A DNA stretch of 64,000 nucleotides from Chryseolinea lacunae (GTDB taxonomy: Bacteria; Bacteroidota; Bacteroidia; Cytophagales; Cyclobacteriaceae). A model generated the notes under the pieces. It saw only the letters and a list, made by a program, of their open reading frames with translations. It did no database searches and was not told the origin of the DNA. How positions within the stretch are numbered: position 1 is the first letter of the stretch; each line of letters begins with the position of its first letter. The position numbers and the translations under genes were made by a program. Shown here in pieces: positions 1 to 64,000 of this stretch. The stretch lies in the NCBI RefSeq assembly GCF_016735595.1, contig NZ_JAERRB010000001.1, positions 496,001-560,000 on the forward strand, read 5' to 3'.

Positions 1-192
1 CGTCACCACAATGCAAAGCCCTTCGCGCAACAATGCGGGCACCTGAAAACAGATGGACTTGCCCCCGCCCGTGGGAAGCAACGCCAGCGTGTCGTGACCT
101 TGCAGCACGGAGTGAATGATCTCCTCCTGCCCCGGCCTGAACTGGCTGTGGTTCCAATACTGTTTTAATATGGTGTGAGGCGTCTCCAACAA
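1..192 (-). CDS. recQ: ATP-dependent DNA helicase RecQ, N-terminal part
   Basis: The reverse strand reads a RecQ-family N-terminus: a PHTILKQYW segment, FRPGQEEII, then the Walker A region LLPTGGGKSICFQVPAL. RecQ helicases unwind DNA 3' to 5' in recombination and repair, in the cytoplasm. The gene runs off the left edge, so only about 63 residues are visible. No ATG is available before the family homology begins; an in-frame TAG lies a few codons upstream, so the start is probably one of two consecutive TTG codons at 192 or 189. A terminator of the preceding minus-strand gene ends just upstream. The family call is firm; the exact start is not. Confidence 0.85.
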   Translation of the reverse strand, partial: MLETPHTILKQYWNHSQFRPGQEEIIHSVLQGHDTLALLPTGGGKSICFQVPALLREGLCIVVT

Positions 193-220
193 AAACGAAG
201 ATAGGCGAAGGTTGGGCTAT

Positions 221-260
221 AAAAAAAAGACCCGGCAAGTTTCGACACCGGCCAGGTCTG
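221..260 (-). terminator. Rho-independent terminator after the solute-binding protein gene
   Basis: Imperfect stem AGACCCGG / CCGG..AGGTCT around a short loop, followed on the minus strand by a run of T (read as the A run at 221-228). It lies 20 bases past the stop of the solute-binding protein gene and just before recQ, separating the two transcripts. Confidence 0.7.
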
Positions 261-280
261 GTTATGCGATGCGGGTTCGC

Positions 281-1144
281 CTATTTTGCCTGCGACTGCG
301 ATTGCATGAGTTTCATGCCGGCCTCACCCAGGTGTTTAAACAAAATGGCTTTGTATTCCTTGGTGTTCAGGTAGCCCCCGTTGGCGGCAAAAAACTCTTC
401 AAACGGGGTGCCCCAGTCGCTGTTGCTGGGCATGATGAATCCGAACTGCTCGGCGGCCTTGTCGGCCAACGGGTGGCGCTTCACAGACTTCTTTAACTGC
501 ACCGCTTCGAGATAGAACGCCAGGTCGAGGTAAGCCATGCCTTTGTTGTCTGACAGCATTTTCTCGAGTGTTTCCTGGCTGGTGGTGGTGTAGGTGATTT
601 TGAGGTCAGGGAAATATTTCTCCTTGAGTTCAAGCGTGCGCTTTTCGTTGAGCGTGCCCTTGGCGGTGTAGGCCGTGAGGCCCGAGAATGTTTTGGGCAT
701 GTCTTCGAGCTTGTTCAGGTTCGACACTTTGTTTTGGGTGACCAGAATGGCAAAGTTGGTGATGAAGGGCGGGCTGAATTTCACTTCCTTCTTGCGCTCT
801 TCGGTGATGGTGACGTTGCCCAGGCCCACCACGCCGCCTTTCGATATCTTCACTTTATCGTACATGCCCCGGAAGTTGGAGCCGTCGCCTACAAACTTGA
901 ATTCGATGTCAACTTTTTTATTGTCTTTCACCCAGGTTCTGAAGTCTTTCATGATGTCGATGCAGATGCCGGTGAGCTGACCGGAGTTGTCTACATAGAT
1001 GAAGCTGGGCGTTTGCACGTAGGCGAGCGTCAAGGTGCCTTTTCCGCTTTTTTTGGTCTGCTTCCAGGTGTCGCCCGTATAGGATTGGGCCATGGAAGCC
1101 GACGCGGCCACGAACAGTAACAAGTTGGTAATAAGGGTTCTCAT
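281..1144 (-). CDS. Periplasmic solute-binding protein, family 3 (SBP_bac_3)
   Basis: A 287-residue protein with a Sec signal peptide (hydrophobic residues 5-16, likely cleavage after ASMAQ). The rest matches the family 3 binding-protein fold used by polar amino acid ABC transporters: TLTLAYVQTPSFIYVD, then GICIDIMKDF, GNVTITEERKKEVKFSPPF, and a second lobe with a YTAKGTLNEKR segment. In the family this protein binds a small amino-acid-like ligand in the periplasm. No permease or ATPase gene is adjacent, so it may be an orphan receptor or work with a distant transporter. It lies 94 bases downstream of the enoyl-CoA hydratase gene on the same strand and ends at a clear terminator. Ligand unknown. 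Confidence 0.82.
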   Translation of the reverse strand: MRTLITNLLLFVAASASMAQSYTGDTWKQTKKSGKGTLTLAYVQTPSFIYVDNSGQLTGICIDIMKDFRTWVKDNKKVDIEFKFVGDGSNFRGMYDKVKISKGGVVGLGNVTITEERKKEVKFSPPFITNFAILVTQNKVSNLNKLEDMPKTFSGLTAYTAKGTLNEKRTLELKEKYFPDLKITYTTTSQETLEKMLSDNKGMAYLDLAFYLEAVQLKKSVKRHPLADKAAEQFGFIMPSNSDWGTPFEEFFAANGGYLNTKEYKAILFKHLGEAGMKLMQSQSQAK

Positions 1145-1238
1145 GGGTCAGGTTAATTCAACCCCTGAGTTAGAAGATTCGCGATAATAATTTCGCGTTG
1201 CTGTAATATCGACGTTAGTTTTTCAGTCATATTACAGA

Positions 1239-2021
1239 TTACCATGTTATTTTTTCTTTCCGGAGAAAAGCATCCACACCACGCTTGCAATCATCGCTTG
1301 CGCGGGCTTCGGCGTTGCGTTCTGCTGCAAACGTTAGCGCTTCCGACAGGGCTAAACTCTGCACGTGCGCGATCATTTGCTTGGTCATCATCATGGCGTG
1401 GGTTGAGTTGGTGCGGATGAGATTGGCGGCAAACTCATGTGTCTCGGCTTCCAGTTTTTCTCTTGGCACAACGTGGTGAATAAGCGACAGGTGTTTTGCT
1501 TCGTCGGCCGTGATCAGCTCGCCACTCAGCAACAACCGCTTGGCATGCGACTCGCCCACCTTGCGCAACAGAAACACCATGACAACGGCGGGTATGAAAC
1601 CGATGCGCACTTCGGTGTAGCCAAACTTGGCTTCGGGTGCGGCAAACACAAAGTCGCACACCGCCGCCAGCCCACAGCCCCCCGCCAGCGCATGGCCCTG
1701 CACCTGGGCGATGATCACTTTCTTGAGCGTGTACATCAACAGAAACAATTCTTTCAGGTGGCTGGAGTCGGCCAGGTTTTGTTCGTACGAAAATTCCTGG
1801 AGCTTTTGCAGATAGGCCAGGTCGGCTCCCGCGCAAAATGCTTCGCCTTCCGCTTTCAGAATAATCACTTTCACCGTGGGGTCGTCGCCCAGCAGAGCAA
1901 AAGCTTCCTTCAACTCTCCCACCAGCTCAAAGCTCAGGGCATTGCGTTTCTCGGGGCGGCTCAGTGTGATGACGCCGATGTGGTTGTCGATGGAATAGTG
2001 GATGTAGTTCATGGGTATCAT
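1239..2021 (-). CDS. Enoyl-CoA hydratase/isomerase (crotonase) family protein
   Basis: A 260-residue crotonase-fold protein. It shows SRPEKRNALS near the N-terminus, the oxyanion-hole segment FCAGADL (about 62-68), GHALAGGCGLAAVCDF (about 109-124) and YTEVRIGFIPA (135-145). The position of the first catalytic Glu of classical hydratases (GG-C-E-L) is Gly117 here, while the second, Glu137, is kept. Family members hydrate or isomerise acyl-CoA thioesters in fatty acid or branched-chain amino acid breakdown; overall it resembles the methylglutaconyl-CoA hydratase-like group, but the substrate cannot be read from sequence. A second ATG three codons in (2012) is an equally good start. It lies 27 bases after comEC, probably co-transcribed. 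Confidence 0.88.
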   Translation of the reverse strand: MIPMNYIHYSIDNHIGVITLSRPEKRNALSFELVGELKEAFALLGDDPTVKVIILKAEGEAFCAGADLAYLQKLQEFSYEQNLADSSHLKELFLLMYTLKKVIIAQVQGHALAGGCGLAAVCDFVFAAPEAKFGYTEVRIGFIPAVVMVFLLRKVGESHAKRLLLSGELITADEAKHLSLIHHVVPREKLEAETHEFAANLIRTNSTHAMMMTKQMIAHVQSLALSEALTFAAERNAEARASDDCKRGVDAFLRKEKITW

Positions 2022-2048
2022 AGCGATAGTCTGGTATTGTTCATGGGT

Positions 2049-4130
2049 TTATAGATTGACCGCCGGCAATGCGAACGCGCCATCGTGAAGCACGGCGTGC
2101 AACGGTAGCTTCAGGCGCCCGGCTTGCGTCCGCAGTTTTTCTGATGTGTAGAAAGAGTTGCTGCCATCTAGGATAATTTGGCACGCATGAATGGCGCGCA
2201 GCTCCTGTAAATCCCTCACGGCATTGCGGCTGATCATGATGTAATCAACAGCCAACCCCGGCGAAAGTTTGAAGCCCCTGGCAAAAATCCGGAGAATGGT
2301 TTTTCCCTGCCACACCATCACCTCGCATCCCTCGCCCACGTTTGCCCGCGTGGCTTGTGATGCGTGCACGGCCGCGCCGGCGCGAATGCGGTTGGGGGCT
2401 ATGTGAAAACGAATTTTGCCCGCGTCGTTGGCCAGCGCGGAGTCGCCCCAGAAAAACACTTGTCCTTCGTCCACAAAATCGACGGCCGAAAATCCCGGCG
2501 TCTTATACACGGTGAAGGTGTGTTGTTCAACCTCGTTGCGAATGTATTCAAACTGCAAAACAGAAAAGAACGTGGCGGCGCATACGGCCACACCCAGCCA
2601 GCGCAGTTGTTTTGTTTCGAGCAACAACACCAGGCAAAGCAACACCAGCGCGAGCAGGTAAAATTGTGCGGGGGTGATGTAGATGTTTTCGATTCGGCTG
2701 AGCGGCAGATTCTCCACACCAAACACAAACGCATTCATGATCTTGACAATCCATCCCAACACCATGCCCAGAAAGTTTGCAATTACCGGAACGGCACCGA
2801 CCGCCAACACCACCAAACCCAACACCAGCACACCAAAGGAAGCGGGAATGGCCACCAGGTTGGCCACCAGAAAATAGTTGGGAAACTGATGGAAGTAGAG
2901 CAACCCCAGGGCAAACGTTGCACCCTGCGCGGCGATAGACACACTCGAAACTTTCCACACTTCGTCCACCACACGCGCACGCGGTTCCCACAACGCATAC
3001 AACGGCGGATGAAGATAGACGATGCCCGCCACGGCCAGGTAGGAAAGCTGAAACCCCACCGACATGATCATGAAAGGATCGTAGAGCAACAAACAAAACG
3101 CCGACGCGGCCAGCGTGTTATACATGTTCGTTTGCCGGTTCCACGGCTTGGCCAGCGCCATAAACGAAAACATGGCCACCGCGCGCAACACCGACGGCGA
3201 AAGTCCCGTCACAAAGGCATAGCCCCACAACACAACAATGCTCACCACGGCCAGCACCCATTTGCCCCGCGCTGTTTTTTGAAGCGGCCGAAGCAGCAAC
3301 AACAACAGCCAATAGACAATGCCCACATGCAAGCCCGACACCGACAACACATGCAACGCACCCGTGGCAGCATAGGCCTGCAACAGTTCATTGTCCAACC
3401 CTTCGGTAACACCCAACACCAATGCCGACGCCAACGTGCGCTCGCGAAGGCCGGGCACATATTTCTTCAACGTGCCATCGGCCCATTGCCTCACGGCTAT
3501 GGCGTGGCGCATAATAACACTGGGGGGCGCATAGTCAACACGCAACGCCGCATGCTTGCCGCGCACAAACTGCTGATGATAGATCTGACGGTAGCTTAAG
3601 AACTTCTGATAGTCAAACTCGCCCGGGTTGCCCGGAGGGGAAACAACCTGCGGTGTGCCGCGAATGAGCAACACATCGCCATATTGAAAGGGTTCTTTAA
3701 AATCCTGTTTCGAAAAGTAGAGCATCACCTTGCCTTCGCGCGCCTGCCACGCTCCCTGCGTGTTTACGCGAACCACGTCGCCCACCATTTTCCACGACTT
3801 GTCTTTTTCTTCGGGCGCTGTAGACACAACGGCCTGGTAGTACGCCACGGGCGTTTCAAGTTTCAGGAGATGATCGGCGTGACGGGAGGCTGTGTGTGAT
3901 ACTGTGGCGAGATAGCCCGCAAAGAAAATTGCCGCAAGCCCTACAAAGCCCGGATTGATTTGCAGTGTGCGATAGGCACCTCCAAAAATCAGGTAGAGCG
4001 CTGTGCATGCGGCGAAGAGACTGGTGGCCACGCTCCACTCCATGGCATCGGGCCGGTGAATGGCCAGCAGGATGCCGCCGCAAAAAAACACCACGATGCG
4101 GACGAAGGCGTATGGTATCCACCGGATCAT
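2049..4130 (-). CDS. comEC: ComEC/Rec2 family DNA-uptake channel protein
   Basis: A 693-residue multispanning membrane protein. The N-terminus has two or three membrane segments, followed by a soluble DUF4131-type region (FQYGDVLLIRGTPQVV, then GNPGEFDYQKFL), then the Competence domain with its hallmark LHVLSVSGLHVG and many further helices. In the family ComEC forms the inner-membrane channel that takes single-stranded DNA into the cytoplasm. The C-terminal about 130 residues occupy the place of the metallo-beta-lactamase-like domain of longer homologues, but no HxHxDH motif is visible. It sits between phoH (45 bases upstream) and the enoyl-CoA hydratase (27 bases downstream). Confidence 0.9.
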   Translation of the reverse strand: MIRWIPYAFVRIVVFFCGGILLAIHRPDAMEWSVATSLFAACTALYLIFGGAYRTLQINPGFVGLAAIFFAGYLATVSHTASRHADHLLKLETPVAYYQAVVSTAPEEKDKSWKMVGDVVRVNTQGAWQAREGKVMLYFSKQDFKEPFQYGDVLLIRGTPQVVSPPGNPGEFDYQKFLSYRQIYHQQFVRGKHAALRVDYAPPSVIMRHAIAVRQWADGTLKKYVPGLRERTLASALVLGVTEGLDNELLQAYAATGALHVLSVSGLHVGIVYWLLLLLLRPLQKTARGKWVLAVVSIVVLWGYAFVTGLSPSVLRAVAMFSFMALAKPWNRQTNMYNTLAASAFCLLLYDPFMIMSVGFQLSYLAVAGIVYLHPPLYALWEPRARVVDEVWKVSSVSIAAQGATFALGLLYFHQFPNYFLVANLVAIPASFGVLVLGLVVLAVGAVPVIANFLGMVLGWIVKIMNAFVFGVENLPLSRIENIYITPAQFYLLALVLLCLVLLLETKQLRWLGVAVCAATFFSVLQFEYIRNEVEQHTFTVYKTPGFSAVDFVDEGQVFFWGDSALANDAGKIRFHIAPNRIRAGAAVHASQATRANVGEGCEVMVWQGKTILRIFARGFKLSPGLAVDYIMISRNAVRDLQELRAIHACQIILDGSNSFYTSEKLRTQAGRLKLPLHAVLHDGAFALPAVNL

Positions 4131-4175
4131 GGAGAAAGATACAGAATTTCTCTAAGTAGTTTCCGCGAGCATGTG

Positions 4176-5123
4176 CTAAGTAGTTTCCTTGCCGTAGGCT
4201 TCAATGATGTCGCGCACGAGGCGGTGACGCACCACGTCTTTTTCGTTCAGTTCCACAAAGCCGATGCCCTTCACGTCTTTCAAAATGCGGGTGGCTTCTT
4301 TCAGTCCGGAGCTTTGGCGCACGGGCAAGTCGATCTGCGAGATGTCGCCGGTCACAATCATTTTCGATTCGGGGCCCATGCGGGTGAGAAACATTTTCAT
4401 TTGCATGGGTGTGGTGTTCTGCGCTTCGTCGAGCAGAATGAACGCATTGTTCAACGTTCGTCCACGCATGTAGGCCAGCGGCGCAATCTCGATGATTTCG
4501 CGTTCCATGTAGAAGCCGAGTTTTTCGAACGGTATCATGTCGTTCAGGGCGTCGTAGATGGGGCGCAGGTAGGGATCGATTTTTTCTTTCAGATCGCCGG
4601 GCAAAAAGCCGAGGTTCTCGCCCGCTTCCACGGCCGGACGGGTGATGATTATTTTTTTGACCTGTTTGTTTTTCAACGCCTTCACGGCCATGGCCACAGA
4701 GATGTAGGTCTTGCCGGTGCCGGCGGGGCCGAGGGCAAACACAAGGTCGTTGTCTTTCACCAGCTGCACCAGCTTTTGCTGGTTGGCCGTTTTGGGTTTG
4801 ATGGGATTGCCCTTGGTGCCATAGATGATCACGTCTTCGGCAGCCTGCTGTTCGGCCTGCACCTCTTCGTGTTCGCGTTCAATATAGGCTTGCACGTTCT
4901 CTTCGGTGACGCGGCCGTATTTGTGATAGTGGTCAACGAGCGATGTGAGCAAATCGTCGATCTGCCCGATCTCGGCGGTGGGGCCTTTGATGAGAATCTG
5001 GTTGCCACGCGAGATGATCCTGCTCTTGGGGAAGGCGGCCGACAGGGTGTCGATGGTCTTGTTTTCCAGCCCCAGAAAGTCGACCATAGATATATTTTCC
5101 AGTGTAACTACTTTTTCAGTCAA
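4176..5123 (-). CDS. phoH: PhoH family ATPase
   Basis: A 315-residue cytoplasmic PhoH-like protein. It has an N-terminal KH-like region (SRIISRGNQILIKG), Walker A GPAGTGKT at 132-139, the family segment TRPAVEAGENLGFLPGDL, and Walker B FILLDEAQNT followed by MKMFLTRMG and VTGDISQIDLP. PhoH proteins are predicted RNA-associated NTPases, often linked to ribosome or RNA metabolism. Length and motifs are complete. It is the first gene of the minus-strand run leading to comEC, and is divergent from the SAM hydrolase gene across 92 bases that must hold both promoters. Confidence 0.93.
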   Translation of the reverse strand: MTEKVVTLENISMVDFLGLENKTIDTLSAAFPKSRIISRGNQILIKGPTAEIGQIDDLLTSLVDHYHKYGRVTEENVQAYIEREHEEVQAEQQAAEDVIIYGTKGNPIKPKTANQQKLVQLVKDNDLVFALGPAGTGKTYISVAMAVKALKNKQVKKIIITRPAVEAGENLGFLPGDLKEKIDPYLRPIYDALNDMIPFEKLGFYMEREIIEIAPLAYMRGRTLNNAFILLDEAQNTTPMQMKMFLTRMGPESKMIVTGDISQIDLPVRQSSGLKEATRILKDVKGIGFVELNEKDVVRHRLVRDIIEAYGKETT

Positions 5124-5215
5124 ACGAATTAGAATTTATAGGTAAAAAACAATGTGGATTAAAAATGTTTACTTTGCCAAATCAAAATTAACGAATATCT
5201 GCGGCAGCATCAACC

Positions 5216-5989
5216 ATGGCCATTGTTACGCTTCTTACGGATTCTGGCGAAAGTGATCATTACGTGGCCGCTGTCAAAGCTAAGATTATCAGCCTGAATC
5301 CAGGCGTTCGCATCGAAGACATCAGTCACCAGATCAAACCTGCCGACATTGCCCACGCCGCCTTTGTGCTGCGGGCGGTTTTCCGCGATTTCCCCAAGGG
5401 CACCGTGCACCTGGTGGGTGTGGATTCAACAGGAAACCGGGGCGATGCGTTCATTGCCCTGCAACTGGAGGAACATTATTTTGTGGGCTGCGACAACGGG
5501 CTGTTCGGCCTCATCAGCGATCGGCCGCATCAGCAACTGGCCGAGCTCAACACCATCAACCCCGTGACCACCACCTTTCCGGAGCGCGACATTTTTGCGC
5601 ATGCCGCCGCCAAGCTGGCCAGTGGCGTGTCTATTACCAACCTGGGCAAGCCCATGCCCATGTTCAAAAAAATGATCGACCGGCAGATGAAAGCCACCAA
5701 AAAGCAAATCACGGGCAGCATCATCCGTGTCGACAACATGGGCAACCTCATCACCAACATCACCAAAGACGCCTTCGATGTGCTGAGCCAGGGCAAAGGC
5801 TACACCATTCAGTTTGGCGGCGAAAAATTCAGACGCATCCACGCCCAATACAGCCAGGCCGAAGAAGGCGAATGCTTCATTGTGTTCAACAGCCTCAACC
5901 TGCTGGAGGTCGGCATCTATAAAGGCAACGCTGCCGAATTGCTCGGACTTGGTTATGGAGGGGCAGTGAATGTGGTGTTCGACGAATGA
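5216..5989 (+). CDS. S-adenosylmethionine hydrolase (SAM hydroxide adenosyltransferase, DUF62)
   Basis: A 257-residue protein of the chlorinase/fluorinase (DUF62) superfamily. The N-terminus ATVTLLTDSGE-like segment (VTLLTDSGESDHYVAAVKA) and PADIAHAAFVLRAVFRDFPKGTVHLVGVDS, with a C-terminal barrel-like domain (GSIIRVDNMGNLITNI), are typical. Members that lack the halogenase loop use water to split SAM into adenosine and methionine; no halogenase-specific insertion is evident here. It is divergent from phoH, a pairing I recall as common in Bacteroidota. A near-consensus TTACTTTG box lies about 40 bases upstream of the ATG. Confidence 0.88.
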   Translation: MAIVTLLTDSGESDHYVAAVKAKIISLNPGVRIEDISHQIKPADIAHAAFVLRAVFRDFPKGTVHLVGVDSTGNRGDAFIALQLEEHYFVGCDNGLFGLISDRPHQQLAELNTINPVTTTFPERDIFAHAAAKLASGVSITNLGKPMPMFKKMIDRQMKATKKQITGSIIRVDNMGNLITNITKDAFDVLSQGKGYTIQFGGEKFRRIHAQYSQAEEGECFIVFNSLNLLEVGIYKGNAAELLGLGYGGAVNVVFDE

Positions 5990-6000
5990 CGTCTGTCTTT

Positions 6001-6029
6001 TTTGAACACCGCTACTTTCCGTACCTTTC
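6001..6029 (+). promoter_or_regulatory. Candidate Bacteroidota sigma-A promoter for the monooxygenase-fold gene
   Basis: TTTG at 6001-6004 and TACCTTTC at 6022-6029, separated by 17 bases, approximate the Bacteroidota -33 TTTG / -7 TAnnTTTG pattern. The predicted start of transcription would lie just upstream of the ATG at 6053, which supports that start over the longer frame opening at 6002. Confidence 0.5.
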
Positions 6030-6052
6030 TTCTCACCAAACGCTTTCCGCCT

Positions 6053-6346
6053 ATGCTCATCCGCATCGTACGCATGCATTTCCTGGAATCGGGTGTCGAC
6101 GAATTTCTGACGCTCTTTGATGAATACAAAACCCGCATCCGGAATTTTGAAGGCTGCTCGCACCTCGAGCTGATGAAAGACGCCAACGAACCCAACACCT
6201 TCATCACCTACAGCCACTGGCGCGATGCCCACGCCCTGGAAAACTATCGCCGCTCCGAGCTTTTCAATTCTGTGTGGGGCACCACAAAAACACTTTTCGC
6301 CGAACGCACCCAGGCGTTTTCAATGGAGAAATTTATTGAAGTGTAG
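6053..6346 (+). CDS. Antibiotic biosynthesis monooxygenase (ABM) domain protein
   Basis: A 97-residue single-domain protein of the dimeric alpha/beta-barrel (ABM/YgiN-like) fold: MLIRIVRMHFL, then VDEFLTLFDEYKTRIRNFEGCSHLELMKDA, then TYSHWRDAHALENYRRSELF. Such small proteins are cofactor-free monooxygenases, quinone-modifying enzymes or haem-degrading proteins; which applies cannot be told. The frame is open from 6002, but the first 17 codons do not fit the fold and a promoter-like pair sits inside them, so the ATG at 6053 is chosen. It is 12 bases past the SAM hydrolase stop plus its own promoter, so it may be a separate unit. Confidence 0.8.
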   Translation: MLIRIVRMHFLESGVDEFLTLFDEYKTRIRNFEGCSHLELMKDANEPNTFITYSHWRDAHALENYRRSELFNSVWGTTKTLFAERTQAFSMEKFIEV

Positions 6347-6466
6347 GCGCCGGTTTGCACGCTGCCAGCAGCCCCGGACGAAACCTGACGAAACAAATCC
6401 ATTCCTCTGATTTTTATCAGCCGGCTTGCACCCGCACATGTGTTACTTACAACAAAAAAACACATC

Positions 6467-8275
6467 ATGGCTTCCGTGCACAAGTTTCACATTCCCGTCA
6501 TGGGCTTGGCGTTCACCATAGACTCGCCCATCAAAGTGGCGCGCTTCGGCATCACATCAACCCTTTCTATCATCGAAGACAAACTCGTTGAACTGATGCG
6601 CGCGCACTACTGCCAGACGCGGCACGAACACTACGAGCCCATCACATCGCACCAGCCCGACTATCGCGCCCGGCGCATCCAGGAATATCTGAACCTGATG
6701 AACCGGATTGTGGAACAGCAAATGGAACAACTGAAAGCGCTGCCCTTCGAAGAAGGATCGGAACTCTCCAAATATTTCGAGATGCTTCCGTCGAAAAGCG
6801 AATTGCGCACGGTCTATGAGCTGATGCTGGGCGCACAACCTCCCCAGAAAGAACAATTGCAACAATACCTGCGCACACAACTTGTTGCCGGCGCCATCGA
6901 TGTGAACATCATGACCAAGGTCGACAAAGACAACCCGCAAACCCAAAGCGACACAACGCCCGATTCGTCTGATGCCCTGGCGGCGTTGCGTGGTTATGCC
7001 AACAGTGTGCTGGTCAATTCGTCGGTTGTTTTTTCGGCCGGCATGAACCCGCGGCTCTTCAACTACCTGGAGCGCCTTCCGGCGTTTGATGCGCGGGCGT
7101 GGGGTGTGTTTGATAAGAAGATTGTGATTAAGGTGAGCGACTACCGGTCGGCCCTCATCCAAGGAAAGTTCCTGGCCAAGAAAGGCGTTTGGGTGAGCGA
7201 GTTCCGCATCGAGTCGGGACTAAACTGCGGCGGCCATGCGTTTGCCACCGACGGCAGTTTGATGGGACCCATACTGGAAGAATTCAAAACCCGGCGCAAG
7301 GAACTTGCAGAGGCGTTGTTTCAACTCTACAAGCCCGTGGCCGAAAAGAAAACGGGACTGGTCTTTGCACGCCCCCATCCCGTGGCCATCACCGTGCAAG
7401 GTGGCGTGGGCACCCACGAAGAAGCCGAGTTCCTGCTCAAAAAATACGACATCGAAAGTGTGGGCTGGGGCACGCCCTTCCTGCTCTGCCCCGAAGCCAC
7501 CACCGTTGACCAGGAAACGCTTCACCTGCTTTCGGCCGCAAAAGAAAAGGATGTGATCTTAAGCAAAAATTCACCGCTGGGCATCCGGTTCAACTACCTG
7601 AAGGGAACCTCGGCAGAGAAAGAAAAACTGGCGCGCATTGCCAAGGGAAAGCCGGGAAGCCCGTGCACGGAAAAGTTTCTGGTGAGCAACACCGAATTCA
7701 CCAGGGAACCCATCTGCACAGCATCGCACAAATATCAAAAACAAAAAATAGCACAACTTCAAACACTCGACCTTTCGGTGGAGGAGTATGAGCGTCAATA
7801 TAACGAAGTGGTGAGCAAAGAGTGTTTGTGCGTTGGCCTGAGCAACGCCGCCGTGGTGGAATATAACTTGCCGCCCATTAAAGGACTCACATCTGTCAAT
7901 ATCTGCCCCGGCCCCAACATTGCTTATTTCAGCAAGATTGTGACCCTGCGCGAAATGACCGATCATATTTATGGAAGAGTCAATGTGCTGGTTGATCAAA
8001 CCAGGCCACACATGTTCATCAAAGAATTGCAACTGAACGTTGCGTATGTGAAAGAACAGTGGCTGGCGTTGAAGAAGGGCGACGCGAAATCTTTGAAAGA
8101 TATTCTTGATTTCACCACCCAACTCCTGACCGGCATTGACTATTATCATTCTATTGAGACAACCCTTCACAACACAGAAGGCTTCAAGAACCAACTCAAC
8201 AGCCTCAGCGCCGAAATCAAAGACATCGCAGCGCTTGCCAATGCTTCAGCAAAAGATTCACTGGTGGTTCGTTAA
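6467..8275 (+). CDS. Uncharacterised 602-residue protein with weak TIM-barrel/nitronate-monooxygenase-like motifs
   Basis: I do not recognise this protein with certainty. It opens HKFHIPVMGLAFTIDSPIKVARFGI, and its middle has GKFLAKKGVWVSEFRIESGLNCGGHAFATDG, VQGGVGTHEEAEFLL and GWGTPFLLCPEATT. GGVGT followed by GWGT resembles phosphate-binding turns of flavin TIM barrels such as nitronate monooxygenase. The C-terminal third carries several cysteines (SPCTEK, EPICTAS, ECLCVGLSNAA) that could bind metal or a cluster. There is no signal peptide or membrane segment, so it is probably cytoplasmic. ATG 6467 is chosen over 6440 because the domain-like sequence begins there. It ends 8 bases before the convergent kinase gene. 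Confidence 0.6.
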   Translation: MASVHKFHIPVMGLAFTIDSPIKVARFGITSTLSIIEDKLVELMRAHYCQTRHEHYEPITSHQPDYRARRIQEYLNLMNRIVEQQMEQLKALPFEEGSELSKYFEMLPSKSELRTVYELMLGAQPPQKEQLQQYLRTQLVAGAIDVNIMTKVDKDNPQTQSDTTPDSSDALAALRGYANSVLVNSSVVFSAGMNPRLFNYLERLPAFDARAWGVFDKKIVIKVSDYRSALIQGKFLAKKGVWVSEFRIESGLNCGGHAFATDGSLMGPILEEFKTRRKELAEALFQLYKPVAEKKTGLVFARPHPVAITVQGGVGTHEEAEFLLKKYDIESVGWGTPFLLCPEATTVDQETLHLLSAAKEKDVILSKNSPLGIRFNYLKGTSAEKEKLARIAKGKPGSPCTEKFLVSNTEFTREPICTASHKYQKQKIAQLQTLDLSVEEYERQYNEVVSKECLCVGLSNAAVVEYNLPPIKGLTSVNICPGPNIAYFSKIVTLREMTDHIYGRVNVLVDQTRPHMFIKELQLNVAYVKEQWLALKKGDAKSLKDILDFTTQLLTGIDYYHSIETTLHNTEGFKNQLNSLSAEIKDIAALANASAKDSLVVR

Positions 8276-8283
8276 GTTGATTA

Positions 8284-10335
8284 TTATCTGGAATGATCTG
8301 ACCCTTCACTCTGAGCGAATTTTAAATAAACCGTTGTCCCCTTTCCCGTTTCACTCTCAGTTTCGATGTCGCATTGAATGGCGTGCGCCAGGTCTTTGAC
8401 GATGTGCGAACCGAAGCCATGCTTTGTGCTGGTGACGGTTTCATTCTTAAACATGTTGGCCAGGGCTTCGGCACTCATGCCGGGTCCGTTGTCGGCAATG
8501 GATAGCACCAGGTTGTTTTCGGTTTGCCAGGCTTTCCACTCCACTTTTGCGTGGGTTGTTGCGTGGAGCGCAGTCACGGCGTTGTTGGTGATGTTATAGA
8601 GAATGGCGCGCACAAAATTTTCGTCGGCATACACCTCAAGGTTTTCGGGGTTGGTCAGCAACAGGGCAATGTGGTCGGGTGCGCCTACGGCTTCTTTGGT
8701 TTGTTGAAACAACTGGTCTATGGCGATGTGTTTTGGTGCGGGGTGGAATTGGTCCATTTGTGATTTGCTCCACAACAGCATGTCTTCCATGTTGTCGAGA
8801 AGGGTTTCGGCGGCGTCCACAATTTTCTGGCGGTGCAGCTGCACTTGTTGTGGGGTGAGCATGTCGGGTGCTTCTTTTTGCAAGTGAAGGAAGCTGATGA
8901 GGCGGGCAATGGGACCGCGCAGATCGTGGCTGAGGATGGCGAAGAACTTTGCTTTGGTTTTGTTGGCTTCGTCGAGCGCGTGGTTGGTGGTCTGGAGTTT
9001 TTCGTTGGCCACCTTTCGCATCCGGTTTTGGCGGTAGAGCAAGAGCCCGGTCACGGCCAGAAAGGCCAGCCCGGCCAGCAGTGTGATTTGTTGTTGGCGT
9101 TGGGTTGCCAGCGTTTGTTTGTTCAATTCTATTTCCTTGTCGCGCAGGGCCACTTCGCGCTGGCCTTCCACGGCGGCAATTTTATTTTTGTTTTCCTGCG
9201 AGTAGAGCGAATCGCGGAGGTGGTGATAAAGTTTGAAATTCAGAAAGGCATTCTTGTGATCGCCCTTCAGCGCCTGCAATTCGGCGAGGTCGCCATAGAA
9301 AATATATTCGGTATCCTTGTCGCCAATTTCGCGGCACGCCTCAAGGGCATGCTGGATATAGGTCTCGCCCACGTTGAGCAACGCCTGGTTGCTGGTGGGA
9401 ATCTGGTGTTTGTTCCTGAACGCAAGCGACAACGTGTCGCCCGACTTCACCATGTCTACAAACACCTGCCCGAGCTGCCCTTCGGTGATGGCCACATAGG
9501 GCGAATGGCTGCTCACGGTCAAATATATTTTCCGGGCACGGTCCAGGTATTCAAGACTCAGCCTGTAGTTCTTTCTGAACAACTTGCCCAGACTGGAACA
9601 TACATTGGCCTGCCCCATTTTGTTTCCCAACTGGTCGAACAGCGCCAGGGCTTTCAAATTGTAGGTGGCCGCGTTGGCAGAGTCGCCCATGTGCGAATAG
9701 GTGTCGCCGATGTTGTAGAGCTCGTTGGCGATGCTGGTTTTGTTTTTGGCGAGCTCTTTTTTTGCCAGGGCTTTGAACGAATAGTCGAGTGACTTTTCAT
9801 AGTCGCGCTGCAAATAATAGATCACCGAAATGGCCGACAAACAAATGGCCACTTCCCAATGGTTGTCGGGCAAGGTTTCCTGAATCTGCAGGGCTTGAAA
9901 ATAATACTGTATGGCCTGTGGAAAATCGCTGGTGCGTTCATAGGATTGCCCGAGCGCGTATAGCGACATACCCTCCCCTCTTTTGTAGGCGATGGACTGA
10001 TAGGTTGCTATCGCATCCTTCAAATAACCGACAGCCTTCTCCGGACTTCCGTTAAAATTATAGACGTTGCCAAAAGCAAGCTTCGCATCGGCAATGCCCC
10101 GCTGCCATTTCATTTTTGTGGACAACTGCATCACGCTGTCGGCATAGTGCAATGCCTGATCCTGGTCGATGTCGATGTAGAGGTCCGACAGGCGGGAATA
10201 CAATTTCGCTTTGAGGGTGTCGTTGTGTGTGGCCTTCAATTTCGTCTCCAACGAATCTACCAACCGTTGCCCGTGCTGCGACTTTGCCGGGGCAAACAGA
10301 AACAACGCGAACGCAACCAGAACAACTCCTCTCAT
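8284..10335 (-). CDS. TPR-containing membrane sensor histidine kinase
   Basis: A 683-residue protein with signal peptide (residues 1-19), a periplasmic-type TPR array to about residue 370 (repeated ALHYADSVMQL, AIQYYFQALQIQE, SLDYSFKALAKKE), a coiled region, one membrane helix (ITLLAGLAFLAVTGLLLY), and a cytoplasmic kinase core. The phosphoacceptor segment is FFAILSHDLRGP; the ATPase domain has NITNNAV (N box), IADNGPGM (G1) and GFGSHIV (G2). It would sense an unknown signal through the TPRs and phosphorylate the LytTR regulator encoded 5 bases upstream in the same operon, an arrangement common in Bacteroidota. Confidence 0.9.
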   Translation of the reverse strand: MRGVVLVAFALFLFAPAKSQHGQRLVDSLETKLKATHNDTLKAKLYSRLSDLYIDIDQDQALHYADSVMQLSTKMKWQRGIADAKLAFGNVYNFNGSPEKAVGYLKDAIATYQSIAYKRGEGMSLYALGQSYERTSDFPQAIQYYFQALQIQETLPDNHWEVAICLSAISVIYYLQRDYEKSLDYSFKALAKKELAKNKTSIANELYNIGDTYSHMGDSANAATYNLKALALFDQLGNKMGQANVCSSLGKLFRKNYRLSLEYLDRARKIYLTVSSHSPYVAITEGQLGQVFVDMVKSGDTLSLAFRNKHQIPTSNQALLNVGETYIQHALEACREIGDKDTEYIFYGDLAELQALKGDHKNAFLNFKLYHHLRDSLYSQENKNKIAAVEGQREVALRDKEIELNKQTLATQRQQQITLLAGLAFLAVTGLLLYRQNRMRKVANEKLQTTNHALDEANKTKAKFFAILSHDLRGPIARLISFLHLQKEAPDMLTPQQVQLHRQKIVDAAETLLDNMEDMLLWSKSQMDQFHPAPKHIAIDQLFQQTKEAVGAPDHIALLLTNPENLEVYADENFVRAILYNITNNAVTALHATTHAKVEWKAWQTENNLVLSIADNGPGMSAEALANMFKNETVTSTKHGFGSHIVKDLAHAIQCDIETESETGKGTTVYLKFAQSEGSDHSR

Positions 10336-10340
10336 ATGGC

Positions 10341-11066
10341 CTACGGTTGACGCCTGGATGAATTTGAAAACAAGGGCAACGCGTCTTTATAGCTCCTGCC
10401 CACGGGAAGTCTGTGCTCGTTGATCTCCACATGCGACGTGGTGACTTTGCTCACAAACTCCTTCTGCACAGCATAGCTCCGGTGAATGCGGACAAACGCG
10501 TCGAAAGGTTTTTCTTTGATGAGGTTGCCCAACGCGGAGAGCACACAATATTTTCGCTCGGCTGTGACAATGCGGGTGTAGTCTTTCAGCGCTTCGAGAT
10601 AAAGCACATTGTGCAGTTGAATTTTTATCTGGCTGTGTCCTTCCTTAATGAAGATGGCATCGCCGCCCAACGCGGTGTCTACCAGCGTGGCTTTGTCTTT
10701 CAGGTCCAGGTATTGTTGCACCCGTTCCACCACGCGCTCAAACCGGTCGGCCTTTACGGGCTTCACCAAAAAATCGAGCGCTTCTTTTTCGAAGGCTTCC
10801 ACGGCATATTCGGGAAAGGCGGTAATGAAAATGCAGACCGGCACATGTTTCAACTTTTCGCGAAGCTCCAGGCCCGAAACGTGTGGCATGTCGATGTCGA
10901 GAAAAAGCACATCGGGTGTGAGATGCTGCATGGCATTCAACACGGCCTCGGCGCCGGCAAACACACCGTCCACTTTCAGGATGGGATGCTTGCGAATGAA
11001 AGACAGCGTGGTGAGGCGGTCCACTTCATCGTCGTCTGCCACAATACAGGAAATGGGTGCTCGCAT
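10341..11066 (-). CDS. LytTR-family response regulator
   Basis: A 241-residue two-domain regulator. The receiver domain has the acidic pair ADDDEVD, the phosphoacceptor in DVLFLDIDMPHVSGLEL, and the switch lysine in DFLVKPVKADRF. The C-terminal half is a LytTR DNA-binding domain (DAIFIKEGHSQIKIQL, LEALKDYTRIVT, FVRIHRSYAV, LPVGRSYKDAL). It is the first gene of an operon with the TPR kinase and is divergent from the IPT/NHL lipoprotein gene across 144 bases, so that operon is a plausible target (inference). Confidence 0.92.
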   Translation of the reverse strand: MRAPISCIVADDDEVDRLTTLSFIRKHPILKVDGVFAGAEAVLNAMQHLTPDVLFLDIDMPHVSGLELREKLKHVPVCIFITAFPEYAVEAFEKEALDFLVKPVKADRFERVVERVQQYLDLKDKATLVDTALGGDAIFIKEGHSQIKIQLHNVLYLEALKDYTRIVTAERKYCVLSALGNLIKEKPFDAFVRIHRSYAVQKEFVSKVTTSHVEINEHRLPVGRSYKDALPLFSNSSRRQP

Positions 11067-11210
11067 CGTTTGTCGCCGGGGGTCAGGGATATCAAAAATA
11101 ACCTTTTTGGATGTAATTCTGTCGTTCGTCTAGTTAAACTGTTGTTGGGCTATTGGTTGAAAAAATCTGCCGGTGTGGAAATAGTTTCGACTTTCATTTC
11201 CCCTCTCCGT

Positions 11211-12563
11211 ATGAAACATCCAACCCAATCCTTCTCTTATGCCACAGCCGTTGTGTCGGTGCTGATACTCGCTGCGTTGTTTTCGTGCAACAATCCGGAA
11301 GACCCTTCCGACAAACCTACCGAAATAGCGGTGCTCGAAATTCTGCCCGAGAGCGGACCCAAAAACACCGTGGTCAAAATTGTAGGCAAAGGGTTTGGCC
11401 TGGTTCCCGCCGACCATGTGGTGACCCTGAATGGAAAACCGTGCGCGGTCACCGACGCCTTTGCCGAAATGTTAACCATCACCATTCCTCCCGGCGCCGG
11501 TTCGGGAAAGATCAGGATTGAAATTCACGGCAAGGAAATTTTCACACCGGTGTTTCACTACATCAACACCGAAGTGAATGTGATCACCGTGGCCGGTGGC
11601 GAAGAAGGTTTCAAAGACGGCAACGGCACGGCCGCACAATTTAAAACACCCGTGGCCGTGACCGTAGACACACTCGGCAACATTTATGTAGTGGACCAGG
11701 GCAATCATAAAATCCGAAAGATCAACACCGAAGGTCTTGTCTCCACCTTTGCCGGAAGCGGCCGCGGCTATGCCGATGGCGCCGCGCTGAGCGCGCAATT
11801 CAACCTGCCTTCGGGCATTGCCATCGATGCCAACCAAACGTTGTATGTGTGCGACTCTTACAACGACAAGATCAGGAAGATCACCGCGCAGGGTGTGGTG
11901 AGCACCGTGGCCGGAAGCTCAACAGGCTATCAGGATGGCAGTCGCGATGAAGCCAAGTTCGACATCCCTTATGGCATTGCCGTGAACACACGCGGCGATG
12001 TGTTTGTGGGCGACTACCTCAACAACCGCATCCGCAAAATTGCCACCGATGGAACGGTGACCACCTTTGCAGGCAAAGGAAACTTCCAGAACAACGGCGG
12101 CGCATTTGCCGACGGTGTGGGAACAGAAGCCTATTTCTATTATCCCACCGGACTAACCATCGGCACAAACGACACGCTGTTTGTGGCCGACCAATTTAAT
12201 CACCGCATCCGCCGCATCAGTCCCGCGCGCGAAGTCACAACCCTTGCCGGAAGCGGCCCGGTGGGAAGCTTCAACAACGGCTACGCCGATGGTCCCGCAG
12301 AAACATCGCGGTTTGCTTATCCCACCGGGCTTTGTTTCAATCCGCGCGACAGCACCATGGTGGTGGCCGATGCGGGCAACAACCGCATACGCATCATCAA
12401 CAGCGAAGGCGTGATCACACTCACCGGCAACTATGGCTATGCCGATGGCCCCAGTGCCGAAGCCAAATTCAATTCGCCCACCAGTGTGGCCGTTGACCGC
12501 GACGGCAACATTGTGGTGGCCGACTCACAAAATCATCGCATCCGCAAAATCGTGTTCGAATAA
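11211..12563 (+). CDS. IPT/TIG-domain lipoprotein with NHL repeats
   Basis: A 450-residue secreted protein. The N-terminus has a hydrophobic signal followed by a lipobox-like ALFSCNN, so it is probably a lipoprotein. An IPT/TIG immunoglobulin-like domain follows (ILPESGPKNTVVKIVGKGF .. LTITIPPGAGSGKI), then at least five NHL repeats with recurring GIAVN..GDVFVGDYLNNRIRKI and FAGSG.GYADG motifs, predicting a beta-propeller. Such proteins are cell-surface binding or scaffolding modules of unknown ligand. The frame is open far upstream, but the ATG at 11211 just before the signal peptide is the sensible start. It is followed 18 bases later by a second TIG protein, likely in one operon. Confidence 0.85.
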   Translation: MKHPTQSFSYATAVVSVLILAALFSCNNPEDPSDKPTEIAVLEILPESGPKNTVVKIVGKGFGLVPADHVVTLNGKPCAVTDAFAEMLTITIPPGAGSGKIRIEIHGKEIFTPVFHYINTEVNVITVAGGEEGFKDGNGTAAQFKTPVAVTVDTLGNIYVVDQGNHKIRKINTEGLVSTFAGSGRGYADGAALSAQFNLPSGIAIDANQTLYVCDSYNDKIRKITAQGVVSTVAGSSTGYQDGSRDEAKFDIPYGIAVNTRGDVFVGDYLNNRIRKIATDGTVTTFAGKGNFQNNGGAFADGVGTEAYFYYPTGLTIGTNDTLFVADQFNHRIRRISPAREVTTLAGSGPVGSFNNGYADGPAETSRFAYPTGLCFNPRDSTMVVADAGNNRIRIINSEGVITLTGNYGYADGPSAEAKFNSPTSVAVDRDGNIVVADSQNHRIRKIVFE

Positions 12564-12581
12564 AATAACCACAACAACGCT

Positions 12582-14192
12582 ATGAAATCAAACGCTATAT
12601 TTTTGATCGTGTCTCTTGTGCTGGGGGCCGTGTTTTTTCAACACTGCCAAAGCACCGACAACGAACCCCAGAAAGTTGATCCCACCTTTGTTATCACAGG
12701 CATCAATCCCGAAACCGGCACAGCGGGCACTGCTGTAGTAATTGCCGGCACCGGTTTCAGCGCCACGGCAACCGACAACCTCGTGACGTTGAATGGCAAG
12801 GCTTGCGTGGTCACCGTCGCCACGGCCGAGCAACTAACCATCACCATTCCACCGGATGCCGGAACCGGAAAAATAAAAGTTGCGCTCAACGGCAAAGAGG
12901 CCGAAAGCAACGTGTTCACCTACACCACATCCTCGGCATCGTCGGCGTGTGCGCTCGATGTTTCTTTTGATGCCGATGGATCGGTCGCCACCGACATTGC
13001 GGCGGGCGAACCTGGAAGTTTTCGGTTTGTGAATAGCAACGCTATTCAGCCGGATGGAAAAATACTGGTGATTGGCGAATCGATACAGGCCAATGGCGAC
13101 AGACCTTTTGTGGTGTTGCGCTACAATGCCGATGGATCGCCCGACAATTCGTGGGGTGGCGATGGTCAGGTATTGACGGGATTGCCGGCCGACTATGACT
13201 ATGCCAATGCAAAGGCCATCGTTGTTCAACCCGACAACAAGGTGGTGGTGGTGGGCGAAGTGAAATATGGCAACGCCAGCGACATGATGATTGTGCGCTA
13301 CCAAACCGATGGAACGCTCGACAACTCCTTCGACGGCGATGGCATTCTGGTGCATGCGCCGTCGGTGCCCGACTACAGCACGTCGGCCGCCCTGGGCGTG
13401 GCACTGCAAAGCGACAACAAGATTGTTGTGGCGGGCGTGTATCAACAGTATAATCTTAAAGCGCAGGCCGCGGTTTTGCGTCTTCTCCCCAACGGTTCGC
13501 CCGACAACACATTCGACAGCGACGGCCGCAAGGATCTGAATTTTGGCGACACCGAAACAAGCAATGTGCTTAACGATGTGAAACTGCAACCCGATGGAAA
13601 GATCGTGGTGTCGGGTTCTGCCGAAACAAACTTTGTTTCCGTTTTTGCACTGGCGCGCCTCACCACCAACGGCGCGCTCGACGCCGCCTTTGGCGCGGGA
13701 GGCAGCGGGAAACAAACGACTAAAATTTTCACCACGGAAAACAGATCCTATTCAAGCCTCATACAACCCGACGGCAAGATTCTGTTGGCCGGCTACATTC
13801 GCGGCGATGGCTCTGTGTCGTCTATCGGTGCCATGGTGCGCTACAACGCCGATGGATCGAAAGACGAATCGTTTGGCTCATTCGGACACGTGGGCTACAT
13901 CACCGACGTGACCATCGGAGTTATTCAGGATTTTGTGCGCATGAACGACGGCAAGCTCATTATTTGCGCCGGCTGGTATGTGGCACGCCTCAATGCCAAC
14001 GGCACACCCGACAACAGCTTCTGCGACGGAAACTACATCTTTAAAATTGCCGACAAAAACGCATCGCTTCAAACGCTGTCGTTGCAAACCGACAATGCCC
14101 TGGTGGCTTCGGGCTTGCACCTGCGCGAAGAGGCCGACGGCAAACGATATTATACATACTACACCGCGCGGTATATGAATGCCAAAAACTAA
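12582..14192 (+). CDS. IPT/TIG-domain secreted protein with delta-60 repeats
   Basis: A 536-residue secreted protein with signal peptide and lipobox-like FFQHCQS. It has one TIG domain closely resembling that of the upstream gene (ITGINPETGTAGTAVVIAGTGFS .. LTITIPPDAGTGKIKVALNGKE), so the two TIG parts are paralogous. The rest consists of delta-60 repeats of the form RYNADGSPDNSW..DG, QPDNKVVVVGEV, LDNSFDGDGI, which form a beta-propeller-like array found in secreted bacterial proteins. Function unknown; probably surface-exposed. It is co-directional and 18 bases from the NHL protein. Confidence 0.85.
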   Translation: MKSNAIFLIVSLVLGAVFFQHCQSTDNEPQKVDPTFVITGINPETGTAGTAVVIAGTGFSATATDNLVTLNGKACVVTVATAEQLTITIPPDAGTGKIKVALNGKEAESNVFTYTTSSASSACALDVSFDADGSVATDIAAGEPGSFRFVNSNAIQPDGKILVIGESIQANGDRPFVVLRYNADGSPDNSWGGDGQVLTGLPADYDYANAKAIVVQPDNKVVVVGEVKYGNASDMMIVRYQTDGTLDNSFDGDGILVHAPSVPDYSTSAALGVALQSDNKIVVAGVYQQYNLKAQAAVLRLLPNGSPDNTFDSDGRKDLNFGDTETSNVLNDVKLQPDGKIVVSGSAETNFVSVFALARLTTNGALDAAFGAGGSGKQTTKIFTTENRSYSSLIQPDGKILLAGYIRGDGSVSSIGAMVRYNADGSKDESFGSFGHVGYITDVTIGVIQDFVRMNDGKLIICAGWYVARLNANGTPDNSFCDGNYIFKIADKNASLQTLSLQTDNALVASGLHLREEADGKRYYTYYTARYMNAKN

Positions 14193-14350
14193 CTGCCCCG
14201 CTTCGTTGGCACGCCTTGACGTTGACTTCGGAAGAAGCATGGGGCGTGAGGCCGACATTAGAATGTGGTTAAATTTTCTCTTATCGTTTTCTAATCTGGT
14301 TGCGGTTGAAGTCTTCCAGCGTGCAGGCGGATAATGTTGTCGGCCAAAAC

Positions 14351-14396
14351 TGATTGCAGGTGCTGTTTGATTTTTTCAGGCAAGCACCTGCAATCA
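14351..14396. repeat. Perfect 14-bp inverted repeat (hairpin) in the 391-bp gap
   Basis: TGATTGCAGGTGCT at 14351-14364 and AGCACCTGCAATCA at 14383-14396 are perfect reverse complements with an 18-base spacer. Flanking AAAAC (14346-14350) and a GTTTT at about 14399-14403 extend the pairing after a small bulge. On the plus strand a T-rich stretch follows the stem, so it might terminate the TIG-protein transcript, although it lies about 160 bases past that stop. The remainder of the gap 14193-14583 shows no convincing gene. Confidence 0.6.
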
Positions 14397-14563
14397 CTTG
14401 TTTTTACCGTCTCTTTAGATTTCACTACCATCGCTTCACCTTCTTTGAATGCTTGTTCGCGTTCGAAGGATTGTTCCCGGTCACGATTGCCTTCCCGCCC
14501 TGCAATATCTATTGACGCGACACACCACGTTGGTAAAACAAATTGCGCCCTTTGCCGTTTAGG

Positions 14564-14574
14564 TAGTAATACTA
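14564..14574. promoter_or_regulatory. Palindrome upstream of the TetR gene, candidate operator
   Basis: TAGTA-A-TACTA is a perfect palindrome around a single central base, ending 10 bases before the ATG of the TetR-family gene. TetR regulators commonly repress their own promoter and the adjacent exporter through such sites; the assignment is inferred from position only. Confidence 0.35.
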
Positions 14575-14583
14575 TCATTTTCA

Positions 14584-15261
14584 ATGGCAATACTTACTCT
14601 CCAGCTGAATAGCAACCTTTTTCTGCGTGATCCCCAAAACACAGCGCTAGGCCAAAAAATTATTTCGCAAAGCGTGGAGATGATTCATGAGTTGGGATTT
14701 GAATTGTTCACGTTCAAAAAACTGGCCGAGCAAATCGACTCGACCGAAGCCTCGGTGTACCGGTATTTTGAAAACAAACACCGGCTCTTGCTCTATCTCA
14801 TTGATTTATATTGGACATGGCTGGAGTATCGGCTGGCGTTTGAGATCAACAACGTGACCGACGCCAAGGAACGACTTCGAAAATGCCTCACGCTGTTGAC
14901 GCAGGAAAGCAAGTCTGTGATTCAACTCGACTTTGTGAAGGAAGAAATTCTGCGGCAGATTGTTATGACGGAATTTGAAAAGACGTATTTAACCAAGCAA
15001 GTGGACGCCGACAACAAAGAGGGACTGTTTTTGCCCTATAAGACCATTTGTAAAAAAATTGCCACCATTCTCCAGGACATAAACCCGAACTACCCCTTTC
15101 CACATTCGCTGGCGAGCACGGCGTTGCTGGCACTCACGCATCAGATTTATTATGCCCAGCACCTCCCGTCTTTGTCGGACATTAAATATGATCCGAAGAA
15201 AAACAACAAAAAGCTTTATGAATTTCTCGAAGGATTTCTGCTTCATTCAATCCGAAAATAA
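14584..15261 (+). CDS. TetR/AcrR-family transcriptional regulator
   Basis: A 225-residue regulator. The N-terminal helix-turn-helix is LGQKIISQSVEMIHELGFELFTFKKLAEQIDSTEASVYRYFENKHRLLLYL, split in the sequence as the usual three helices, and matches TetR_N (STEASVYRYFENK is the recognition helix region). The ligand-binding half is helical and not recognisable by sequence. It is immediately followed (3 bases) by an ABC exporter, HlyD and TolC genes, so it most likely controls this export operon. A palindrome just upstream of the ATG could be its site. Confidence 0.88.
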   Translation: MAILTLQLNSNLFLRDPQNTALGQKIISQSVEMIHELGFELFTFKKLAEQIDSTEASVYRYFENKHRLLLYLIDLYWTWLEYRLAFEINNVTDAKERLRKCLTLLTQESKSVIQLDFVKEEILRQIVMTEFEKTYLTKQVDADNKEGLFLPYKTICKKIATILQDINPNYPFPHSLASTALLALTHQIYYAQHLPSLSDIKYDPKKNNKKLYEFLEGFLLHSIRK

Positions 15262-15264
15262 CGT

Positions 15265-17451
15265 ATGACCAACGATCAAATAGTCCGCATCCTGCGCGAG
15301 GCCGCCCTGGCTTTGAAACATGATTTTGATGCCGCCAGCCTGCGCTTCGTCGACATCAACAACCGCAGCTATGTTCTCACCGACTTCCCGGAATTTAAAC
15401 GCGACCTTCTGGAGGCGGGGAGCAAAATCCGGATGTTGTTCCTGGAATACTCCCAGGAGGCCGCGTCGTTTCAGGAATTCCTGAACCAGGAAGACAGCCC
15501 CCTGTTGTTGTTTCAAAAAACAGGCGATGTGCTGGAGCCCGTGCTGCTCACGCCCGGCAAACGCAAAGACAGACGCGCCATTCACATCACAGAAAGTACG
15601 GCCCTTGAAAAGGATTTTGATTTCACGCCCACAGCACAATCCTGGCTCACCAACGAACAAGGGCAAATTATCTTTTTTGTGGTGGTGGCCTATCAGAACC
15701 TGGTGAGCGAATATGACTTCGATCAATCTTCGAAGGGCGAAAGCCTGACCCCTGTGCGAAGATTGCTGCGCCTCATGTCTACCGAACGGAAAGACATTCT
15801 CTACATTTTGTTTTATGCCATCATCATCGGGTTGACGGGCCTGATCTTGCCCCTCGGAATTCAATCGACCGTTGAACTCATTTCGGGTGGTGTTGTGTTC
15901 AGCTCCGTCTATGTGCTCATTGCCATGGTTATTGTGGGTGTGCTCGCCGCCGGTGGTCTTCAAATTATGCAGATTAGCCTGGTGGAATATTTGCAGCAAC
16001 GCGTCTTCACCAAGGCCGCGCTCGAATTCTCCTTCCGCATTCCCAGGATACGCATCGAATCGATCCTGAATAGCTATGCACCCGAACTTGTGAACCGCTT
16101 TTTCGACATTCTCACCATCCAGAAAGGATTGCCAAAACTGCTCATCGACCTGTCGTCGGGCACCATCCAGATTTTGTTTGGTTTGATACTGCTGTCGCTC
16201 TACCATCCGTTCTTTGTTTTCTTCAGCCTTATCCTGGTCGCGACATTGGTTATTATATTTTATCTGACGGGTGCCAAAGGACTTGACTCGTCTATCCAGG
16301 AATCGAAATACAAATACAAAGTGGCGCAATGGCTGGAGGAACTGGCGCGTGCGCTCAATTCTTTCAAGCTCGCGGGAACAACCGATCTTCCCATTAAGAA
16401 GACGGACTATAACGTGAACAACTATCTGAAATACCGGAAGATTCACTTCCGGACCTTGATCACGCAGTTTTCCTTCATCCTTCTTTTCAAAGCAGCCGTG
16501 ACCGGCGGCCTGCTCATTATGGGAACCATACTGGTTATTGACCGGGAAATAACACTGGGACAATTTGTGGCCTCGGAGGTCATCATTATCCTTATCCTGA
16601 ATGCCGTCGAAAAAATTATCATGTATATGGACGTGGTCTATGATCTGCTTACGGCCGTTGACAAAATTGCGCAGGTAACCGACCTGCCGCTGGAGAAAGT
16701 AGGGGGCATTGACTTTCCAAAATCGTTGTGGCAATCCGGATACTCGATCGCCACAAAAGATTTGCGCTATAAATATCCCAACGCCAAAGACTACATTCTG
16801 AAGGGCGTGAACCTGGACATAAAAGCCGGCGAGCGCATTTGCATTACCGGTTCGGGAGGATCGGGAAAAACAACATTAACCAACATTCTCACCGGCATGC
16901 ATCCGGGCTTCGACGGCATTGTGACCATTAACAACTATTCTATCCGCGATCTTGACCTGGCACACTTGCGCGACAAGATTGCCAAGAACATTTCGCCGGA
17001 AGATATTTTTGATGGAACGATCTATGAAAACATTACCGTTGGCAAACCCATGGAAAGTGTTGAAGACGCCATTGAGGCGATGCAAAAAGTAGGACTTGCC
17101 GATCAGCTCAACGCATTGCCCGAAGGCCTCAGCACACCCTTGCTGAGCGGCGGCAAAGGCATGTCTTCGTCTATGATCCAGAAAATGATATTGGCCCGCT
17201 GCCTGGCAAAAAAACCAGGACTGTTGATTTTGAACGACTTCTTCAGCGGATTGAAAAAGGAAAACAAGCTGGCTCTGGTAAACGTGGTGATCTCCAGCGA
17301 AAACCCCTGGACACTGATCGCGGTCTCTAACGACCCCATTGTGATGGCCGCCTGCGATCGCGTCATTGTTTTGCAAAACGGCATCGTGGCCCAACAAGGA
17401 ACCTTCGAAGACTTAGTGAAACTCGGCACCCTCAATACCTACATCGATTAA
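15265..17451 (+). CDS. ABC exporter (type I secretion-like) with degenerate nucleotide-binding motifs
   Basis: A 728-residue half-transporter: an N-terminal soluble region of about 165 residues, a six-helix exporter membrane domain (about 170-460) and a C-terminal ATPase. The N-terminal region sits where C39 peptidase domains occur but has no DCGP motif. Walker A is intact (GSGGSGKTTL, about 528-537). Other motifs deviate: LSGGKGMSSS for the LSGGQ signature (about 627), LLILNDFFSG for Walker B (Asp to Asn, Glu to Asp; about 652), and LIAVSND where the switch His is expected (Asn). It may hydrolyse ATP slowly or pair with another subunit. With HlyD and TolC genes downstream it should form an envelope-spanning exporter; substrate unknown. 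Confidence 0.85.
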   Translation: MTNDQIVRILREAALALKHDFDAASLRFVDINNRSYVLTDFPEFKRDLLEAGSKIRMLFLEYSQEAASFQEFLNQEDSPLLLFQKTGDVLEPVLLTPGKRKDRRAIHITESTALEKDFDFTPTAQSWLTNEQGQIIFFVVVAYQNLVSEYDFDQSSKGESLTPVRRLLRLMSTERKDILYILFYAIIIGLTGLILPLGIQSTVELISGGVVFSSVYVLIAMVIVGVLAAGGLQIMQISLVEYLQQRVFTKAALEFSFRIPRIRIESILNSYAPELVNRFFDILTIQKGLPKLLIDLSSGTIQILFGLILLSLYHPFFVFFSLILVATLVIIFYLTGAKGLDSSIQESKYKYKVAQWLEELARALNSFKLAGTTDLPIKKTDYNVNNYLKYRKIHFRTLITQFSFILLFKAAVTGGLLIMGTILVIDREITLGQFVASEVIIILILNAVEKIIMYMDVVYDLLTAVDKIAQVTDLPLEKVGGIDFPKSLWQSGYSIATKDLRYKYPNAKDYILKGVNLDIKAGERICITGSGGSGKTTLTNILTGMHPGFDGIVTINNYSIRDLDLAHLRDKIAKNISPEDIFDGTIYENITVGKPMESVEDAIEAMQKVGLADQLNALPEGLSTPLLSGGKGMSSSMIQKMILARCLAKKPGLLILNDFFSGLKKENKLALVNVVISSENPWTLIAVSNDPIVMAACDRVIVLQNGIVAQQGTFEDLVKLGTLNTYID

Positions 17452-17465
17452 AAAATCTCTGCGCC

Positions 17466-18755
17466 ATGCTCAAGCTTTCTTCACACTCCATCGATAAAAT
17501 GATTTCGCAGGACAAGCTCTATTCGCTGCGGGCTCTCAAGACACCCAAGGCCGGAAAGATTCTGGCCCGCTGGCTCTTTGCCCTCTGCATCATATTCCTG
17601 ATCTTTTTGTTCTTGCCCTGGCAACAAAACATTCGCGGCACAGGAAAAGTAACAGCCCTGAATCCCATGAACCGGCCGCAGACCATTGAAGCCGTGATTG
17701 CCGGGCAGATCCGGAAATGGCATGTGCACGAAGGCCAGCCCGTGAAAAAAGGCGACACCATTGTGACCATAAGCGAAGTGAAAGAAAAATATTTCGATCC
17801 TGAGCTTCTGCTTCGCCTGCGCGAACAAATCAACGCCAAAGAAAGCAGCCTCAATTCGAAAGATCAGAAATCGAAGGCATTGACGCGGCAGATCAAAGCC
17901 CTTCGCGAGGGCATGCAAAACAAAATTGATCAGACCCTGGCCAAACTGGAAGCCGAGAAATTCAAGTTCAAGAATGCCGAAAATCTCTACCAGCGGAACA
18001 AAAAATTGTATGACGCCGGAAACATACCCCTCACCAAGTTTCAGGACATAGAATACAAATATCAGGGTGCGCAGGCCGACCTCACAAACGCCACGATCGA
18101 GCTCGATAGAATAGAAGCAGAATATCTCGACAAGATCAGCAAGGCAGAATCGGATTTGAGCAACACCCTCGCCGAAATTTTTGATGGCCAGGGCGACCTG
18201 GCCAAGTACCGGAACGAATTTGCCAACACAAAAATACGCACCAGTCAATACCAGATCCTGGCGCCACAAGATGGCACCGTGGTGAAGGCCATGAAAGCCG
18301 GTTTGGGCGAGACCATAAAAGAAGGCGATCCGGTTTGCACGATCATGCCCGTGGCCAGCGACGTGGCCGTGGAACTTTATGTGAAAGCCATGGACGTGCC
18401 CTTGCTGAGCAAAGGAAGAAAAGCCAGGATACATTTTGACGGATGGCCTGCACTTCAGTTTTCGGGTTGGCCAAGCGTTTCTGTCGGAACCTTCGGCGGC
18501 ACCGTGGAAGTGATCGATTATGTGAACTCCAAACCCGGCGAGTTCAGGGTGCTGGTGATACCCGACACAGGCGACCAACCCTGGCCAAAGCAACTCCGGA
18601 ATGGCTCGGGCATTAAAGGATGGGTGATGCTCGACGATGTGCCCGTGTGGTATGAAATCTGGCGACAGCTGAACGGATTCCCGCCCAGCCTTTACGAAGA
18701 ACCTTTAGACGAAGTGACGAAGCAGAAAACAGACAAGCAGGCTTCCAAAAAATAA
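17466..18755 (+). CDS. HlyD-family membrane fusion protein
   Basis: A 429-residue periplasmic adaptor. One membrane helix near residues 32-52 (LFALCIIFLIFLFLPW), then a lipoyl-like half (AVIAGQIRKWHVHEGQPVKKGDTIVTISE), a long coiled-coil hairpin with many Lys/Glu (about 115-265), the second lipoyl half (ILAPQDGTVVKAMKAGLGETIKEGDPVCTI) and a C-terminal beta domain. HlyD proteins link an inner-membrane exporter to a TolC channel. It lies 14 bases after the ABC exporter and 7 bases before the TolC-like gene, consistent with one operon. Confidence 0.92.
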   Translation: MLKLSSHSIDKMISQDKLYSLRALKTPKAGKILARWLFALCIIFLIFLFLPWQQNIRGTGKVTALNPMNRPQTIEAVIAGQIRKWHVHEGQPVKKGDTIVTISEVKEKYFDPELLLRLREQINAKESSLNSKDQKSKALTRQIKALREGMQNKIDQTLAKLEAEKFKFKNAENLYQRNKKLYDAGNIPLTKFQDIEYKYQGAQADLTNATIELDRIEAEYLDKISKAESDLSNTLAEIFDGQGDLAKYRNEFANTKIRTSQYQILAPQDGTVVKAMKAGLGETIKEGDPVCTIMPVASDVAVELYVKAMDVPLLSKGRKARIHFDGWPALQFSGWPSVSVGTFGGTVEVIDYVNSKPGEFRVLVIPDTGDQPWPKQLRNGSGIKGWVMLDDVPVWYEIWRQLNGFPPSLYEEPLDEVTKQKTDKQASKK

Positions 18756-18762
18756 AACAAGG

Positions 18763-20229
18763 ATGAACATGCCACGCATACACGTTTGCTTGCCCGCCGC
18801 GCTTTTGGTGCTGATGGTGTTGGTGATGCACCAACACACAAAAGCCCAGTCGGCCATGACGCCCATTTTCGCGCTGAGCGATAGCACCCCTACGCTCACG
18901 CTCGACCAGTTCTATAAAATCATTTTGCAGAACCACCCCGTGGTGAGGCAAGCCGAATTGCTCGACGACGTGGCGCAGCAAGAACTGAGGCTGGCGCGCG
19001 GAAGTTTTGATCCCAAGGTGGTGTCGAGCTTCGACCACAAAGAGTTTCAAGACAAAACTTATTATAGCAAGCTCGACGCCTACCTGGCATTTCCCACCTG
19101 GTTTCCCGTAAATCCAAAACTGGGCTATCAACGTGCCACCGGCGACCTGGTGAACAACGAAGATGTTATTTCGGGTGGCGAACAACTCTATGCCGGCGTG
19201 GCCATTCCCATTGGCAAAGGCCTCTTCACCGACGAACGCCGAACGGCCGTGCGACAAGCCCAGGCGTTTACCAGCATCACCACTGCCGAACAAGTGAAGA
19301 TCATCAACAAGATTTTGCTGGAGGCCGCCAAAACGTACTGGCAATGGTATTATGCCTACTACCAGTACAGGCTTTCGAGCCAGTCGGTTGCCATTGCCAG
19401 CGAAATATTTTCGCGCATCAAACTAAACATGCAGCAGGGCGAAGCCGCCATGATCGACACCATCCAGGCAAAAATAACGCTTCAGTCCAGGCTGGTGGAG
19501 CGGCAGGAGGCATGGCTCGGTTTTCAAAACATGGGCATCACCCTCTCGAACTATATGTGGAACGAACAGGCCGAAGCCTTGCAGCTGGGCACCGCCGTGG
19601 CGCCCGTGATGACCAACGGCGATCAAACCTTTCTGAGCACCGAGCTCTTGCAAGACCTGGTGATGAAGGCCAAAGAAAATCACCCGGAACTGGTAAAGCT
19701 CTCCCTGAAACTCGATCAGCTGGAATGGGAAAGAAAACTGGCCCGCGAATTTCTGAAACCACAGCTCGACCTCAACTATTCCATGCTCAGCCAACCCACG
19801 GCACCCCACCGCGTGGATCCGTTGAACGACTACAAGATCGGGCTGGATTTTTCATTCCCCATTTTCCTGCGCAAGGAACGCTCGAAGGTGGCGCTCACCA
19901 AACTGAAGATAGACAACACACAGTATCAGCAAAAACAATCGGAGCGCGAAATTGTGAACGAAATAAACACAACCTTCAACGAGCTTCAGAACACGATCGT
20001 GATCCTGAAACAACAGCAGGAAGTTGTTGAGCTTTATGACCGTCTTTTGAAATCCGAACTCCTGAACCTGGAGAATGGCGAGAGCGACTTGTTCAAAATC
20101 AACATTCAGCAGGAGAAGCTGCTGCTCTCGCAGTCGAAACTGCTGAAACTCACAGCCGACTTGCAGAAACAAAAGGCGTTGCTGTATTGGTCGGCCGGCA
20201 TTCGGAACTTAAACTCGCAGCCCGATTAA
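18763..20229 (+). CDS. TolC-family outer membrane efflux protein
   Basis: A 488-residue outer membrane protein with a signal peptide (cleavage near TKAQS). It has typical outer-membrane-efflux features: TLTLDQFYKIILQNHPVV at the start, long helical segments with LEAAKTYWQWYYAYYQYRLSSQSVAIA, and a second repeat half with ELVKLSLKLDQLEWERKLAREFLKPQLDLNYS and FSFPIFLRKERSKVALTKLK, where segments are split by strands. It would trimerise into the exit duct of the exporter encoded upstream. Its stop codon interlocks by four bases with that of the convergent photolyase gene. Confidence 0.9.
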   Translation: MNMPRIHVCLPAALLVLMVLVMHQHTKAQSAMTPIFALSDSTPTLTLDQFYKIILQNHPVVRQAELLDDVAQQELRLARGSFDPKVVSSFDHKEFQDKTYYSKLDAYLAFPTWFPVNPKLGYQRATGDLVNNEDVISGGEQLYAGVAIPIGKGLFTDERRTAVRQAQAFTSITTAEQVKIINKILLEAAKTYWQWYYAYYQYRLSSQSVAIASEIFSRIKLNMQQGEAAMIDTIQAKITLQSRLVERQEAWLGFQNMGITLSNYMWNEQAEALQLGTAVAPVMTNGDQTFLSTELLQDLVMKAKENHPELVKLSLKLDQLEWERKLAREFLKPQLDLNYSMLSQPTAPHRVDPLNDYKIGLDFSFPIFLRKERSKVALTKLKIDNTQYQQKQSEREIVNEINTTFNELQNTIVILKQQQEVVELYDRLLKSELLNLENGESDLFKINIQQEKLLLSQSKLLKLTADLQKQKALLYWSAGIRNLNSQPD

Positions 20230-21710
20230 ATCCGGCAGTCGGCGCTTAAGAAATTCTCGGCTACCTGGATATGCCCGCGTTGTTTATCCGGATCAAAATT
20301 GTCGAATGTTTTTACCAGCATACCGATTCGGGGATTGCCCGAAAAAAACTGACGCTGCTTGTTCATGAATCGCCAGAAAAGTCCATCCCAGACAGATTGC
20401 CAGGGGCCCTTCTGGTAGTCGCTCATTTTCAGAACATAGTTGCTCCCGCTGATGTAGGGCTTTGTGGCCAGCAGTCCTCCATCGGCAAACTGACTCATGC
20501 CATACACGTTGGGAACCATTACCCAATCGTAGGCATCTATGAACATTTCCATAAACCATCGGTACACCTCGTCGGGATCGAACTCACAAAGCAACATGAA
20601 GTTGCCCAGAATCATGAGGCGCTCGATGTGATGGCAATAGCCGGTATCCAGAACTTTCCGAATGGTATTGTCCACGGGCTCGATGCCGGTTGTGCCCTGC
20701 CAAAAAGCCAGCGGTATCTTTCTGGTAAAACCCCAGAAATTACGCGTTCGCATGGGGCCGCCTTTGTGTTCATACACACCGCGAACAAACTCTCTCCATC
20801 CGATCAGCTGCCTCACAAAGCCTTCGCATGAATTTAATGGAACATTGTTTTCGCGCGCAAAGCGCAAGGTCGTATCCAGCACATAGCGCGGACTGAGAAG
20901 CCCCGTGTTTAACATCGGCGTCAGCACACTATGGTGAAGAACGTGTTCGCTGCGCACGATGGCATCTTCATAAGGCCCAAAAGAAGAAAAGCGCGTTTCC
21001 AGAAATTTCTCAAACCATGTTCTGGCATGGTCGTGTGTTACAGGGTAGGGAATTATGTCGGTGACACGCCCATAGTGATGGCTGAATTTCTGGCGCACAT
21101 ATTCATCCGCTTCCTGTGCGTGCGCGGATGCGGGAAAAGATGCAATACGGGGAGGTGTTTTTCCTTTGGGATACTTCAGCCGGTTCTCGGCATCGAACGA
21201 CCATTTGCCACCCAACGGTTTGCCATTGGTGTCGAGCAACACCTGCAGGCGTTTCCGTTGGTGGATATAGAAATCGTTCTGAAGATAGTTTTCTCTTTTG
21301 TCAAAATATGATCTGAGCACTTCCGGTTCGGTCAGGAACAATGGCGTTGCTCGTCTGGTGAGTTTCACCGACACCGCCGCTGCACCCTGGGCGATTCGTT
21401 TCTCCAGCCAATAGTCTGTGGTGTCGCAGTATTGTATTTCGGTTACGCCAACATTGAACAAGTGCGGAATCAGCAAACGGATATCGGCGATAGCCTGATG
21501 GCTCTCTACATAGACCACACGGTGACCCAGGTTCAGGAGCCGCGCTTGAAAGGCCTTCATGCTGGCCCGATGAAAATGTATTTTCTGTTGATGAAAGCGA
21601 TACTGACTGAAGAACAGAAACTCTTCAACCAGGTAGACCACAATTCCTTTTTGCAAGACGGGACTGTCTTCAACCAGCTGATGCGGAAAAATCAGGGATG
21701 CACTGCTCAA
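20226..21710 (-). CDS. Cryptochrome/photolyase family protein (PhrB/FeS-BCP-like) lacking the Fe-S cysteines
   Basis: A 494-residue protein of the prokaryotic (6-4) photolyase/cryptochrome group: N-terminal Rossmann-like half ([15 protein letters not shown] .. RASMKAF), a linker with KWSFDAENR, and the FAD-binding helical half ([64 protein letters not shown]). In PhrB-type enzymes three cysteines follow MSDY (CxxC..C) and a fourth lies earlier; here residues after MSDY (about 433-446) read [14 protein letters not shown], so the cluster ligands are absent. It starts at TTG (21710), overlapping the stop of the DUF2256 gene as TTGA. Role: probably light-driven DNA repair or photosensing. Confidence 0.88.
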
Positions 21711-21859
21711 GCGTCTTTTGCTGGCTTACGATTCCGGCACCGATCACTACAATATTTCACGTCTCCCCAATTCCGTTCCCACTTTTTGCGCCACGCAAAG
21801 GGATGCCCGCAGACCAGGCAAATCTTCTCGGGCAGAAATTGTTTTTTTACGCCACGCAT
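21707..21859 (-). CDS. DUF2256 zinc-ribbon-like small protein
   Basis: A 50-residue protein recognised by the pattern [19 protein letters not shown] followed by [13 protein letters not shown]. Four cysteines (14, 17, 37, 41) should bind a zinc ion. DUF2256 proteins are short, of unknown function and repeatedly found next to photolyase-like genes, as here. The ATG is at 21859; the stop TGA (21709-21707) overlaps the TTG start of the photolyase, suggesting translational coupling. The gene is hidden inside a longer open frame that continues from a truncated sensor gene in another frame on the same strand. Confidence 0.85.
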
Positions 21860-22511
21860 AGACTGTAAAACAGCAATGCTGGATTTTTGTTTTACAGGAA
21901 ATGAGGGCGAACCAATAGACGCTGTCCAATTCCTGGATCACCGAAACAAGGTTGTCGTCAACGTCCACCGCGTTGTCAACGCCCAGCGAATAGTCGGTCC
22001 ACGTGTGGGTTTTCAGGTTGTAGCTTTTCAGATAGCTGCCGCTAAACCACAGGTTGTCGTTGTTGTCGGGAAGAATGCGAAAAGTGACCTGATCTTCAAA
22101 CCCCGGCACGCGCACAAAAACATCGCGCTGCCGGTCATAGCGGTGAAGCCCACCGTTTTGCGTGCTCACCCACAAGGTATGTTCGCGGTCTTCAAAAACA
22201 TGCTGAATATAGTCGCGCGCCAGCGAGTGCGGATTGGCCGGATCGTGCCGATAGACTTTGATCTGATAGCCGTTGAACCGGTTCAACCCATTCTCCGTGC
22301 CCACCCAAAGGTAGCCCTCATGGTCGCGCACCAGCGTGCTGACGGTGACGGAGGAGAGGCCCGACTCGGCAGACATGCGTGAGAAGACGGGGCGGCGTTC
22401 TTGTGCTTTTGTGAGGGTGGATGGGGCGAGTGAAAAAAGCATGATGAACAGACACAGGCGGGTGTGTTTGGCTTTGTCTGTGGTGTTTTCGAGCTTTTGG
22501 TGGAGCGCCAT
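21747..22511 (-). pseudogene. Truncated hybrid two-component sensor (regulator-propeller N-terminus)
   Basis: The first about 205 residues are the start of a hybrid sensor of the HTCS kind: signal peptide, then two-component regulator propeller repeats (GLSSVTVSTLVRDHEGYLWVGTENGLNRFNG, DREHTLWVSTQNGGLHRYD, DNNDNLWFSGSYLKSYN). A full gene would run more than 1000 residues with kinase and receiver domains. Near 21897 the homology stops and the frame merely reads through the DUF2256 gene out of phase. The 3' part has been lost, most likely by deletion or rearrangement joining it to the photolyase unit. Confidence 0.8.
21863..21897. promoter_or_regulatory. 10-bp inverted repeat before the DUF2256-photolyase operon
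   Basis: CTGTAAAACA (21863-21872) and TGTTTTACAG (21888-21897) are perfect reverse complements with a 15-base spacer, ending 4 bases upstream of the DUF2256 ATG. One arm coincides with the point where the truncated sensor loses homology. It could be an operator for the repair operon, or a scar of the rearrangement; sequence alone cannot decide. Confidence 0.45.
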
Positions 22512-22794
22512 TGTTGCAATTTACCCTATTGTGGTGGATAATGGCAAACGCGGAAATGGGGTGGAAATGGTTTGTCCTTATTGCTTTCGAAGCACCCGCG
22601 TGTTAGCAGCCAAGTAATACGCTGGGGAACCTAAGCGCAACCTATCTCTCCAAATGCAACAAGCCGTTGACTTGGGTGACAATTTCGCAGGAAGGCGTTT
22701 GCATATGAGGTTAACGCGCTTTAATGCAAGGCTTCGCATCCTCTTCGAGCATCTGAAACGAAAACCTTCTTGCGCATTAGCCATCCCTTCGATA

Positions 22795-23430
22795 TTAAAT
22801 AATGGTAGGAGGCACATTTGCACTACCTGAAGCGCTGGGGGACGACTGAGAGGGCGCTGTCTTTTTTCCTCTCACGTTATTAAGATCATTGGTCAACCAG
22901 TGTTCATCACTCCAATTTCCATTTTTCAAATAGTGGCTAAACTCATTCACAGCGAATTTAACCGCAACGAAAAGAGGGCGAAGGCGAACTAAGTCAAGTT
23001 CCCCATTCACATCAACTACAAAAATATCATCATTCTCATTACCGATATCTAAGAACCGATTCAAAGGTAGTGTGTTGTCATGAGTGGCGGGAGATCTGTA
23101 CTTAGTATAAAATTCATAGATAATTTTGGCACTAATCTTGAATTTAAACAATTTATCATGATTGAGAATCAAGAAGTGATCTGCCACGGTTTGAATTTTT
23201 CGTTCCTCGCCGTCTACCCTTATCATAGCTGAGGTATTGTGAAAATATGCGCCCATTGAATCAATCATTGAGCACAACAAGATAAACGCTGGTGAACCTA
23301 AACAGCCAATGCCGAAACTCCCCCAATCAGCTTCGTCGGATTTTTCGAATTTAATACAATATTCAACTGCAACTAAATCTTCTTTTAATGATTCAATTGT
23401 ATGTTTTTTAACATCAGAATGAATTGCCAT
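22795..23430 (-). CDS. Putative HEPN-like protein, partner of the LA2681-like HEPN protein
   Basis: A 211-residue AT-rich gene with no confident family. It is alpha-helical with CLGSPAFILLCSMIDSMGAYF (about 43-63) and KIIYEFYTKYRSPATHD (102-118). RSPATH (Arg112 to His117) fits the Rx4H motif that marks HEPN ribonucleases, and the placement after a Tyr-rich helix resembles small HEPN-like proteins with YRN..H. The C-terminal about 30 residues are Ser/Pro/Ala-rich and probably disordered. It starts 25 bases after the stop of the 555-residue HEPN gene, so the two are probably one operon. HEPN assignment is an inference; antitoxin or co-effector roles are possible. Confidence 0.55.
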   Translation of the reverse strand: MAIHSDVKKHTIESLKEDLVAVEYCIKFEKSDEADWGSFGIGCLGSPAFILLCSMIDSMGAYFHNTSAMIRVDGEERKIQTVADHFLILNHDKLFKFKISAKIIYEFYTKYRSPATHDNTLPLNRFLDIGNENDDIFVVDVNGELDLVRLRPLFVAVKFAVNEFSHYLKNGNWSDEHWLTNDLNNVRGKKTAPSQSSPSASGSANVPPTII

Positions 23431-23455
23431 AGTCGTTACAATCTAAAGGTTTCTA

Positions 23456-25123
23456 TTAAGAACATATCTCGATACTTCTTTCAGTTCGTTCATGTTTAGC
23501 CTCCATTACCTTAGACTGTCGTCTAATAAAATATGCAAAACTAAGAATCGCGGATTTAGTCAAAATCATAAGCAATTTAGTCTTGGCTATCAATTCCTCT
23601 CTAGAAATACTCACATCGCTGTAAAAATCATTCTTAGATTTGCGTTGGCGTTTTTCCCTTACAAAGAGCAACTTATGCTCCATGGCGTTTCTAATAGCCT
23701 TAAATGACTTTAATGCCGAATAGTCCGTTCTATCGAGGTCTCGTGCTAAACTGTAGAGACTAATTAAATACATATTCCCACGAAAATCACTCTCACTGAA
23801 TTCATACAGATCCCACATATTTAAAAAATACACTTTAGTGCTCTTATTTTGTTTCAAGACACTTTCAATATCAATTTCCATTCCCTCAAATATGCCGTAA
23901 CAGATTTGATCGAGAATACTATAACATATCTTAAATGCATTTTTTAGATGAGCATCTCTATACAAGCTCAACGCATCGGCTTTATTTTTTCTCCTATGGT
24001 TATCTGGCATTGCAACTGCTGTTTCGCTATGAAACAAGCTAAATCTTCCCAATGCAAAATCAGAAACAATAACCTTAAGTACTTCTTCAAATTTCTTCAC
24101 CCATTCAATATGGGTATGAACATGTGCTGTTCGAATTTCCAAGGAATCACCGATTCCCCTCCGACATGTGCAGAAAAAGGAGTGTTCGTTAACAAACAAT
24201 TCATTATCCCGACAGTAGACTAAATACTTATTCTTAACACCCTTCTCATTGGCAATGTTTTTCTGATGTTTTCGCAACACCTCTACCGATAGCTTAGCAA
24301 ACGCAATGTCATTCAAACATCTGTCCAGAATGGGGGCAAGGTGTGCCTTTTGTCCTCGGACTGCCTTCGGATTATCTATTGCATTTCTACAACAATCAAT
24401 AATTTTCAATAGTAGTTGACCATTATAATTCAAGCAACTTTTATCTTTCAAGGCATCAAGAGTCATCGCCACCAAATAATCGTAATTGGGGTCCGCACTA
24501 CTACTCAACTTAAGAAGTCTTAAGTAAAACAAAGGTTCAAACCACCTAGAAAGATGCATAAAGCACGCAGACAGCAGAACCAAGCAATAATTAAAGTCAC
24601 CCTCACTGAGCTTGTTCTTGCGCTCGACAGCTTGCGCATATACCTTAAGCAAATGAAACTTTGCCTTTCTTATCATTTCGAAATTCTCTACAGAAAACCA
24701 TCCATCATTTTCTTCGTTTTTTAGACCATAGTATTTCAAAAAAACTTCAGCATAAACCAACGATGCTCGCAGAGGTTCCTTATTGAAAAGTTTTACCTTT
24801 AATTTAGGGTCATGAAAATTAGAAATGATATTATCGAATGTATCTTTGCTTTTGAAGGTTTCTGCGTAATGACTTAATGTTAAAAAGAATTCCAAATGCA
24901 TATACAAGCGAAAACGCTCGTCTTTAACATAGTGAAAACTTGAAAGCATAAAATTATTTATTACAAGCTTTACATCGTCTCTTTTCACATTTTCATGACT
25001 AATCATGGTTCGAATCAATCTTACATGAAAGTCAAACCGCTCTTTCAAATTGACCATATTGAAGAATTTCTCGTCTATCACAAATAGACCTTCAAAATCC
25101 TTTGGATCGTTATCTTTATTCAT
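23456..25123 (-). CDS. LA2681-like HEPN domain protein
   Basis: A 555-residue cytoplasmic protein, AT-rich relative to flanking genes. The N-terminal about 300 residues are helical, TPR-like in spacing (YLRLLKLSSSADPNYDYLVAMTLDAL), and the C-terminal part matches my recollection of the LA2681-like HEPN family: AFKICYSILDQICYGIF, LYSLARDLD, then SFKAIRNAMEHKLLFV. RNAMEH (Arg478, His483) is the Rx4H catalytic motif of HEPN RNases. Proteins of this class occur in defence-associated islands as predicted RNA-cutting effectors. First gene of a two-gene operon with a smaller HEPN-like protein. Family call moderately sure; biological role inferred. Confidence 0.75.
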   Translation of the reverse strand: MNKDNDPKDFEGLFVIDEKFFNMVNLKERFDFHVRLIRTMISHENVKRDDVKLVINNFMLSSFHYVKDERFRLYMHLEFFLTLSHYAETFKSKDTFDNIISNFHDPKLKVKLFNKEPLRASLVYAEVFLKYYGLKNEENDGWFSVENFEMIRKAKFHLLKVYAQAVERKNKLSEGDFNYCLVLLSACFMHLSRWFEPLFYLRLLKLSSSADPNYDYLVAMTLDALKDKSCLNYNGQLLLKIIDCCRNAIDNPKAVRGQKAHLAPILDRCLNDIAFAKLSVEVLRKHQKNIANEKGVKNKYLVYCRDNELFVNEHSFFCTCRRGIGDSLEIRTAHVHTHIEWVKKFEEVLKVIVSDFALGRFSLFHSETAVAMPDNHRRKNKADALSLYRDAHLKNAFKICYSILDQICYGIFEGMEIDIESVLKQNKSTKVYFLNMWDLYEFSESDFRGNMYLISLYSLARDLDRTDYSALKSFKAIRNAMEHKLLFVREKRQRKSKNDFYSDVSISREELIAKTKLLMILTKSAILSFAYFIRRQSKVMEAKHERTERSIEICS

Positions 25124-25281
25124 CTAATAAAATCAAAACTCTAAATAGCCAATAAAAACTTCACTTTGAATCGAATTGATTCCAGGTGGGCTAGCGATCA
25201 GATTGGATCAGGTGGGGCAAGGAACCTTCACTAAAGTAAATACTTCCAACAACGTATACAACTCCCAAAACAAAAATCCCT

Positions 25282-25620
25282 TCAGTACATATAGTCCACC
25301 CCACCCGTAGACCGTAAATACAACCACTTCGAATAAGGCAGCTCCAAAATCACTTTGCTTTCCAGCACAGCATTCACTGTCGTGTCCATAGCAGCACGCG
25401 TGAAAGTGTTCACGGTTCTGTCGCTGTCGGAAATCATGCCGTCGGTGGAGGTGATGAAGGGCATGGCGAGGCCGGCGCGGAAGTAGAGAATGGTGGCGCC
25501 GGGGTGGGCAACCTGGGTGGTGGTGGCGCGAGTGGGTTTCACCAGGAAGATGCCACAGCAGAAGTAGAAAAGCACGAGCGCTGCAAACACCATGATGGAA
25601 GTGCTGACCGATTGGGACAT
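25282..25620 (-). CDS. Small single-pass membrane protein, unrecognised
   Basis: About 112 residues from the ATG at 25620: MSQSVSTSIMVFAALVLFYFCCGIFLVKP gives one N-terminal membrane helix containing CC, followed by a short soluble region with no recognised motif. The frame is open to 25704 and other starts (25644, 25704) are possible; 25620 places the helix at the N-terminus. It follows the 115-residue basic protein gene closely on the same strand, so co-transcription is likely. Function unknown. Confidence 0.45.
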   Translation of the reverse strand: MSQSVSTSIMVFAALVLFYFCCGIFLVKPTRATTTQVAHPGATILYFRAGLAMPFITSTDGMISDSDRTVNTFTRAAMDTTVNAVLESKVILELPYSKWLYLRSTGGVDYMY

Positions 25621-25726
25621 AGGTTTTGTTTTTGTGAACACCATCACGCCGGGGTCAGTGAGTGATGGTGGAGTGAAAGATAAGAAGGCGCGCGCAAAGT
25701 TCATTGCCTGGTTTTCCAGGCATGGG

Positions 25727-26074
25727 TCAACTTTTTTTCGGGTGGTTTTTGCGGCGGTCGCGTTCGGCCAGGAGGGCGCGATACACTTTCAGGGCTTGCT
25801 TCATGACCGACTTGCCGTTGTCGATAATTTTCTTGCTGCGTTTTTCCATGAGGGTGATGTAGAACTCAATCGACTCTTCCTTGTCCACATCGAGGCCCAC
25901 CCGGGCGAGAATGAGTTTGTCGAGGTTGGGCTGATAGAAGCAACCGTCTATGCCGAGCTTGGCCAGCACACCAAAGAACTTGTAGCTTTTCAACTCCTCG
26001 CGAATGAGGTAGAGGGTGATGTCAACCTTGTTGGTGAGTTGCACGAAGGGGTATTTTTGATGTTTAAGTTTCAT
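25727..26074 (-). CDS. Uncharacterised 115-residue basic protein divergent from an XRE regulator
   Basis: From the ATG at 26074: MKLKHQKYPFVQLTNKVDITLYLIREELKSYKFF and a helical, Lys/Arg-rich C-terminus ending ERDRRKNHPKKS. No known domain is recognised. The frame extends 28 codons further upstream (to 26158), but those codons are AT-rich and look like the promoter region. It is divergent from a 71-residue XRE regulator across about 170 bases, an arrangement typical of small regulated modules; a toxin-antitoxin-type relation is possible but unsupported. Confidence 0.55.
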   Translation of the reverse strand: MKLKHQKYPFVQLTNKVDITLYLIREELKSYKFFGVLAKLGIDGCFYQPNLDKLILARVGLDVDKEESIEFYITLMEKRSKKIIDNGKSVMKQALKVYRALLAERDRRKNHPKKS

Positions 26075-26221
26075 AACGGAAAAGTTTTTGATTTCACTAA
26101 AACAAGTTAAAAGCATATAAATAAGCAACTTTTTAATAATAATTATATGCATACACACCGTATTTAGAATCTTTCACAATGCTATTGAAAGAAAATATGC
26201 TGATTATATTACATCAATTAG

Positions 26222-26234
26222 TGCTTTAAAAGCA
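26222..26234. promoter_or_regulatory. Palindrome upstream of the XRE gene, candidate autoregulatory operator
   Basis: TGCTTT-A-AAAGCA, a perfect palindrome with a one-base centre, ends 9 bases before the XRE ATG. Small XRE repressors usually bind such sites in their own divergent promoter. Inferred from position and symmetry. Confidence 0.35.
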
Positions 26235-26243
26235 ATTTTTCAG

Positions 26244-26459
26244 ATGGCAAAAGCAAAACCACAATACAATCGGATAAAGGCCGTGTTAGCAGAACAAAAC
26301 ACAACGAGTCTATGGCTTGCCGATCATCTGGGCATGAACAGGTCTACCGTTTCGAAGTGGTGCACAAATGAAATGCAGCCCACCGTGAAAAGCCTTTTCA
26401 AAATTGCCAAAGCCCTGGACGTTGACGTTCGTGAACTTCTCGTTTCAAATAAAGGCTAA
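26244..26459 (+). CDS. XRE-family helix-turn-helix regulator
   Basis: A 71-residue single-domain regulator: YNRIKAVLAEQNTTSLWLADHLGMNRSTVSKWCTNEMQPTVKSLFKIAKAL, ending DVDVRELLVSNKG. The helix-turn-helix lies at about residues 22-42 with recognition helix NRSTVSKWC. This short XRE form is frequent in Bacteroidota. The codons of its last 20 residues are repeated 126 bases downstream in a degenerate copy. Divergent from the 115-residue basic protein. Likely a local repressor; targets unknown. Confidence 0.88.
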   Translation: MAKAKPQYNRIKAVLAEQNTTSLWLADHLGMNRSTVSKWCTNEMQPTVKSLFKIAKALDVDVRELLVSNKG

Positions 26460-26518
26460 TACGTCACCGTCACTCAACACAAAGTCTCCGAGGCGGAAGA
26501 CTTCACTACGACCCCAAA

Positions 26519-26601
26519 CCTTTTCAAAATAGCCAAAGCCCCGAACGTTGACGTTCGCGAACTTCTCGTTTCAAATAAAGGCTAAAACGTCACCATCACT
26601 C
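26519..26601 (+). pseudogene. Decayed partial duplicate of the XRE gene 3' end
   Basis: Bases 26393-26475 (XRE C-terminus and first 16 bases past it) recur at 26519-26601 with roughly seven mismatches, an exact offset of 126 bases. The copy still encodes LFKIAKAPNVDVRELLVSNKG and stop, but has no intact helix-turn-helix in front. The sequence before it (about 26480-26518) shows weak similarity to the corresponding part of the gene, suggesting tandem duplication followed by decay. Confidence 0.7.
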
Positions 26602-26618
26602 GTCCGGCACTCCCCACA

Positions 26619-26850
26619 CAACACCGCCAAATCGCCGGGTTCCACCCGGCGATTTAAAAACGCACCCTCACGCCATTCGTGCCACAGCACAAACCACCTC
26701 GATCTGCAAACTACGTTGGCACCCGAAGTGCACCTTGCATCGAGCGATGCACCTGTGCACCATGAACCCGACTGCACCGAGCAAACGCGTGCGTGGTGCA
26801 CTGAAATTCATAACATCTGCAATCGCCGGGTGGAACCCGGCGATTTGCGA
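26619..26850. repeat. Paired-hairpin repeat element, copy A (full)
   Basis: Begins AACACCGCCAAATCGCCGGG, whose CGCCGGGT..ACCCGGCG palindrome forms a hairpin at 26629-26655, and ends with a second hairpin AATCGCCGGGT/ACCCGGCGATT at 26821-26846. Between them lies a conserved core including GTGCCACAGCACAAACCAC, GTTGGCACCCGAAGTGCAC and a GATGCACC..GTGC segment. Three further copies (27983, 30211, 35732) share ends and order and the same orientation. No protein is credible. Resembles a REPIN or MITE-like non-autonomous element. Confidence 0.85.
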
Positions 26851-27015
26851 ATGATGATATGTGATTTAGATTTGGCGGCCAATGATATGTGATCGGTGCA
26901 ACACAAGGGAACAAATAGCCCACAAAGTTGGAACTCCTTCTTATATTACCAGCGCAAAGTTTTGTGCCTCGAAAGGATAGAACTCAACAACCTTTGCAGC
27001 ATTGAAAAGAACAAC

Positions 27016-27813
27016 ATGAAGACCTTAAGCATACTGGGTTGTGGTTGGCTGGGCCGGGCCGTTGCCGCAAAATTTCTCAACAACGGCGGCTGGCACGTGA
27101 ATGGCTCAACCACCCGCCCCGAGAAATGCCCCGAGCTCCAAAACCTTTCGATCAATCCCTTCACCATTTCCCTGGCCCCCACCCCCACCGGCGACAACCT
27201 CGCCACGTTCTTTGCCGCCGACGCATTGCTTGTGGCCATTCCCCCGAAACGAAAAACAGGAGGCTCCGATTTTTATCTTCACCAAATCAAAAGCCTGGCC
27301 ACCCACCTCGCCGGCACCCCTGTGCGCCGGGTCATCTTCGTTAGCTCAACCAGCGTCTACCCCGAGCTGAACCGCGAAGTGTTCGAAGCCGACGCCGACC
27401 CCCTGTCTGACCTTTTCAAAGCCGAACACGCCCTGCTTGAAAGCGCTCCCTTCAAAACCACCGTGCTCCGCTTTGGAGGACTTATCGGCCCAAACCGCAA
27501 CCCCGGAAATTTCCTGTCCGGCAAAACCGATCTGCCCGGAGGCGATTCGCCCATCAACATGATCCACCAGCACGACTGCGTCAACATTATCCACACCCTT
27601 GTTTCGAACGATGTTTTCGGAGACGTCTTCAACGCCTGCGCAGACCACCACCCCACAAAAAAAGAATTCTACACCCGCGCAAGCCAGGCAGCAGGGCTGC
27701 CCCCGCCAGTGTTTAACGGACAGGCTGCCCCTTTCAAGATTGTGAATTCGGATAAGTTGAAGAGCAGACTGGGCTATGAGTTTACGTTTGGGGATTTGTT
27801 GGATTTATACTGA
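27016..27813 (+). CDS. SDR-family NAD(P)-dependent epimerase/dehydratase-like protein
   Basis: A 265-residue extended-SDR protein. The N-terminus SILGCGWLGRAVAAKFLNNGGWHVNGSTT is a dinucleotide-binding turn (GCGWLG). RVIFVSSTSVYPE contains the usual STSVY segment, and LRFGGLIGPNRNPG is the typical NAD-epimerase substrate region. It resembles YeeZ-type SDR proteins; substrate unknown. ATG 27016 is chosen because the nucleotide-binding strand starts there, although the frame opens at 26896. Codon use is GC-rich, unlike the preceding XRE gene. Confidence 0.85.
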   Translation: MKTLSILGCGWLGRAVAAKFLNNGGWHVNGSTTRPEKCPELQNLSINPFTISLAPTPTGDNLATFFAADALLVAIPPKRKTGGSDFYLHQIKSLATHLAGTPVRRVIFVSSTSVYPELNREVFEADADPLSDLFKAEHALLESAPFKTTVLRFGGLIGPNRNPGNFLSGKTDLPGGDSPINMIHQHDCVNIIHTLVSNDVFGDVFNACADHHPTKKEFYTRASQAAGLPPPVFNGQAAPFKIVNSDKLKSRLGYEFTFGDLLDLY

Positions 27814-27982
27814 TCCTTGTCAGCAAATGTTTTTGAATGCGTGTGTGGTGCGATTAGTTTATGATCGCAGTTATAGTGCCAAGTGAACCCCTGCGATTTC
27901 ATGGGTGATGCGATGTGCTTGGCATGACGCGAAAAAACAAAACAACAAACGCTCATTGCGTCACTACTTGCATGGCAACAGA

Positions 27983-28022
27983 AGACACCGCCAAATCGCC
28001 GGGTTCCACCCGGCGATTTTAC
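27983..28022. repeat. Paired-hairpin repeat element, copy B (remnant)
   Basis: Only the left end, GACACCGCCAAATCGCCGGG with its CGCCGGGT..ACCCGGCG palindrome, is complete. About 60 bases upstream, 27883-27925 resembles the right flank of copy D (GGGTGATGnGATGTGCTTGG), so this may be two partial elements or a rearranged one. It lies between convergent genes, where the hairpin could also act as a terminator. Confidence 0.65.
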
Positions 28023-28041
28023 GAAGCAATTTTGCACATTA

Positions 28042-28494
28042 CTATTCTATGTCTATGTTAAGTTCCACTTTCGTCACGGTCACATATCCTTTCTTTTTTG
28101 TGGGCTCAACCAAATAGATGCTTTTGAGTTGAAGGAAATATTTGCTGGTTTGATTCATGGGATAATTTGCCTCAATGAAGTCCGCCAGCTGTTCATGAGT
28201 CGCGATCTTGACATTTCTCAGCTTCCTTGCTTTTACCGTATCCGGCTTTGGGCCAAGCTCTGTACCAAATTCAAGAGGCAGACCGTCGTATAGAAAGTAA
28301 ATGCTTCCATAGGAATACGTGATTCTTAGTTTAGGTTTTTCACCCTTGGCGACTCTGATATACAGGGGCACTTTATAATACTTGGCGGCGTCAAAATGAA
28401 GAAACAGAACAGTATCTGTGCGCGAAAGCTGAGCAGTGCAAACTACCGGCCCCAACCCAAATAATAGCAAAAGAAAAAGCATTCTTATTGGCAT
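28042..28494 (-). CDS. Secreted protein of unknown function
   Basis: A 150-residue protein with a signal peptide (MLFLLLLFGLGPVVCTAQ) and a mostly beta-strand mature part with KPKLRITYSYGSIYFLYDGLPLEFG and a C-terminal KKGYVTVTKVELNI. No family is recognised. Its ATG lies within the last codons of the upstream lipoprotein gene (10-base overlap, different frame), so the two are translationally coupled and likely functionally linked. Confidence 0.7.
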   Translation of the reverse strand: MPIRMLFLLLLFGLGPVVCTAQLSRTDTVLFLHFDAAKYYKVPLYIRVAKGEKPKLRITYSYGSIYFLYDGLPLEFGTELGPKPDTVKARKLRNVKIATHEQLADFIEANYPMNQTSKYFLQLKSIYLVEPTKKKGYVTVTKVELNIDIE

Positions 28495-29978
28495 ACAGTA
28501 TTCGTTGAAAGCAGATTAATAAATTGAGCGTCAGCATCCATTTTGGCGCGCTGGTCTGCCGTTAAATCATGATACGCTTGCGTACCTCGAAGTCCTTGCC
28601 ATGCCAGCGCACGATAATTATCCATAGTAATGAGGGAATTATCATGATTATTGACATCAAATTCCCACAAAGCCTTCGCCATTACATCAACATACTTCTT
28701 TGCCATAATCTGATGCTGGACATAATTTGTTGGATTTGGCAGTTTCGTTCCTTGGGAAGCGGGCATCTTCACAATAGAATAAGCATCGAACAGTTTGGGA
28801 AAATCATTTGGGTCAACGCTTTCATATCCTTCTACCTTACTCAATTCACTATAGAGTCTGGCATGAATGGATTCATGGAGAAATGTCTTTGCCACCAACA
28901 GTGAACCGTTGACATTAATATAGTGGCGATCAATCGTAGTGACCATATTCATATAGTTTGCAGAGGGTTCAGTTTGTCCAAAGCGTGGTTTTAGGTTGCC
29001 AAGTTTAAAGGTCAGATTGAACGGACTAATATCACTGGTGAAATCCTTAAGCAAATCTCTAAACAACTTTTGCCCCGACAGCGCATTATAGATACACAAC
29101 GCCTTTGGATTATTCAAGACACTCGTGTCCAACTTAATGCGTATAGACATTAACGTCGCGGGCGGCAACACTCCAATCGGATCTTCAGAATCATTGGGAT
29201 TAGAATCCGTCGCACCGCCGCCATCGCATGCCGTGCGTAAGAAAAATAGCAGCGGTATGCCGGGGCAGTCAATGATCAACCCGCCCGTGGCAGAATATGT
29301 GCTCCAGTGACAATTGGAGCCGCCACCTCCTCCGCCGCCACCAGCTCCACCTCCGCCACCTCCGCCGGTGCTTGTCGAGCCACCACCCTTGATGGGCCCT
29401 TTGCCTGGCGCGTTCGGTTTAACAATCAGGCCCGGCTTGGCGTCATCGCAATCGTCGCGCCCTGTGGTGGACTTTGGGGCGATATACTTCACGCCGGCGC
29501 CGTGGTCGAAGACAACGCGCATGTTTTCGCGGCGGTCAATCTCCATCATAACGAGTGTGCCTGTGAAGGTGCGACTGTCGAACACGCCGTTGAGTGAGGC
29601 CAGCCAGTCCGGGTCAGGTTCGTAGCGCAGGATGTAGGAATAGACGGTGCTGTCGTTTTCGCGGACCACGAGGTTTTCGAAACCATTGTCAATGTCGTGG
29701 AGCAGTAGCGAATAGCGGGTTATGTCGCGTTCGGGGTTGATCACCTTCACGGCATCGTCCATGGCAAGGGAATCGAACACATTGCCTTCGGTTCTACTGG
29801 TGGCGGTGGCAAGTTCGTAGAGTTTGAGCAGCGAAAGCAGGTTAGCATCTTTTTGCGGTGCCACGTGCGTGTAGCTGACACCGTTGGCGGGAAGAACGGG
29901 AGCAGGCGATTGATCCTCGCACGAAAAGGCGAACGCCATCACAAACAGGATGGCCACGCCATTAGCAATTCGATTCAT
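28485..29978 (-). CDS. Lipoprotein with glycine-rich linker and HExxH metallopeptidase-like domain
   Basis: A 497-residue lipoprotein: signal peptide with lipobox AFAFSCED; an N-terminal domain (about 40-185) with beta-rich sequence; a low-complexity linker of two Gly runs (about 205-235); and a C-terminal helical domain with AKTFLHESIHARLYSEL. HESIH (His368, Glu369, His372) is a zinc-peptidase signature, followed by a YxxxxPNDFPKL segment; a third ligand is not obvious. Comparable lipoproteins occur in Bacteroidota as surface proteins of unknown substrate. It is co-transcribed with the 150-residue secreted protein. The peptidase role is an inference. Confidence 0.75.
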   Translation of the reverse strand: MNRIANGVAILFVMAFAFSCEDQSPAPVLPANGVSYTHVAPQKDANLLSLLKLYELATATSRTEGNVFDSLAMDDAVKVINPERDITRYSLLLHDIDNGFENLVVRENDSTVYSYILRYEPDPDWLASLNGVFDSRTFTGTLVMMEIDRRENMRVVFDHGAGVKYIAPKSTTGRDDCDDAKPGLIVKPNAPGKGPIKGGGSTSTGGGGGGGAGGGGGGGGSNCHWSTYSATGGLIIDCPGIPLLFFLRTACDGGGATDSNPNDSEDPIGVLPPATLMSIRIKLDTSVLNNPKALCIYNALSGQKLFRDLLKDFTSDISPFNLTFKLGNLKPRFGQTEPSANYMNMVTTIDRHYINVNGSLLVAKTFLHESIHARLYSELSKVEGYESVDPNDFPKLFDAYSIVKMPASQGTKLPNPTNYVQHQIMAKKYVDVMAKALWEFDVNNHDNSLITMDNYRALAWQGLRGTQAYHDLTADQRAKMDADAQFINLLSTNTVCQ

Positions 29979-30210
29979 GGGCTTGTGGTTTAGGATTGTT
30001 CCACAAGCTTAGGTGCGCACACTGCAACGGCTTTGCAGTGTAAAATAAATATCCCTGCAATGAGATTATGAATCGTACATGGCCTTCAACACCGATGTTT
30101 TCATTTTCAGCTGGAAAGCGTTGGTGTCATGTCGGGAAGCGTAAGGGAGTTTCTTGAAAAGGTTCTGTTGAGATAACTAAAACAAAAAATCATACATCAC
30201 GCGATCGCAG

Positions 30211-30415
30211 AACACCGCCAAATCGCCGCTTGACGTCTTTGCTGCCACAGCACAGACCACTTCGATCTGCAAATTACATTGGCACCCGACGTGCACGTTG
30301 CATCGGATGATGCGACGGTGCGCCATGAACGTGAGTGCGTCGGGGAAATGCGTGCGTAGCGCAACTAATTTAGGCGTGCATTTTTAATCGCCGGGTAGAA
30401 CTCGGCGATTTTACG
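30211..30415. repeat. Paired-hairpin repeat element, copy C (left hairpin damaged)
   Basis: Starts AACACCGCCAAATCGCCGC, where the left palindrome is cut short, keeps the core (GCCACAGCACAGACCAC, TTGGCACCCGACGTGCACGT) and ends with AATCGCCGGGTAGAACTCGGCGATT at 30386-30410, in which one arm has a compensated mismatch. It lies in the 599-bp gap 29979-30577 between the lipoprotein gene and the bacteriocin-like gene. The rest of the gap is AT-rich and likely promoter sequence. Confidence 0.8.
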
Positions 30416-30520
30416 GAGCACTATAAAAAAAAATTATAAACGAATAAGGTCAAACTACAATCGCTTTATTGAAAAAACACCACACCTATACCAAGCGTCC
30501 GATTCCTTAAACTCATCTGA

Positions 30521-30537
30521 CTTTTTAGACTAAAAAG
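30521..30537. promoter_or_regulatory. Palindrome upstream of the bacteriocin-like gene
   Basis: CTTTTTAG-A-CTAAAAAG is a perfect 8-bp palindrome with a one-base centre, 40 bases before the ATG at 30578. It could be an operator controlling the locus, or fold as a small hairpin. No matching consensus promoter box was found with confidence. Confidence 0.4.
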
Positions 30538-30577
30538 ATCTCCTAAATTCGTTTGAAACATCTTAACCAAGTGTCAT

Positions 30578-30832
30578 ATGAAAAGACTAAGTGATCAAAC
30601 GATGAAAGCCGTTAATGGCGGCGGAAATTGCTCCGGGTCATACAATGCATGCATTGTTGGAGCCGCAGTTACAGGAGCCGCCGTTGCTGCATTGACAGCA
30701 GGATGGGGAGCATATTTCGGTGTAGCTATCGCTGCTTCCGGAATGGAGTATTGTAGACAACAAGCCATTGGCTGCTATCAGGACGCCTCCTACCAAGCGC
30801 CAACCCGGCAAATTTCTCCCGGCGACCTCTAA
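30578..30832 (+). CDS. Double-glycine leader bacteriocin-like peptide
   Basis: An 84-residue peptide with leader MKRLSDQTMKAVNGG. Aligned to cleavage after Gly15 it fits the double-glycine leader rule: Leu at -12, Ser at -11, Met at -7, Val at -4, Gly at -2 and -1. The mature part (69 residues) has Cys18 and Cys25, then a Gly/Ala-rich hydrophobic helix (26-56, GAAVTGAAVAALTAGWG), then Cys59 and Cys66. Both pairs are Cx6C, predicting two small disulfide loops around a membrane-active helix. A C39 peptidase-ABC exporter lies downstream in the same direction. Antibacterial activity is an inference; a signalling peptide is possible. Confidence 0.82.
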   Translation: MKRLSDQTMKAVNGGGNCSGSYNACIVGAAVTGAAVAALTAGWGAYFGVAIAASGMEYCRQQAIGCYQDASYQAPTRQISPGDL

Positions 30833-30842
30833 ACTCAAAACT

Positions 30843-30876
30843 ATTCAGGGCGAAACAAATTTGTTTCGCCCTGAAT
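30843..30876 (+). terminator. Perfect 34-bp palindrome after the peptide gene
   Basis: Two 17-base arms, ATTCAGGGCGAAACAAA and its reverse complement, meet with no spacer at 30859/30860. Located 11 bases after the peptide stop and 15 before the next ATG, it likely forms an RNA stem that ends part of the transcripts or protects the peptide message, giving more peptide than exporter, as is common in bacteriocin operons. A T-run is lacking, so termination is not certain. Confidence 0.6.
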
Positions 30877-30890
30877 TAAACATTAAACTC

Positions 30891-31139
30891 ATGAATAGAA
30901 AACTAATAAATCAATTACTCACAGTATCCGTTATCGTAAGCGGATTTGTGTTGAGCCTTTTGAAGGTTTATGATCTTGTGTTCTACATTCCACTCATTGT
31001 CGTAGGATCTTACGTTGGATATCAAAATTTTAAAGAATCAAAATCAAAGGATCAAAACGTGACGGCGAAACACGTCACTATTAGCATCATCTTGATTATC
31101 ATTCTTCTTATTATCTACATATCCATTGCACCAGAATAA
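30891..31139 (+). CDS. Small two-helix membrane protein in the bacteriocin-like locus
   Basis: An 82-residue protein from ATG 30891: MNRKLINQLLTVSVIVSGFVLSLLKVYDLVFYIPLIVVGSYVGYQNFKES (written here only in part as the N-terminal helices) and a C-terminal helix SIILIIILLIIYISI. Two to three membrane segments joined by a Lys-rich stretch. Its place right after the peptide gene and its size suggest an immunity protein, but no family is recognised. It overlaps the start of the next gene by 14 bases if that gene uses TTG 31126. Confidence 0.65.
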   Translation: MNRKLINQLLTVSVIVSGFVLSLLKVYDLVFYIPLIVVGSYVGYQNFKESKSKDQNVTAKHVTISIILIIILLIIYISIAPE

Positions 31140-31779
31140 AACAAAGTCTTTGATACGCGGGGTACTAATCTACTCATTGCTCTGTGCGATACAGCTACTC
31201 TTGATCCATTTAATAAACACCACGGTGTTTACGGACAATTTGCTAGCTGAACCCTTTGCACAAAACTTCTCAGCGGAAGAAGTTCGTTTAATTATGTCAA
31301 ACTCAAAAGTCTGGCGCTGGCTTGGATACTCAATCTTTCCAATCCTAATCTTATTAAAAGTCTCTACCATAGCGTATTCATTAAGCCTTGGCCATATGTA
31401 CCACTTCAATCGCTTGGAGTATCGAAGAATATTCTCAATAGTCCTCAATTCAGAATTCATATTTATTATGCCCTTGTTCCTAAAATTATTTTGGTTCAAT
31501 TTCATTTTAAAAGAATTCGATCATATCGACATTTTAACATTCAGTCCATTTTCAATGACCTTTTTCTTTAATATGCATACCATTGAACCCTGGCTGGCGT
31601 ACCCATTGCAAACAATTAACATATTTGAGCTACTCTATCTCATTTGCCTTTCTGTCGGAATAAAAAGAGAGTTTTGCATTAGTCTTTGCGATGCCTTCAA
31701 GATAGTTTTAGTTCCATATCTAACCGTACTTATTTTCTGGCTAACACTAACCATCTATTTCACAATTACCTTTCTCTAG
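31126..31779 (+). CDS. Multispanning membrane protein in the bacteriocin-like locus
   Basis: Up to 217 residues with about five membrane helices (GVLIYSLLCAIQLLLIHLI, FPILILLKVSTIAYSL, FIFIMPLFLKLFWFNFIL, INIFELLYLICLSVGI, VPYLTVLIFWLTLTIYF). No family is recognised; similar membrane proteins accompany peptide exporters in Bacteroidota as I recall. No ATG is available near the N-terminus: TTG at 31126 overlaps the preceding gene, TTG at 31150 is an alternative. It may be an accessory or immunity factor. AT-rich like the rest of the locus. Confidence 0.65.
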   Translation: MHQNKTKSLIRGVLIYSLLCAIQLLLIHLINTTVFTDNLLAEPFAQNFSAEEVRLIMSNSKVWRWLGYSIFPILILLKVSTIAYSLSLGHMYHFNRLEYRRIFSIVLNSEFIFIMPLFLKLFWFNFILKEFDHIDILTFSPFSMTFFFNMHTIEPWLAYPLQTINIFELLYLICLSVGIKREFCISLCDAFKIVLVPYLTVLIFWLTLTIYFTITFL

Positions 31780-31856
31780 TAGCTAAATGGCAAAGAACTT
31801 ACAACTTTGAAAAAAGTTACCTACAACACATCGACGAATAGATCTTCTCACCATCT

Positions 31857-33977
31857 ATGAAGAACTTTACTTCGCACTTCTTTCTAAGAAAAATCAAACG
31901 AGCTCATGTCTACCAAAATGACTCGAAAGATTGCGGCCCTGCTTGTCTTCTGGCCCTAATAAGGTTTTACGGGGGAAACTCAAATCTGGAGTCCATTAGA
32001 ACATTATGCAGAAACACTGACAATGGAACTTCCATGCTAGGAATGAAGGTTGCAGCCATCGCATTGGGGATGACTGCCGAGGGATTTGAAGCAGACGCCC
32101 AGTCAATTGAATCTATAGAAAAGCAATTTATCCTCCATATCATCTCTCAAGGCTTTGATCACTACGTTGTGTGCTATGGTAATCTCCATGGAAAATATAT
32201 AATAAGCGACCCCAAAGATGGCATTAGATTCTGGAGCAAGAACGAACTCGCCGAAAAATGGAAATCTGGATATTGCTTAATCATCGAAAAAAGTAAAGGT
32301 TTTATTCAAAACAAGGCAGACTACCGCAGAAAAAAAGCATGGATTTGGGTGTTAATTCAGGACAACGTATCTATCCTACTAAGCTGCACCATTCTTGGGT
32401 TGGTGATTTCGGCTTTAAGCATTTTAATGTCCACTTTCTCCCAGCAATTGGTAGACGTTATTATTCCATCTGGCAAATTGCGAGTGGCTACCATGTCGGT
32501 CTGTCTAGTTTCACTCCTACTTATTATGAAGGCCGCGTTTCAATACATCCGACAGACATTTCTTATTAGACAAAACCTAGATCTCGAAAAAAAGCTTAAT
32601 TCCTTTTTTTTCAAAAAATTCCTCCATTTACCAAAGTCCTTCTTTGATCGAAGAAAAACTGGGGACTTGATTGCAAGAATCAATGACGTAGGCATTATCA
32701 AAAACACGTTTATTTTATTGTTCGGAAATCTGCTAATAGACACTCTTGTTGTTCTTTCGTCCATTGTCCTTATCATCTATTACAACACCTTTATAGGAAC
32801 GATATGCGCAACAGTCATTCCCGTCTATTTCATAATAATAAAGAATGCAAACAGGCATTTAATCACGACACAAGAGAGTCTAATGTCCTCACGCGCCATC
32901 TCAGAAAGCAACTACATAAACACAATTCAAGGAATTGCATCAATAAAATCATTCAACAAACAACAATTATTCGAAGACACAAACACTTCCTTATTTGGCC
33001 AATACCAGAAGAATGTTTTCTCATACCTAATGCTCCAAAATAAGCTATCATTGACAATTGGAATTACTACTATTTTTATAACAGCAATAGTGCTAACGCT
33101 TACAATTCAGAGCATCTTCTCAAAAGAAATGAAGATCGGAGAGATGACAGCGGTAATCGGGTCCCTTTCCTCTTTATTGAGTTCAGTGGCAAACCTGGCA
33201 CTGCTAAGTATTCCTATTAATGAGGCCAGAATTGCTTTCGACAGAATCTACGAATATGCACACATCAGTCCAGAGCAACAACTTTACCCCTATGTACAGA
33301 TCACCGACGAAATTGTTTTCAAAAAACTAACCGTCTCCAACATCTCAATTGGATTTGAAGAACAAAAAAACATTCTACACGACATCACCTTTGAGATTAA
33401 ACGAGGAGAACTAATTTCCATTATCGGGCAAAGTGGAACCGGCAAGAGTCTAATTTCTCAGATTCTTTTGAAATTTTACACTCCATCATCAGGCAGAATG
33501 ATACTTAACGATTCCGTCCCAATCGAAAACCTAAATATATGTCGCTGGCGGGAGCTCATTGCTGTGGTCCCTCAGTATGTTCACATTTTCGAAGGAAGCC
33601 TGTTATACAATATTTGCTTAAGTCATGATAAGGCTGATATCGACAAGGCATTAGACATCTTACTTAACCTGGGATTTCATGACTATTTTATCCCTTTCGT
33701 CAATGGGTATCAAACGCAACTTGGAGAGGGTGGGATTTCACCCTCCGGGGGGCAAAGACAAATGATCGGCCTAGCCAGGGCCTTATGTTTTAACCCCAGC
33801 CTGATTGTATTAGACGAGACAACAGCTCATCTTGATTCTGAAACAGAAAAGTTCGTATTCAAAATCCTTGAAAAACTTAGGCATCGGCTAGCTGTAATAT
33901 TTATAACACATCGTGGCCATAACTTAAAAACCGACAAAATTTTCAAGCTTCAGGCCGGCATTCTAATCCGTTTGTAG
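31857..33977 (+). CDS. C39 peptidase-containing ABC transporter (peptide processing and export)
   Basis: A 706-residue PCAT-type exporter. The N-terminal C39 protease has its catalytic Cys26 in DSKDCGPACLLAL, the His in FDHYVVCYG (about 102) and the Asp in ISDPKDG (about 118). A six-helix exporter domain follows (about 165-450), then a complete ATPase: GQSGTGKS (about 524), SPSGGQRQMIGLARAL signature (about 630), VLDETTAHLD Walker B (about 651) and an ITH switch His. It should cleave the double-glycine leader of the upstream peptide and carry it across the inner membrane. No HlyD or TolC gene is adjacent; outer-membrane passage must use another component. Confidence 0.93.
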   Translation: MKNFTSHFFLRKIKRAHVYQNDSKDCGPACLLALIRFYGGNSNLESIRTLCRNTDNGTSMLGMKVAAIALGMTAEGFEADAQSIESIEKQFILHIISQGFDHYVVCYGNLHGKYIISDPKDGIRFWSKNELAEKWKSGYCLIIEKSKGFIQNKADYRRKKAWIWVLIQDNVSILLSCTILGLVISALSILMSTFSQQLVDVIIPSGKLRVATMSVCLVSLLLIMKAAFQYIRQTFLIRQNLDLEKKLNSFFFKKFLHLPKSFFDRRKTGDLIARINDVGIIKNTFILLFGNLLIDTLVVLSSIVLIIYYNTFIGTICATVIPVYFIIIKNANRHLITTQESLMSSRAISESNYINTIQGIASIKSFNKQQLFEDTNTSLFGQYQKNVFSYLMLQNKLSLTIGITTIFITAIVLTLTIQSIFSKEMKIGEMTAVIGSLSSLLSSVANLALLSIPINEARIAFDRIYEYAHISPEQQLYPYVQITDEIVFKKLTVSNISIGFEEQKNILHDITFEIKRGELISIIGQSGTGKSLISQILLKFYTPSSGRMILNDSVPIENLNICRWRELIAVVPQYVHIFEGSLLYNICLSHDKADIDKALDILLNLGFHDYFIPFVNGYQTQLGEGGISPSGGQRQMIGLARALCFNPSLIVLDETTAHLDSETEKFVFKILEKLRHRLAVIFITHRGHNLKTDKIFKLQAGILIRL

Positions 33978-34038
33978 ATTCGGATTTATAACATCTGGCG
34001 GTGTATTGAAATATGTTTACTCACCGTTATAAAAAACA

Positions 34039-34063
34039 AAAAGTCTCCAGGGTGGAGACTTTT
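34039..34063 (+). terminator. Hairpin downstream of the peptidase-ABC transporter gene
   Basis: AAAAGTCTCC (34039-34048) and GGAGACTTTT (34054-34063) are perfect complements with a 5-base loop, 62 bases past the exporter stop. The T-rich end of the stem makes it a plausible terminator for the bacteriocin-like operon. Confidence 0.6.
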
Positions 34064-34093
34064 GTGAAGCGAAACGCATCACCCTACCAAACT

Positions 34094-34143
34094 AAAAAAA
34101 ACCAGCAGGCCACGATGTGCACTCGTGTCTGCTGGTTTTTTTT
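34094..34143. terminator. Bidirectional terminator between convergent genes
   Basis: A 15-bp stem, eight A plus CCAGCAG (34094-34108) against CTGCTGG plus eight T (34129-34143), with an inner CACGA/TCGTG stem in the loop. T-runs on both strands suit termination of the exporter operon (plus) and of the 34150 gene (minus), whose stop lies 6 bases away. Confidence 0.8.
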
Positions 34144-34149
34144 GCGTGG

Positions 34150-34863
34150 CTAGAGGCGCACCGATTTCACCAGGTCGAATTCGCGGCTTGATCCATAGCG
34201 GCTTTTCACGTAGCCTTTGAGGCGTTGCACGAAGATGCGTTGTTGAACATAGAGATCGTGGCGTTGTTTGAAAACGGCCGAGCGGGCACCGTAGGCGTCC
34301 ATCACATCGTTGTTTGCTTTTTGGGCGTCGGCCACGGCTTTGTCGAGGTCGGCAAATTTGAAGTCGGGCATGTTGGTTTCCCAGTCGGGAAATGTTTTGA
34401 TGGCCTCCACAATGTTGCGATACTGGCCCAGCATGGCACCATAGCCGCTGTCTGAAATGGTGACGCGCTTTTCTTCGGTGTTGGTGGTGCTGGCGGGGTC
34501 GGCCGGTTTGGACACTACGCGGATCACACGCAGCCGCCGCGCCAGGTCGCGCATCATGTTGTGCGGATGAGAATTGCGCCCGTAGGCGGCCACCACGGCA
34601 TTGCTGATTCTAGTAACCTTCATGAGCACCGATTCGCTGTCGGTGCGGAACATGGCCGCGCGAACGGCCACCGCCTTGCGATAGGCCTGCTCTTTGGCCA
34701 ACGCTTCATTGTTAACAATAGTGACCTTATCGAGCAGTTCCTTGAACTTGTCGAGGGCAAACCCCGCGGGTGGATTGAACCCGCTGAAGCCCAACAAAAG
34801 TGTGAGAACATCGATTGCTTTTTGCAGCCTGGCTGCGAAAGACATGGAAGAACTTGCATTCAT
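34150..34863 (-). CDS. Uncharacterised helical protein (about 237 residues)
   Basis: From ATG 34863: MNASSSMSFAARLQKAIDVL, then a mainly helical protein with AYRKAVAVRAAMFRTDSESVLMKVTRI, GRNSHPHNMMRDLARRLRV, SGYGAMLGQYRNIVEAI and AYGARSAVFKQRHDLYVQQRIFVQRLKGYVKSRYG. No signal peptide and no recognised domain; I recall similar hypothetical proteins in Bacteroidota. The frame opens 20 codons earlier (34923) but that stretch does not look coding. GC-rich codon use, unlike the neighbouring exporter locus, indicating the edge of the AT-rich insert near 34.1 kb. Confidence 0.6.
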   Translation of the reverse strand: MNASSSMSFAARLQKAIDVLTLLLGFSGFNPPAGFALDKFKELLDKVTIVNNEALAKEQAYRKAVAVRAAMFRTDSESVLMKVTRISNAVVAAYGRNSHPHNMMRDLARRLRVIRVVSKPADPASTTNTEEKRVTISDSGYGAMLGQYRNIVEAIKTFPDWETNMPDFKFADLDKAVADAQKANNDVMDAYGARSAVFKQRHDLYVQQRIFVQRLKGYVKSRYGSSREFDLVKSVRL

Positions 34864-35142
34864 AAATACTGTTTTTGAAAAATGTTTTTTAGAAAATCTG
34901 AACTCGCGTTCCGTGCACGGCACGCTTGCCAGCCCCCTTTACAACCGGCGCGCCAACTTGCAGCACGTCAAAAAAAACGCGTCGAAATCTGTACATGCAT
35001 TTTTCAACATTCGGCCACCGAAATGCCGATTCCAGAAAACTGATCGAAGAAATTCTTACACGAAAAAAAGTTTTTCAACACCCCCTCACCCCGCTCCAAC
35101 CTCCCCGGCTCCGGGGGTGCAAGGCGTGGTTGTGAAGACCAT

Positions 35143-35185
35143 CAGCCAACGATATTTCGTCGGCCCAACGAAATATCGTTGGCTG
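35143..35185. repeat. 18-bp-stem hairpin next to a minisatellite
   Basis: CAGCCAACGATATTTCGT (35143-35160) and ACGAAATATCGTTGGCTG (35168-35185) are perfect reverse complements around a 7-base loop CGGCCCA. A smaller inverted repeat TGGCAC/GTGCCA follows at once. No T-run follows and there is no gene within 250 bases on either side, so a terminator is unlikely. The stretch 34864-35238 otherwise shows no gene. Confidence 0.75.
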
Positions 35186-35238
35186 GCACGAAAAGTTTGT
35201 GCCAATGCATGGCCGGTCCGGGCGTTTGTGCAACGAGG

Positions 35239-35711
35239 TTGGGCACTAGTGTGCCGGTGTTGAGGACTACCGCAGTAATATTGAGCCTTACCGTGCCAGT
35301 GCACAGGCCATATACATCAGTGCTGAGGCTTACCGTGGTAGTATTGAGGCCTTACACATCAGTGCAAACGTCTGGTGTGTGTTGCATGAGCACTACCGTG
35401 ACAGTGCAAACGTCTGGTGTGTGCTGCATGAGCACTACCGTGACAGTGCAAACGTCTGGTGTGTGTTGCATGAGCACTACCGTGACAGTGTAAACGTCTG
35501 GTGTGTGCTGCATGGGCACTACCGTGACAGTGCAAACGTCTGGTGTGTGTTGCATGAGCACTACCGTGACAGTGTAAACGTCTGGTGTGTGCTGCATGAG
35601 CACTACCGTGACAGTGTAAACGTCTGGTGTGTGCTGCATGAGCACTACCGTGACAGTGCAAACGTCTGGTGCGTAAAGTTTGGGACCTGCCATAAGCGTG
35701 CAAACATCTGA
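35239..35711. repeat. 21-bp minisatellite with 42-bp higher-order repeat
   Basis: From 35239 the sequence runs in 21-base units: five diverged units start TTGGGCACT, TTGAGGACT, TTGAGCCTT, CACAGGCCA, CTGAGGCTT, then TTGAGGCCT (35344). From 35365 two half-units, CAAACGTCTGGTGTGTG.. and ATGAGCACTACCGTGACAG.., alternate as a 42-bp repeat starting at 35365, 35407, 35449, 35491, 35533, 35575, 35617 and 35659, with few differences. Register decays after 35680. Because 42 is a multiple of 3 and no stops occur, long frames are open on both strands; they are not credible genes. Confidence 0.92.
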
Positions 35712-35731
35712 TTTGCGGAAGTGTTGATCAG

Positions 35732-35985
35732 AACACCGCCAAATCACCGGGATCCCTCCCGGCGATTTATAAACGTTGCCCCACGCTTTTGGTGCCACAG
35801 CACAAAACACCTCGATCCACAAAATTACGTTGGCACCCGAAGTGCACGTTGCATCGGGTGATGCACCGGTGCGCCATGAACTTGCGTGCGTCGGGGAAAT
35901 GCGTGCGTGGCGCAATTGAAATATGGTGGTGGTTTCAATCGCCGGGTGGAACCCGGCGATTGGCGGGGTGATGAGATGTGCTTGG
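35732..35985. repeat. Paired-hairpin repeat element, copy D (full, with right flank)
   Basis: Left end AACACCGCCAAATCACCGGG with its palindrome, the core (GTGCCACAGCACAAAACAC, GTTGGCACCCGAAGTGCAC, CGGGTGATGCACCGGTGC) and right hairpin AATCGCCGGGTGGAACCCGG at 35937-35961, then GGGTGATGAGATGTGCTTGG, which also occurs beside copy B. Same orientation as the other copies. It directly follows the minisatellite. The stretch from here to 36310 holds no firm gene. Confidence 0.85.
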
Positions 35986-36310
35986 GCATCGCTATCAGAA
36001 ACAAGAGATCTTGCTGTGGTGTGGTGCTTCGGCGTGATCATAAAATACCCGAACATAGGTATTGACTTCTTTATTAGTAAACGCAAAATTTAGTAAGACA
36101 AATGGTCTGTATAGGGTTTTTGAGTAGATCCCTATATCCTGGCCCGGTTGCTTTTGGAGCGGTGTGATCGTTGTGGGCGAATTGAAATTGAATGTTGCTG
36201 GCATCACAGGCAACAAAACGTGGTGATCAAAATCCAGCATGGCAACCGAAGAGATCGTGGCCCGGTGACGAAGAGCAATGCACGCGAAATTTTAAAAAAG
36301 AATTCCTCAT

Positions 36311-36634
36311 ATGAAATCGATCGCCTCCCGGTTGTTGCTGGCGGGAATCCTGGTGGTTCTGCTGGCGGCCTGCTATTCTGTAAAAATCCGCTGTAGAGAT
36401 TGTCTTCCCGAAAAAGATCCGACCAACCAGGACCAGGCCACGTTTGGCCACATGGTGGTGTCGGTCGACACGGCCACAAAACTTGGTTTGTTCAAAGACA
36501 ACGCCTGGCTGGTGAAGCCCTGCGGCGACAAGGGTTTTTATATGGTTGAAATGCGCGTGACGTTTGGCATGTTGATGGCCAATACGTTCCGAAAGAAAAA
36601 AATCATGAAAGTGAAATACATCTGCGAAGAGTGA
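36311..36634 (+). CDS. Small lipoprotein of unknown function
   Basis: A 107-residue protein with a signal peptide and lipobox VLLAACYS (Cys21 or so). The mature part has CRDCLPEKD, FGHMVVSVDTATKLGLF and KPCGDKGFYMVEMRVTFG, with several cysteines and no known domain. It lies 6 bases before the FAD oxidase gene, in an apparent three-gene operon (lipoprotein, oxidase, outer-membrane protein), so a shared envelope role is plausible. Confidence 0.7.
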   Translation: MKSIASRLLLAGILVVLLAACYSVKIRCRDCLPEKDPTNQDQATFGHMVVSVDTATKLGLFKDNAWLVKPCGDKGFYMVEMRVTFGMLMANTFRKKKIMKVKYICEE

Positions 36635-36640
36635 ACCCCT

Positions 36641-38251
36641 ATGGCAACAACAAAAAATCATCCCCGCTTCGATTGGACCAACTTTCATTTTAATGGTGGT
36701 CCCTATCCGCTAAAGCTCATGCAAGACATTGCTCCCGACAAGAGCATTGCCAACCCGATAGACCGCTACAACGACGGGGCACAGGAAATTCAGCGGCTGC
36801 TCCAGGACAGCATCGACAACAACCAGCGCTTTCGGGCCTATGGTTCGTCGTGGTCGCTGAACAACATTGCCTACCAGCCCGACCGCATGCTCTACAATTC
36901 GCGGCTCAACCTGGTGATTGATGTTGCCGCCGAGCACGTGCACGCAGCCTCCACCCACAACCACCAGAACCTTATCTTTCTGGAATGCGGCGCCGTGGTG
37001 AAACAAATTCACAACGCACTGCGCCAGCGCGGCAAATCGCTGAAGACGTGCGGCGCCAGCAACGGCCAGACCATTGCCGGCGCCATCTCCACCGGCGTGC
37101 ACGGCTCTGCCATTGATGTGGGGTCCATTCAGGATGGCGTGGTAGGGTTGAGTCTCATCATTGGCCCCTCGGCAAACGATCGTGTTTATATTGAGCGGGC
37201 CAGTGTGCCGGCTTTGAGCGATGGGTTTGCGGCCTCCATTCAATCGCGCGTTATCCGAAACGACGATTTGTTCAACGCCGCGTTGGTTAGCCTCGGGGGC
37301 TTCGGTGTCATTCACGGGGTGGTGATGGAAGTGGAAGACATTTTTTTGCTGAAGCGCTATGTGCGCAACATCAATCCCCACGATGCGCTTGAGCTGGCCA
37401 AGACATTGAACTTTAAAGATTCTCCCTTCAAGATCCCCGGCGAAACCGCAGCCGACGGTAGCGGCGAAAGACCCTATCACTACAAACTATACATCAACCC
37501 CTACAGGCCCAACGACGATTTTGTGACGGAGATCATGTTCAAGAAACCCTATGTGGCCAACTATCCCAACCCCATACCCGAAATTCAATCGTCTATCTAC
37601 AAAGACCTGCCGAGTTTCATTGCCTGGCTTGCCGCCAAGTTCAAGCGATCCATTCCGTTGCTGGTGGCGGGGCTAAAGAGCGAAGTTTTTCCCCCGGTAG
37701 ACACCGATGTGCTGGGCACGCTGGGCGAAATGTTTTGGGACACGAGCCCGCAGGGTGCCGCCTTTGGCAGTGCCTTCGCGATTGACATTGCCGATTCAGA
37801 AAAAGCACTCGCCGTGCTCACCAAAGTGATCCGCGACTTCGGCCCCATACCCGGCATTCTTTCCATGCGGTTTGTGAGCCAGTCAACAGCCACACTCGGC
37901 TTCACGCGATTTCCACACACGTGCGTGCTTGAAGTGGACGGCGTGCTTTGGACGGGCAACCGAAACATCATCAGCCTCGAAGAATATCTCATAAAATGCA
38001 TTGAGGCATTGAAGGCCGCCGGCATTCCCTTTGCCCAACACTGGGGCAAGAATGCCGCGTGGGGATTTCCCGGATTGGTAGACTACATGTATGGCAACGC
38101 CGACGACCAATGGAAAAACATGCGCAGCGCCCTGCTCACCAAACAAATGGCCGACTTGTTTACCAACGATTTTCTCAACACCGTGTCCCTGTCTGATTTT
38201 CGTGTGGGTGCCCCCGTGGAGTTGATCGCGACGTCGGAAATTCCAGTCTGA
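36641..38251 (+). CDS. FAD-binding oxidoreductase (VAO/D-arabinonolactone oxidase-like)
   Basis: A 536-residue flavoprotein of the FAD_binding_4 (vanillyl-alcohol oxidase) superfamily. The N-terminal FAD domain has FRAYGSSWSLNNIAY, VIDVAAEHVHA, FLECGAVVKQIHNAL and TCGASNGQTIAGAISTGVHGS, where GVHGS matches the TGTHG loop of gulonolactone/arabinonolactone oxidases, and LVSLGGFGVIHGVVMEV. The C-terminal half is a substrate domain ending HWGKNAAW. Such enzymes oxidise sugar lactones or alcohols. No signal peptide is seen. Stop and next start overlap as TGATG. Substrate unknown. Confidence 0.85.
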   Translation: MATTKNHPRFDWTNFHFNGGPYPLKLMQDIAPDKSIANPIDRYNDGAQEIQRLLQDSIDNNQRFRAYGSSWSLNNIAYQPDRMLYNSRLNLVIDVAAEHVHAASTHNHQNLIFLECGAVVKQIHNALRQRGKSLKTCGASNGQTIAGAISTGVHGSAIDVGSIQDGVVGLSLIIGPSANDRVYIERASVPALSDGFAASIQSRVIRNDDLFNAALVSLGGFGVIHGVVMEVEDIFLLKRYVRNINPHDALELAKTLNFKDSPFKIPGETAADGSGERPYHYKLYINPYRPNDDFVTEIMFKKPYVANYPNPIPEIQSSIYKDLPSFIAWLAAKFKRSIPLLVAGLKSEVFPPVDTDVLGTLGEMFWDTSPQGAAFGSAFAIDIADSEKALAVLTKVIRDFGPIPGILSMRFVSQSTATLGFTRFPHTCVLEVDGVLWTGNRNIISLEEYLIKCIEALKAAGIPFAQHWGKNAAWGFPGLVDYMYGNADDQWKNMRSALLTKQMADLFTNDFLNTVSLSDFRVGAPVELIATSEIPV

Positions 38252-39564
38252 TGGTTTTGAAGAAGCTGAAACCCACAGCGCTCGGTTTGATGATGGGCAG
38301 CCTCTGCGTGTCTGCCCTCCACGCCCAACAGATCGATTTGATTATGGGAAAGCTTCACACCGTCAGCGATTCAGTGGCACGCGTTCCCTGCAACCAGAAC
38401 TATGGCCCGGTGCTGACAAACCGCGCGGTGAATATGTTGCTGTATGAAAAAACAGCAACCTACCTTACCGGCCTCACTGATTTCTCGCTTCGAAAAAACT
38501 ATGTCACGTTTCAAACCAACACGAACGAGATTGCCCTTGGCCACAGCTTCTATCAACCCCAAAAGAGCGACCGCCTTGTGCGTTCGTTTTTTGTAGCGGG
38601 CATTTCGGCCGTTGTCCGCAGTGCTTTGCCAGACCAACTGCTGCACGCCATGTCGGGCAACCTGGCAGCAACACTAAAACAAACCTGGCTGGGCAAAACA
38701 ACCGTGACGGGAGGTTGCAGTCCGGCCACCGCGTCGCAGCGGCAGTTGATGGATGCCTCACGCGCAGCGGTGCTTCAAACTGTTGAGGCACACTACCGCC
38801 AAGCGGCGCACGAGTTTGAAGAACAACTAAGCACGGTGGCATCCGATTCAGTGAAGAACGCCTTGCGCAAGACCTTCTACGACAACCTGGACTACAACAG
38901 CAACCAAGATTTTGCCGACGGCCAAGCGCAGGCGTTGCTGAACACCAACTATTATCATCAGCTCACAACACACTGGACGAGCCTAAGTCTCGGCATACCG
39001 TTGATGCGCCAAGCCTACACCGTAGCAGAAAACTACTCCGCATCATTCGCCCGGCAACACAGCTACCCGCTGTCGATGGTGCTGAGCCACACACGCTTCA
39101 GAGAAACTCCGCGCGGCAGATGGTTTGTTACGGTTGGCTTGTCGGCCTATCTCAACAACACGTTTACGAGCAACGGATTGCTCTACACCACCTATGGCGA
39201 CTACACGGCGCATGGCGGCAAAGACACCACGGCGCTGGCATCGCAGAAGGGCGCGGCCTACATCGGCACTTTTCAGCGCTATGTTACGCCGGTCGCGAGC
39301 CTTCAGTGCATCTACTTCCCCGTCGACTCGCACGTGGGCATATCGCTCGCAGCCTTTCAGAACTTCTTTACCTACAACGCGCTCACCGTTCGCTTGGGCA
39401 TACCCGTTGTGCTGATCGACAAACGCGGTTCGCCGGCAATAAATTTTGAATTCCGTTTGAACTACTATGACGTAGCCGACAAGGTGTTGCCCGATGCGCC
39501 GCGCTCGACCAAATTGATGGTTGGTGTTTCCGTTGGTGTGCCGGTGAGTAAGGTGATGTTTTAG
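38251..39564 (+). CDS. Secreted, probably outer-membrane, protein of unknown function
   Basis: A 437-residue protein with signal peptide (GLMMGSLCVSALHAQQ). The first half is helical (SQRQLMDASRAAVLQTVEAHYRQ), and the second half shows alternating strands (RWFVTVGLSAYLNNTF, YIGTFQRYVTPVASLQCIYFP, VGISLAAFQNFFTYNALTVRLGIPVVLID) ending in the strand VGVSVGVPVSKVMF with terminal Phe, as outer-membrane barrel proteins do. No family recognised. Translationally coupled to the FAD oxidase gene (TGATG). Confidence 0.65.
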   Translation: MVLKKLKPTALGLMMGSLCVSALHAQQIDLIMGKLHTVSDSVARVPCNQNYGPVLTNRAVNMLLYEKTATYLTGLTDFSLRKNYVTFQTNTNEIALGHSFYQPQKSDRLVRSFFVAGISAVVRSALPDQLLHAMSGNLAATLKQTWLGKTTVTGGCSPATASQRQLMDASRAAVLQTVEAHYRQAAHEFEEQLSTVASDSVKNALRKTFYDNLDYNSNQDFADGQAQALLNTNYYHQLTTHWTSLSLGIPLMRQAYTVAENYSASFARQHSYPLSMVLSHTRFRETPRGRWFVTVGLSAYLNNTFTSNGLLYTTYGDYTAHGGKDTTALASQKGAAYIGTFQRYVTPVASLQCIYFPVDSHVGISLAAFQNFFTYNALTVRLGIPVVLIDKRGSPAINFEFRLNYYDVADKVLPDAPRSTKLMVGVSVGVPVSKVMF

Positions 39565-39663
39565 GGAAGTGGGCTGTACGTAAAACTTTATCTTGGCTTT
39601 TACGTTCGGCCAGAGTGGACAGACGCTTTTGAAAGCCAGCCACTGAAGTTGCCAAATGAGACA

Positions 39664-40236
39664 ATGGAAAACACACTATTTGACTTTATCGCAAAATATA
39701 TTTCTCTGACAGAGGAGGAGAAGAAGGTATTACTTTCCTTAGACCTTTTTCGCTCCGTAAAAAAGGGCACGACTTTGCTCGAAAAAGGACAGCGATCAAA
39801 AGATAGCTACTTCGTTCTAAAAGGCTGTATCCGGATTTACTACATCATAGACGGAGAAGAAAAAACTACTGCTTTCTACACAGAAATGGACGTGTTAACA
39901 CCCCATTGTGTTATCCATAAAGCTCCTTCCGAATATTTCATTAGTTGTGTTGAAGACAGCATTCTTACGGTTTCAAATTCTGATATGGAAGCAGAGGTAA
40001 ACAGCAAGTTTCCAAAGTTTGAAATCATGTGCAGAATGTTGTCAGAGGAATTGTTAGCGAAACAACAACTAGACTTTGACGAGTTCAAGACTTCCTCACC
40101 TGAACAACGATATCTGAATCTGCTACAAAAAAGACCTGACCTCCTTCACCGTGTTCCGCAGTACCAATTAGCGAGCTTTCTGGGCATCAAACCTCAATCA
40201 TTAAGCAGACTAAGAGCAAGAATTCTTGAAAAATAA
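39664..40236 (+). CDS. Crp/Fnr-family regulator (cyclic-nucleotide-binding domain)
   Basis: A 190-residue regulator: MENTLFDFIAKYISLTEEEKKVLLSL, cNMP-binding beta-barrel (VKKGTTLLEKGQRSKDSYFVLKGCIRIYY), and a C-terminal helix-turn-helix (QYQLASFLGIKPQSLSRLRARI). This form is very common in Bacteroidota and often regulates a neighbouring gene. ATG 39664 is preferred over 39649 because homologues begin with this segment. It is followed 88 bases later by a small outer-membrane protein gene, the likely target. Confidence 0.88.
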   Translation: MENTLFDFIAKYISLTEEEKKVLLSLDLFRSVKKGTTLLEKGQRSKDSYFVLKGCIRIYYIIDGEEKTTAFYTEMDVLTPHCVIHKAPSEYFISCVEDSILTVSNSDMEAEVNSKFPKFEIMCRMLSEELLAKQQLDFDEFKTSSPEQRYLNLLQKRPDLLHRVPQYQLASFLGIKPQSLSRLRARILEK

Positions 40237-40324
40237 GAAGTAAGTCTTATTTCTTAACTTAAGTGAACGAGTTGTTGTAGCTCGCCATAACACTTTTGCG
40301 TATCGTTTCATATAAAAGAAAGAA

Positions 40325-40948
40325 ATGCAAAAGAGAGTTTTCCGGATTGGACTTGCCTGCGTGTTGGCAAGTATTCTACAGGTGCATGCGCAATCTACCA
40401 AACAAGACAGCACCTATAAAAAATGGTTTATTGGGAGTTCACTCTTGGTGCTGGGAAATTTAATTCCTGATGACCAAAACCCACCAGAGTATATACAATT
40501 AAATATCGGCTATCGGATAACACCTAAAGATGTCGTTTCCTTTAGATTTAAACGGTCCATTTATTCCTGGCCATTAGGCATCCCCTTCGGACCATCATTT
40601 GATGCACCGGGCCTAAACTATCCCGGCCATGCGCGCATACTTGCGCCTACCCTGGGGTATCAGCATTTTTGGTGGAAAGGAGTCTATACATCCCTTTACG
40701 CATTGAACGCTTTTGAAAAATATATCGACGAGAATAAGAAGAAGATTGGAAATGGATACACGCTCTATCTGGACTTCTATGTGGGTTACCATTTCACGTT
40801 TCTTAAAAATCGCTTCTTTTTTGAACCTGCTATCGGATGTAGCTATTGGCCGGTAAGAACCAATGTTCCTGAATCTTTCAGATCAGTAGAAAAACAATGG
40901 CCCAACTACTTTATTCAACCCGGGCTTGATTTTGGATTCAAATTTTAA
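40325..40948 (+). CDS. Small outer-membrane barrel-like protein
   Basis: A 207-residue protein with a signal peptide (CVLASILQVHAQ) and a mature part of alternating aromatic strands: YIQLNIGYRITPKDVVSFRFKRS, LAPTLGYQHFWWKGVYTSLYA, YTLYLDFYVGYHFTF, FFFEPAIGCSYWPV and the terminal FIQPGLDFGFKF. This is the pattern of an 8- to 10-stranded outer-membrane barrel. It is paired with the upstream Crp-family regulator. Function unknown. Confidence 0.7.
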   Translation: MQKRVFRIGLACVLASILQVHAQSTKQDSTYKKWFIGSSLLVLGNLIPDDQNPPEYIQLNIGYRITPKDVVSFRFKRSIYSWPLGIPFGPSFDAPGLNYPGHARILAPTLGYQHFWWKGVYTSLYALNAFEKYIDENKKKIGNGYTLYLDFYVGYHFTFLKNRFFFEPAIGCSYWPVRTNVPESFRSVEKQWPNYFIQPGLDFGFKF

Positions 40949-41167
40949 CCTCGCCCTCGAGAAATTGCACCGGATTTAATGCCACGTAATTAGTTCCTGA
41001 CAGTTCATCCCCGTCTTCAAGAATACGCTTTCAATAGAGCCTTCCATCGCTGGTCATTTTATGTCCCTGGCTGGAAAGCTTTGCAGCAGGACACGACAAT
41101 TGAAAGTACGTTACGCCGGCATTTTAATTTACGTTTTAACCCCTGTTTAATAAAAACAATTAATACA

Positions 41168-41539
41168 ATGAAAAAGATCAGTATTTGCGCCGTGCTATTT
41201 TCGCTCACGGCGTTTCTTAGCTCATGTGGCGTCGGCACTGCCGTTGTAACCAATCACAACCAAAACGCCACCGAGGTACACTTACGCGAGAACAACTTCA
41301 AGGTAATTGATCAAATAAGCGGAAGTTCAGAGGTGTCCTATGTTTTTGCCATTGGAGGCCTAAACAAAAAGCAGCTGTACGAAAATGCATATTCAACGAT
41401 GATGAAGAAAGCCAACTTGCTGAATGGTTCACGAGCCATCATCAACGTGACGACAGAGGCACACTTCAGCGGTTTTGCACCTTTCTTTGTAAGAAGGACA
41501 ATAACCGTTAGTGCACAGGTAGTTGAATTCACGAGGTAA
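41168..41539 (+). CDS. DUF6567-like lipoprotein
   Basis: A 123-residue lipoprotein: signal peptide with lipobox FLSSCGVG, then NQNATEVHLRENNFKVIDQISGSSEVSYVFAIGG, KKQLYENAYSTMMKKANL, GSRAIINVTTEAHFSGFAPFF and RRTITVSAQVVEF. The pattern agrees with what I know as DUF6567 in Bacteroidota. The frame opens at 41081 but ATG 41168 starts the signal peptide. Function unknown, envelope-associated. Confidence 0.75.
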   Translation: MKKISICAVLFSLTAFLSSCGVGTAVVTNHNQNATEVHLRENNFKVIDQISGSSEVSYVFAIGGLNKKQLYENAYSTMMKKANLLNGSRAIINVTTEAHFSGFAPFFVRRTITVSAQVVEFTR

Positions 41540-41774
41540 ATCCAACGAAACAGGACCTTTCCCTACGTGCACCACAACACCAATGGGCAAGTTTTTTGGG
41601 TGTGAGTTTAATTTAACGGAGTGTATTGAAAAGGAATGCTATCGCTGTTCGATGTGGATTGGTGAAATGATTACCCCATATTTTTTTTGATGAGATTGCA
41701 ATCTGAATTTTAATAGCGGCAGGTCGTTATATCGACGAAAACATTTTAAGTTTTCCGATGGAAAGGTCATTGTC

Positions 41775-44213
41775 CTATTCACTGCGAAGTCCATCCACCG
41801 GGTTACTAACCGCGCCTCTGAGCGCCTGCGCACCAACCGTTGCCAGCGCAATCACTGCGGTGAAAAGACCTGCAAGGGCAAAAATCCACCAACTAATTTC
41901 GATATGGTAGGCAAATCCTTTCAGCCACTCGCTCACTGCATACCACGCCAACGGCACGGCTACTACAAAAGCGACAAGCAGCAAAAGAAGAAAGTCGCGT
42001 GAAATCAAGCCCACAATTGACGCGGAGGTAGAACCAAGAAGTTTGCGAATCCCGATCTCTTTTTTACGAACTTCCACATTGTACATGGCCAGTCCGAACA
42101 GTCCCAGGCAGCCGATGAGAATGGCCAGACCGGACGCGATGGTAAACAGAACGCTGGACTGTTGCTCGTCGCGATAGGCGGCTGCAAATTTTTCATTGAG
42201 GAAACTGAACTCAAAGGGACTGCCTGGAAAATTCCTCATGAACATATGCTCCAGCGCACGCAAATGATTGGCTATGTCCTTTCCCTGAACTTTTAACGTA
42301 TAGTAGCCACCACCGTGAGATGGCGTATACACTATGGGACTTATTGACTGTCGGACGGAAAGGTGATGGTAGTCTCGAATCACTCCCTGTATTTCGAACT
42401 CCCGCTCGCCCCATGAAATTTTTTGTCCCACCGCTGCCCGGGGAGAAGAAAACCCGAGTGTTTGGGAAGCACGTTCGTTGATGATAATTCGATCCATTTG
42501 GTTCCAGGATCGGTTACAGGTTTCGGTGGTAAAGTTTTCTCCGGCCAGAACCTCAATGCCGTAGGTGGCCAGGAACTTCTCGTCGATGCTTAGAATATCA
42601 TAGCTTGTCCTTTCATCCTCCGTGGACACGTTGACTCTTTTTATTTCAGCCGTGGAAAAATTAAATCCCTCGGTTGGGACATTTCCGGACCTGGAGAAAT
42701 CCCCGATGAAACTGGCCTGACGAACTTCGTTCTCAAAACTTTCGCTCCGTTCTGTAAAGGTTTCGTCTCTTTTCACTTCCGCGCCACGGACAACCACAAG
42801 CTGGTCGATGTTCATTCCCAGATCCTTGTTCTGCATATAAAGCCATTGCTGATAGAGCAGAATCGTTGTGGCGATGAGCATCATGGAAATACAGAACTGA
42901 AACACCACCAGGGTTTTCCGGACAAAGACACCTTTTGCAGATTTGGTGAAGGTCCCCTTCAGTACCTGTGCCGGGTTGAACGAAGACAAGGCAAATGCCG
43001 TGTAGGCACCCGATGCAAGTGTTCCCAGCGCAAGCATGACGCCAGCCGCAGGCCAGAAATACCCCGCCTGAAATATATTCAACGAGATGTCCTTCTGCAG
43101 TATTTGCCTATACGGCGGTTGTAAGGCCATCACTAACGCTATGGACAAAATGAAAGCCGACGCATTCAGCATCGCTGATTCTCCCAGAAACTGTTTGATG
43201 AGTTGACTCTTGCCGGCACCGACTACTTTGCGAATGCCAACCTCTTTTGCACGTTTAAGTGCACTGGCCGTGGAAAGGTTAACGTAATTAAACCACGCAA
43301 TAATCAAGATCAGAATGCCAATACCGGCCAGCATATACACATAGCGCATGCTTTCAAACGTCGGATAGGTCTCATGGAGGAATCTTCCCAGGTGAAGGCT
43401 TTCGAGGGGCTGTAACCTTACAACACTTTTCTGACCCGGATTAGCCTTACGCTCCAGTGAGGTAGCCTGAAAAGCGACGGAATTCTGATCGACACCTTCT
43501 TTTAGCATCACATAGGAATGCATCCATTGGCTCTGTGTTCCATCCAGGCTGGCCCAGCCTTCATTGCCATTCAGGTTTGCCGGATTGGCCAGGGTTTCCA
43601 GGGAGAAGACCATGTCATATTTCAAATCCGAATTCTCCGGCATGTCCTCATACACCGCCTCAACCGTATAGGAAGTCTGGCCGAACTGGTTGTTTAATAC
43701 CAGTGCCTTTCCCAGGGGAGACTTTCTTCCAAAATATTTCAGGGAAGCTGTCTGGGAAAGTGCCATCGTATTGGGCCTCTTCAATGCACTTCCATTGCCT
43801 GCCTGTATCGGAAATGTAAAAACCTGAAAAAAATTGCCATCAACATAGGCAAATTTGTTTTCGCGAAAAGACAAAGACTTCTCACCCATCTCATTGACCA
43901 GAATACCCGTGCCTAAGTTTTGCCCTTCCGCAACTCGGCAAACTCGATCAATTCCGCTGATTTGATTTTGAGCAAGCACGGGAAGAGCTGGTGCGTTATA
44001 GATCTCCAGGTCGCCATTGCCCTTTTCATGAAGCTGTCTGTGCAGAACGGACGCGTGGGTATGGAAGGAATTGTAACTGAACTGGAAAGAGACATACTGT
44101 GCGATCAGTATAAACGCAGTCATGCCCAGGCACAGTCCAATGACGTTGACGGAAGTGAACACAGGGTTTTTCTGAAGGTTCCGGAAAGCAATGAGTATAT
44201 AGCTTACGAGCAT
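41775..44213 (-). CDS. FtsX/MacB-type ABC transporter permease
   Basis: An 812-residue permease with two FtsX blocks. The N-terminus MLVSYILIAFRNLQKNPVFTSVNVIGLCLGMTAFILIAQYV is the usual MacB-type start, followed by a periplasmic MacB_PCD domain, three helices with KRAKEVGIRKVVGAGKSQLI, a second periplasmic domain and three more helices with VRKKEIGIRKLLGSTSASIVGLISRDFLLLL. Such Bacteroidota permeases work with a separate ATPase in drug or lipid/peptide extrusion, or in stress responses. No ATPase gene is adjacent. The gap upstream, 44214-44719, shows no gene or repeat that I can support. Confidence 0.9.
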   Translation of the reverse strand: MLVSYILIAFRNLQKNPVFTSVNVIGLCLGMTAFILIAQYVSFQFSYNSFHTHASVLHRQLHEKGNGDLEIYNAPALPVLAQNQISGIDRVCRVAEGQNLGTGILVNEMGEKSLSFRENKFAYVDGNFFQVFTFPIQAGNGSALKRPNTMALSQTASLKYFGRKSPLGKALVLNNQFGQTSYTVEAVYEDMPENSDLKYDMVFSLETLANPANLNGNEGWASLDGTQSQWMHSYVMLKEGVDQNSVAFQATSLERKANPGQKSVVRLQPLESLHLGRFLHETYPTFESMRYVYMLAGIGILILIIAWFNYVNLSTASALKRAKEVGIRKVVGAGKSQLIKQFLGESAMLNASAFILSIALVMALQPPYRQILQKDISLNIFQAGYFWPAAGVMLALGTLASGAYTAFALSSFNPAQVLKGTFTKSAKGVFVRKTLVVFQFCISMMLIATTILLYQQWLYMQNKDLGMNIDQLVVVRGAEVKRDETFTERSESFENEVRQASFIGDFSRSGNVPTEGFNFSTAEIKRVNVSTEDERTSYDILSIDEKFLATYGIEVLAGENFTTETCNRSWNQMDRIIINERASQTLGFSSPRAAVGQKISWGEREFEIQGVIRDYHHLSVRQSISPIVYTPSHGGGYYTLKVQGKDIANHLRALEHMFMRNFPGSPFEFSFLNEKFAAAYRDEQQSSVLFTIASGLAILIGCLGLFGLAMYNVEVRKKEIGIRKLLGSTSASIVGLISRDFLLLLLVAFVVAVPLAWYAVSEWLKGFAYHIEISWWIFALAGLFTAVIALATVGAQALRGAVSNPVDGLRSE

Positions 44214-44719
44214 GAGGTAAAGCGTTTAACAGTGCTGCGTAGACAACATTCGTGCCTTTAAAAAACACGCATTACCAGACAATTTTACATAGGGCCACGG
44301 GCCAAGCGACCGGTAATGACATGGAACTGTCCAAGAGCGATCAAAGAAACATTTAATCCGAACCATCCTCAAGCACAGTGTGGAGAAAAACAAGTCATCT
44401 GCTGCAACCCTCGATGACAATGCGCGCGAAGAAGTCTTTCTGTATCTTTTGTTTAACATAAAAAGCTCTTCATCGGCCCATCCATAGGACAACATTAAAC
44501 AAAATCACTTTACCAGCACGCTGTTTCTGGCGATAGCACCGAAGACTAAACTTCTGCTCAACGCTCACGTTAGACCGTTGCGTCTGGTCATGGCCACACG
44601 CCGAACATCTGGTGCCGATCGATGCCGGCCGGTGCCGGCAGTATCAACAGTTTCAACCATACGTTTCAAAACAAAATTGACTCATTAAAGAGCGCCGGCC
44701 GATTTCATTCAAAAAGCGG

Positions 44720-45136
44720 TTACCCGATTATTCGGCTGTCCCTGGCTACGAACCTTGAAAACCCCAGCAAGGCACCGGCTACCATGACGTTACGAAAAAC
44801 ATTAACCATTTCAAGTTCCTGCTCTCTGGCCAGGTCCGCCGTCATGGTTTCCACACCCAACTCGTGGCCCATAGCCCGCGGGATATGAACAAGCAAGGCC
44901 ATGAAGACCACGTATAATGCCATTAAGGCGTAGCTGAGCTTGTCGTATTTTCCAATCACAGCACTGATGATAAACAATACGATACACACCATCGTAAAGT
45001 AGTTCCAGAACAACGGAAAGGGAATGTAGTCTGGAACGAAGGCAGCACCCACTTCGGGCTTGCCCAGGTGCAAGCCCACGTACATGAGAAACGAAAGCGG
45101 GAAAAGGTATCGTCCTATCGCCAAGATCTTGTTCAT
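44720..45136 (-). CDS. DoxX-like four-helix membrane protein
   Basis: A 138-residue membrane protein with about four helices (ILAIGRYLFPLSFLMYVGLHL, FWNYFTMVCIVLFIISAVIG, LSYALMALYVVFMALLVHI, NVMVAGALLGFSRFV). The start (LAIGRYLFPLSFLMYGLxHL) resembles DoxX-family proteins. Function unknown, possibly redox-associated. It starts 5 bases after the YCII gene stop, so both are in one operon, divergent neither from nor overlapping the Crp gene further upstream. Confidence 0.7.
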   Translation of the reverse strand: MNKILAIGRYLFPLSFLMYVGLHLGKPEVGAAFVPDYIPFPLFWNYFTMVCIVLFIISAVIGKYDKLSYALMALYVVFMALLVHIPRAMGHELGVETMTADLAREQELEMVNVFRNVMVAGALLGFSRFVARDSRIIG

Positions 45137-45141
45137 AGGAC

Positions 45142-45489
45142 TTACATTTCAAAAGGTGAAACTTCCCGGACCTCTGTAAATCCTGCGGGACTCTGCAGAA
45201 TGGGACAGTTCTTTGCCCAGGCCTGCACTTCTTCTACATCGTTGGCTTTGCAAATCATGTAGCCCGTGACCATTTGTTTTTCCTTAATGGCAGGCTCATT
45301 GGACACCCCGGCATTACCCACGGTGACACCCTCCCACTGAATGGGCTTTGTGGAAATAAGTTTTCCCTGCATGGCGATATTACCAATCCAATTTTGCCAC
45401 GCGGCCATAGCGGTTTTCATTTTTTCGGGATCAAGCTGGTACTTCCCCTCGCCTGACTCATTCCAGAACAGCAACAGATACTCTTTCAT
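45142..45489 (-). CDS. YCII-related domain protein
   Basis: A 115-residue protein with the YCII/DGPF fold: MKEYLLLFWNESGEGKYQL at the start, WQNWIGNIAMQGKLISTKPIQWEG, and VTGYMICKANDVEEVQAWAKNCP. These small cytoplasmic proteins of the dimeric alpha/beta-barrel type have unclear function and often sit with sigma factors or DoxX-like proteins. Co-transcribed with the DoxX-like gene; 76 bases downstream of a Crp-family gene that may control both. Confidence 0.8.
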   Translation of the reverse strand: MKEYLLLFWNESGEGKYQLDPEKMKTAMAAWQNWIGNIAMQGKLISTKPIQWEGVTVGNAGVSNEPAIKEKQMVTGYMICKANDVEEVQAWAKNCPILQSPAGFTEVREVSPFEM

Positions 45490-45565
45490 AATTTTGATGT
45501 TTAGTAGTTAACTGAATCAAAATTGGGCAAGAGTCGGGAGACAGTCCTTGACAAATGTCAAGACT

Positions 45566-46135
45566 TTATAGTTTGGACTTCAGGCGGGTCATGGTTTCGG
45601 GGCTGATGCCCAGATAGGACGCAATCAGTTTACTGGACAACCTTGTCATTATTTTTGGCTTATTTTCCATGAGCCACCTGATGCGTTCCAACGCGTTCAT
45701 GGCCGTTAATGCATTGACCCTGTAAACGGTGTTGTTGTAGGAGACTTCCAGAATTTCTTTGTAGATCGCTGCAAACTGTGGAGCCTGCTGTGAAAGCAAT
45801 TGAAAGCTATCATAATGGATCCGAAGCAAGCGGCAAGCCTCCACACACTTGATGGACTCATTGGCAGGCAGCTGATTCTGAAATCCGAAAATATCCGTCA
45901 CCCATTGGTCTTCCACATAAAATTCGCGTGTCGATTCCTGGCCCTGTCTGTCGATAATATAAACCTGAATGCAACCCGCTGCAATATAATATACGTGCTT
46001 GCAAACGTCCCCTTGCACGAGCAAATGTTGTCCACGCTCGCCACTGAACTCTTCAAAATGATCCAATACATGCTCCAGGTTATCGGGCTTTTTTCCTACT
46101 CGATTGATGATATGTTGCCGGAGATTGTCGATCAT
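45566..46135 (-). CDS. Crp/Fnr-family regulator
   Basis: A 189-residue regulator with the cNMP-binding barrel (FSGERGQHLLVQGDVCKHVYYIAAGCIQVYII, FYVEDQWVTDIFGF) and C-terminal helix-turn-helix (SSKLIASYLGISPETMTRLKSKL). It begins a minus-strand unit with the YCII and DoxX-like genes and is divergent from an SDR gene across 341 bases. An 8-bp inverted repeat 44 bases upstream of its ATG is a candidate operator. Confidence 0.88.
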   Translation of the reverse strand: MIDNLRQHIINRVGKKPDNLEHVLDHFEEFSGERGQHLLVQGDVCKHVYYIAAGCIQVYIIDRQGQESTREFYVEDQWVTDIFGFQNQLPANESIKCVEACRLLRIHYDSFQLLSQQAPQFAAIYKEILEVSYNNTVYRVNALTAMNALERIRWLMENKPKIMTRLSSKLIASYLGISPETMTRLKSKL

Positions 46136-46178
46136 AGAAGTGGGACTTGATTCATCGTGGTTTCGTTTTTTAACAACG

Positions 46179-46210
46179 GATGTTAAAATTTGTTACATGA
46201 TCTTAACATC
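46179..46210. promoter_or_regulatory. Inverted repeat GATGTTAA-N16-TTAACATC upstream of the Crp gene
   Basis: Perfect 8-bp arms at 46179-46186 and 46203-46210 in the intergenic region between the Crp-family gene and the SDR gene. Spacing is wide for a Crp-type site, so this is only a candidate operator. Nothing else is visible in 46136-46476. Confidence 0.35.
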
Positions 46211-46476
46211 ATCAATGAAAACATATTTCTATGCTTACTGCTCCTGACCATAAAGTCGCGATAGCGCCAAATACGGCAGCACAATTAGAACCACAGAGGT
46301 CGAAATCTTAAAGAAGCATTCACCTAATCGCGTTCATGAAAGCTCGCATTCAGATTGACTTCTGTTTCGTTCCGTTAAGCGTCCTTGCTTGGCATGCATT
46401 CTAAAACAGCAATGTTGAAGAAAGGTTTCCGAACACTTACCACGTCTTCGCGTTATAGTGTGGTCAAAACGCAATC

Positions 46477-47169
46477 ATGGAACAAAAGACTTTTCTCTTC
46501 GCCGGAGCCTGCAGTGCAATCGCCACTCAAACAGCAACCATTCTTCAACGGGACGGCCACACCGTTATTGGACTTAGCACAAAACCGGATAATGGATTGT
46601 ACTCAAGTTTTCACACCGTCACACACTATGACAGGGATAATTTCCCACTCCTGGAGGGTCCCCTAAACGGACTGGTATATTTTCCCGGGACCATAAACCT
46701 GAAATCATTTTCCCGCCTCAGTCCGGGCGACTTTCTACAGGATTTTCAAGTGAATGCCTTAGGGGCTGCCCTGTTCACACAACATTATCTGTCGAATCTG
46801 AAACGCACGGATGACCCGTCAATCGTTTTCGTCAGCTCGGTGGCCGCGTCAGTCGGATTGCCCTTCCACGCTTCCATCGCCATGGCAAAGGCTGCCGTTG
46901 AAGGACTGACCAAAGCGTTGGCCGCAGAACTGGCCCCTGCCGTTCGCGTGAACTGTGTCGCGCCCTCCATGGTCAACACGCCACTGGCAGCAAAATTTCT
47001 CGACTCCCTGGAAAAACGGGAACAGGTAGCAAAAAGAAATCCATTACGAAAAATAGGACAACCCGAGGACGTTGCCACGGTTATTAAATTTCTTTTGCAA
47101 GACGAGTCGAGTTGGATGACCGGCCAAATTGTGGGCGTTGATGGCGGAATGAATTTTATCAGAAACTGA
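46477..47169 (+). CDS. SDR-family oxidoreductase with altered active site
   Basis: A 230-residue classical SDR-like protein: MEQKTFLFAGACSAIATQTA (modified glycine motif), NALGAALFTQHYL, SIVFVSSVAASVGLPFHASIAMAKAAVEGLTKALAAELAP, RVNCVAPSMVNTPLA and MTGQIVGVDGG. The active-site Tyr of YxxxK is Ile134 (IAMAK) while Ser121 and Lys138 remain, so normal SDR chemistry is unlikely. I recall the same change in a subgroup of SDR proteins. Convergent with the DUF2867-type gene, 22 bases apart. Confidence 0.82.
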   Translation: MEQKTFLFAGACSAIATQTATILQRDGHTVIGLSTKPDNGLYSSFHTVTHYDRDNFPLLEGPLNGLVYFPGTINLKSFSRLSPGDFLQDFQVNALGAALFTQHYLSNLKRTDDPSIVFVSSVAASVGLPFHASIAMAKAAVEGLTKALAAELAPAVRVNCVAPSMVNTPLAAKFLDSLEKREQVAKRNPLRKIGQPEDVATVIKFLLQDESSWMTGQIVGVDGGMNFIRN

Positions 47170-47191
47170 TTTTAGAAAGCGAACGTGCGTA

Positions 47192-48637
47192 TCACTTAGA
47201 AGTCAACGCCTTCGCTAACCGTGGAAAAATAAGTCCGTGGAATGGCCATACGCTGTACCAATAAATCCGACCCCAAAGCCCCAGGGGCCGGAAGGTGGCT
47301 GTTTGAATAAGTCTATTTACGTCATTGTCTTTTTTGATGGTGAACTCGAGCCAGGCTTCACCCGGAAGTTTCATTTCGGCATACAAAATCAATCTCCCGC
47401 TCGATCGATCGGCAAGCAGCACTCTCCAAAAATCGAGGGCGTCTCCGGTCTTTAGATCAAATTCACTTCTTCGTCCTCTCCGCAGTCCGACGCCTCCCAC
47501 CACGGTATCGGCGAAGCCGCGGATTTTCCATAGCCAGTTCCCAAAATACCAGCCGCGTTGTCCGCCGATGGACCAGAGATTGGAAATGACTTCCTCGGCC
47601 GGCCGCGTAAATTTCACTTCACGCCTGTCGGTAAGTACACCATGAGAAGGAACTTCCATATTGTCCATGATGTCGCGCTCACCGGTGTCCAGATAAAGCG
47701 AGTCTTTCCAACTGGATATGATATTTTTATGGCTGATCTTATCGAAAGCCAATTGCAAGGCTTCGGTATAATTGAACAAGGTGGTGTTCACCAGCATGCG
47801 GATGCGCGTGTCCTCGCAGATCACTTCATTTTTCATGCTATCCACCAGCGTCTTTGCCAGGGAATACGATGTCGAGGTTACAAATACCAGCCACAGCGAT
47901 GAGAGCCGTGGCGTAAGCACAGGGATGGTGATGATAAGCCGTCTGAGCTTCCGGACACGGGCATAGGTGTAGAGCATTTGGCGGTAGGTGAGTATTTCTG
48001 TGCCCCCAATGTCGAAGGTCTCTCCCATGGCTTCATCCTTTAGCATCACGCCCACCAGATATTCCAGAACGTTTCGTATAGCGATTGGCTGACAGCGCGT
48101 TTTCAGCCAGCGCGGTGCCACCATCACCGGCAGTTTCTCTACCAGATCGCGGATGATTTCGAACGATGCGCTGCCCGACCCGATAATGATGGCGGCGCGG
48201 AGCACGGTGAGGGAAACTCCCGATTGGCGAAGAATACTTTCCACGCTCTTGCGTGATGACAGATGTTCCGATAGCGCGGTGCCGTTGCTAATTCCCGAGA
48301 GGTAAATAATTTGCCGAGCCCTTGTGTTGCTCAAACGACGTGCAAAGTTGGTGGCCGACAGCGTCTCTGCCTGTTGAAAATCTGAAACGCTGGAACTCAT
48401 GGAATGAACCAGGTAGAAGGCTACATCAATGTCAGGCGGAATTGCAGCCAGGGCGTCACCGTCGCGCAAGTCGCATTCAATAACCTCGATGTTTTGAAAC
48501 GTACCCTCCGGAAAAGCTTCCCAATCAAATTTCCGCCGATGACGAATCAGACAAATCACAAAATGCCCCAGGTCTAACAACACGGGAAGCAAGCGCCTGC
48601 CGATGTATCCCGTGGAACCGGTAAGTAGTATTCTCAT
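47192..48637 (-). CDS. NAD(P)-binding SDR protein with C-terminal DUF2867 domain
   Basis: About 481 residues from ATG 48637 (MRILLTGSTGYIGRRLLPVLLDLGH). The N-terminal half is an atypical SDR (IEVIECDLRDG, YLVHSMSS, QIIYLSGISN) and the C-terminal about 150 residues match DUF2867 (TDRREVKFTRPAEEVISNLWSIGGQRGWYFGNWLWKIRGFADTVVGGVGLRRGRR, WRVLLAD). This two-domain form is found near photolyase genes in Bacteroidota, as here. Role unknown, possibly in light or oxidative-stress response. The frame opens at 48664; ATG 48637 begins the nucleotide-binding strand. Confidence 0.85.
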   Translation of the reverse strand: MRILLTGSTGYIGRRLLPVLLDLGHFVICLIRHRRKFDWEAFPEGTFQNIEVIECDLRDGDALAAIPPDIDVAFYLVHSMSSSVSDFQQAETLSATNFARRLSNTRARQIIYLSGISNGTALSEHLSSRKSVESILRQSGVSLTVLRAAIIIGSGSASFEIIRDLVEKLPVMVAPRWLKTRCQPIAIRNVLEYLVGVMLKDEAMGETFDIGGTEILTYRQMLYTYARVRKLRRLIITIPVLTPRLSSLWLVFVTSTSYSLAKTLVDSMKNEVICEDTRIRMLVNTTLFNYTEALQLAFDKISHKNIISSWKDSLYLDTGERDIMDNMEVPSHGVLTDRREVKFTRPAEEVISNLWSIGGQRGWYFGNWLWKIRGFADTVVGGVGLRRGRRSEFDLKTGDALDFWRVLLADRSSGRLILYAEMKLPGEAWLEFTIKKDNDVNRLIQTATFRPLGLWGRIYWYSVWPFHGLIFPRLAKALTSK

Positions 48638-48840
48638 AGGCCGCTGCCGCATGTTGAATTGCACGGCTCAAACGCGTTTTGAAATCGCCCCCGATAACGA
48701 TCAAAAACAGTTGATATGCACTGAACGCGGTCAGCGGTTTAACAACGACGCATGCATATTGTTCCGGCGCGAACGCGTTGATAACATTACGCACACTCCT
48801 TTGTTACGTCTTAAAAAGCACACACACCGGAGCTTGACGT

Positions 48841-49974
48841 ATGTCCACTAAATTTCCCACCGCCTACGGATCAATCATGGAAAGGATCGATGAGATCGAC
48901 CCAATCCAATATGGAAAAACACGAAACTATACCCATGGCGCCGTAACGTATTTATCGCCCTATATTTCCCGCGGTGTCATCAGCGTGCGGCAAGTCCAAG
49001 AGGCTATTCTGGCAAAAGGATTTCTTCCCGGAGAAATCGAAAAGTTTTTGCAGGAGTTGGCCTGGCGCGAATATTTTCAACGCGTTTGGCAGTCGAAAGG
49101 CGCCGCTATATTCGAAGATGTGAAGCAGCCTCAGACTAATGTAGTGCATCGCCAAATGATCGACGCCATTGCAAACGCAACGACCGGCATCGACGCCATC
49201 GACAATTCTATCCAAGAATTTTACAAGACGGGCTATCTTCACAACCACGTGCGTATGTATATCGCGAGCATCGCTTGCAATATCGGCCAGGCTCATTGGC
49301 TGATGCCATCGCGCTGGATGTATGCACACCTGCTGGATGGAGATTTGGCCAGTAATATGCTCAGCTGGCAATGGGTCGCTGGTGCGTTTGCCAACAAAAA
49401 ATATTACTGCAACCAGGAAAACATAAATCGGTATACAAACCACTATCAGCAAAACACTTTTCTGGATAGAGCCACAGAAACATTAGCGTTCGGATTTTCT
49501 CCTCCGGAATTAAAATCCATCTTCCGTTGGGAACTAGGCACACGACTTCCTTCCATACCCAAACCTCGCATTGATGTTTCAAAACCAACCTTACTTTACA
49601 ATTCCTATAATCTCGATCCGCTATGGCGAAAATCGGAAGATGTCAATCGGATTTTGTTATTGGAGCCGTCACACTTTCAGAAATATCCAGTGAGTGAAAA
49701 GGTCGTTGACTTTATTCTATCACTCTCAAAAAACATCAAGGGCCTCCAATGGATGATCGGTGAAATTGCCGACCTGCAGGCTTTCTATCAGGATTCCATC
49801 GCGCGAGAAAGCGTATTCGTATCGAAAGAACATCCAGCCTTTACTCATTATCCGGGAGTTAAGGACAACCGTGAATGGCTCTATCCTCAGGTGACGGGCT
49901 ATTATCCTTCGTTTTCTTCATTCTGGAAGCTGTGCAATTCAAAGGCAAAGAATTGGCCAGACGACTTGTCCTAA
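48841..49974 (+). CDS. Photolyase/cryptochrome-like FAD-binding protein with C-terminal alpha/beta domain
   Basis: A 377-residue protein. Residues 1 to about 210 form the FAD-binding helical domain of DNA photolyases: RNYTHGAVTYLSPYISRGVIS, ELAWREYFQRVW, TTGIDAIDNSIQEFYKTGYLHNHVRMYIAS, LDGDLASNMLSWQWVAG. No N-terminal antenna domain precedes it. The C-terminal part (RILLLEPSHFQKYPVSEKVVDFILSLSKNI .. VTGYYPSFSSFWK) looks like a separate alpha/beta domain following rather than preceding the FAD domain. I recall similar proteins in Flavobacteria. Divergent from the SDR/DUF2867 gene; probably light-related DNA repair or sensing. Confidence 0.8.
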   Translation: MSTKFPTAYGSIMERIDEIDPIQYGKTRNYTHGAVTYLSPYISRGVISVRQVQEAILAKGFLPGEIEKFLQELAWREYFQRVWQSKGAAIFEDVKQPQTNVVHRQMIDAIANATTGIDAIDNSIQEFYKTGYLHNHVRMYIASIACNIGQAHWLMPSRWMYAHLLDGDLASNMLSWQWVAGAFANKKYYCNQENINRYTNHYQQNTFLDRATETLAFGFSPPELKSIFRWELGTRLPSIPKPRIDVSKPTLLYNSYNLDPLWRKSEDVNRILLLEPSHFQKYPVSEKVVDFILSLSKNIKGLQWMIGEIADLQAFYQDSIARESVFVSKEHPAFTHYPGVKDNREWLYPQVTGYYPSFSSFWKLCNSKAKNWPDDLS

Positions 49975-50194
49975 TTCGGTGTTGGAGGCCATTGTAAAAC
50001 GGTTAATACTGTTCATACCAATCGAATTTGTTCTGAACAATATTGTCCCGTTCTTTTTTCACGGATGCGAGAAAGGCTTCCGCCACGGGGGAGTGTCGTT
50101 TACGACGCCCGGCTGCTTTTGGCAAAGTCAACCCGCGAATACCATTATCCCGTTCGCGATTGGCATTTCAATGGGTGTTCAGGCAACCTTATGC

Positions 50195-50749
50195 CTACTT
50201 CACCGGTTTCTTATTAGCCTCACGGTGCTCCTTGTAAAAGCTATTCTTTATGGAATCCATATCGCGCATCATGTTCCTGAAATAAGGATCGTTTAGCTCA
50301 TAGCGCCGCATAAAGAAATCATCATGAAAGAAATCGGGATAGCGCGTAGAATCGGTAAAGAACAAAGGATCAAACTGATTCCGGAAGAAAGAAGAATGGT
50401 CTGCTCTGAAGTAGCGATCGAAGCTTCCCATCAGGCTATCCATTCGGGCTGTATCCCCGCTTATGTTTGAGTAATACGATGTGTAGGTTGAATCGAACCC
50501 AATCATGTTTCCCTTCTCATCATAGCGCCTATTGACCTTAATGTCAACCTTTGGTTTGGCGAGACTATCGGCAGGATGCTTTTTCAACTCAGCAGCCTGC
50601 CTGCTATCATTACCGTTACAAGAAGAGAGCAGGAGTGTTACGATCGCGATGGCGAGACCGAGTGTTCCTGAATGGACACTCCTTGCGTTAATTTGATGGG
50701 CGGCCTCCAGCCTGGCAGAAACCGCGCCCCCTTTCAAAATTGATTTCAT
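50195..50749 (-). CDS. Putative lipoprotein of unknown function
   Basis: About 184 residues. A lipobox (LLLSSCNGND) follows a hydrophobic stretch LGLAIAIVTLLL that begins some 30 residues after the ATG at 50749, so a later non-ATG start giving a normal signal peptide is possible. The mature part is Asp/Phe/Arg-rich (SSFFRNQFDPLFF, FHDDFFMRRYELNDPYFRNMM). No family recognised. It lies divergent from the Hsp20 genes. The preceding gap 49975-50194 holds no supported gene. Confidence 0.5.
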   Translation of the reverse strand: MKSILKGGAVSARLEAAHQINARSVHSGTLGLAIAIVTLLLSSCNGNDSRQAAELKKHPADSLAKPKVDIKVNRRYDEKGNMIGFDSTYTSYYSNISGDTARMDSLMGSFDRYFRADHSSFFRNQFDPLFFTDSTRYPDFFHDDFFMRRYELNDPYFRNMMRDMDSIKNSFYKEHREANKKPVK

Positions 50750-51083
50750 AGCCTTTAGAATTTTCAACTGCAAAAATGCCCCAACAACTTTTATGCAAAT
50801 TCCTTACGCTGCACTCCGGCAACTCACACGCTAGTCATGTCCGCTTTACCGGTGGCGATTATGTCTTTTTGACACGAACGGAGAATTAAAAAATGTCAGT
50901 TTTTTTATGACTGTGCGGCGTCAATCGGGACTAAGTCAGGGGAAAATTCTGAATTTTTGACAGTTTTTTCTGCCGATTTTCAGCGGCGAAACGGAGAGGC
51001 ATATATTTTGAAAAACGAAAAACCGAATCGCGATTCTCATACAAACAACACAAATCTTAACGTAACATGTTTAACTAAATCTG

Positions 51084-51090
51084 AAAGGAG
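51084..51090 (+). promoter_or_regulatory. Strong Shine-Dalgarno site of the first Hsp20 gene
   Basis: AAAGGAG ends 9 bases before the ATG at 51100. Most genes here lack such a site, as is usual in Bacteroidota, so efficient translation of this chaperone is suggested. The gap 50774-51099 is otherwise AT-rich promoter-like sequence without a gene. Confidence 0.6.
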
Positions 51091-51099
51091 AACCAAGTT

Positions 51100-51555
51100 A
51101 TGAAAACCTTAGTAAGACAAAATGCTACTTTGTTTCCATCCCTTCCTTCATTACTCGAAGATTTTTTTAACCGGGATTGGGCGGATTCCACATTGGCCAA
51201 TCGAAACTATTCAGCCACCTTGCCTGCAGTGAACGTGCGGGAAACCAATGAAGAGTACGTCATTGATGTTGCCGCTCCGGGCATGAAGCGCGATGAGTTC
51301 AAAGTAGAATTGGACAACAATGTGCTTACGATTTCTTCCGAGCGGGAAGAAAAGCATGAAGAGCATGCTGAAAGCGGAAACTATACCCGCAGAGAGTTCA
51401 ACTATCAGTCCTTCCAACGCAGTTTCACATTGCCTGAAAACAAAGTGGAAGGCGAAAAAATATCTGCGCGCTACGCCGACGGCATTCTTCACATCGCCGT
51501 TCCCAAGAAAGACGAAGCGAAAGTGAAGCCGGTCAAGCAAATCACGATTGGCTAA
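51100..51555 (+). CDS. Small heat-shock protein Hsp20
   Basis: A 151-residue alpha-crystallin-type chaperone. N-terminus with SLPSLLEDFFNRDW; alpha-crystallin domain LPAVNVRETNEEYVIDVAAPGMKRDEFKVELDNNVLTISSER (in two strands), RREFNYQSFQRSFTLPENK and the terminal ARYADGILHIAVPK. It prevents aggregation of unfolded proteins in the cytoplasm. It precedes a second Hsp20 gene and a cation/proton antiporter, which suggests a stress-response cluster. Confidence 0.93.
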   Translation: MKTLVRQNATLFPSLPSLLEDFFNRDWADSTLANRNYSATLPAVNVRETNEEYVIDVAAPGMKRDEFKVELDNNVLTISSEREEKHEEHAESGNYTRREFNYQSFQRSFTLPENKVEGEKISARYADGILHIAVPKKDEAKVKPVKQITIG

Positions 51556-51709
51556 CCGACAGGGCAAACTGCCGGTGTAACTTCTTGACTAAATCCTGGA
51601 TAGTTGTGGCATGACAATCCCACGGCTCCATGCTATTCTCCTCCTGATCATTCCACACTATCCTTGATTTTACTTGTTTTCTTAAAAATCATTTTTAACG
51701 TGACAACCT

Positions 51710-52225
51710 ATGAAAACAATTTTCAAACCCATTCATTCTTTATCGCACCTTCTCAACGATGTAGCCGATGTCGAATTGGGACACCAGCGCCTCGGTGGAT
51801 CTCACGTTTTGTTGAGCACGCAATTGTCTGAAAAACCAGACAGCTTTACGGTGAGCGTACCGGTGCCTGGAATGAGCAGAGAGGATCTAGATGTCCATAT
51901 TGAGGATAACGTACTCGTCATCTCAACAAAGGGACAACCTACCGATCTCGAATATCCACGCGCAATCAGGCACGAAGCCCTTAAGTACTCCTTTGTTCTC
52001 CCTGTGGGTATTGACACAGATCGTGTTCAGGCAAAATGCCGGAATGGCCTTCTTACCATCAACCTCGAAAAAATAAAAACCAAAAAAAGCAATACCGTAA
52101 TCAAAGTTCGTGGACAAGAAAATAACGGTAAAGACAACTGGCGAATGAACACATTGTGGGACAAGATAAAGTCCAAATTGGGCTCTGGAAAAACTGTCCC
52201 CATCAGATCAATTAAATATTCCTAG
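51710..52225 (+). CDS. Second Hsp20-family small heat-shock protein
   Basis: A 171-residue Hsp20 homologue: MKTIFKPIHSLSHLLNDV, crystallin domain FTVSVPVPGMSREDLDVHIEDNVLVISTKG, IRHEALKYSFVLPVGIDTDRVQAKCRNGLLTINLEKIK. The IxI-type ending is replaced by a basic C-terminus with NGKDNWRMNTLWDKIKSKLG. More divergent than the first copy, so the two may form mixed oligomers or act on different clients. Same strand, 154 bases downstream. Confidence 0.88.
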   Translation: MKTIFKPIHSLSHLLNDVADVELGHQRLGGSHVLLSTQLSEKPDSFTVSVPVPGMSREDLDVHIEDNVLVISTKGQPTDLEYPRAIRHEALKYSFVLPVGIDTDRVQAKCRNGLLTINLEKIKTKKSNTVIKVRGQENNGKDNWRMNTLWDKIKSKLGSGKTVPIRSIKYS

Positions 52226-52274
52226 TCCGGAATGCGAAAGCAGATGAATCCGTAACATTCAACCCTGTCGTCCC

Positions 52275-53486
52275 TTGCTTGACCCCGGAGAACATTTGTT
52301 AAAAGGCATTGTGGGAATGCTTCTCACGATCCTGTTATTGAGCTGGCTGTTGAAGCGTTTCCGTCAACCTTACTTTAGTGCCTACATCATTGCCGGAATT
52401 TTACTCGGACCGCATGGTCTGCAACTTTTTACCAACGTTACCACCATTGCTCAAATTGGATCGCTTGGGCTGATCATGCAAATGTTTTTCATCGGCGCGG
52501 AAATTGAAGTGCCTGCGCTGATGAAAAATATCCGGATCTCCGCTATTGGCGTGTCTGTTCAGCTTCTGTTAAGCTTTATTTTCATTGCCATGATTGGTCA
52601 TCAGCTCGGATGGGCTACAGGTCAGATTGTCCTATTCAGCTTCATCATCAGCCTAAGCAGCTCTGCCATCATACTGGAATACCTGCACAAGAACACGGAA
52701 ATCAATTCGCGACTGGGTAATCTCGCGACAGGCATATTGATCCTCCAGGATTTCCTGATTGTACCGATGATTATGGTGCTGAATTTTCTGGCAAAAGGGG
52801 AATCGAATATTGGACAATTAATCCTGGGTGTGTTCATCGCCCTTGTATTTGTCGCGTTGTTGCGAATGGTTGTGCTGAAAAGGAAAGTATTGCCGCTCAG
52901 CCTCTCTACTTTCCAGCCGGACCACGAGTTGCAGGTTTTTATCGGATTATTGCTGTGCTTCGGATTTGCCTGGATGACCAGCCTCTTGCATCTTTCGGCG
53001 GCTATGGGCGCGATGTTCGCGGGTGTTATTATCTCGCAAAATGAATCCATGAAATGGCTTGACCGGACCTTGATACCCTTCCGCGTATTCTTTCTCTCAC
53101 TTTTCTTTTTATCCATTGGCCTGCAATTGGACTGGAGTTTTGTCAAGGCGCATAGTGCGCTCATCTCGGCGCTGGTAATACTCATATTCGGTATCAACAG
53201 TCTGATCAACGCGTGTGTGTTCAGGCTTCTGAAGGAGAGCTGGAAAAACAGCCTATATGCCGGTGCATTACTATCTCAAATCGGTGAGTTCAGTCTTGTG
53301 CTGTGCACGGTAGCCAAAAGCCTTAAACTGGTTGATGACTTTTCCTTTCAATTGACATTGGCGGTGGTCTCGGTATCGATGCTACTGTCCTCGGGGTGGA
53401 TAAGCGTTATCCGGAGCTTTTTGTTTCGCAACGTTTCAGAAACCTTGAAGACAACGCGCTTTTTCACGGAAAACAGCCGAAATTAG
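52275..53486 (+). CDS. Cation/proton antiporter, CPA2 (KefB-like) family
   Basis: A 403-residue inner-membrane protein with about 11-12 helices. SAYIIAGILLGPHGLQLF is the typical CPA2 N-terminal helix pair; SLSSSAIILEYLHKN and NLATGILILQDFLIVPMIMVL include the conserved Q-D segment of the transport core; LSAAMGAMFAGVIIS and NSLYAGALLSQIGEFSLVL complete the fold. There is no C-terminal TrkA-N domain. It exchanges K+ or Na+ for H+, in line with the stress context. The start is TTG at 52275; ATG 52317 would cut into the first helix. Confidence 0.85.
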   Translation: MLDPGEHLLKGIVGMLLTILLLSWLLKRFRQPYFSAYIIAGILLGPHGLQLFTNVTTIAQIGSLGLIMQMFFIGAEIEVPALMKNIRISAIGVSVQLLLSFIFIAMIGHQLGWATGQIVLFSFIISLSSSAIILEYLHKNTEINSRLGNLATGILILQDFLIVPMIMVLNFLAKGESNIGQLILGVFIALVFVALLRMVVLKRKVLPLSLSTFQPDHELQVFIGLLLCFGFAWMTSLLHLSAAMGAMFAGVIISQNESMKWLDRTLIPFRVFFLSLFFLSIGLQLDWSFVKAHSALISALVILIFGINSLINACVFRLLKESWKNSLYAGALLSQIGEFSLVLCTVAKSLKLVDDFSFQLTLAVVSVSMLLSSGWISVIRSFLFRNVSETLKTTRFFTENSRN

Positions 53487-53668
53487 AAACTATTATTGAG
53501 GCCGAAAGACAGCGTATTCTGTCGCCCTTATGGGAGGACGAATTTCTGAGACCGTAGACAAGTCCCAGAAAGTCAAGGGTGTTTTTAGCCATCAATCTGC
53601 TGTAATATTTACACAGTAAAATTTGCACCGGATTTTCGCGGAGACAATGAATATTTAAAACTTTGTTC

Positions 53669-53676
53669 TACATTTG
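53669..53676 (+). promoter_or_regulatory. Consensus -7 box upstream of tRNA-Leu
   Basis: TACATTTG matches the Bacteroidota TAnnTTTG box exactly; the preceding bases are AT-rich but a clear TTTG at the right distance is not seen. It is about 115 bases before the tRNA gene, in the 304-bp gap 53487-53790, which holds nothing else. Confidence 0.45.
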
Positions 53677-53790
53677 CCCCCGCACTTGCCCAGCCGGGGG
53701 ACAAACTATGCGAAAGCGAAGGGACTCCGGAGGCGAAAAGAATCTTCGAAATTAGCTGAATTTCGATGTTTTTGGGAAACAAAGTGAAAA

Positions 53791-53872
53791 GCCAAAGTGG
53801 CGGAATTGGTAGACGCGCACGACTCAAAATCGTGTACCGAAAGGTGTGTGGGTTCGATTCCCACCTTTGGTA
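53791..53872 (+). tRNA. tRNA-Leu (anticodon CAA)
   Basis: Cloverleaf: acceptor stem GCCAAAG / CTTTGGT, D arm with GGCGGAATTGGTAGACGC, anticodon stem CACGA/TCGTG with loop CTCAAAA (anticodon CAA), a long class II variable arm (TGTACCGAAAGGTGTGT) and T arm GTGGGTTCGATTCCCAC. The discriminator is A; CCA is not encoded. It reads UUG codons. A terminator follows 18 bases later. Confidence 0.95.
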
Positions 53873-53890
53873 CTCCAAATGTACTTGTGA

Positions 53891-53924
53891 AATCCCGGAT
53901 CATTGATTCGGGATTTTTCTTTTT
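53891..53924 (+). terminator. Terminator of the tRNA-Leu transcript
   Basis: Stem AATCCCG (53891-53897) / CGGGATT (53909-53915) with an 11-base loop, followed by TTTTCTTTTT. A standard Rho-independent terminator shape. Confidence 0.8.
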
Positions 53925-54135
53925 AGTCCATTGCCAATAAAAGGCATACATTTTCCATACACCCGCCTGCTGTGTAGACATTCGGTCTACGCTTTACAAC
54001 AACGAAACAGCGATGCGTTTACAGCTTTCTGCTGTGCCCTATAACCAGGCATTGCTGTGCCCCACGGTCTGCGGCGACAAAACCACCACACATTTCTACA
54101 GGTAGAAACCCAGATGTGATGTTGTTTGATTTAAA

Positions 54136-54143
54136 TAACTTTG
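54136..54143 (+). promoter_or_regulatory. TAnnTTTG box directly before the AraC-type gene
   Basis: TAACTTTG is an exact -7 box match only 4 bases before the ATG at 54148. If used, transcription would begin at or next to the ATG, giving a leaderless message. No good -33 TTTG is seen at the expected distance, so this is tentative. Confidence 0.35.
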
Positions 54144-54147
54144 CAAA

Positions 54148-55083
54148 ATGCAAGAAATACATGATCTGAAGGAGTTATTGGCCGCCAACCCGGAGTGTTA
54201 TGAGGAATACCTGCTCTTGTCGCAGGTCCATCATTTTAATGTTTTTAACCGATCTGAAATTTATGAACGCACGCAGCCCATGCACCGAAGCGACTTCTAC
54301 AAGATTTCGCTGATCTCGGGAACGGGCATACTTCAGATAAAAGATGAATACATCGAAATCAACGGCACAGTGTTGATTTTCTTTAACCCGACCGTGCCCT
54401 ATTTCTGGCAGGCCTTGCTGGAAGAAAGACCATCCTACTATTGTTATTTCGACAATCACTTTCAAACCAAACTACTGAACAAAGATTATTTTCAGAAGTC
54501 TGCATTGTTTGCCCCAAACACAAGCCCTGTGTTTGCGCTCAACGACGAACAATCGGAAGACGTGCGGTTTGTTTTTGAACGCATGTGCCTGGAAATAAAG
54601 AGCGACTATCACTATAGATATGAAACCATAGCGACCTACCTCCAATTGCTTTTGCAAAAGGCCTACCAGTTTCAGAATGCTGCCGAGAAAACATCTGCCA
54701 ACAAACCCGCCGCCATACGGTTGATCTCAAATTTTTTGAACCTCCTCGAAAAACAGTTCCCGATCGATTCAGTAGAACATTCTCTCGTTCTAAAAACACC
54801 GAATGATTTTGCCCGCGAACTTTCCATACACGTCAACTACCTTAACCACACGGTGAAAGAAGTGACCGGAAAAAAGACTTCTGAGATCATTGCTTCGCGC
54901 GTGCTCACCGAAGCCAAGGCATTATTAAAACACAGCAATGCCGACATCTCCGAGATCGGGTATATGCTCGGATTTGAATACCCCTCCAACTTTATTACGT
55001 TCTTCAAACGACACACAAAAGAAACGCCCAAATCTTTTCGGAGCAAAGGAAACACCTCCCCTTCCAGGATCAAAAATATTTGA
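54148..55083 (+). CDS. AraC-family transcriptional regulator
   Basis: A 311-residue regulator. The N-terminal cupin-like part has RSDFYKISLISGTGILQIKDEYIEINGTVLIFFNPTVPYFW (ligand domain, in separate strands), and the C-terminal double helix-turn-helix has TPNDFARELSIHVNYLNHTVKEVTGKKTSEI and SNADISEIGYMLGFEYPSNFITFFKRHTKETPKSFR. Full family length. It is co-directional with the F420-reductase-like gene 214 bases downstream, a pairing that suggests regulation of that gene. Effector unknown. Confidence 0.92.
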   Translation: MQEIHDLKELLAANPECYEEYLLLSQVHHFNVFNRSEIYERTQPMHRSDFYKISLISGTGILQIKDEYIEINGTVLIFFNPTVPYFWQALLEERPSYYCYFDNHFQTKLLNKDYFQKSALFAPNTSPVFALNDEQSEDVRFVFERMCLEIKSDYHYRYETIATYLQLLLQKAYQFQNAAEKTSANKPAAIRLISNFLNLLEKQFPIDSVEHSLVLKTPNDFARELSIHVNYLNHTVKEVTGKKTSEIIASRVLTEAKALLKHSNADISEIGYMLGFEYPSNFITFFKRHTKETPKSFRSKGNTSPSRIKNI

Positions 55084-55134
55084 TTCTCATAACTTTCCAT
55101 TTGATCTAAAAACTTCTGTCGCCGGGCCGGGGCA

Positions 55135-55142
55135 TACCTTTG
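55135..55142 (+). promoter_or_regulatory. Consensus -7 box upstream of the F420-reductase-like gene
   Basis: TACCTTTG matches TAnnTTTG; TTCTG about 20 bases earlier is a weak -33 candidate. Transcription from here would give an untranslated leader of about 150 bases before ATG 55298. Confidence 0.4.
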
Positions 55143-55297
55143 TGCCTGTGAATATCCGACACCAATAAGGCATCACCGCCACTTGTCTGCTGCCAACCCA
55201 CTGGCAGGGAGATTTGTGGGCACGATGATCTATGCTCTCGCCATGTCGGAAAACATGTTCACTACGGCAGAAGAAACTATTAATAATTACCATACAT

Positions 55298-56089
55298 ATG
55301 AAAATCGGAATAATTGGAACCGGTGCCATTGGCGGCACCCTGGCAAAGAAACTGGCCGCGGCAGGTCATGACGTTAAGGTAACAAACGCATCTGCGGAGC
55401 ACGAACTTGCAAACACGGCAGCCAGGCTTGGGGTGGCTCACGCCAGTCTTCGGCAGGTTGTGTCGGGAGTAGACGTAGTGATCGTATCCATTCCAACCAA
55501 CGCCATCGCGGAGCTGCCTAAAGATTTGTTTAGCGGCGTGCCCGACAACGTCATTGTTGTTGACACCAGCAACCACTACCCTACGCGCGATGGCGAGATG
55601 AACGTATTCAACGAGAAATTGGAAAGCGTCTGGGTTTCTGAACAGCTTGGCAGGCCGGTGATTAAAGCTTTCAATAATTTACTTGCGCACTCCCTTGAAC
55701 ATTCAGGAAAAGCTAAAGGTGAACCGGAAAGAGTAGCCATGGCCATTTCTGGCGATGATGAAAAAGCAAGGCGGGTCATTTCAACACTCGTTGACGATGC
55801 CGGCTTTGATCCGGTGGACAACGGTAGCTTGTCAGAATCGTGGAGACATCAGCCCGGCATGCCTGGCTATTGCACAGAACTGAATGCAAGCGAACTCAAA
55901 CAAGCCTTGGTTGACAAAGACGGCATCAAAGGAAAAGGTGCTAGCTTGAGAGACAAATCGATGGAGATCTTTACGGGACTAACAGCCACCCCCACGCACG
56001 AAGAAATCCTGACAATTCTCCGCTCGCTATTCCCCACCAATCCGAAACAGCACAACGCGATTTTAGAGAAAGCCGACAGCGCCAGCTAA
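55298..56089 (+). CDS. NADPH-dependent F420 reductase-like NAD-binding protein
   Basis: A 263-residue Rossmann protein from ATG 55298: MKIGIIGTGAIGGTLAKKLAAAGHDV has the GxGxxG motif at the very N-terminus, followed by GVDVVIVSIPTNAIAELP, VIVVDTSNHYPTR, and LGRPVIKAFNNLLAHSL. This is the F420-dependent NADP reductase/6-phosphogluconate-like group; many Bacteroidota members do not use F420 and their substrates are unknown. The frame opens at 55232 but residues before the nucleotide-binding strand look non-coding. Ends at a good terminator. Confidence 0.85.
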   Translation: MKIGIIGTGAIGGTLAKKLAAAGHDVKVTNASAEHELANTAARLGVAHASLRQVVSGVDVVIVSIPTNAIAELPKDLFSGVPDNVIVVDTSNHYPTRDGEMNVFNEKLESVWVSEQLGRPVIKAFNNLLAHSLEHSGKAKGEPERVAMAISGDDEKARRVISTLVDDAGFDPVDNGSLSESWRHQPGMPGYCTELNASELKQALVDKDGIKGKGASLRDKSMEIFTGLTATPTHEEILTILRSLFPTNPKQHNAILEKADSAS

Positions 56090-56118
56090 AGGACTTTGCA
56101 CGCTTCTCTGAAGGACAA

Positions 56119-56143
56119 GGCCCCGCAGCACGCGGGGCTTTTT
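56119..56143 (+). terminator. Terminator after the F420-reductase-like gene
   Basis: Stem GCCCCGC (56120-56126) / GCGGGGC (56132-56138) with loop AGCAC and a following T-run TTTTT, 30 bases past the stop. Confidence 0.85.
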
Positions 56144-56206
56144 GTTGTGTAACAGATTTTGCACACGAAACGTGAAAGACTCAAAAAAGCATAATATCTT
56201 TCCCGT

Positions 56207-56854
56207 ATGATGACTCCCGACCAGGACAGCCGCCGCCCCATTGCATCTCGCGACTCGGGCTGGGCCAAACAAACCGCTGCCTTTCTGGCCAAACAAGGGT
56301 TGTCGCCCAACGTCATTTCCGTTCTCAGCATTGCGTTCGCACTGGTTTCGCTCGTTGCGTTCTACCTCGACTATCGCGGGGTGGGATTGCATTTTGTGAA
56401 CATGTTGCTGGCCGTGGCCGGAATTCAGGGCCGCCTTATCATGAACCTGCTTGATGGCATGGTGGCCGTTGAGCACAACAAGAAGTCGGCCGTGGGCGGC
56501 ATCTTCAATGAAGTGCCCGACCGGATAACCGACACGTTGATTATTTTCGGAGTCGGTCTTCTGGCAAAACACATGGCCTATGGCATGGACCTGGCCTACT
56601 GGGCCATTGCCCTTTCCATTGCCACCGCCTACATCCGCACACTAGGGGCCTCGTTGCACTGCGGGCATTTTTTTATCGGCCCCATGGCCAAACAACATCG
56701 CATGGCGCTGATCACCGTTGGCTGCGTTGTGGGCATCTGGTATGGGCCCGTATTTTATTACCTGCTCATGGTCATGAACGTGGGCCTGATCATTACGTGC
56801 TATCGCCGGTTGGCCAAAATATTTATTCACCTGCAGAAGAACGCTGTCTCCTAA
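56207..56854 (+). CDS. CDP-alcohol phosphatidyltransferase family protein with variant motif
   Basis: A 215-residue membrane enzyme with about five helices. The family motif DGxxARx8Gx3Dx3D is present as D83-G84..A87-V88, Gly97, Asn101 and Asp105: the Arg is Val and the third Asp is Asn, with Glu102 next to it. I recall this variant (DGMVAVE..NEVPDR) as a distinct subgroup in operons with CdsA and PlsC. It would transfer a phosphoalcohol onto CDP-diacylglycerol in the inner membrane; product unknown. First of three tightly packed lipid genes (15 bases to cdsA). ATG 56207 or 56210. Confidence 0.85.
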   Translation: MMTPDQDSRRPIASRDSGWAKQTAAFLAKQGLSPNVISVLSIAFALVSLVAFYLDYRGVGLHFVNMLLAVAGIQGRLIMNLLDGMVAVEHNKKSAVGGIFNEVPDRITDTLIIFGVGLLAKHMAYGMDLAYWAIALSIATAYIRTLGASLHCGHFFIGPMAKQHRMALITVGCVVGIWYGPVFYYLLMVMNVGLIITCYRRLAKIFIHLQKNAVS

Positions 56855-56869
56855 CGCCCCACACACCTC

Positions 56870-57823
56870 ATGGAAAAAATTCTTCGCCTCGATTTCATTG
56901 AGAATAAAGATCTGCGGATCGTCGTCATCGTCATCTTCGGCATCCTGGCGTTTGCCACCCTGCTGTTCTTTGTGGTGGGCAAGCTCAAACCGCAGGCAAA
57001 CCTGGCCGAGCTGAAGGCCCGCACCAAGTCGTGGTGGATCATGGCCGCCCTGGTGCTCGGTGCCACGCTCATCAACAGCACCATATCGTATGTGGCCATT
57101 GCGCTGTTGTCGTTTGTGGCGTTTCGCGAATTGTATTCGGCGCTGGGGTTTCGCGAGTCGGACCGTCGCGCCATTTTCTGGGCCTACGTGTCCATCCCAA
57201 TCCAGTATTATCTTGCCTACATCGGGTGGTATGGTGCCTTCATCATTTTTATACCCATTGTCATGTTCCTGTTTCTTCCGCTGCGCATGGTGTTGAAAGG
57301 AAACACAAACGGCATCATCAAATCGATGTCGTCGTTGCAATGGATACTGATGCTCACGGTGTTTGGTCTCAGCCACATGGCCTACCTCCTGTCGCTGCCC
57401 GACATCGCCGGGTTTAGCAGTGGCGGCAGAGGGCTGCTGTTGTTCCTGGTGTTTCTGACCGAGATCAACGATGTGATGCAGTTCACCTGGGGCAAACTGC
57501 TTGGCAAACACAAGATCATTCCCAAGGTGAGTCCGAACAAAACCTGGGAAGGTTTTGTGGGTGGTATTATCAGCACCACCATCATTGGCTACTTTCTCGG
57601 CTTCCTCACGCCGCTCACCGACGTGCAGGTTGTGTTTGTGAGTTTCACCATTGCCGTGTCGGGTTTCTTTGGCGACATCGTGATGTCGTCGGTGAAACGA
57701 GACATTGGCGTGAAGGACATGGGCACATCCATTCCCGGCCACGGCGGAATATTAGACCGCATCGATTCGCTGGCCTATACGGCCCCGGCATTCTTTCATC
57801 TTATCTACTACATTGCCTACTAG
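56870..57823 (+). CDS. cdsA: Phosphatidate cytidylyltransferase
   Basis: A 317-residue protein with eight or so membrane helices. The CDS signature is clear at the C-terminus: SGFFGDIVMSSVKRDIGVKDMGTSIPGHGGILDRIDS (GD..S..KR..G.KD....PGHGG..DR.DS), preceded by KVSPNKTWEG. It makes CDP-diacylglycerol from phosphatidate and CTP, the substrate of the CDP-alcohol transferase encoded just before it. The acyltransferase gene begins on the base after its stop. It may be a second, pathway-specific cdsA. Confidence 0.93.
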   Translation: MEKILRLDFIENKDLRIVVIVIFGILAFATLLFFVVGKLKPQANLAELKARTKSWWIMAALVLGATLINSTISYVAIALLSFVAFRELYSALGFRESDRRAIFWAYVSIPIQYYLAYIGWYGAFIIFIPIVMFLFLPLRMVLKGNTNGIIKSMSSLQWILMLTVFGLSHMAYLLSLPDIAGFSSGGRGLLLFLVFLTEINDVMQFTWGKLLGKHKIIPKVSPNKTWEGFVGGIISTTIIGYFLGFLTPLTDVQVVFVSFTIAVSGFFGDIVMSSVKRDIGVKDMGTSIPGHGGILDRIDSLAYTAPAFFHLIYYIAY

Positions 57824-58459
57824 ATGAAAAAGCTGGTTCTGCAGTTTATCTACGGCGTGGTGGTGAAAGCCTTTCTCCGCATCATTGTGGGGGTGAAGTT
57901 CGACAACGGCAAGTTTCTGCTAAACGAAAAACAGTTCATCATCATTGCCAACCACAACAGCCACCTGGACACCATGACCATTATGGCGTCGCTTCCGCGT
58001 CAGCTGATACACAAAGTGAGACCGGTGGCCGCCGCCGATCATTTTGGAAAAACAAAGTTCAAAGAAAAGCTCAGCAACTATTTTGTGAACACGTTGCTGA
58101 TCCAGCGCAAGCGCGACAAAGAGAATCCCGCAAACGACCCGATCCACAAAATGGTGGATGCGCTCGACAAAGGCTTTTCGCTGATCCTTTTCCCGGAAGG
58201 CACACGGGGCGAACCCGAAGTGCAGCAACCCCTCAAGCCTGGCGTGGCCCTCGTGCTGTTGCAGCGACCCGAGGTGAAATACGTGCCCGCCTACATGAAG
58301 GGAATGGGAAAGGCCATGCCCAAAGAAGACAGCCTCATTGTTCCGTTCAATTGCCAATTGGTGTACGGCACACCCCAGATCATTTCCCATGCCGATGTGA
58401 CACCCATCCTGGAGAAAATGCAACATGATTTTAACGCGCTCCAGGAAAAGCTGCGTTAG
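57824..58459 (+). CDS. Lysophospholipid/1-acylglycerol-phosphate acyltransferase (PlsC-like)
   Basis: A 211-residue acyltransferase. The catalytic HX4D is NHNSHLDTMT (about 44-53), and the phosphate-binding FPEGTRGEP (about 124-132) is complete; an N-terminal amphipathic or membrane helix (LQFIYGVVVKAFLRIIVGV) anchors it. It makes phosphatidate, feeding cdsA. The ATG abuts the cdsA stop, so the genes are translationally linked. Together with the first two genes it forms a short phospholipid-synthesis operon. Confidence 0.9.
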   Translation: MKKLVLQFIYGVVVKAFLRIIVGVKFDNGKFLLNEKQFIIIANHNSHLDTMTIMASLPRQLIHKVRPVAAADHFGKTKFKEKLSNYFVNTLLIQRKRDKENPANDPIHKMVDALDKGFSLILFPEGTRGEPEVQQPLKPGVALVLLQRPEVKYVPAYMKGMGKAMPKEDSLIVPFNCQLVYGTPQIISHADVTPILEKMQHDFNALQEKLR

Positions 58460-58500
58460 TCTCGTGTGTTGTGAAGAAAATTCATTTTTAATTCCAGAGA

Positions 58501-58528
58501 TTTGACTCCTGACAGATTTCTACTTTTA
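58501..58528 (+). promoter_or_regulatory. Candidate promoter of the DUF4153 gene
   Basis: TTTG at 58501-58504 and TACTTTTA at 58521-58528 (16-base spacing) approximate the Bacteroidota promoter, 30 bases before ATG 58558. The -7 box lacks the final G. Confidence 0.35.
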
Positions 58529-58557
58529 CGTTCATCGATCATACTCCCAACGCTGTT

Positions 58558-60459
58558 ATGAAACTTCCATCGTTTACCTACCTGTTGCACAATACCGGCC
58601 GCGCGTTCCTACGTTTCCCGATCACCCTTTTGTCGGCGCTGGTGGCCGTGGTGATTGGTATCTACTTATTCGAGTTGGATGCTGATGTTCTTGATCTCCG
58701 CTATGTGAATGTGATGCTTTGTGCCGCGCTTGGCATTTCGCTGTTTTTCTGTGTCACGGTGTTTTCCGACAAGCAGGGCTATGGGCTAAAACTCCGCGTC
58801 GTGCTTCACGTGGCAGCCGCGCTGGTGCTGGTGGCGCTCTACTTCACCTTGCCCAGCGCTGTGGAGCCAATCAACAATTCGCTTCCCTACATCCGCTATG
58901 GCATCTATAACGTGGTGATGCACTTGCTGGTGGCGGTGGTTCCGTTCCTGGAGAAAGGAAAACTGAATGGCTTCTGGCACTACAACAAAATTCTCTTCAT
59001 CCGGTTTCTCACCGCCCTGCTGTATTCCGGTTTCCTCTATGCCGGACTGGCGCTGGCCTTGGGGTCGCTCGACTTTCTTTTCGACATCGATCTGCACGAA
59101 AAACTATTCTTCGATCTGTTCGTGGTGATCGGTGGCTTGTTTAACACCTGGTTTTTCATCGCCGGCATTCCAAGCGATTTTAATGCGTTAGATGGCGTCG
59201 AAGAATACCCCAAAGGCATAAAGATATTTTCGCAGTATGTGTTGCTGCCCTTGTTGATTCTTTATTTGATCATTCTCTATGTGTATGCCGCCAAGATTGT
59301 GGTGCTGTGGAGCTGGCCTAAGGGACTGGTATCTTACCTCATCTCGTGTGTGGCGGTGCTGGGCATTCTCACGTTGTTGCTCATTCATCCCTATGGAAAT
59401 TTGCCGGGCAACGGCTGGATCAAGAAGTTTTCGAGGATCTATTATTTCGCATTGTTCCCGCTGGTGGTGTTGCTGTTCATTGCCATCGGCATGCGTGTGA
59501 ACGACTATGGCATCACCATCAACCGCTACATCATTGTGCTGCTCGGCATCTGGCTCACCCTCGTGTGTTTCTATTTTTCGCTGGGAAATAAAAACATCAA
59601 ATTCATTCCCATTTCGCTTGCCATCATTCTCATGCTAATGACGTTTGGCTATTGGGGCATGTTCTCGGTGAGCGAACGCAGCCAGGTGAACCGGCTGAGG
59701 GGTATCTTGGAGCAATACAAAATTCTACAGAACGGAAAAATAAAAGGGGAAGTGATCTGGCGCAAAGACAGCCTGCACAGACTGTTCGCGGCCAACAACG
59801 AGAACGTTAACGAGGGACTGATGCCCGACTCTGTGCACAACGAGGTGAGATCGATATTAGATTACCTCGACGACTATCATGGCTTCACGTTGCTCCGCCC
59901 CTGGTATCAACAGGATATTGACTCCCTTGCCCGGGCAACGCGTAGTGCCAAAAGCTACCGGCGTTCTGGCGAAACCGAAGTGTATATGAGAAGCATGGGG
60001 CTAAAGGATGAGTATCTCTACGGATCGGCGGAAACAACCAAGTACTACTCTTTTTCAACACCAAGGCAGAGCGACCGCGCCGTGGATGTGAGGGGCTTTG
60101 ACTACATGCACACAATAAAGAACTCCGGCCTGCATAGCGATGAAAACTTCTTTATAGGGGAAACACGTTGTGATGTTGTGTTTCCCAAACTCCCCTCTGA
60201 CCCGCTCCTGCTCATTGCCAACAAAGACACCCTGGTGTTGCGTACGGACTCACTCATGACCGTGCTGATTTCCCGCTACAACCATGAGCGCACCCGCGAT
60301 ATTCCTGCCTCGCAAATGTCTTTGCATTCCTCCAATCACCAATGGCGTGTTCGACTTGACATCAATAACCTTTACCTCTATCCCACCCGCGATGTGCTTC
60401 AGGTGGAAGGTATCGACGCAGATTTGTTGATAACAAAGCGCGCGCCCCACAAACCGTAA
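58558..60459 (+). CDS. DUF4153 domain multispanning membrane protein
   Basis: A 633-residue protein with about 12 membrane helices in the first 400 residues (FLRFPITLLSALVAVVIGIYLF, VMLCAALGISLFFCVTVF, LLVAVVPFLEKG, ILYLIILYVYAAKIVVLWSWPKGLVSY) and a soluble C-terminal part of about 230 residues (EQYKILQNGKIKGEVIWRKDSLHRLF). The pattern is DUF4153, whose role is unknown; it is an inner-membrane protein with a periplasmic domain. Downstream of the phospholipid operon, but with its own likely promoter. Confidence 0.85.
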   Translation: MKLPSFTYLLHNTGRAFLRFPITLLSALVAVVIGIYLFELDADVLDLRYVNVMLCAALGISLFFCVTVFSDKQGYGLKLRVVLHVAAALVLVALYFTLPSAVEPINNSLPYIRYGIYNVVMHLLVAVVPFLEKGKLNGFWHYNKILFIRFLTALLYSGFLYAGLALALGSLDFLFDIDLHEKLFFDLFVVIGGLFNTWFFIAGIPSDFNALDGVEEYPKGIKIFSQYVLLPLLILYLIILYVYAAKIVVLWSWPKGLVSYLISCVAVLGILTLLLIHPYGNLPGNGWIKKFSRIYYFALFPLVVLLFIAIGMRVNDYGITINRYIIVLLGIWLTLVCFYFSLGNKNIKFIPISLAIILMLMTFGYWGMFSVSERSQVNRLRGILEQYKILQNGKIKGEVIWRKDSLHRLFAANNENVNEGLMPDSVHNEVRSILDYLDDYHGFTLLRPWYQQDIDSLARATRSAKSYRRSGETEVYMRSMGLKDEYLYGSAETTKYYSFSTPRQSDRAVDVRGFDYMHTIKNSGLHSDENFFIGETRCDVVFPKLPSDPLLLIANKDTLVLRTDSLMTVLISRYNHERTRDIPASQMSLHSSNHQWRVRLDINNLYLYPTRDVLQVEGIDADLLITKRAPHKP

Positions 60460-60522
60460 ATCCATACCGTCAAACAACACGCGTTTTTCTATGATGCCTC
60501 AGGGTGCATTCACCCAAACAGA

Positions 60523-61077
60523 TCAACCTTTTGTCGGCACGTAGTGAAGCATGATCACGCCGGTGCCAAAAGTTTTTGTCTTCACCAGTTTGAGGATGAT
60601 CTTGTCATTTATGGTTTTAAATAACGGCAGGCCTTTTCCTGCCACTATCGGATGAACACAGAGTTGGTATTCATCAATTAAATTCAAGTTCGTCAACGCC
60701 ACGATCATGCTTGGGCTGCCGGCCAGAATGTCTTTGCCCGGTTGTTTTTTGAGTTCCAGCACTTCTTCTTTCAGGCTTCGCGCTGCCAGCCTCACGTTTT
60801 TCCAATCAACCTGCTTGAGCGTGTGCGAGAAAACAACCTTGGGAGTGTTTTCGATGGCCACGGCAAACTCGTCTGTGGATTTGTTTCCGGTAGGTTTTTT
60901 CACAACGTCGGGCCAGTAGCTTTCCATTAGCTGGTAGGTTATCCTTCCGTAGAGAAGCGTGCCTGAGTTGTTCAGTAGCGCCGTGAAATAATCATGGAGC
61001 TCTTCGTCTGCAATTGCTGACGTGTGGTCGCAAAAGCCGTCGAGTGTCATGTTGATTCCTGCAATGAGTTTTGCCAT
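60523..61077 (-). CDS. Dihydrofolate reductase family (RibD C-terminal-like) protein
   Basis: A 184-residue protein: MAKLIAGINMTLDGFCDHTSAI at the N-terminus, TLLYGRITYQLMESYWP, KVVFSHTLKQVDW, KDILAGSPSMIVALTNLNLIDEYQLCVHPIVAGKGLPLF. This is the RibD_C/YyaP-like fold, using NADPH; many members are uncharacterised reductases rather than riboflavin enzymes. Cytoplasmic, single gene on the minus strand, convergent with the DUF4153 gene. Confidence 0.88.
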   Translation of the reverse strand: MAKLIAGINMTLDGFCDHTSAIADEELHDYFTALLNNSGTLLYGRITYQLMESYWPDVVKKPTGNKSTDEFAVAIENTPKVVFSHTLKQVDWKNVRLAARSLKEEVLELKKQPGKDILAGSPSMIVALTNLNLIDEYQLCVHPIVAGKGLPLFKTINDKIILKLVKTKTFGTGVIMLHYVPTKG

Positions 61078-61144
61078 AGCCAGTAGTTTTAGTAGCTAAT
61101 AACAATCCTGTCGAATGGTTTTGACGTTGCGTTCCGGACTTTCG

Positions 61145-61170
61145 ACGGGGAGAAATTATTTCTTCCCCGT
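61145..61170. repeat. Hairpin overlapping the stop of the ThuA gene
   Basis: ACGGGGAGAAAT and ATTTCTTCCCCGT pair with one bulged base across 61145-61170, covering the ThuA stop codon. No T-run follows on the minus strand; it may stabilise the message end or be chance. Confidence 0.35.
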
Positions 61171-61917
61171 GGCTGCCCAGAATATGCCACCATAGAGGTG
61201 ATTCAAAAATGCCGGGTCGCTAAAGATGGTGGGCACGTGGCCCAGCGCGGTGTAGAACGAACGGCCGCCGTCGTAGTTGTGATACCAGGCCACGGGGTGC
61301 AATTTGCCCATGCCCACTGCTTTTTTATCGCCCCACTGCACCTTCGGGTCATAGGAAGTTTCGTCGATGGAGAGAATGTATTTGAGGTCGCCGATTTTTT
61401 CGGGGCCAAATTCATACCACTCGTCGGTCCAGAGTTTGCCGCCGGCAAAGCCTTGCAGGCCCGGGAAGGTTTCGTCAAGGATGTTCACTTTGGCGGTTTG
61501 GATGGCGGGGTGAATGTGGAACATGCGGCCCACAAGTTTGGTATACCACGGCCAGTCATACTCCGTGTCGGATGCGCTGTGGATGCCCACAAATCCTTTG
61601 CCCGAATGGATGAAACGTTCCATCACTTTTTGCTGGGCCGAGTCAAGCACGTCGCCGGTGGTGTTGAGGAAGATGACCACCTGAAATTGCTCAAGATATT
61701 TATCGGTGAAGCCGTTGGGATTTTCATACAACACCACGTCGAAGAAGTTTCGCACGCCCAGTTGCTGGATGGCCAGCACGCCGGCGTGTAACGATTCGTG
61801 GTGCCATCCTTTGGTGGTGGTGACCAGCAGCCCCTTGAATTGTTTCTGTGCTGCAACGGTGAAACATAGTGAGACCTGGAGGGCCAGGGCAATGACGATG
61901 ATTCTGCGGAAGTTCAT
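61156..61917 (-). CDS. ThuA domain secreted protein
   Basis: A 253-residue protein with a signal peptide (IVIALALQVSLCFTVAAQ) followed by a ThuA (trehalose-utilisation, GATase1-like) domain: LLVTTTKGWHHESL, FQVVIFLNTTGDVLDSAQQKVMERFIHSGKGFVGIHSASDTEYDWPWY (in separate strands), TDEWYEFGP, and PVAWYHNYDGGRSFYTALGH. These periplasmic proteins are linked to sugar or glucoside metabolism in Bacteroidota; substrate unknown. 117 bases upstream lies the TPR regulator gene stop on the same strand. Confidence 0.9.
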   Translation of the reverse strand: MNFRRIIVIALALQVSLCFTVAAQKQFKGLLVTTTKGWHHESLHAGVLAIQQLGVRNFFDVVLYENPNGFTDKYLEQFQVVIFLNTTGDVLDSAQQKVMERFIHSGKGFVGIHSASDTEYDWPWYTKLVGRMFHIHPAIQTAKVNILDETFPGLQGFAGGKLWTDEWYEFGPEKIGDLKYILSIDETSYDPKVQWGDKKAVGMGKLHPVAWYHNYDGGRSFYTALGHVPTIFSDPAFLNHLYGGIFWAATGKK

Positions 61918-62034
61918 ATGAATTGGGTAAGTCTTGATCTATCGGAAAGTACTACATTTTTCTGATGATATCATCGGCGTTTGTGAGCAGCGGAAATTTA
62001 TTAGGCAGCACCGGCTGCTGGTGGCGGTTGCCGT

Positions 62035-64000
62035 TCACAGGTCTCTGAAATCTTCTCCCCACTGTTCGTTCAGCTGCGCGTGTTTCTTCCAGTATTTCCG
62101 TTCAATCTCTTTCATGACGGCATCGAACTTCGGGTCCTTTCGCAGATCGTCGCAAACGGGGTCAATGCGCAGCAGCAACACCCAGAAAATGAAGTTGTCT
62201 TGTGTGGCAAAGCGCTCGAAAAGCTTCATCGCCTTGTTTGCTTCGCCCGTGTAGGCATAGTAGGTGGTGAGGTATAAATCCTTATACATGGTGCGGTCGT
62301 TGTCGGCAAAGGTTTTGAACTGCTGAAGATATCGTTCCGCTTTTTCTTTCTGGCCGGTGCGGGCGTAGGCCACGCCAAACCGCAGGTATTCGTGTTTGAA
62401 GATATCCATGTGATAGAGGTTCATGCGCGCCACGGCGCGATCGTAACACGCGGTGGCTGCCTTGTAGTCGCCAAGCATGGTGTTCATTTTTCCCACCTCC
62501 TGCAGCACATCAAACCTCAGGGTGTCTTTCTTCCACCGGGCAAGCAGGCGGTCGCGGGCTTTTCCGGCGTCGCGGTCTTTGGCATAAAACGTATAGTCGT
62601 ACACATAGCCGGCAAAAAAACCTTTTGCATTGAGCTGCAACGATTTTGTGGCGTAGCGCATGGCGTCGTCCAGAAATCCATTTTGCAGCAGGGCGTTGCC
62701 GAGGTGAAAGTAGTTGAAGCCCGTGGTGACGGAGTCGGCACCCTTGTCGGCTTTCACTTTTTGAATAGCATATTCCAGATACTTGGCGGGGTTGGGCACG
62801 TGTATGTTATAGAACTCCGTGAGGAAGTGCAGCACCAGTCCGGAATGCGGATCGTATTCCAATGCCTTTTCGAAATAGGGAATGGAAAGTTCATACTGTC
62901 GTTTCTGCGCAAACGACAACGCCTTGGCAATCATGCTTTCGCTTGACCGGGCTTCATACAAAATGGCTTTCTCGGCATAGTTGTCGATGTCGGCCGTGTG
63001 TTTTTTCTCCACGTCAAAGATGTCGAGGTAATAATAAACCATGGTGGCCGTGGCATAGGCGAGCGAAAACTTGGGATCTTTTTCGATAGCCTTGTTGAGC
63101 CAGGGGATGGCGCCGATGAGGTCGTCGCGATAGAACAGGTCTTTGCCTTTCAGGAAATAGTCGTAGGCCACCAGGTCGTCGGTGGGTTTCTTTTCGATGC
63201 GGCGTTCTTCTTCGGGCGTGATGATCACTTCAATTTCCTGGCTGATGTTTTTGGCGATCTCCTGCTGCAATTCAAAAATGTCTTTTGCTTCGCGGCGGTA
63301 TTGGTTGCTCCACAGGTGTTTGTCGGTTTCGCCGTCGATCAGCTGGATGTTCAGCACAATGCGGTCGCCGATTTTCTGGCCGCTTCCTTCCACAAAATAT
63401 TTCACGTTCAGTTCTTTCGCCATCTCGGGGATGGAACGGGACGCGTTGCGATATTTTTCAACCGACGTGCGACTGATCACGCGAAGGTCTTCAATCTTTT
63501 GCAGGTTGTTTAGCGTGGCCTCCATCAACCCGTTGATGAGGTAGACGTTGGACGAGTCGTTGCTGTCGTTTTTGAAGGGAAGCACCGCGATGGAAATTTC
63601 CTCGGTGCCGCTGCGGTGATTGGTGCGGGACCAGATAAAATAGCCACCCGCTGTCAACACCAAAATGCCGACAGCCAACATCAGCCCCAGCGTTGTTCGG
63701 GTCAGGCGGCGGGGTGGCACTTCGCGGTTGGTTTCCGGCAGCACAGCGGTTTCTGAGGGCGTGACCACATCGCGCCTTCCCGCTTCGCCCGGGGGGTAGC
63801 CATAATATTCGCGAAAGCACTTGATGAAGTAGGATGTGCTGTTGAACCCCACCTGGTGCGAAACTTCAGAAACATTGAGCGACGACTGTCGAAGCAATTC
63901 CATGGCCCGCTTCAAACGCACCTGGTTGATGAGTTGGCTAACGGAAAGATTGGTTTCCTTTTTCACCTTTCGCAACAGATTAGACCGGCTCATGTTCATG
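62035..64000 (-). CDS. Membrane-anchored AraC-type/TPR regulator, 5' end beyond the window
   Basis: At least 654 residues on the reverse strand. The visible N-terminus is the second part of an AraC-type helix-turn-helix (SRSNLLRKVKKETNLSVSQLINQVRLKRAMELL, then NVSEVSHQVGFNSTSYFIKCFREYYGYPPG), so the true start lies to the right. One membrane helix (LGLMLAVGILVLTAGGYFIW, about 102-121) follows, then a TolB-like part (SIAVLPFKNDS, LISRTSVEKYR, YFVEGSGQKIGDRI) and TPR repeats to the end. A DNA-binding domain inside and a periplasmic sensor outside suggest direct signal transfer across the membrane. ATG 63999 lies at the very edge and is not the real start. Confidence 0.85.
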   Translation of the reverse strand, partial: MNMSRSNLLRKVKKETNLSVSQLINQVRLKRAMELLRQSSLNVSEVSHQVGFNSTSYFIKCFREYYGYPPGEAGRRDVVTPSETAVLPETNREVPPRRLTRTTLGLMLAVGILVLTAGGYFIWSRTNHRSGTEEISIAVLPFKNDSNDSSNVYLINGLMEATLNNLQKIEDLRVISRTSVEKYRNASRSIPEMAKELNVKYFVEGSGQKIGDRIVLNIQLIDGETDKHLWSNQYRREAKDIFELQQEIAKNISQEIEVIITPEEERRIEKKPTDDLVAYDYFLKGKDLFYRDDLIGAIPWLNKAIEKDPKFSLAYATATMVYYYLDIFDVEKKHTADIDNYAEKAILYEARSSESMIAKALSFAQKRQYELSIPYFEKALEYDPHSGLVLHFLTEFYNIHVPNPAKYLEYAIQKVKADKGADSVTTGFNYFHLGNALLQNGFLDDAMRYATKSLQLNAKGFFAGYVYDYTFYAKDRDAGKARDRLLARWKKDTLRFDVLQEVGKMNTMLGDYKAATACYDRAVARMNLYHMDIFKHEYLRFGVAYARTGQKEKAERYLQQFKTFADNDRTMYKDLYLTTYYAYTGEANKAMKLFERFATQDNFIFWVLLLRIDPVCDDLRKDPKFDAVMKEIERKYWKKHAQLNEQWGEDFRDL

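Follow-up and report, generated by a model that had tools for sequence, protein, structure and literature searches.

Does a short peptide gene that lies upstream of its own processing exporter in Chryseolinea lacunae encode a toxin, a signal or the remains of either? The first-pass annotation of the window, by which we mean the whole 64,000-nucleotide stretch analysed, had described a bacteriocin-like locus in which a peptide, two membrane proteins and an exporter are read in one direction. The ORFs and their coordinates bore this layout out, and all four reading frames are open. The features are as follows.

30578..30832, + strand: precursor peptide gene, 84 aa (ORF call; weak Pfam Bacteriocin_IIc match below cut-off)
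30578..30622, + strand: double-glycine leader MKRLSDQTMKAVNGG, 15 aa (family leader profile)
30623..30829, + strand: mature peptide, 69 aa, Cys 3, 10, 44 and 51 (AlphaFold2, single sequence)
30843..30876, + strand: hairpin with a 15-bp stem in the gap between the peptide gene and ORF2 (-24.4 kcal/mol, z -9.1)
30891..31139, + strand: ORF2, 82-aa membrane protein, candidate immunity protein (linkage of homologues to C39-ABC loci)
31126..31779, + strand: ORF3, 217-aa five-helix membrane protein with a TTG start (alignments; AlphaFold2 pLDDT 92.6)
31857..33977, + strand: C39 peptidase-ABC exporter (PCAT), 706 aa (Pfam domains over cut-off)

The exporter matched Peptidase_C39 (99 bits), ABC_membrane (97.8) and ABC_tran (80.6), all over the Pfam cut-offs. 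As C39, TMD and NBD all exceed their cut-offs within a single chain, the 706-aa protein is a PCAT, confirming the complete C39 peptidase-ABC exporter of the first-pass annotation. A Pfam scan covered 18 proteins of the window from 22.8 to 40.2 kb, in sets of 8 and 10; several matched nothing, and none matched a glycosyltransferase, another peptide-modifying enzyme, or the HlyD or TolC family, as expected from the reported absence of a modification enzyme and of linked HlyD/TolC.

GC3 in the operon is 0.38-0.44, lower than the 0.54-0.69 of three genes that flank it, suggesting that it was likely gained as one unit. In a synteny check, the gene at 34150-34923 had a homologue in one of the five other genomes of the genus; neighbouring genes were not kept in the 19.9 kb around that homologue, so no empty site was seen. 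By a simple scan, the 15-bp hairpin has no T run on the + strand and is terminator-like on the - strand only; it is possibly an attenuator or an RNA-processing stem. A sigma-70 scan gave seven sites, no more than the mean of 10.3 for shuffled sequence.

A leader profile made from 102 leaders of related loci was tested against the 4768 ATG, GTG and TTG starts of the 64-kb window. The leader MKRLSDQTMKAVNGG, which carries L-12, M-7, V-4, G-2 and G-1, had the top score among all of these starts, in agreement with the double-glycine leader originally assigned to the 84-residue peptide. Its score of 13.9 falls just under the lowest of the 102 family leaders (14.4), and with GG left out it ranks tenth. 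The window leader is therefore an outlying member of the family leader type.

The cysteines of the 69-aa mature part form two Cx6C segments with 33 residues between them; by a post-hoc test, 0.17% of random placements of four cysteines in 69 residues give gaps of 6 and 6. The mature peptide has a charge of about -1 and, unmodified and minus 4 H, a calculated average mass of ~6892.6. AlphaFold2, run without an alignment, gave a helical hairpin (helices 2-24 and 29-58) of only moderate confidence, with pLDDT 73.4 and pTM 0.47, the five models spanning 45.9 to 73.4. In this hairpin Cys3/Cys51 and Cys10/Cys44 share one register (register sum 54). The structure prediction that had been proposed for the peptide thus returned a hairpin with both cysteine pairs in register (pLDDT 73), from which we infer that two stacked disulfides, Cys3-Cys51 and Cys10-Cys44, would close a Gly/Ala-rich helical hairpin. 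A fold search with the hairpin gave no match at E≤0.001, the best PDB matches being not significant; microcin E492 and AhlB were rejected as fold matches (E about 6-10). No close homologue of the peptide was found in 195 other family genomes, nor in viral contigs or plasmids, and comparison with PDB sequences gave nothing beyond chance (best E 0.31).

We surveyed related exporter loci, the 80 named ones being the best 80 of 413 relatives. From 137 screened loci, 13 without an exporter frame passing a profile and motif rule were dropped and 8 were merged as copies; the rule was too strict, as L093, L182 and L213-L215 were among the dropped loci yet hold exporters. With seven groups of near-identical exporters merged, 116 distinct loci were obtained, and setting aside 21 with under 2 kb upstream left 95. 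The order ORF3 family, thioredoxin-like gene (counted with profile A7), C39-ABC was present in 87 of these 95 distinct loci, all with 2 kb or more upstream. Of the 94 loci other than the window, 17 had been picked by ORF3 similarity and so contain ORF3 by construction; among the 77 picked by exporter similarity alone, 70 had both genes, five ORF3 only and two the thioredoxin-like gene only.

In 93/95 loci a member of the ORF3 family lay no more than 4 kb upstream of the exporter; proteins of the ORF3 type are not confined to exporter loci, and the C. lacunae genome encodes two of them elsewhere. Homology of the window ORF3 begins well ahead of its first ATG (31294), indicating a non-ATG start; the TTG at 31126 gives a 14-nt overlap with ORF2. 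AlphaFold2 modelled five long helices (pLDDT 92.6), and a fold search gave no match at E≤0.001. YknW_fam was matched by 15 and Yip1 by 4 of 43 aligned ORF3 proteins, the window ORF3 matching neither at E≤0.01. Homologues of ORF2 turned up in three of the 389 other genomes of the order. Each lay in a C39-ABC locus whose peptides are Gly/Ala-rich and have two cysteines, so that across the 390 order genomes searched ORF2 homologues occur only in such exporter loci. This linkage makes ORF2 a candidate immunity protein. The two membrane proteins had been called unrecognised, but both have relatives, ORF3 in a conserved five-helix family and ORF2 in loci of this kind.

Near the exporter, 77 of the 116 loci held 105 distinct double-glycine peptides, whereas the leader rule applied to the opposite strand gave six (a control on whole loci, with no distance limit and copies kept). 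The search pattern was modelled on the first examples and misses a GN leader in L103 and GS leaders in L085 and L089. Exactly two cysteines were present in 94/105 peptides and four with other spacings in six further ones; Cx6C occurs twice only in the window peptide. A Gly/Ala fraction of at least 0.4 between the outer cysteines was seen in 54 of the 105, window included. PF10439 (Bacteriocin_IIc), which the window peptide matched below cut-off (19.9 bits against 27.1, E 0.00073), was matched at E≤0.01 by 15/67 aligned peptides, window included, and NCBIfam TIGR03949 by five of the 67, window not among them. The outer cysteines of the window peptide align with the two of the family peptides; the inner pair is found in it alone among the 105 and so is without comparative support. 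The refuting condition set in the first-pass annotation, homologues that do not conserve the leader or the cysteines, thus has a mixed outcome: relatives share the leader type and the outer pair of cysteines but not the inner pair. What the related loci have in common with the window is the leader type, the exporter and ORF3.

The gene set and order, which match the bacteroidetocin operon, the peptides, the aligned outer cysteines, the ORF3 model, the hairpin with both Cys pairs in register, the distinct GC3 and the linkage of ORF2 lead us to favour, with some reserve, an operon of bacteroidetocin type that exports a new core peptide, in all probability an antibacterial one. Against it stand the missing peptide homologue, the outlying leader, the missing thioredoxin-like gene, an inner Cys pair without comparative support, the moderate confidence of the peptide model, the occurrence of ORF3-type proteins outside exporter loci and the charge of about -1. 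The original proposal of a bacteriocin-like locus is thereby upheld for a precursor with its own processing exporter, and revised in what it said of the membrane proteins and of precedent.

A signalling role appears unlikely. Double-glycine peptides and PCATs have roles in both signalling and toxins, so the exporter might secrete a pheromone like the ComC/BlpC-type double-glycine peptides of Gram-positives. Both roles are also described in PMC7018657. However, the window peptide has a hydrophobic core, rich in Gly/Ala and framed by cysteines, and no receptor kinase or regulator was seen among the ORFs of 30-34 kb. Moreover, cores vary strongly among the relatives while leader and exporter stay constant, and 24 of the 77 peptide-bearing loci hold two or more double-glycine peptides, a pattern more in keeping with toxins than with a signal whose receptor is fixed.

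We give slightly less credence to a decaying or partly broken locus that has lost its oxidoreductase and whose leader has drifted, leaving an inactive peptide. The 4 kb upstream of the window exporter gave no thioredoxin-like profile match, and no ORF lies between 31779 and 31857. Such a gene is absent from 6/95 loci, window included, and this speaks for decay, as do the leader score under the family minimum and the lack of a peptide homologue in family genomes, viral contigs and plasmids. On the other hand, the four frames are open, scores of the C39 and ATPase domains are well above the cut-offs and the cysteines are symmetric; L088, L092 and L121 also have no thioredoxin-like gene yet keep long exporter frames and peptides. 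The genome encodes one thioredoxin-like relative elsewhere, a lipoprotein-like protein on contig 23, and gave no match to VKOR as an alternative oxidant. The window locus offers a natural test of the role of the oxidoreductase and of the putative inner disulfide.

Glycocins (sublancin, glycocin F, thermoglycocin) have Cx6C spacing and a helical hairpin, and share with the window two Cx6C segments in a hairpin, here predicted, and a C39 exporter; their interhelix stretch is much shorter than the 33 residues of the window peptide. The disulfides of glycocins are nested (PMC12457901), so the arrangement is not without a named precedent, as had been thought, though the locus is not a glycocin locus. 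That the peptide is a sugar-bearing glycocin is very improbable: the genome has 29 Glycos_transf_2 matches, but the nearest on the contig are >300 kb away (C1:206563, C1:952399), no thioredoxin-like pair lies in the operon and all four cysteines are taken up by the frame. The Gram-negative producer is a further difference. It is conceivable, if rather doubtful, that an unglycosylated hairpin with two stacked disulfides reached the glycocin frame independently in a Gram-negative and is oxidised without a dedicated thioredoxin-like protein of the kind found in nearly all its relatives. A role in biofilm or surface behaviour, for which double-glycine peptides of the cyanobacterium Synechococcus elongatus are the precedent (PMC4997328), is just as improbable, since the gene set fits a toxin operon (PMC6671954) and ORF2 resembles an accessory immunity-type protein.

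For the bacteroidetocin-type operon, the domain content and the leader suggest that the C39-ABC protein would bind the leader, cut after Gly15 and move the 69-aa peptide into the periplasm, ORF3 perhaps helping to assemble or run the exporter by analogy with the bacteroidetocin five-TM protein. In the periplasm the peptide may fold as the modelled Gly/Ala-rich hairpin, with Cys3-Cys51 and Cys10-Cys44 closing it; as the operon has no usual thioredoxin-like protein, the bonds would form spontaneously or via a protein encoded elsewhere, such as that on contig 23. No HlyD adaptor lies closer than 4 kb to the exporter of the window; the nearest HlyD_3 match is ~12 kb upstream (about 18255), the genome holding 26. 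Genes for HlyD and a MacB-like permease were linked in 5/95 related loci, a count in which adaptors may be too few because the HlyD profile was built from five proteins of the C. lacunae genome. We propose that the peptide borrows a route through the outer membrane, which may be a pump like MacAB-TolC, and the five loci offer an answer, open to test, to the question of how these peptides get past that membrane. Outside, it would presumably kill or inhibit related bacteria at the envelope, with ORF2 protecting the producer.

How does the locus compare with known systems? YknW, of the Yip1 superfamily, belongs to the YknWXYZ transporter (PMC4887032). Like ORF3, it is a small multi-helix membrane protein beside a peptide-handling ABC transporter, but its partner is YknXYZ whereas that of ORF3 is the C39 exporter. 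The bacteroidetocin operon comprises a five-TM protein, the peptide, a thiol oxidoreductase and a C39-ABC protein (Coyne et al. 2019, PMC6671954). According to that report, transposon hits and deletions tie these four gene types to toxin production and they are sufficient in E. coli; the five-TM protein is needed for full toxin production and gives no immunity. Leaders of 15-16 aa are given there, with at least two cysteines as the stated criterion and a thiol oxidoreductase adjacent in "most" published regions (PMC6671954). Bacteroidetocins, proposed as class IIf, target BamA (PMC8546649).

The window shares the 15-aa GG leader, a core with cysteines, four of them where the criterion asks for at least two, the adjoining C39-ABC and a five-TM-type ORF3, whose putative homology to the bacteroidetocin protein is argued from its topology, its position and the gene set. 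Both are from Bacteroidota, and the four-gene operon as described likewise has no adaptor. The window differs in having no adjacent thiol oxidoreductase, in the extra ORF2 and in the position of the peptide gene, which lies upstream of ORF3, whereas in bacteroidetocin operons it follows the TM protein and precedes the oxidoreductase. Its core is a Gly/Ala-rich Cx6C-33-Cx6C peptide with a charge of about -1, in contrast to the 42-aa, basic (A and B), class-IIa-like bacteroidetocins. The survey suggests that the gut-bacteroidetocin gene set occurs widely across Bacteroidota, where its peptides mostly have two cysteines and are often hydrophobic rather than class-IIa-like. If the stapled-hairpin reading is true, the window peptide would stand at one end of a class found across the phylum: hairpin toxins, clasped by cysteines and often Gly/Ala-rich, for which C39-ABC and the five-helix protein form the export machine and which, in some hosts, are passed on through a MacAB-like pump.

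The operon reads in one direction:

30578-30832, +, precursor peptide gene, 84 aa, Cys-containing (ORF reading)
30891-31139, +, ORF2, 82-aa membrane protein (ORF reading)
31126-31779, +, ORF3, 217-aa membrane protein, TTG start, 14-nt overlap with ORF2
31857-33977, +, C39 peptidase-ABC exporter, 706 aa (Pfam domains)

The first-pass annotation had described a complete C39 exporter on the same strand as the peptide and two membrane-protein genes, and this was borne out, all three exporter domains exceeding the Pfam cut-offs. Since GC3 of the four genes (0.38-0.44) is below that of three neighbours (0.54-0.69), the operon looks to have been acquired as one unit by this 7.9 Mb genome (G000). A 15-bp hairpin separating the peptide gene from ORF2 (-24.4 kcal/mol, z -9.1) could limit read-through and hence leave the peptide in excess.

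Intergenic palindromic repeats of the AATCGCCGGGTGGAACCCGGCGATT type occur at 26629-26655, 26821-26847, 27993-28019, 30386-30410 and 35937-35961, one copy lying directly upstream of the peptide gene. The peptide tail, PTRQISPGDL (30794-30837), overlaps a stretch 64% like this family; it may have arisen from a decayed repeat, or the likeness may be chance. The window also holds a tandem array of 42-bp period (35276-35737), a partial direct duplication (26390-26475 and 26516-26601, 92%) in which the terminal part of a small helix-turn-helix gene is repeated, and an AT-rich stretch (23459-25123; GC 0.35-0.36 versus 0.50 background) that encodes an LA2681-like HEPN protein and is possibly a second acquired segment, of defence type.

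The best 80 of 413 exporter relatives were taken as named loci (L-numbers); by name 79 of these are placed in Bacteroidota and one is labelled Alphaproteobacteria, the closest exporter among them being that of Runella zeae (43% identity). Additional loci came from other genomes. With the window, 137 loci were screened and 124 passed the exporter rule; merging exporters at 95% identity left 116 distinct loci, 95 of them with at least 2 kb upstream. Near-identical exporters equate L084 with L149 (Cytophagales) and L036 with L156 (Flammeovirgaceae), which ties one genome of the window's order and one of its family to named records and makes Cytophagales the likely order. Counting same-strand genes within 4 kb upstream of the exporter, 87/95 loci had a relative of ORF3 together with a gene for a thioredoxin-like protein, and in all 87 ORF3 came first, followed by the thioredoxin-like gene and then the exporter; excluding the window and loci picked by ORF3 left 70/77 with both. 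ORF3 stood without the thioredoxin-like gene in six of the 95 (window, L085, L088, L089, L092, L121), and the reverse held in two. CxxC and a proline are invariant in 11 aligned thioredoxin-like sequences. The exporter frame of L036 (genome G065) is interrupted by a single TAG, its adjacent peptide genes being open. A second, distant C39-ABC exporter of the window's genome (24%; G000:C12:406943, L051 8935-11142) adjoins an ORF read as a carbamoyltransferase, and the leader pattern found no double-glycine peptide at that locus.

Both membrane proteins had been called unrecognised. Window ORF3 matches neither NCBIfam YknW_fam nor Pfam Yip1 (found in 15 and 4 of 43 aligned ORF3 proteins), but ORF3 and ORF2 both have relatives in exporter loci. 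ORF3 matches occur in 134/196 family genomes (E<=0.01), which shows how common proteins of this broader family are; an exporter of the window type lies beside ORF3 in 13 of 16 loci from other genomes, picked mostly from the top of the match list. A lone ORF3 paralogue (53% identity; G000:C1:399249-399860, L034) precedes the start of the window by ~97 kb; the surrounding 16 kb showed no window-type exporter or double-glycine peptide. ORF2 homologues were found in only 3/389 other genomes of the order (E<=0.001; L041, L103, L223), each at a C39-exporter locus whose peptides are rich in Gly/Ala and have two cysteines; L223 reads peptide, ORF2, ORF3, thioredoxin-like, exporter. Because of this linkage ORF2 belongs to the system, and its most probable function there would be immunity.

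On the exporter strand, within ~6 kb of the exporter, the leader rule yielded 105 distinct double-glycine peptides in 77/116 loci, versus 6 on the opposite strand of whole loci. Exactly two cysteines occur in 94, four in 7, and none or one in 4. The proposed search for related peptides near C39 exporters gave a mixed result: in a 67-peptide alignment the nearly invariant cysteines align with precursor Cys18 and Cys66, the outer two of the window peptide, a correspondence only indicative at 17% mean column identity, whereas the double Cx6C is the window's alone among the 105. The peptide itself matched 1/196 family genomes, its own, and none of the viral contigs or plasmids searched; against Pfam Bacteriocin_IIc it scored 19.9 bits, under the 27.1 cut-off. 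Loci L085 (8501-8920) and L089 (9431-9935) carry, between ORF3 and exporter, pairs of four-Cys peptides starting KFWGW or KFFGW after GG or GS; at a guess, these may be nearer true bacteroidetocins.

Scored with a profile of 102 related-locus leaders, the window leader ranked first among 4768 possible starts in the 64-kb window, and tenth once GG was left out. Its score is slightly under every one of the 102, making it a family outlier. The mature cysteines lie at 3, 10, 44 and 51; gaps of 6 and 6 arise in 0.17% of random placements, by a test chosen post hoc. Single-sequence AlphaFold2 predicted helices 2-24 and 29-58 (best of five models pLDDT 73.4, pTM 0.47; worst pLDDT 45.9). The positions add up to 54 for Cys3+Cys51 as well as for Cys10+Cys44, close to the turn sum (24+29=53), so that in an antiparallel hairpin the two members of each pair would face one another, the pairs being separated by seven residues along either helix.

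The annotation had also noted the absence of HlyD, rightly for the operon: the nearest of the genome's 26 HlyD_3 matches is ~12 kb upstream. A permease and HlyD-type adaptor follow the exporter in 5/95 loci, the window not among them (L035, L105, L137, L159, L210; MacB_PCD/FtsX and HlyD domains by Pfam in L035 and L137), which suggests a second step via a MacAB-TolC-like pump, or self-protection. For oxidation, one thioredoxin-like relative elsewhere in the genome (G000:C23:456992, E 1.2e-29, open frame, lipoprotein-like start) could act in trans; it adjoins a long gene read as mfd, with no window-type peptide or exporter in 14 kb around. VKOR had no match in the genome.

Glycocins combine Cx6C spacing with a helical hairpin. 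The window peptide shares with them two Cx6C motifs, the predicted hairpin and the nested register, and may work like their frame. It is not a glycocin, because the nearest Glycos_transf_2 matches on its contig are >300 kb away. The arrangement, which the annotation could not match to a named bacteriocin class, does have a precedent in the nested Cys pairing of the glycocin frame (PMC12457901).

According to Coyne et al. (PMC6671954), bacteroidetocin toxins map to four genes, sufficient in E. coli, which encode a five-TM protein described as unknown, the peptide, an ABC exporter with a double-glycine peptidase, and a thiol oxidoreductase. Production is abolished by transposon hits and attenuated by deletions; neither TM protein nor oxidoreductase protects a sensitive strain. 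The same paper catalogues 19 peptides, and its bacteroidetocin-like criteria are a 15-16 aa leader and at least two cysteines. Most published regions there carry the oxidoreductase, whereas the window operon has no thioredoxin-like gene. ORF3 resembles the five-TM protein in its five predicted long helices (model pLDDT 92.6), and its tentative assignment as the bacteroidetocin-type TM protein is based on its topology, its place in the operon and the set of genes around it. Since our literature search (titles and abstract openings, subscription journals thinly covered) returned no description of this peptide or of a Cx6C hairpin member, we file the window locus as a probable system of the bacteroidetocin kind with an apparently new core peptide.
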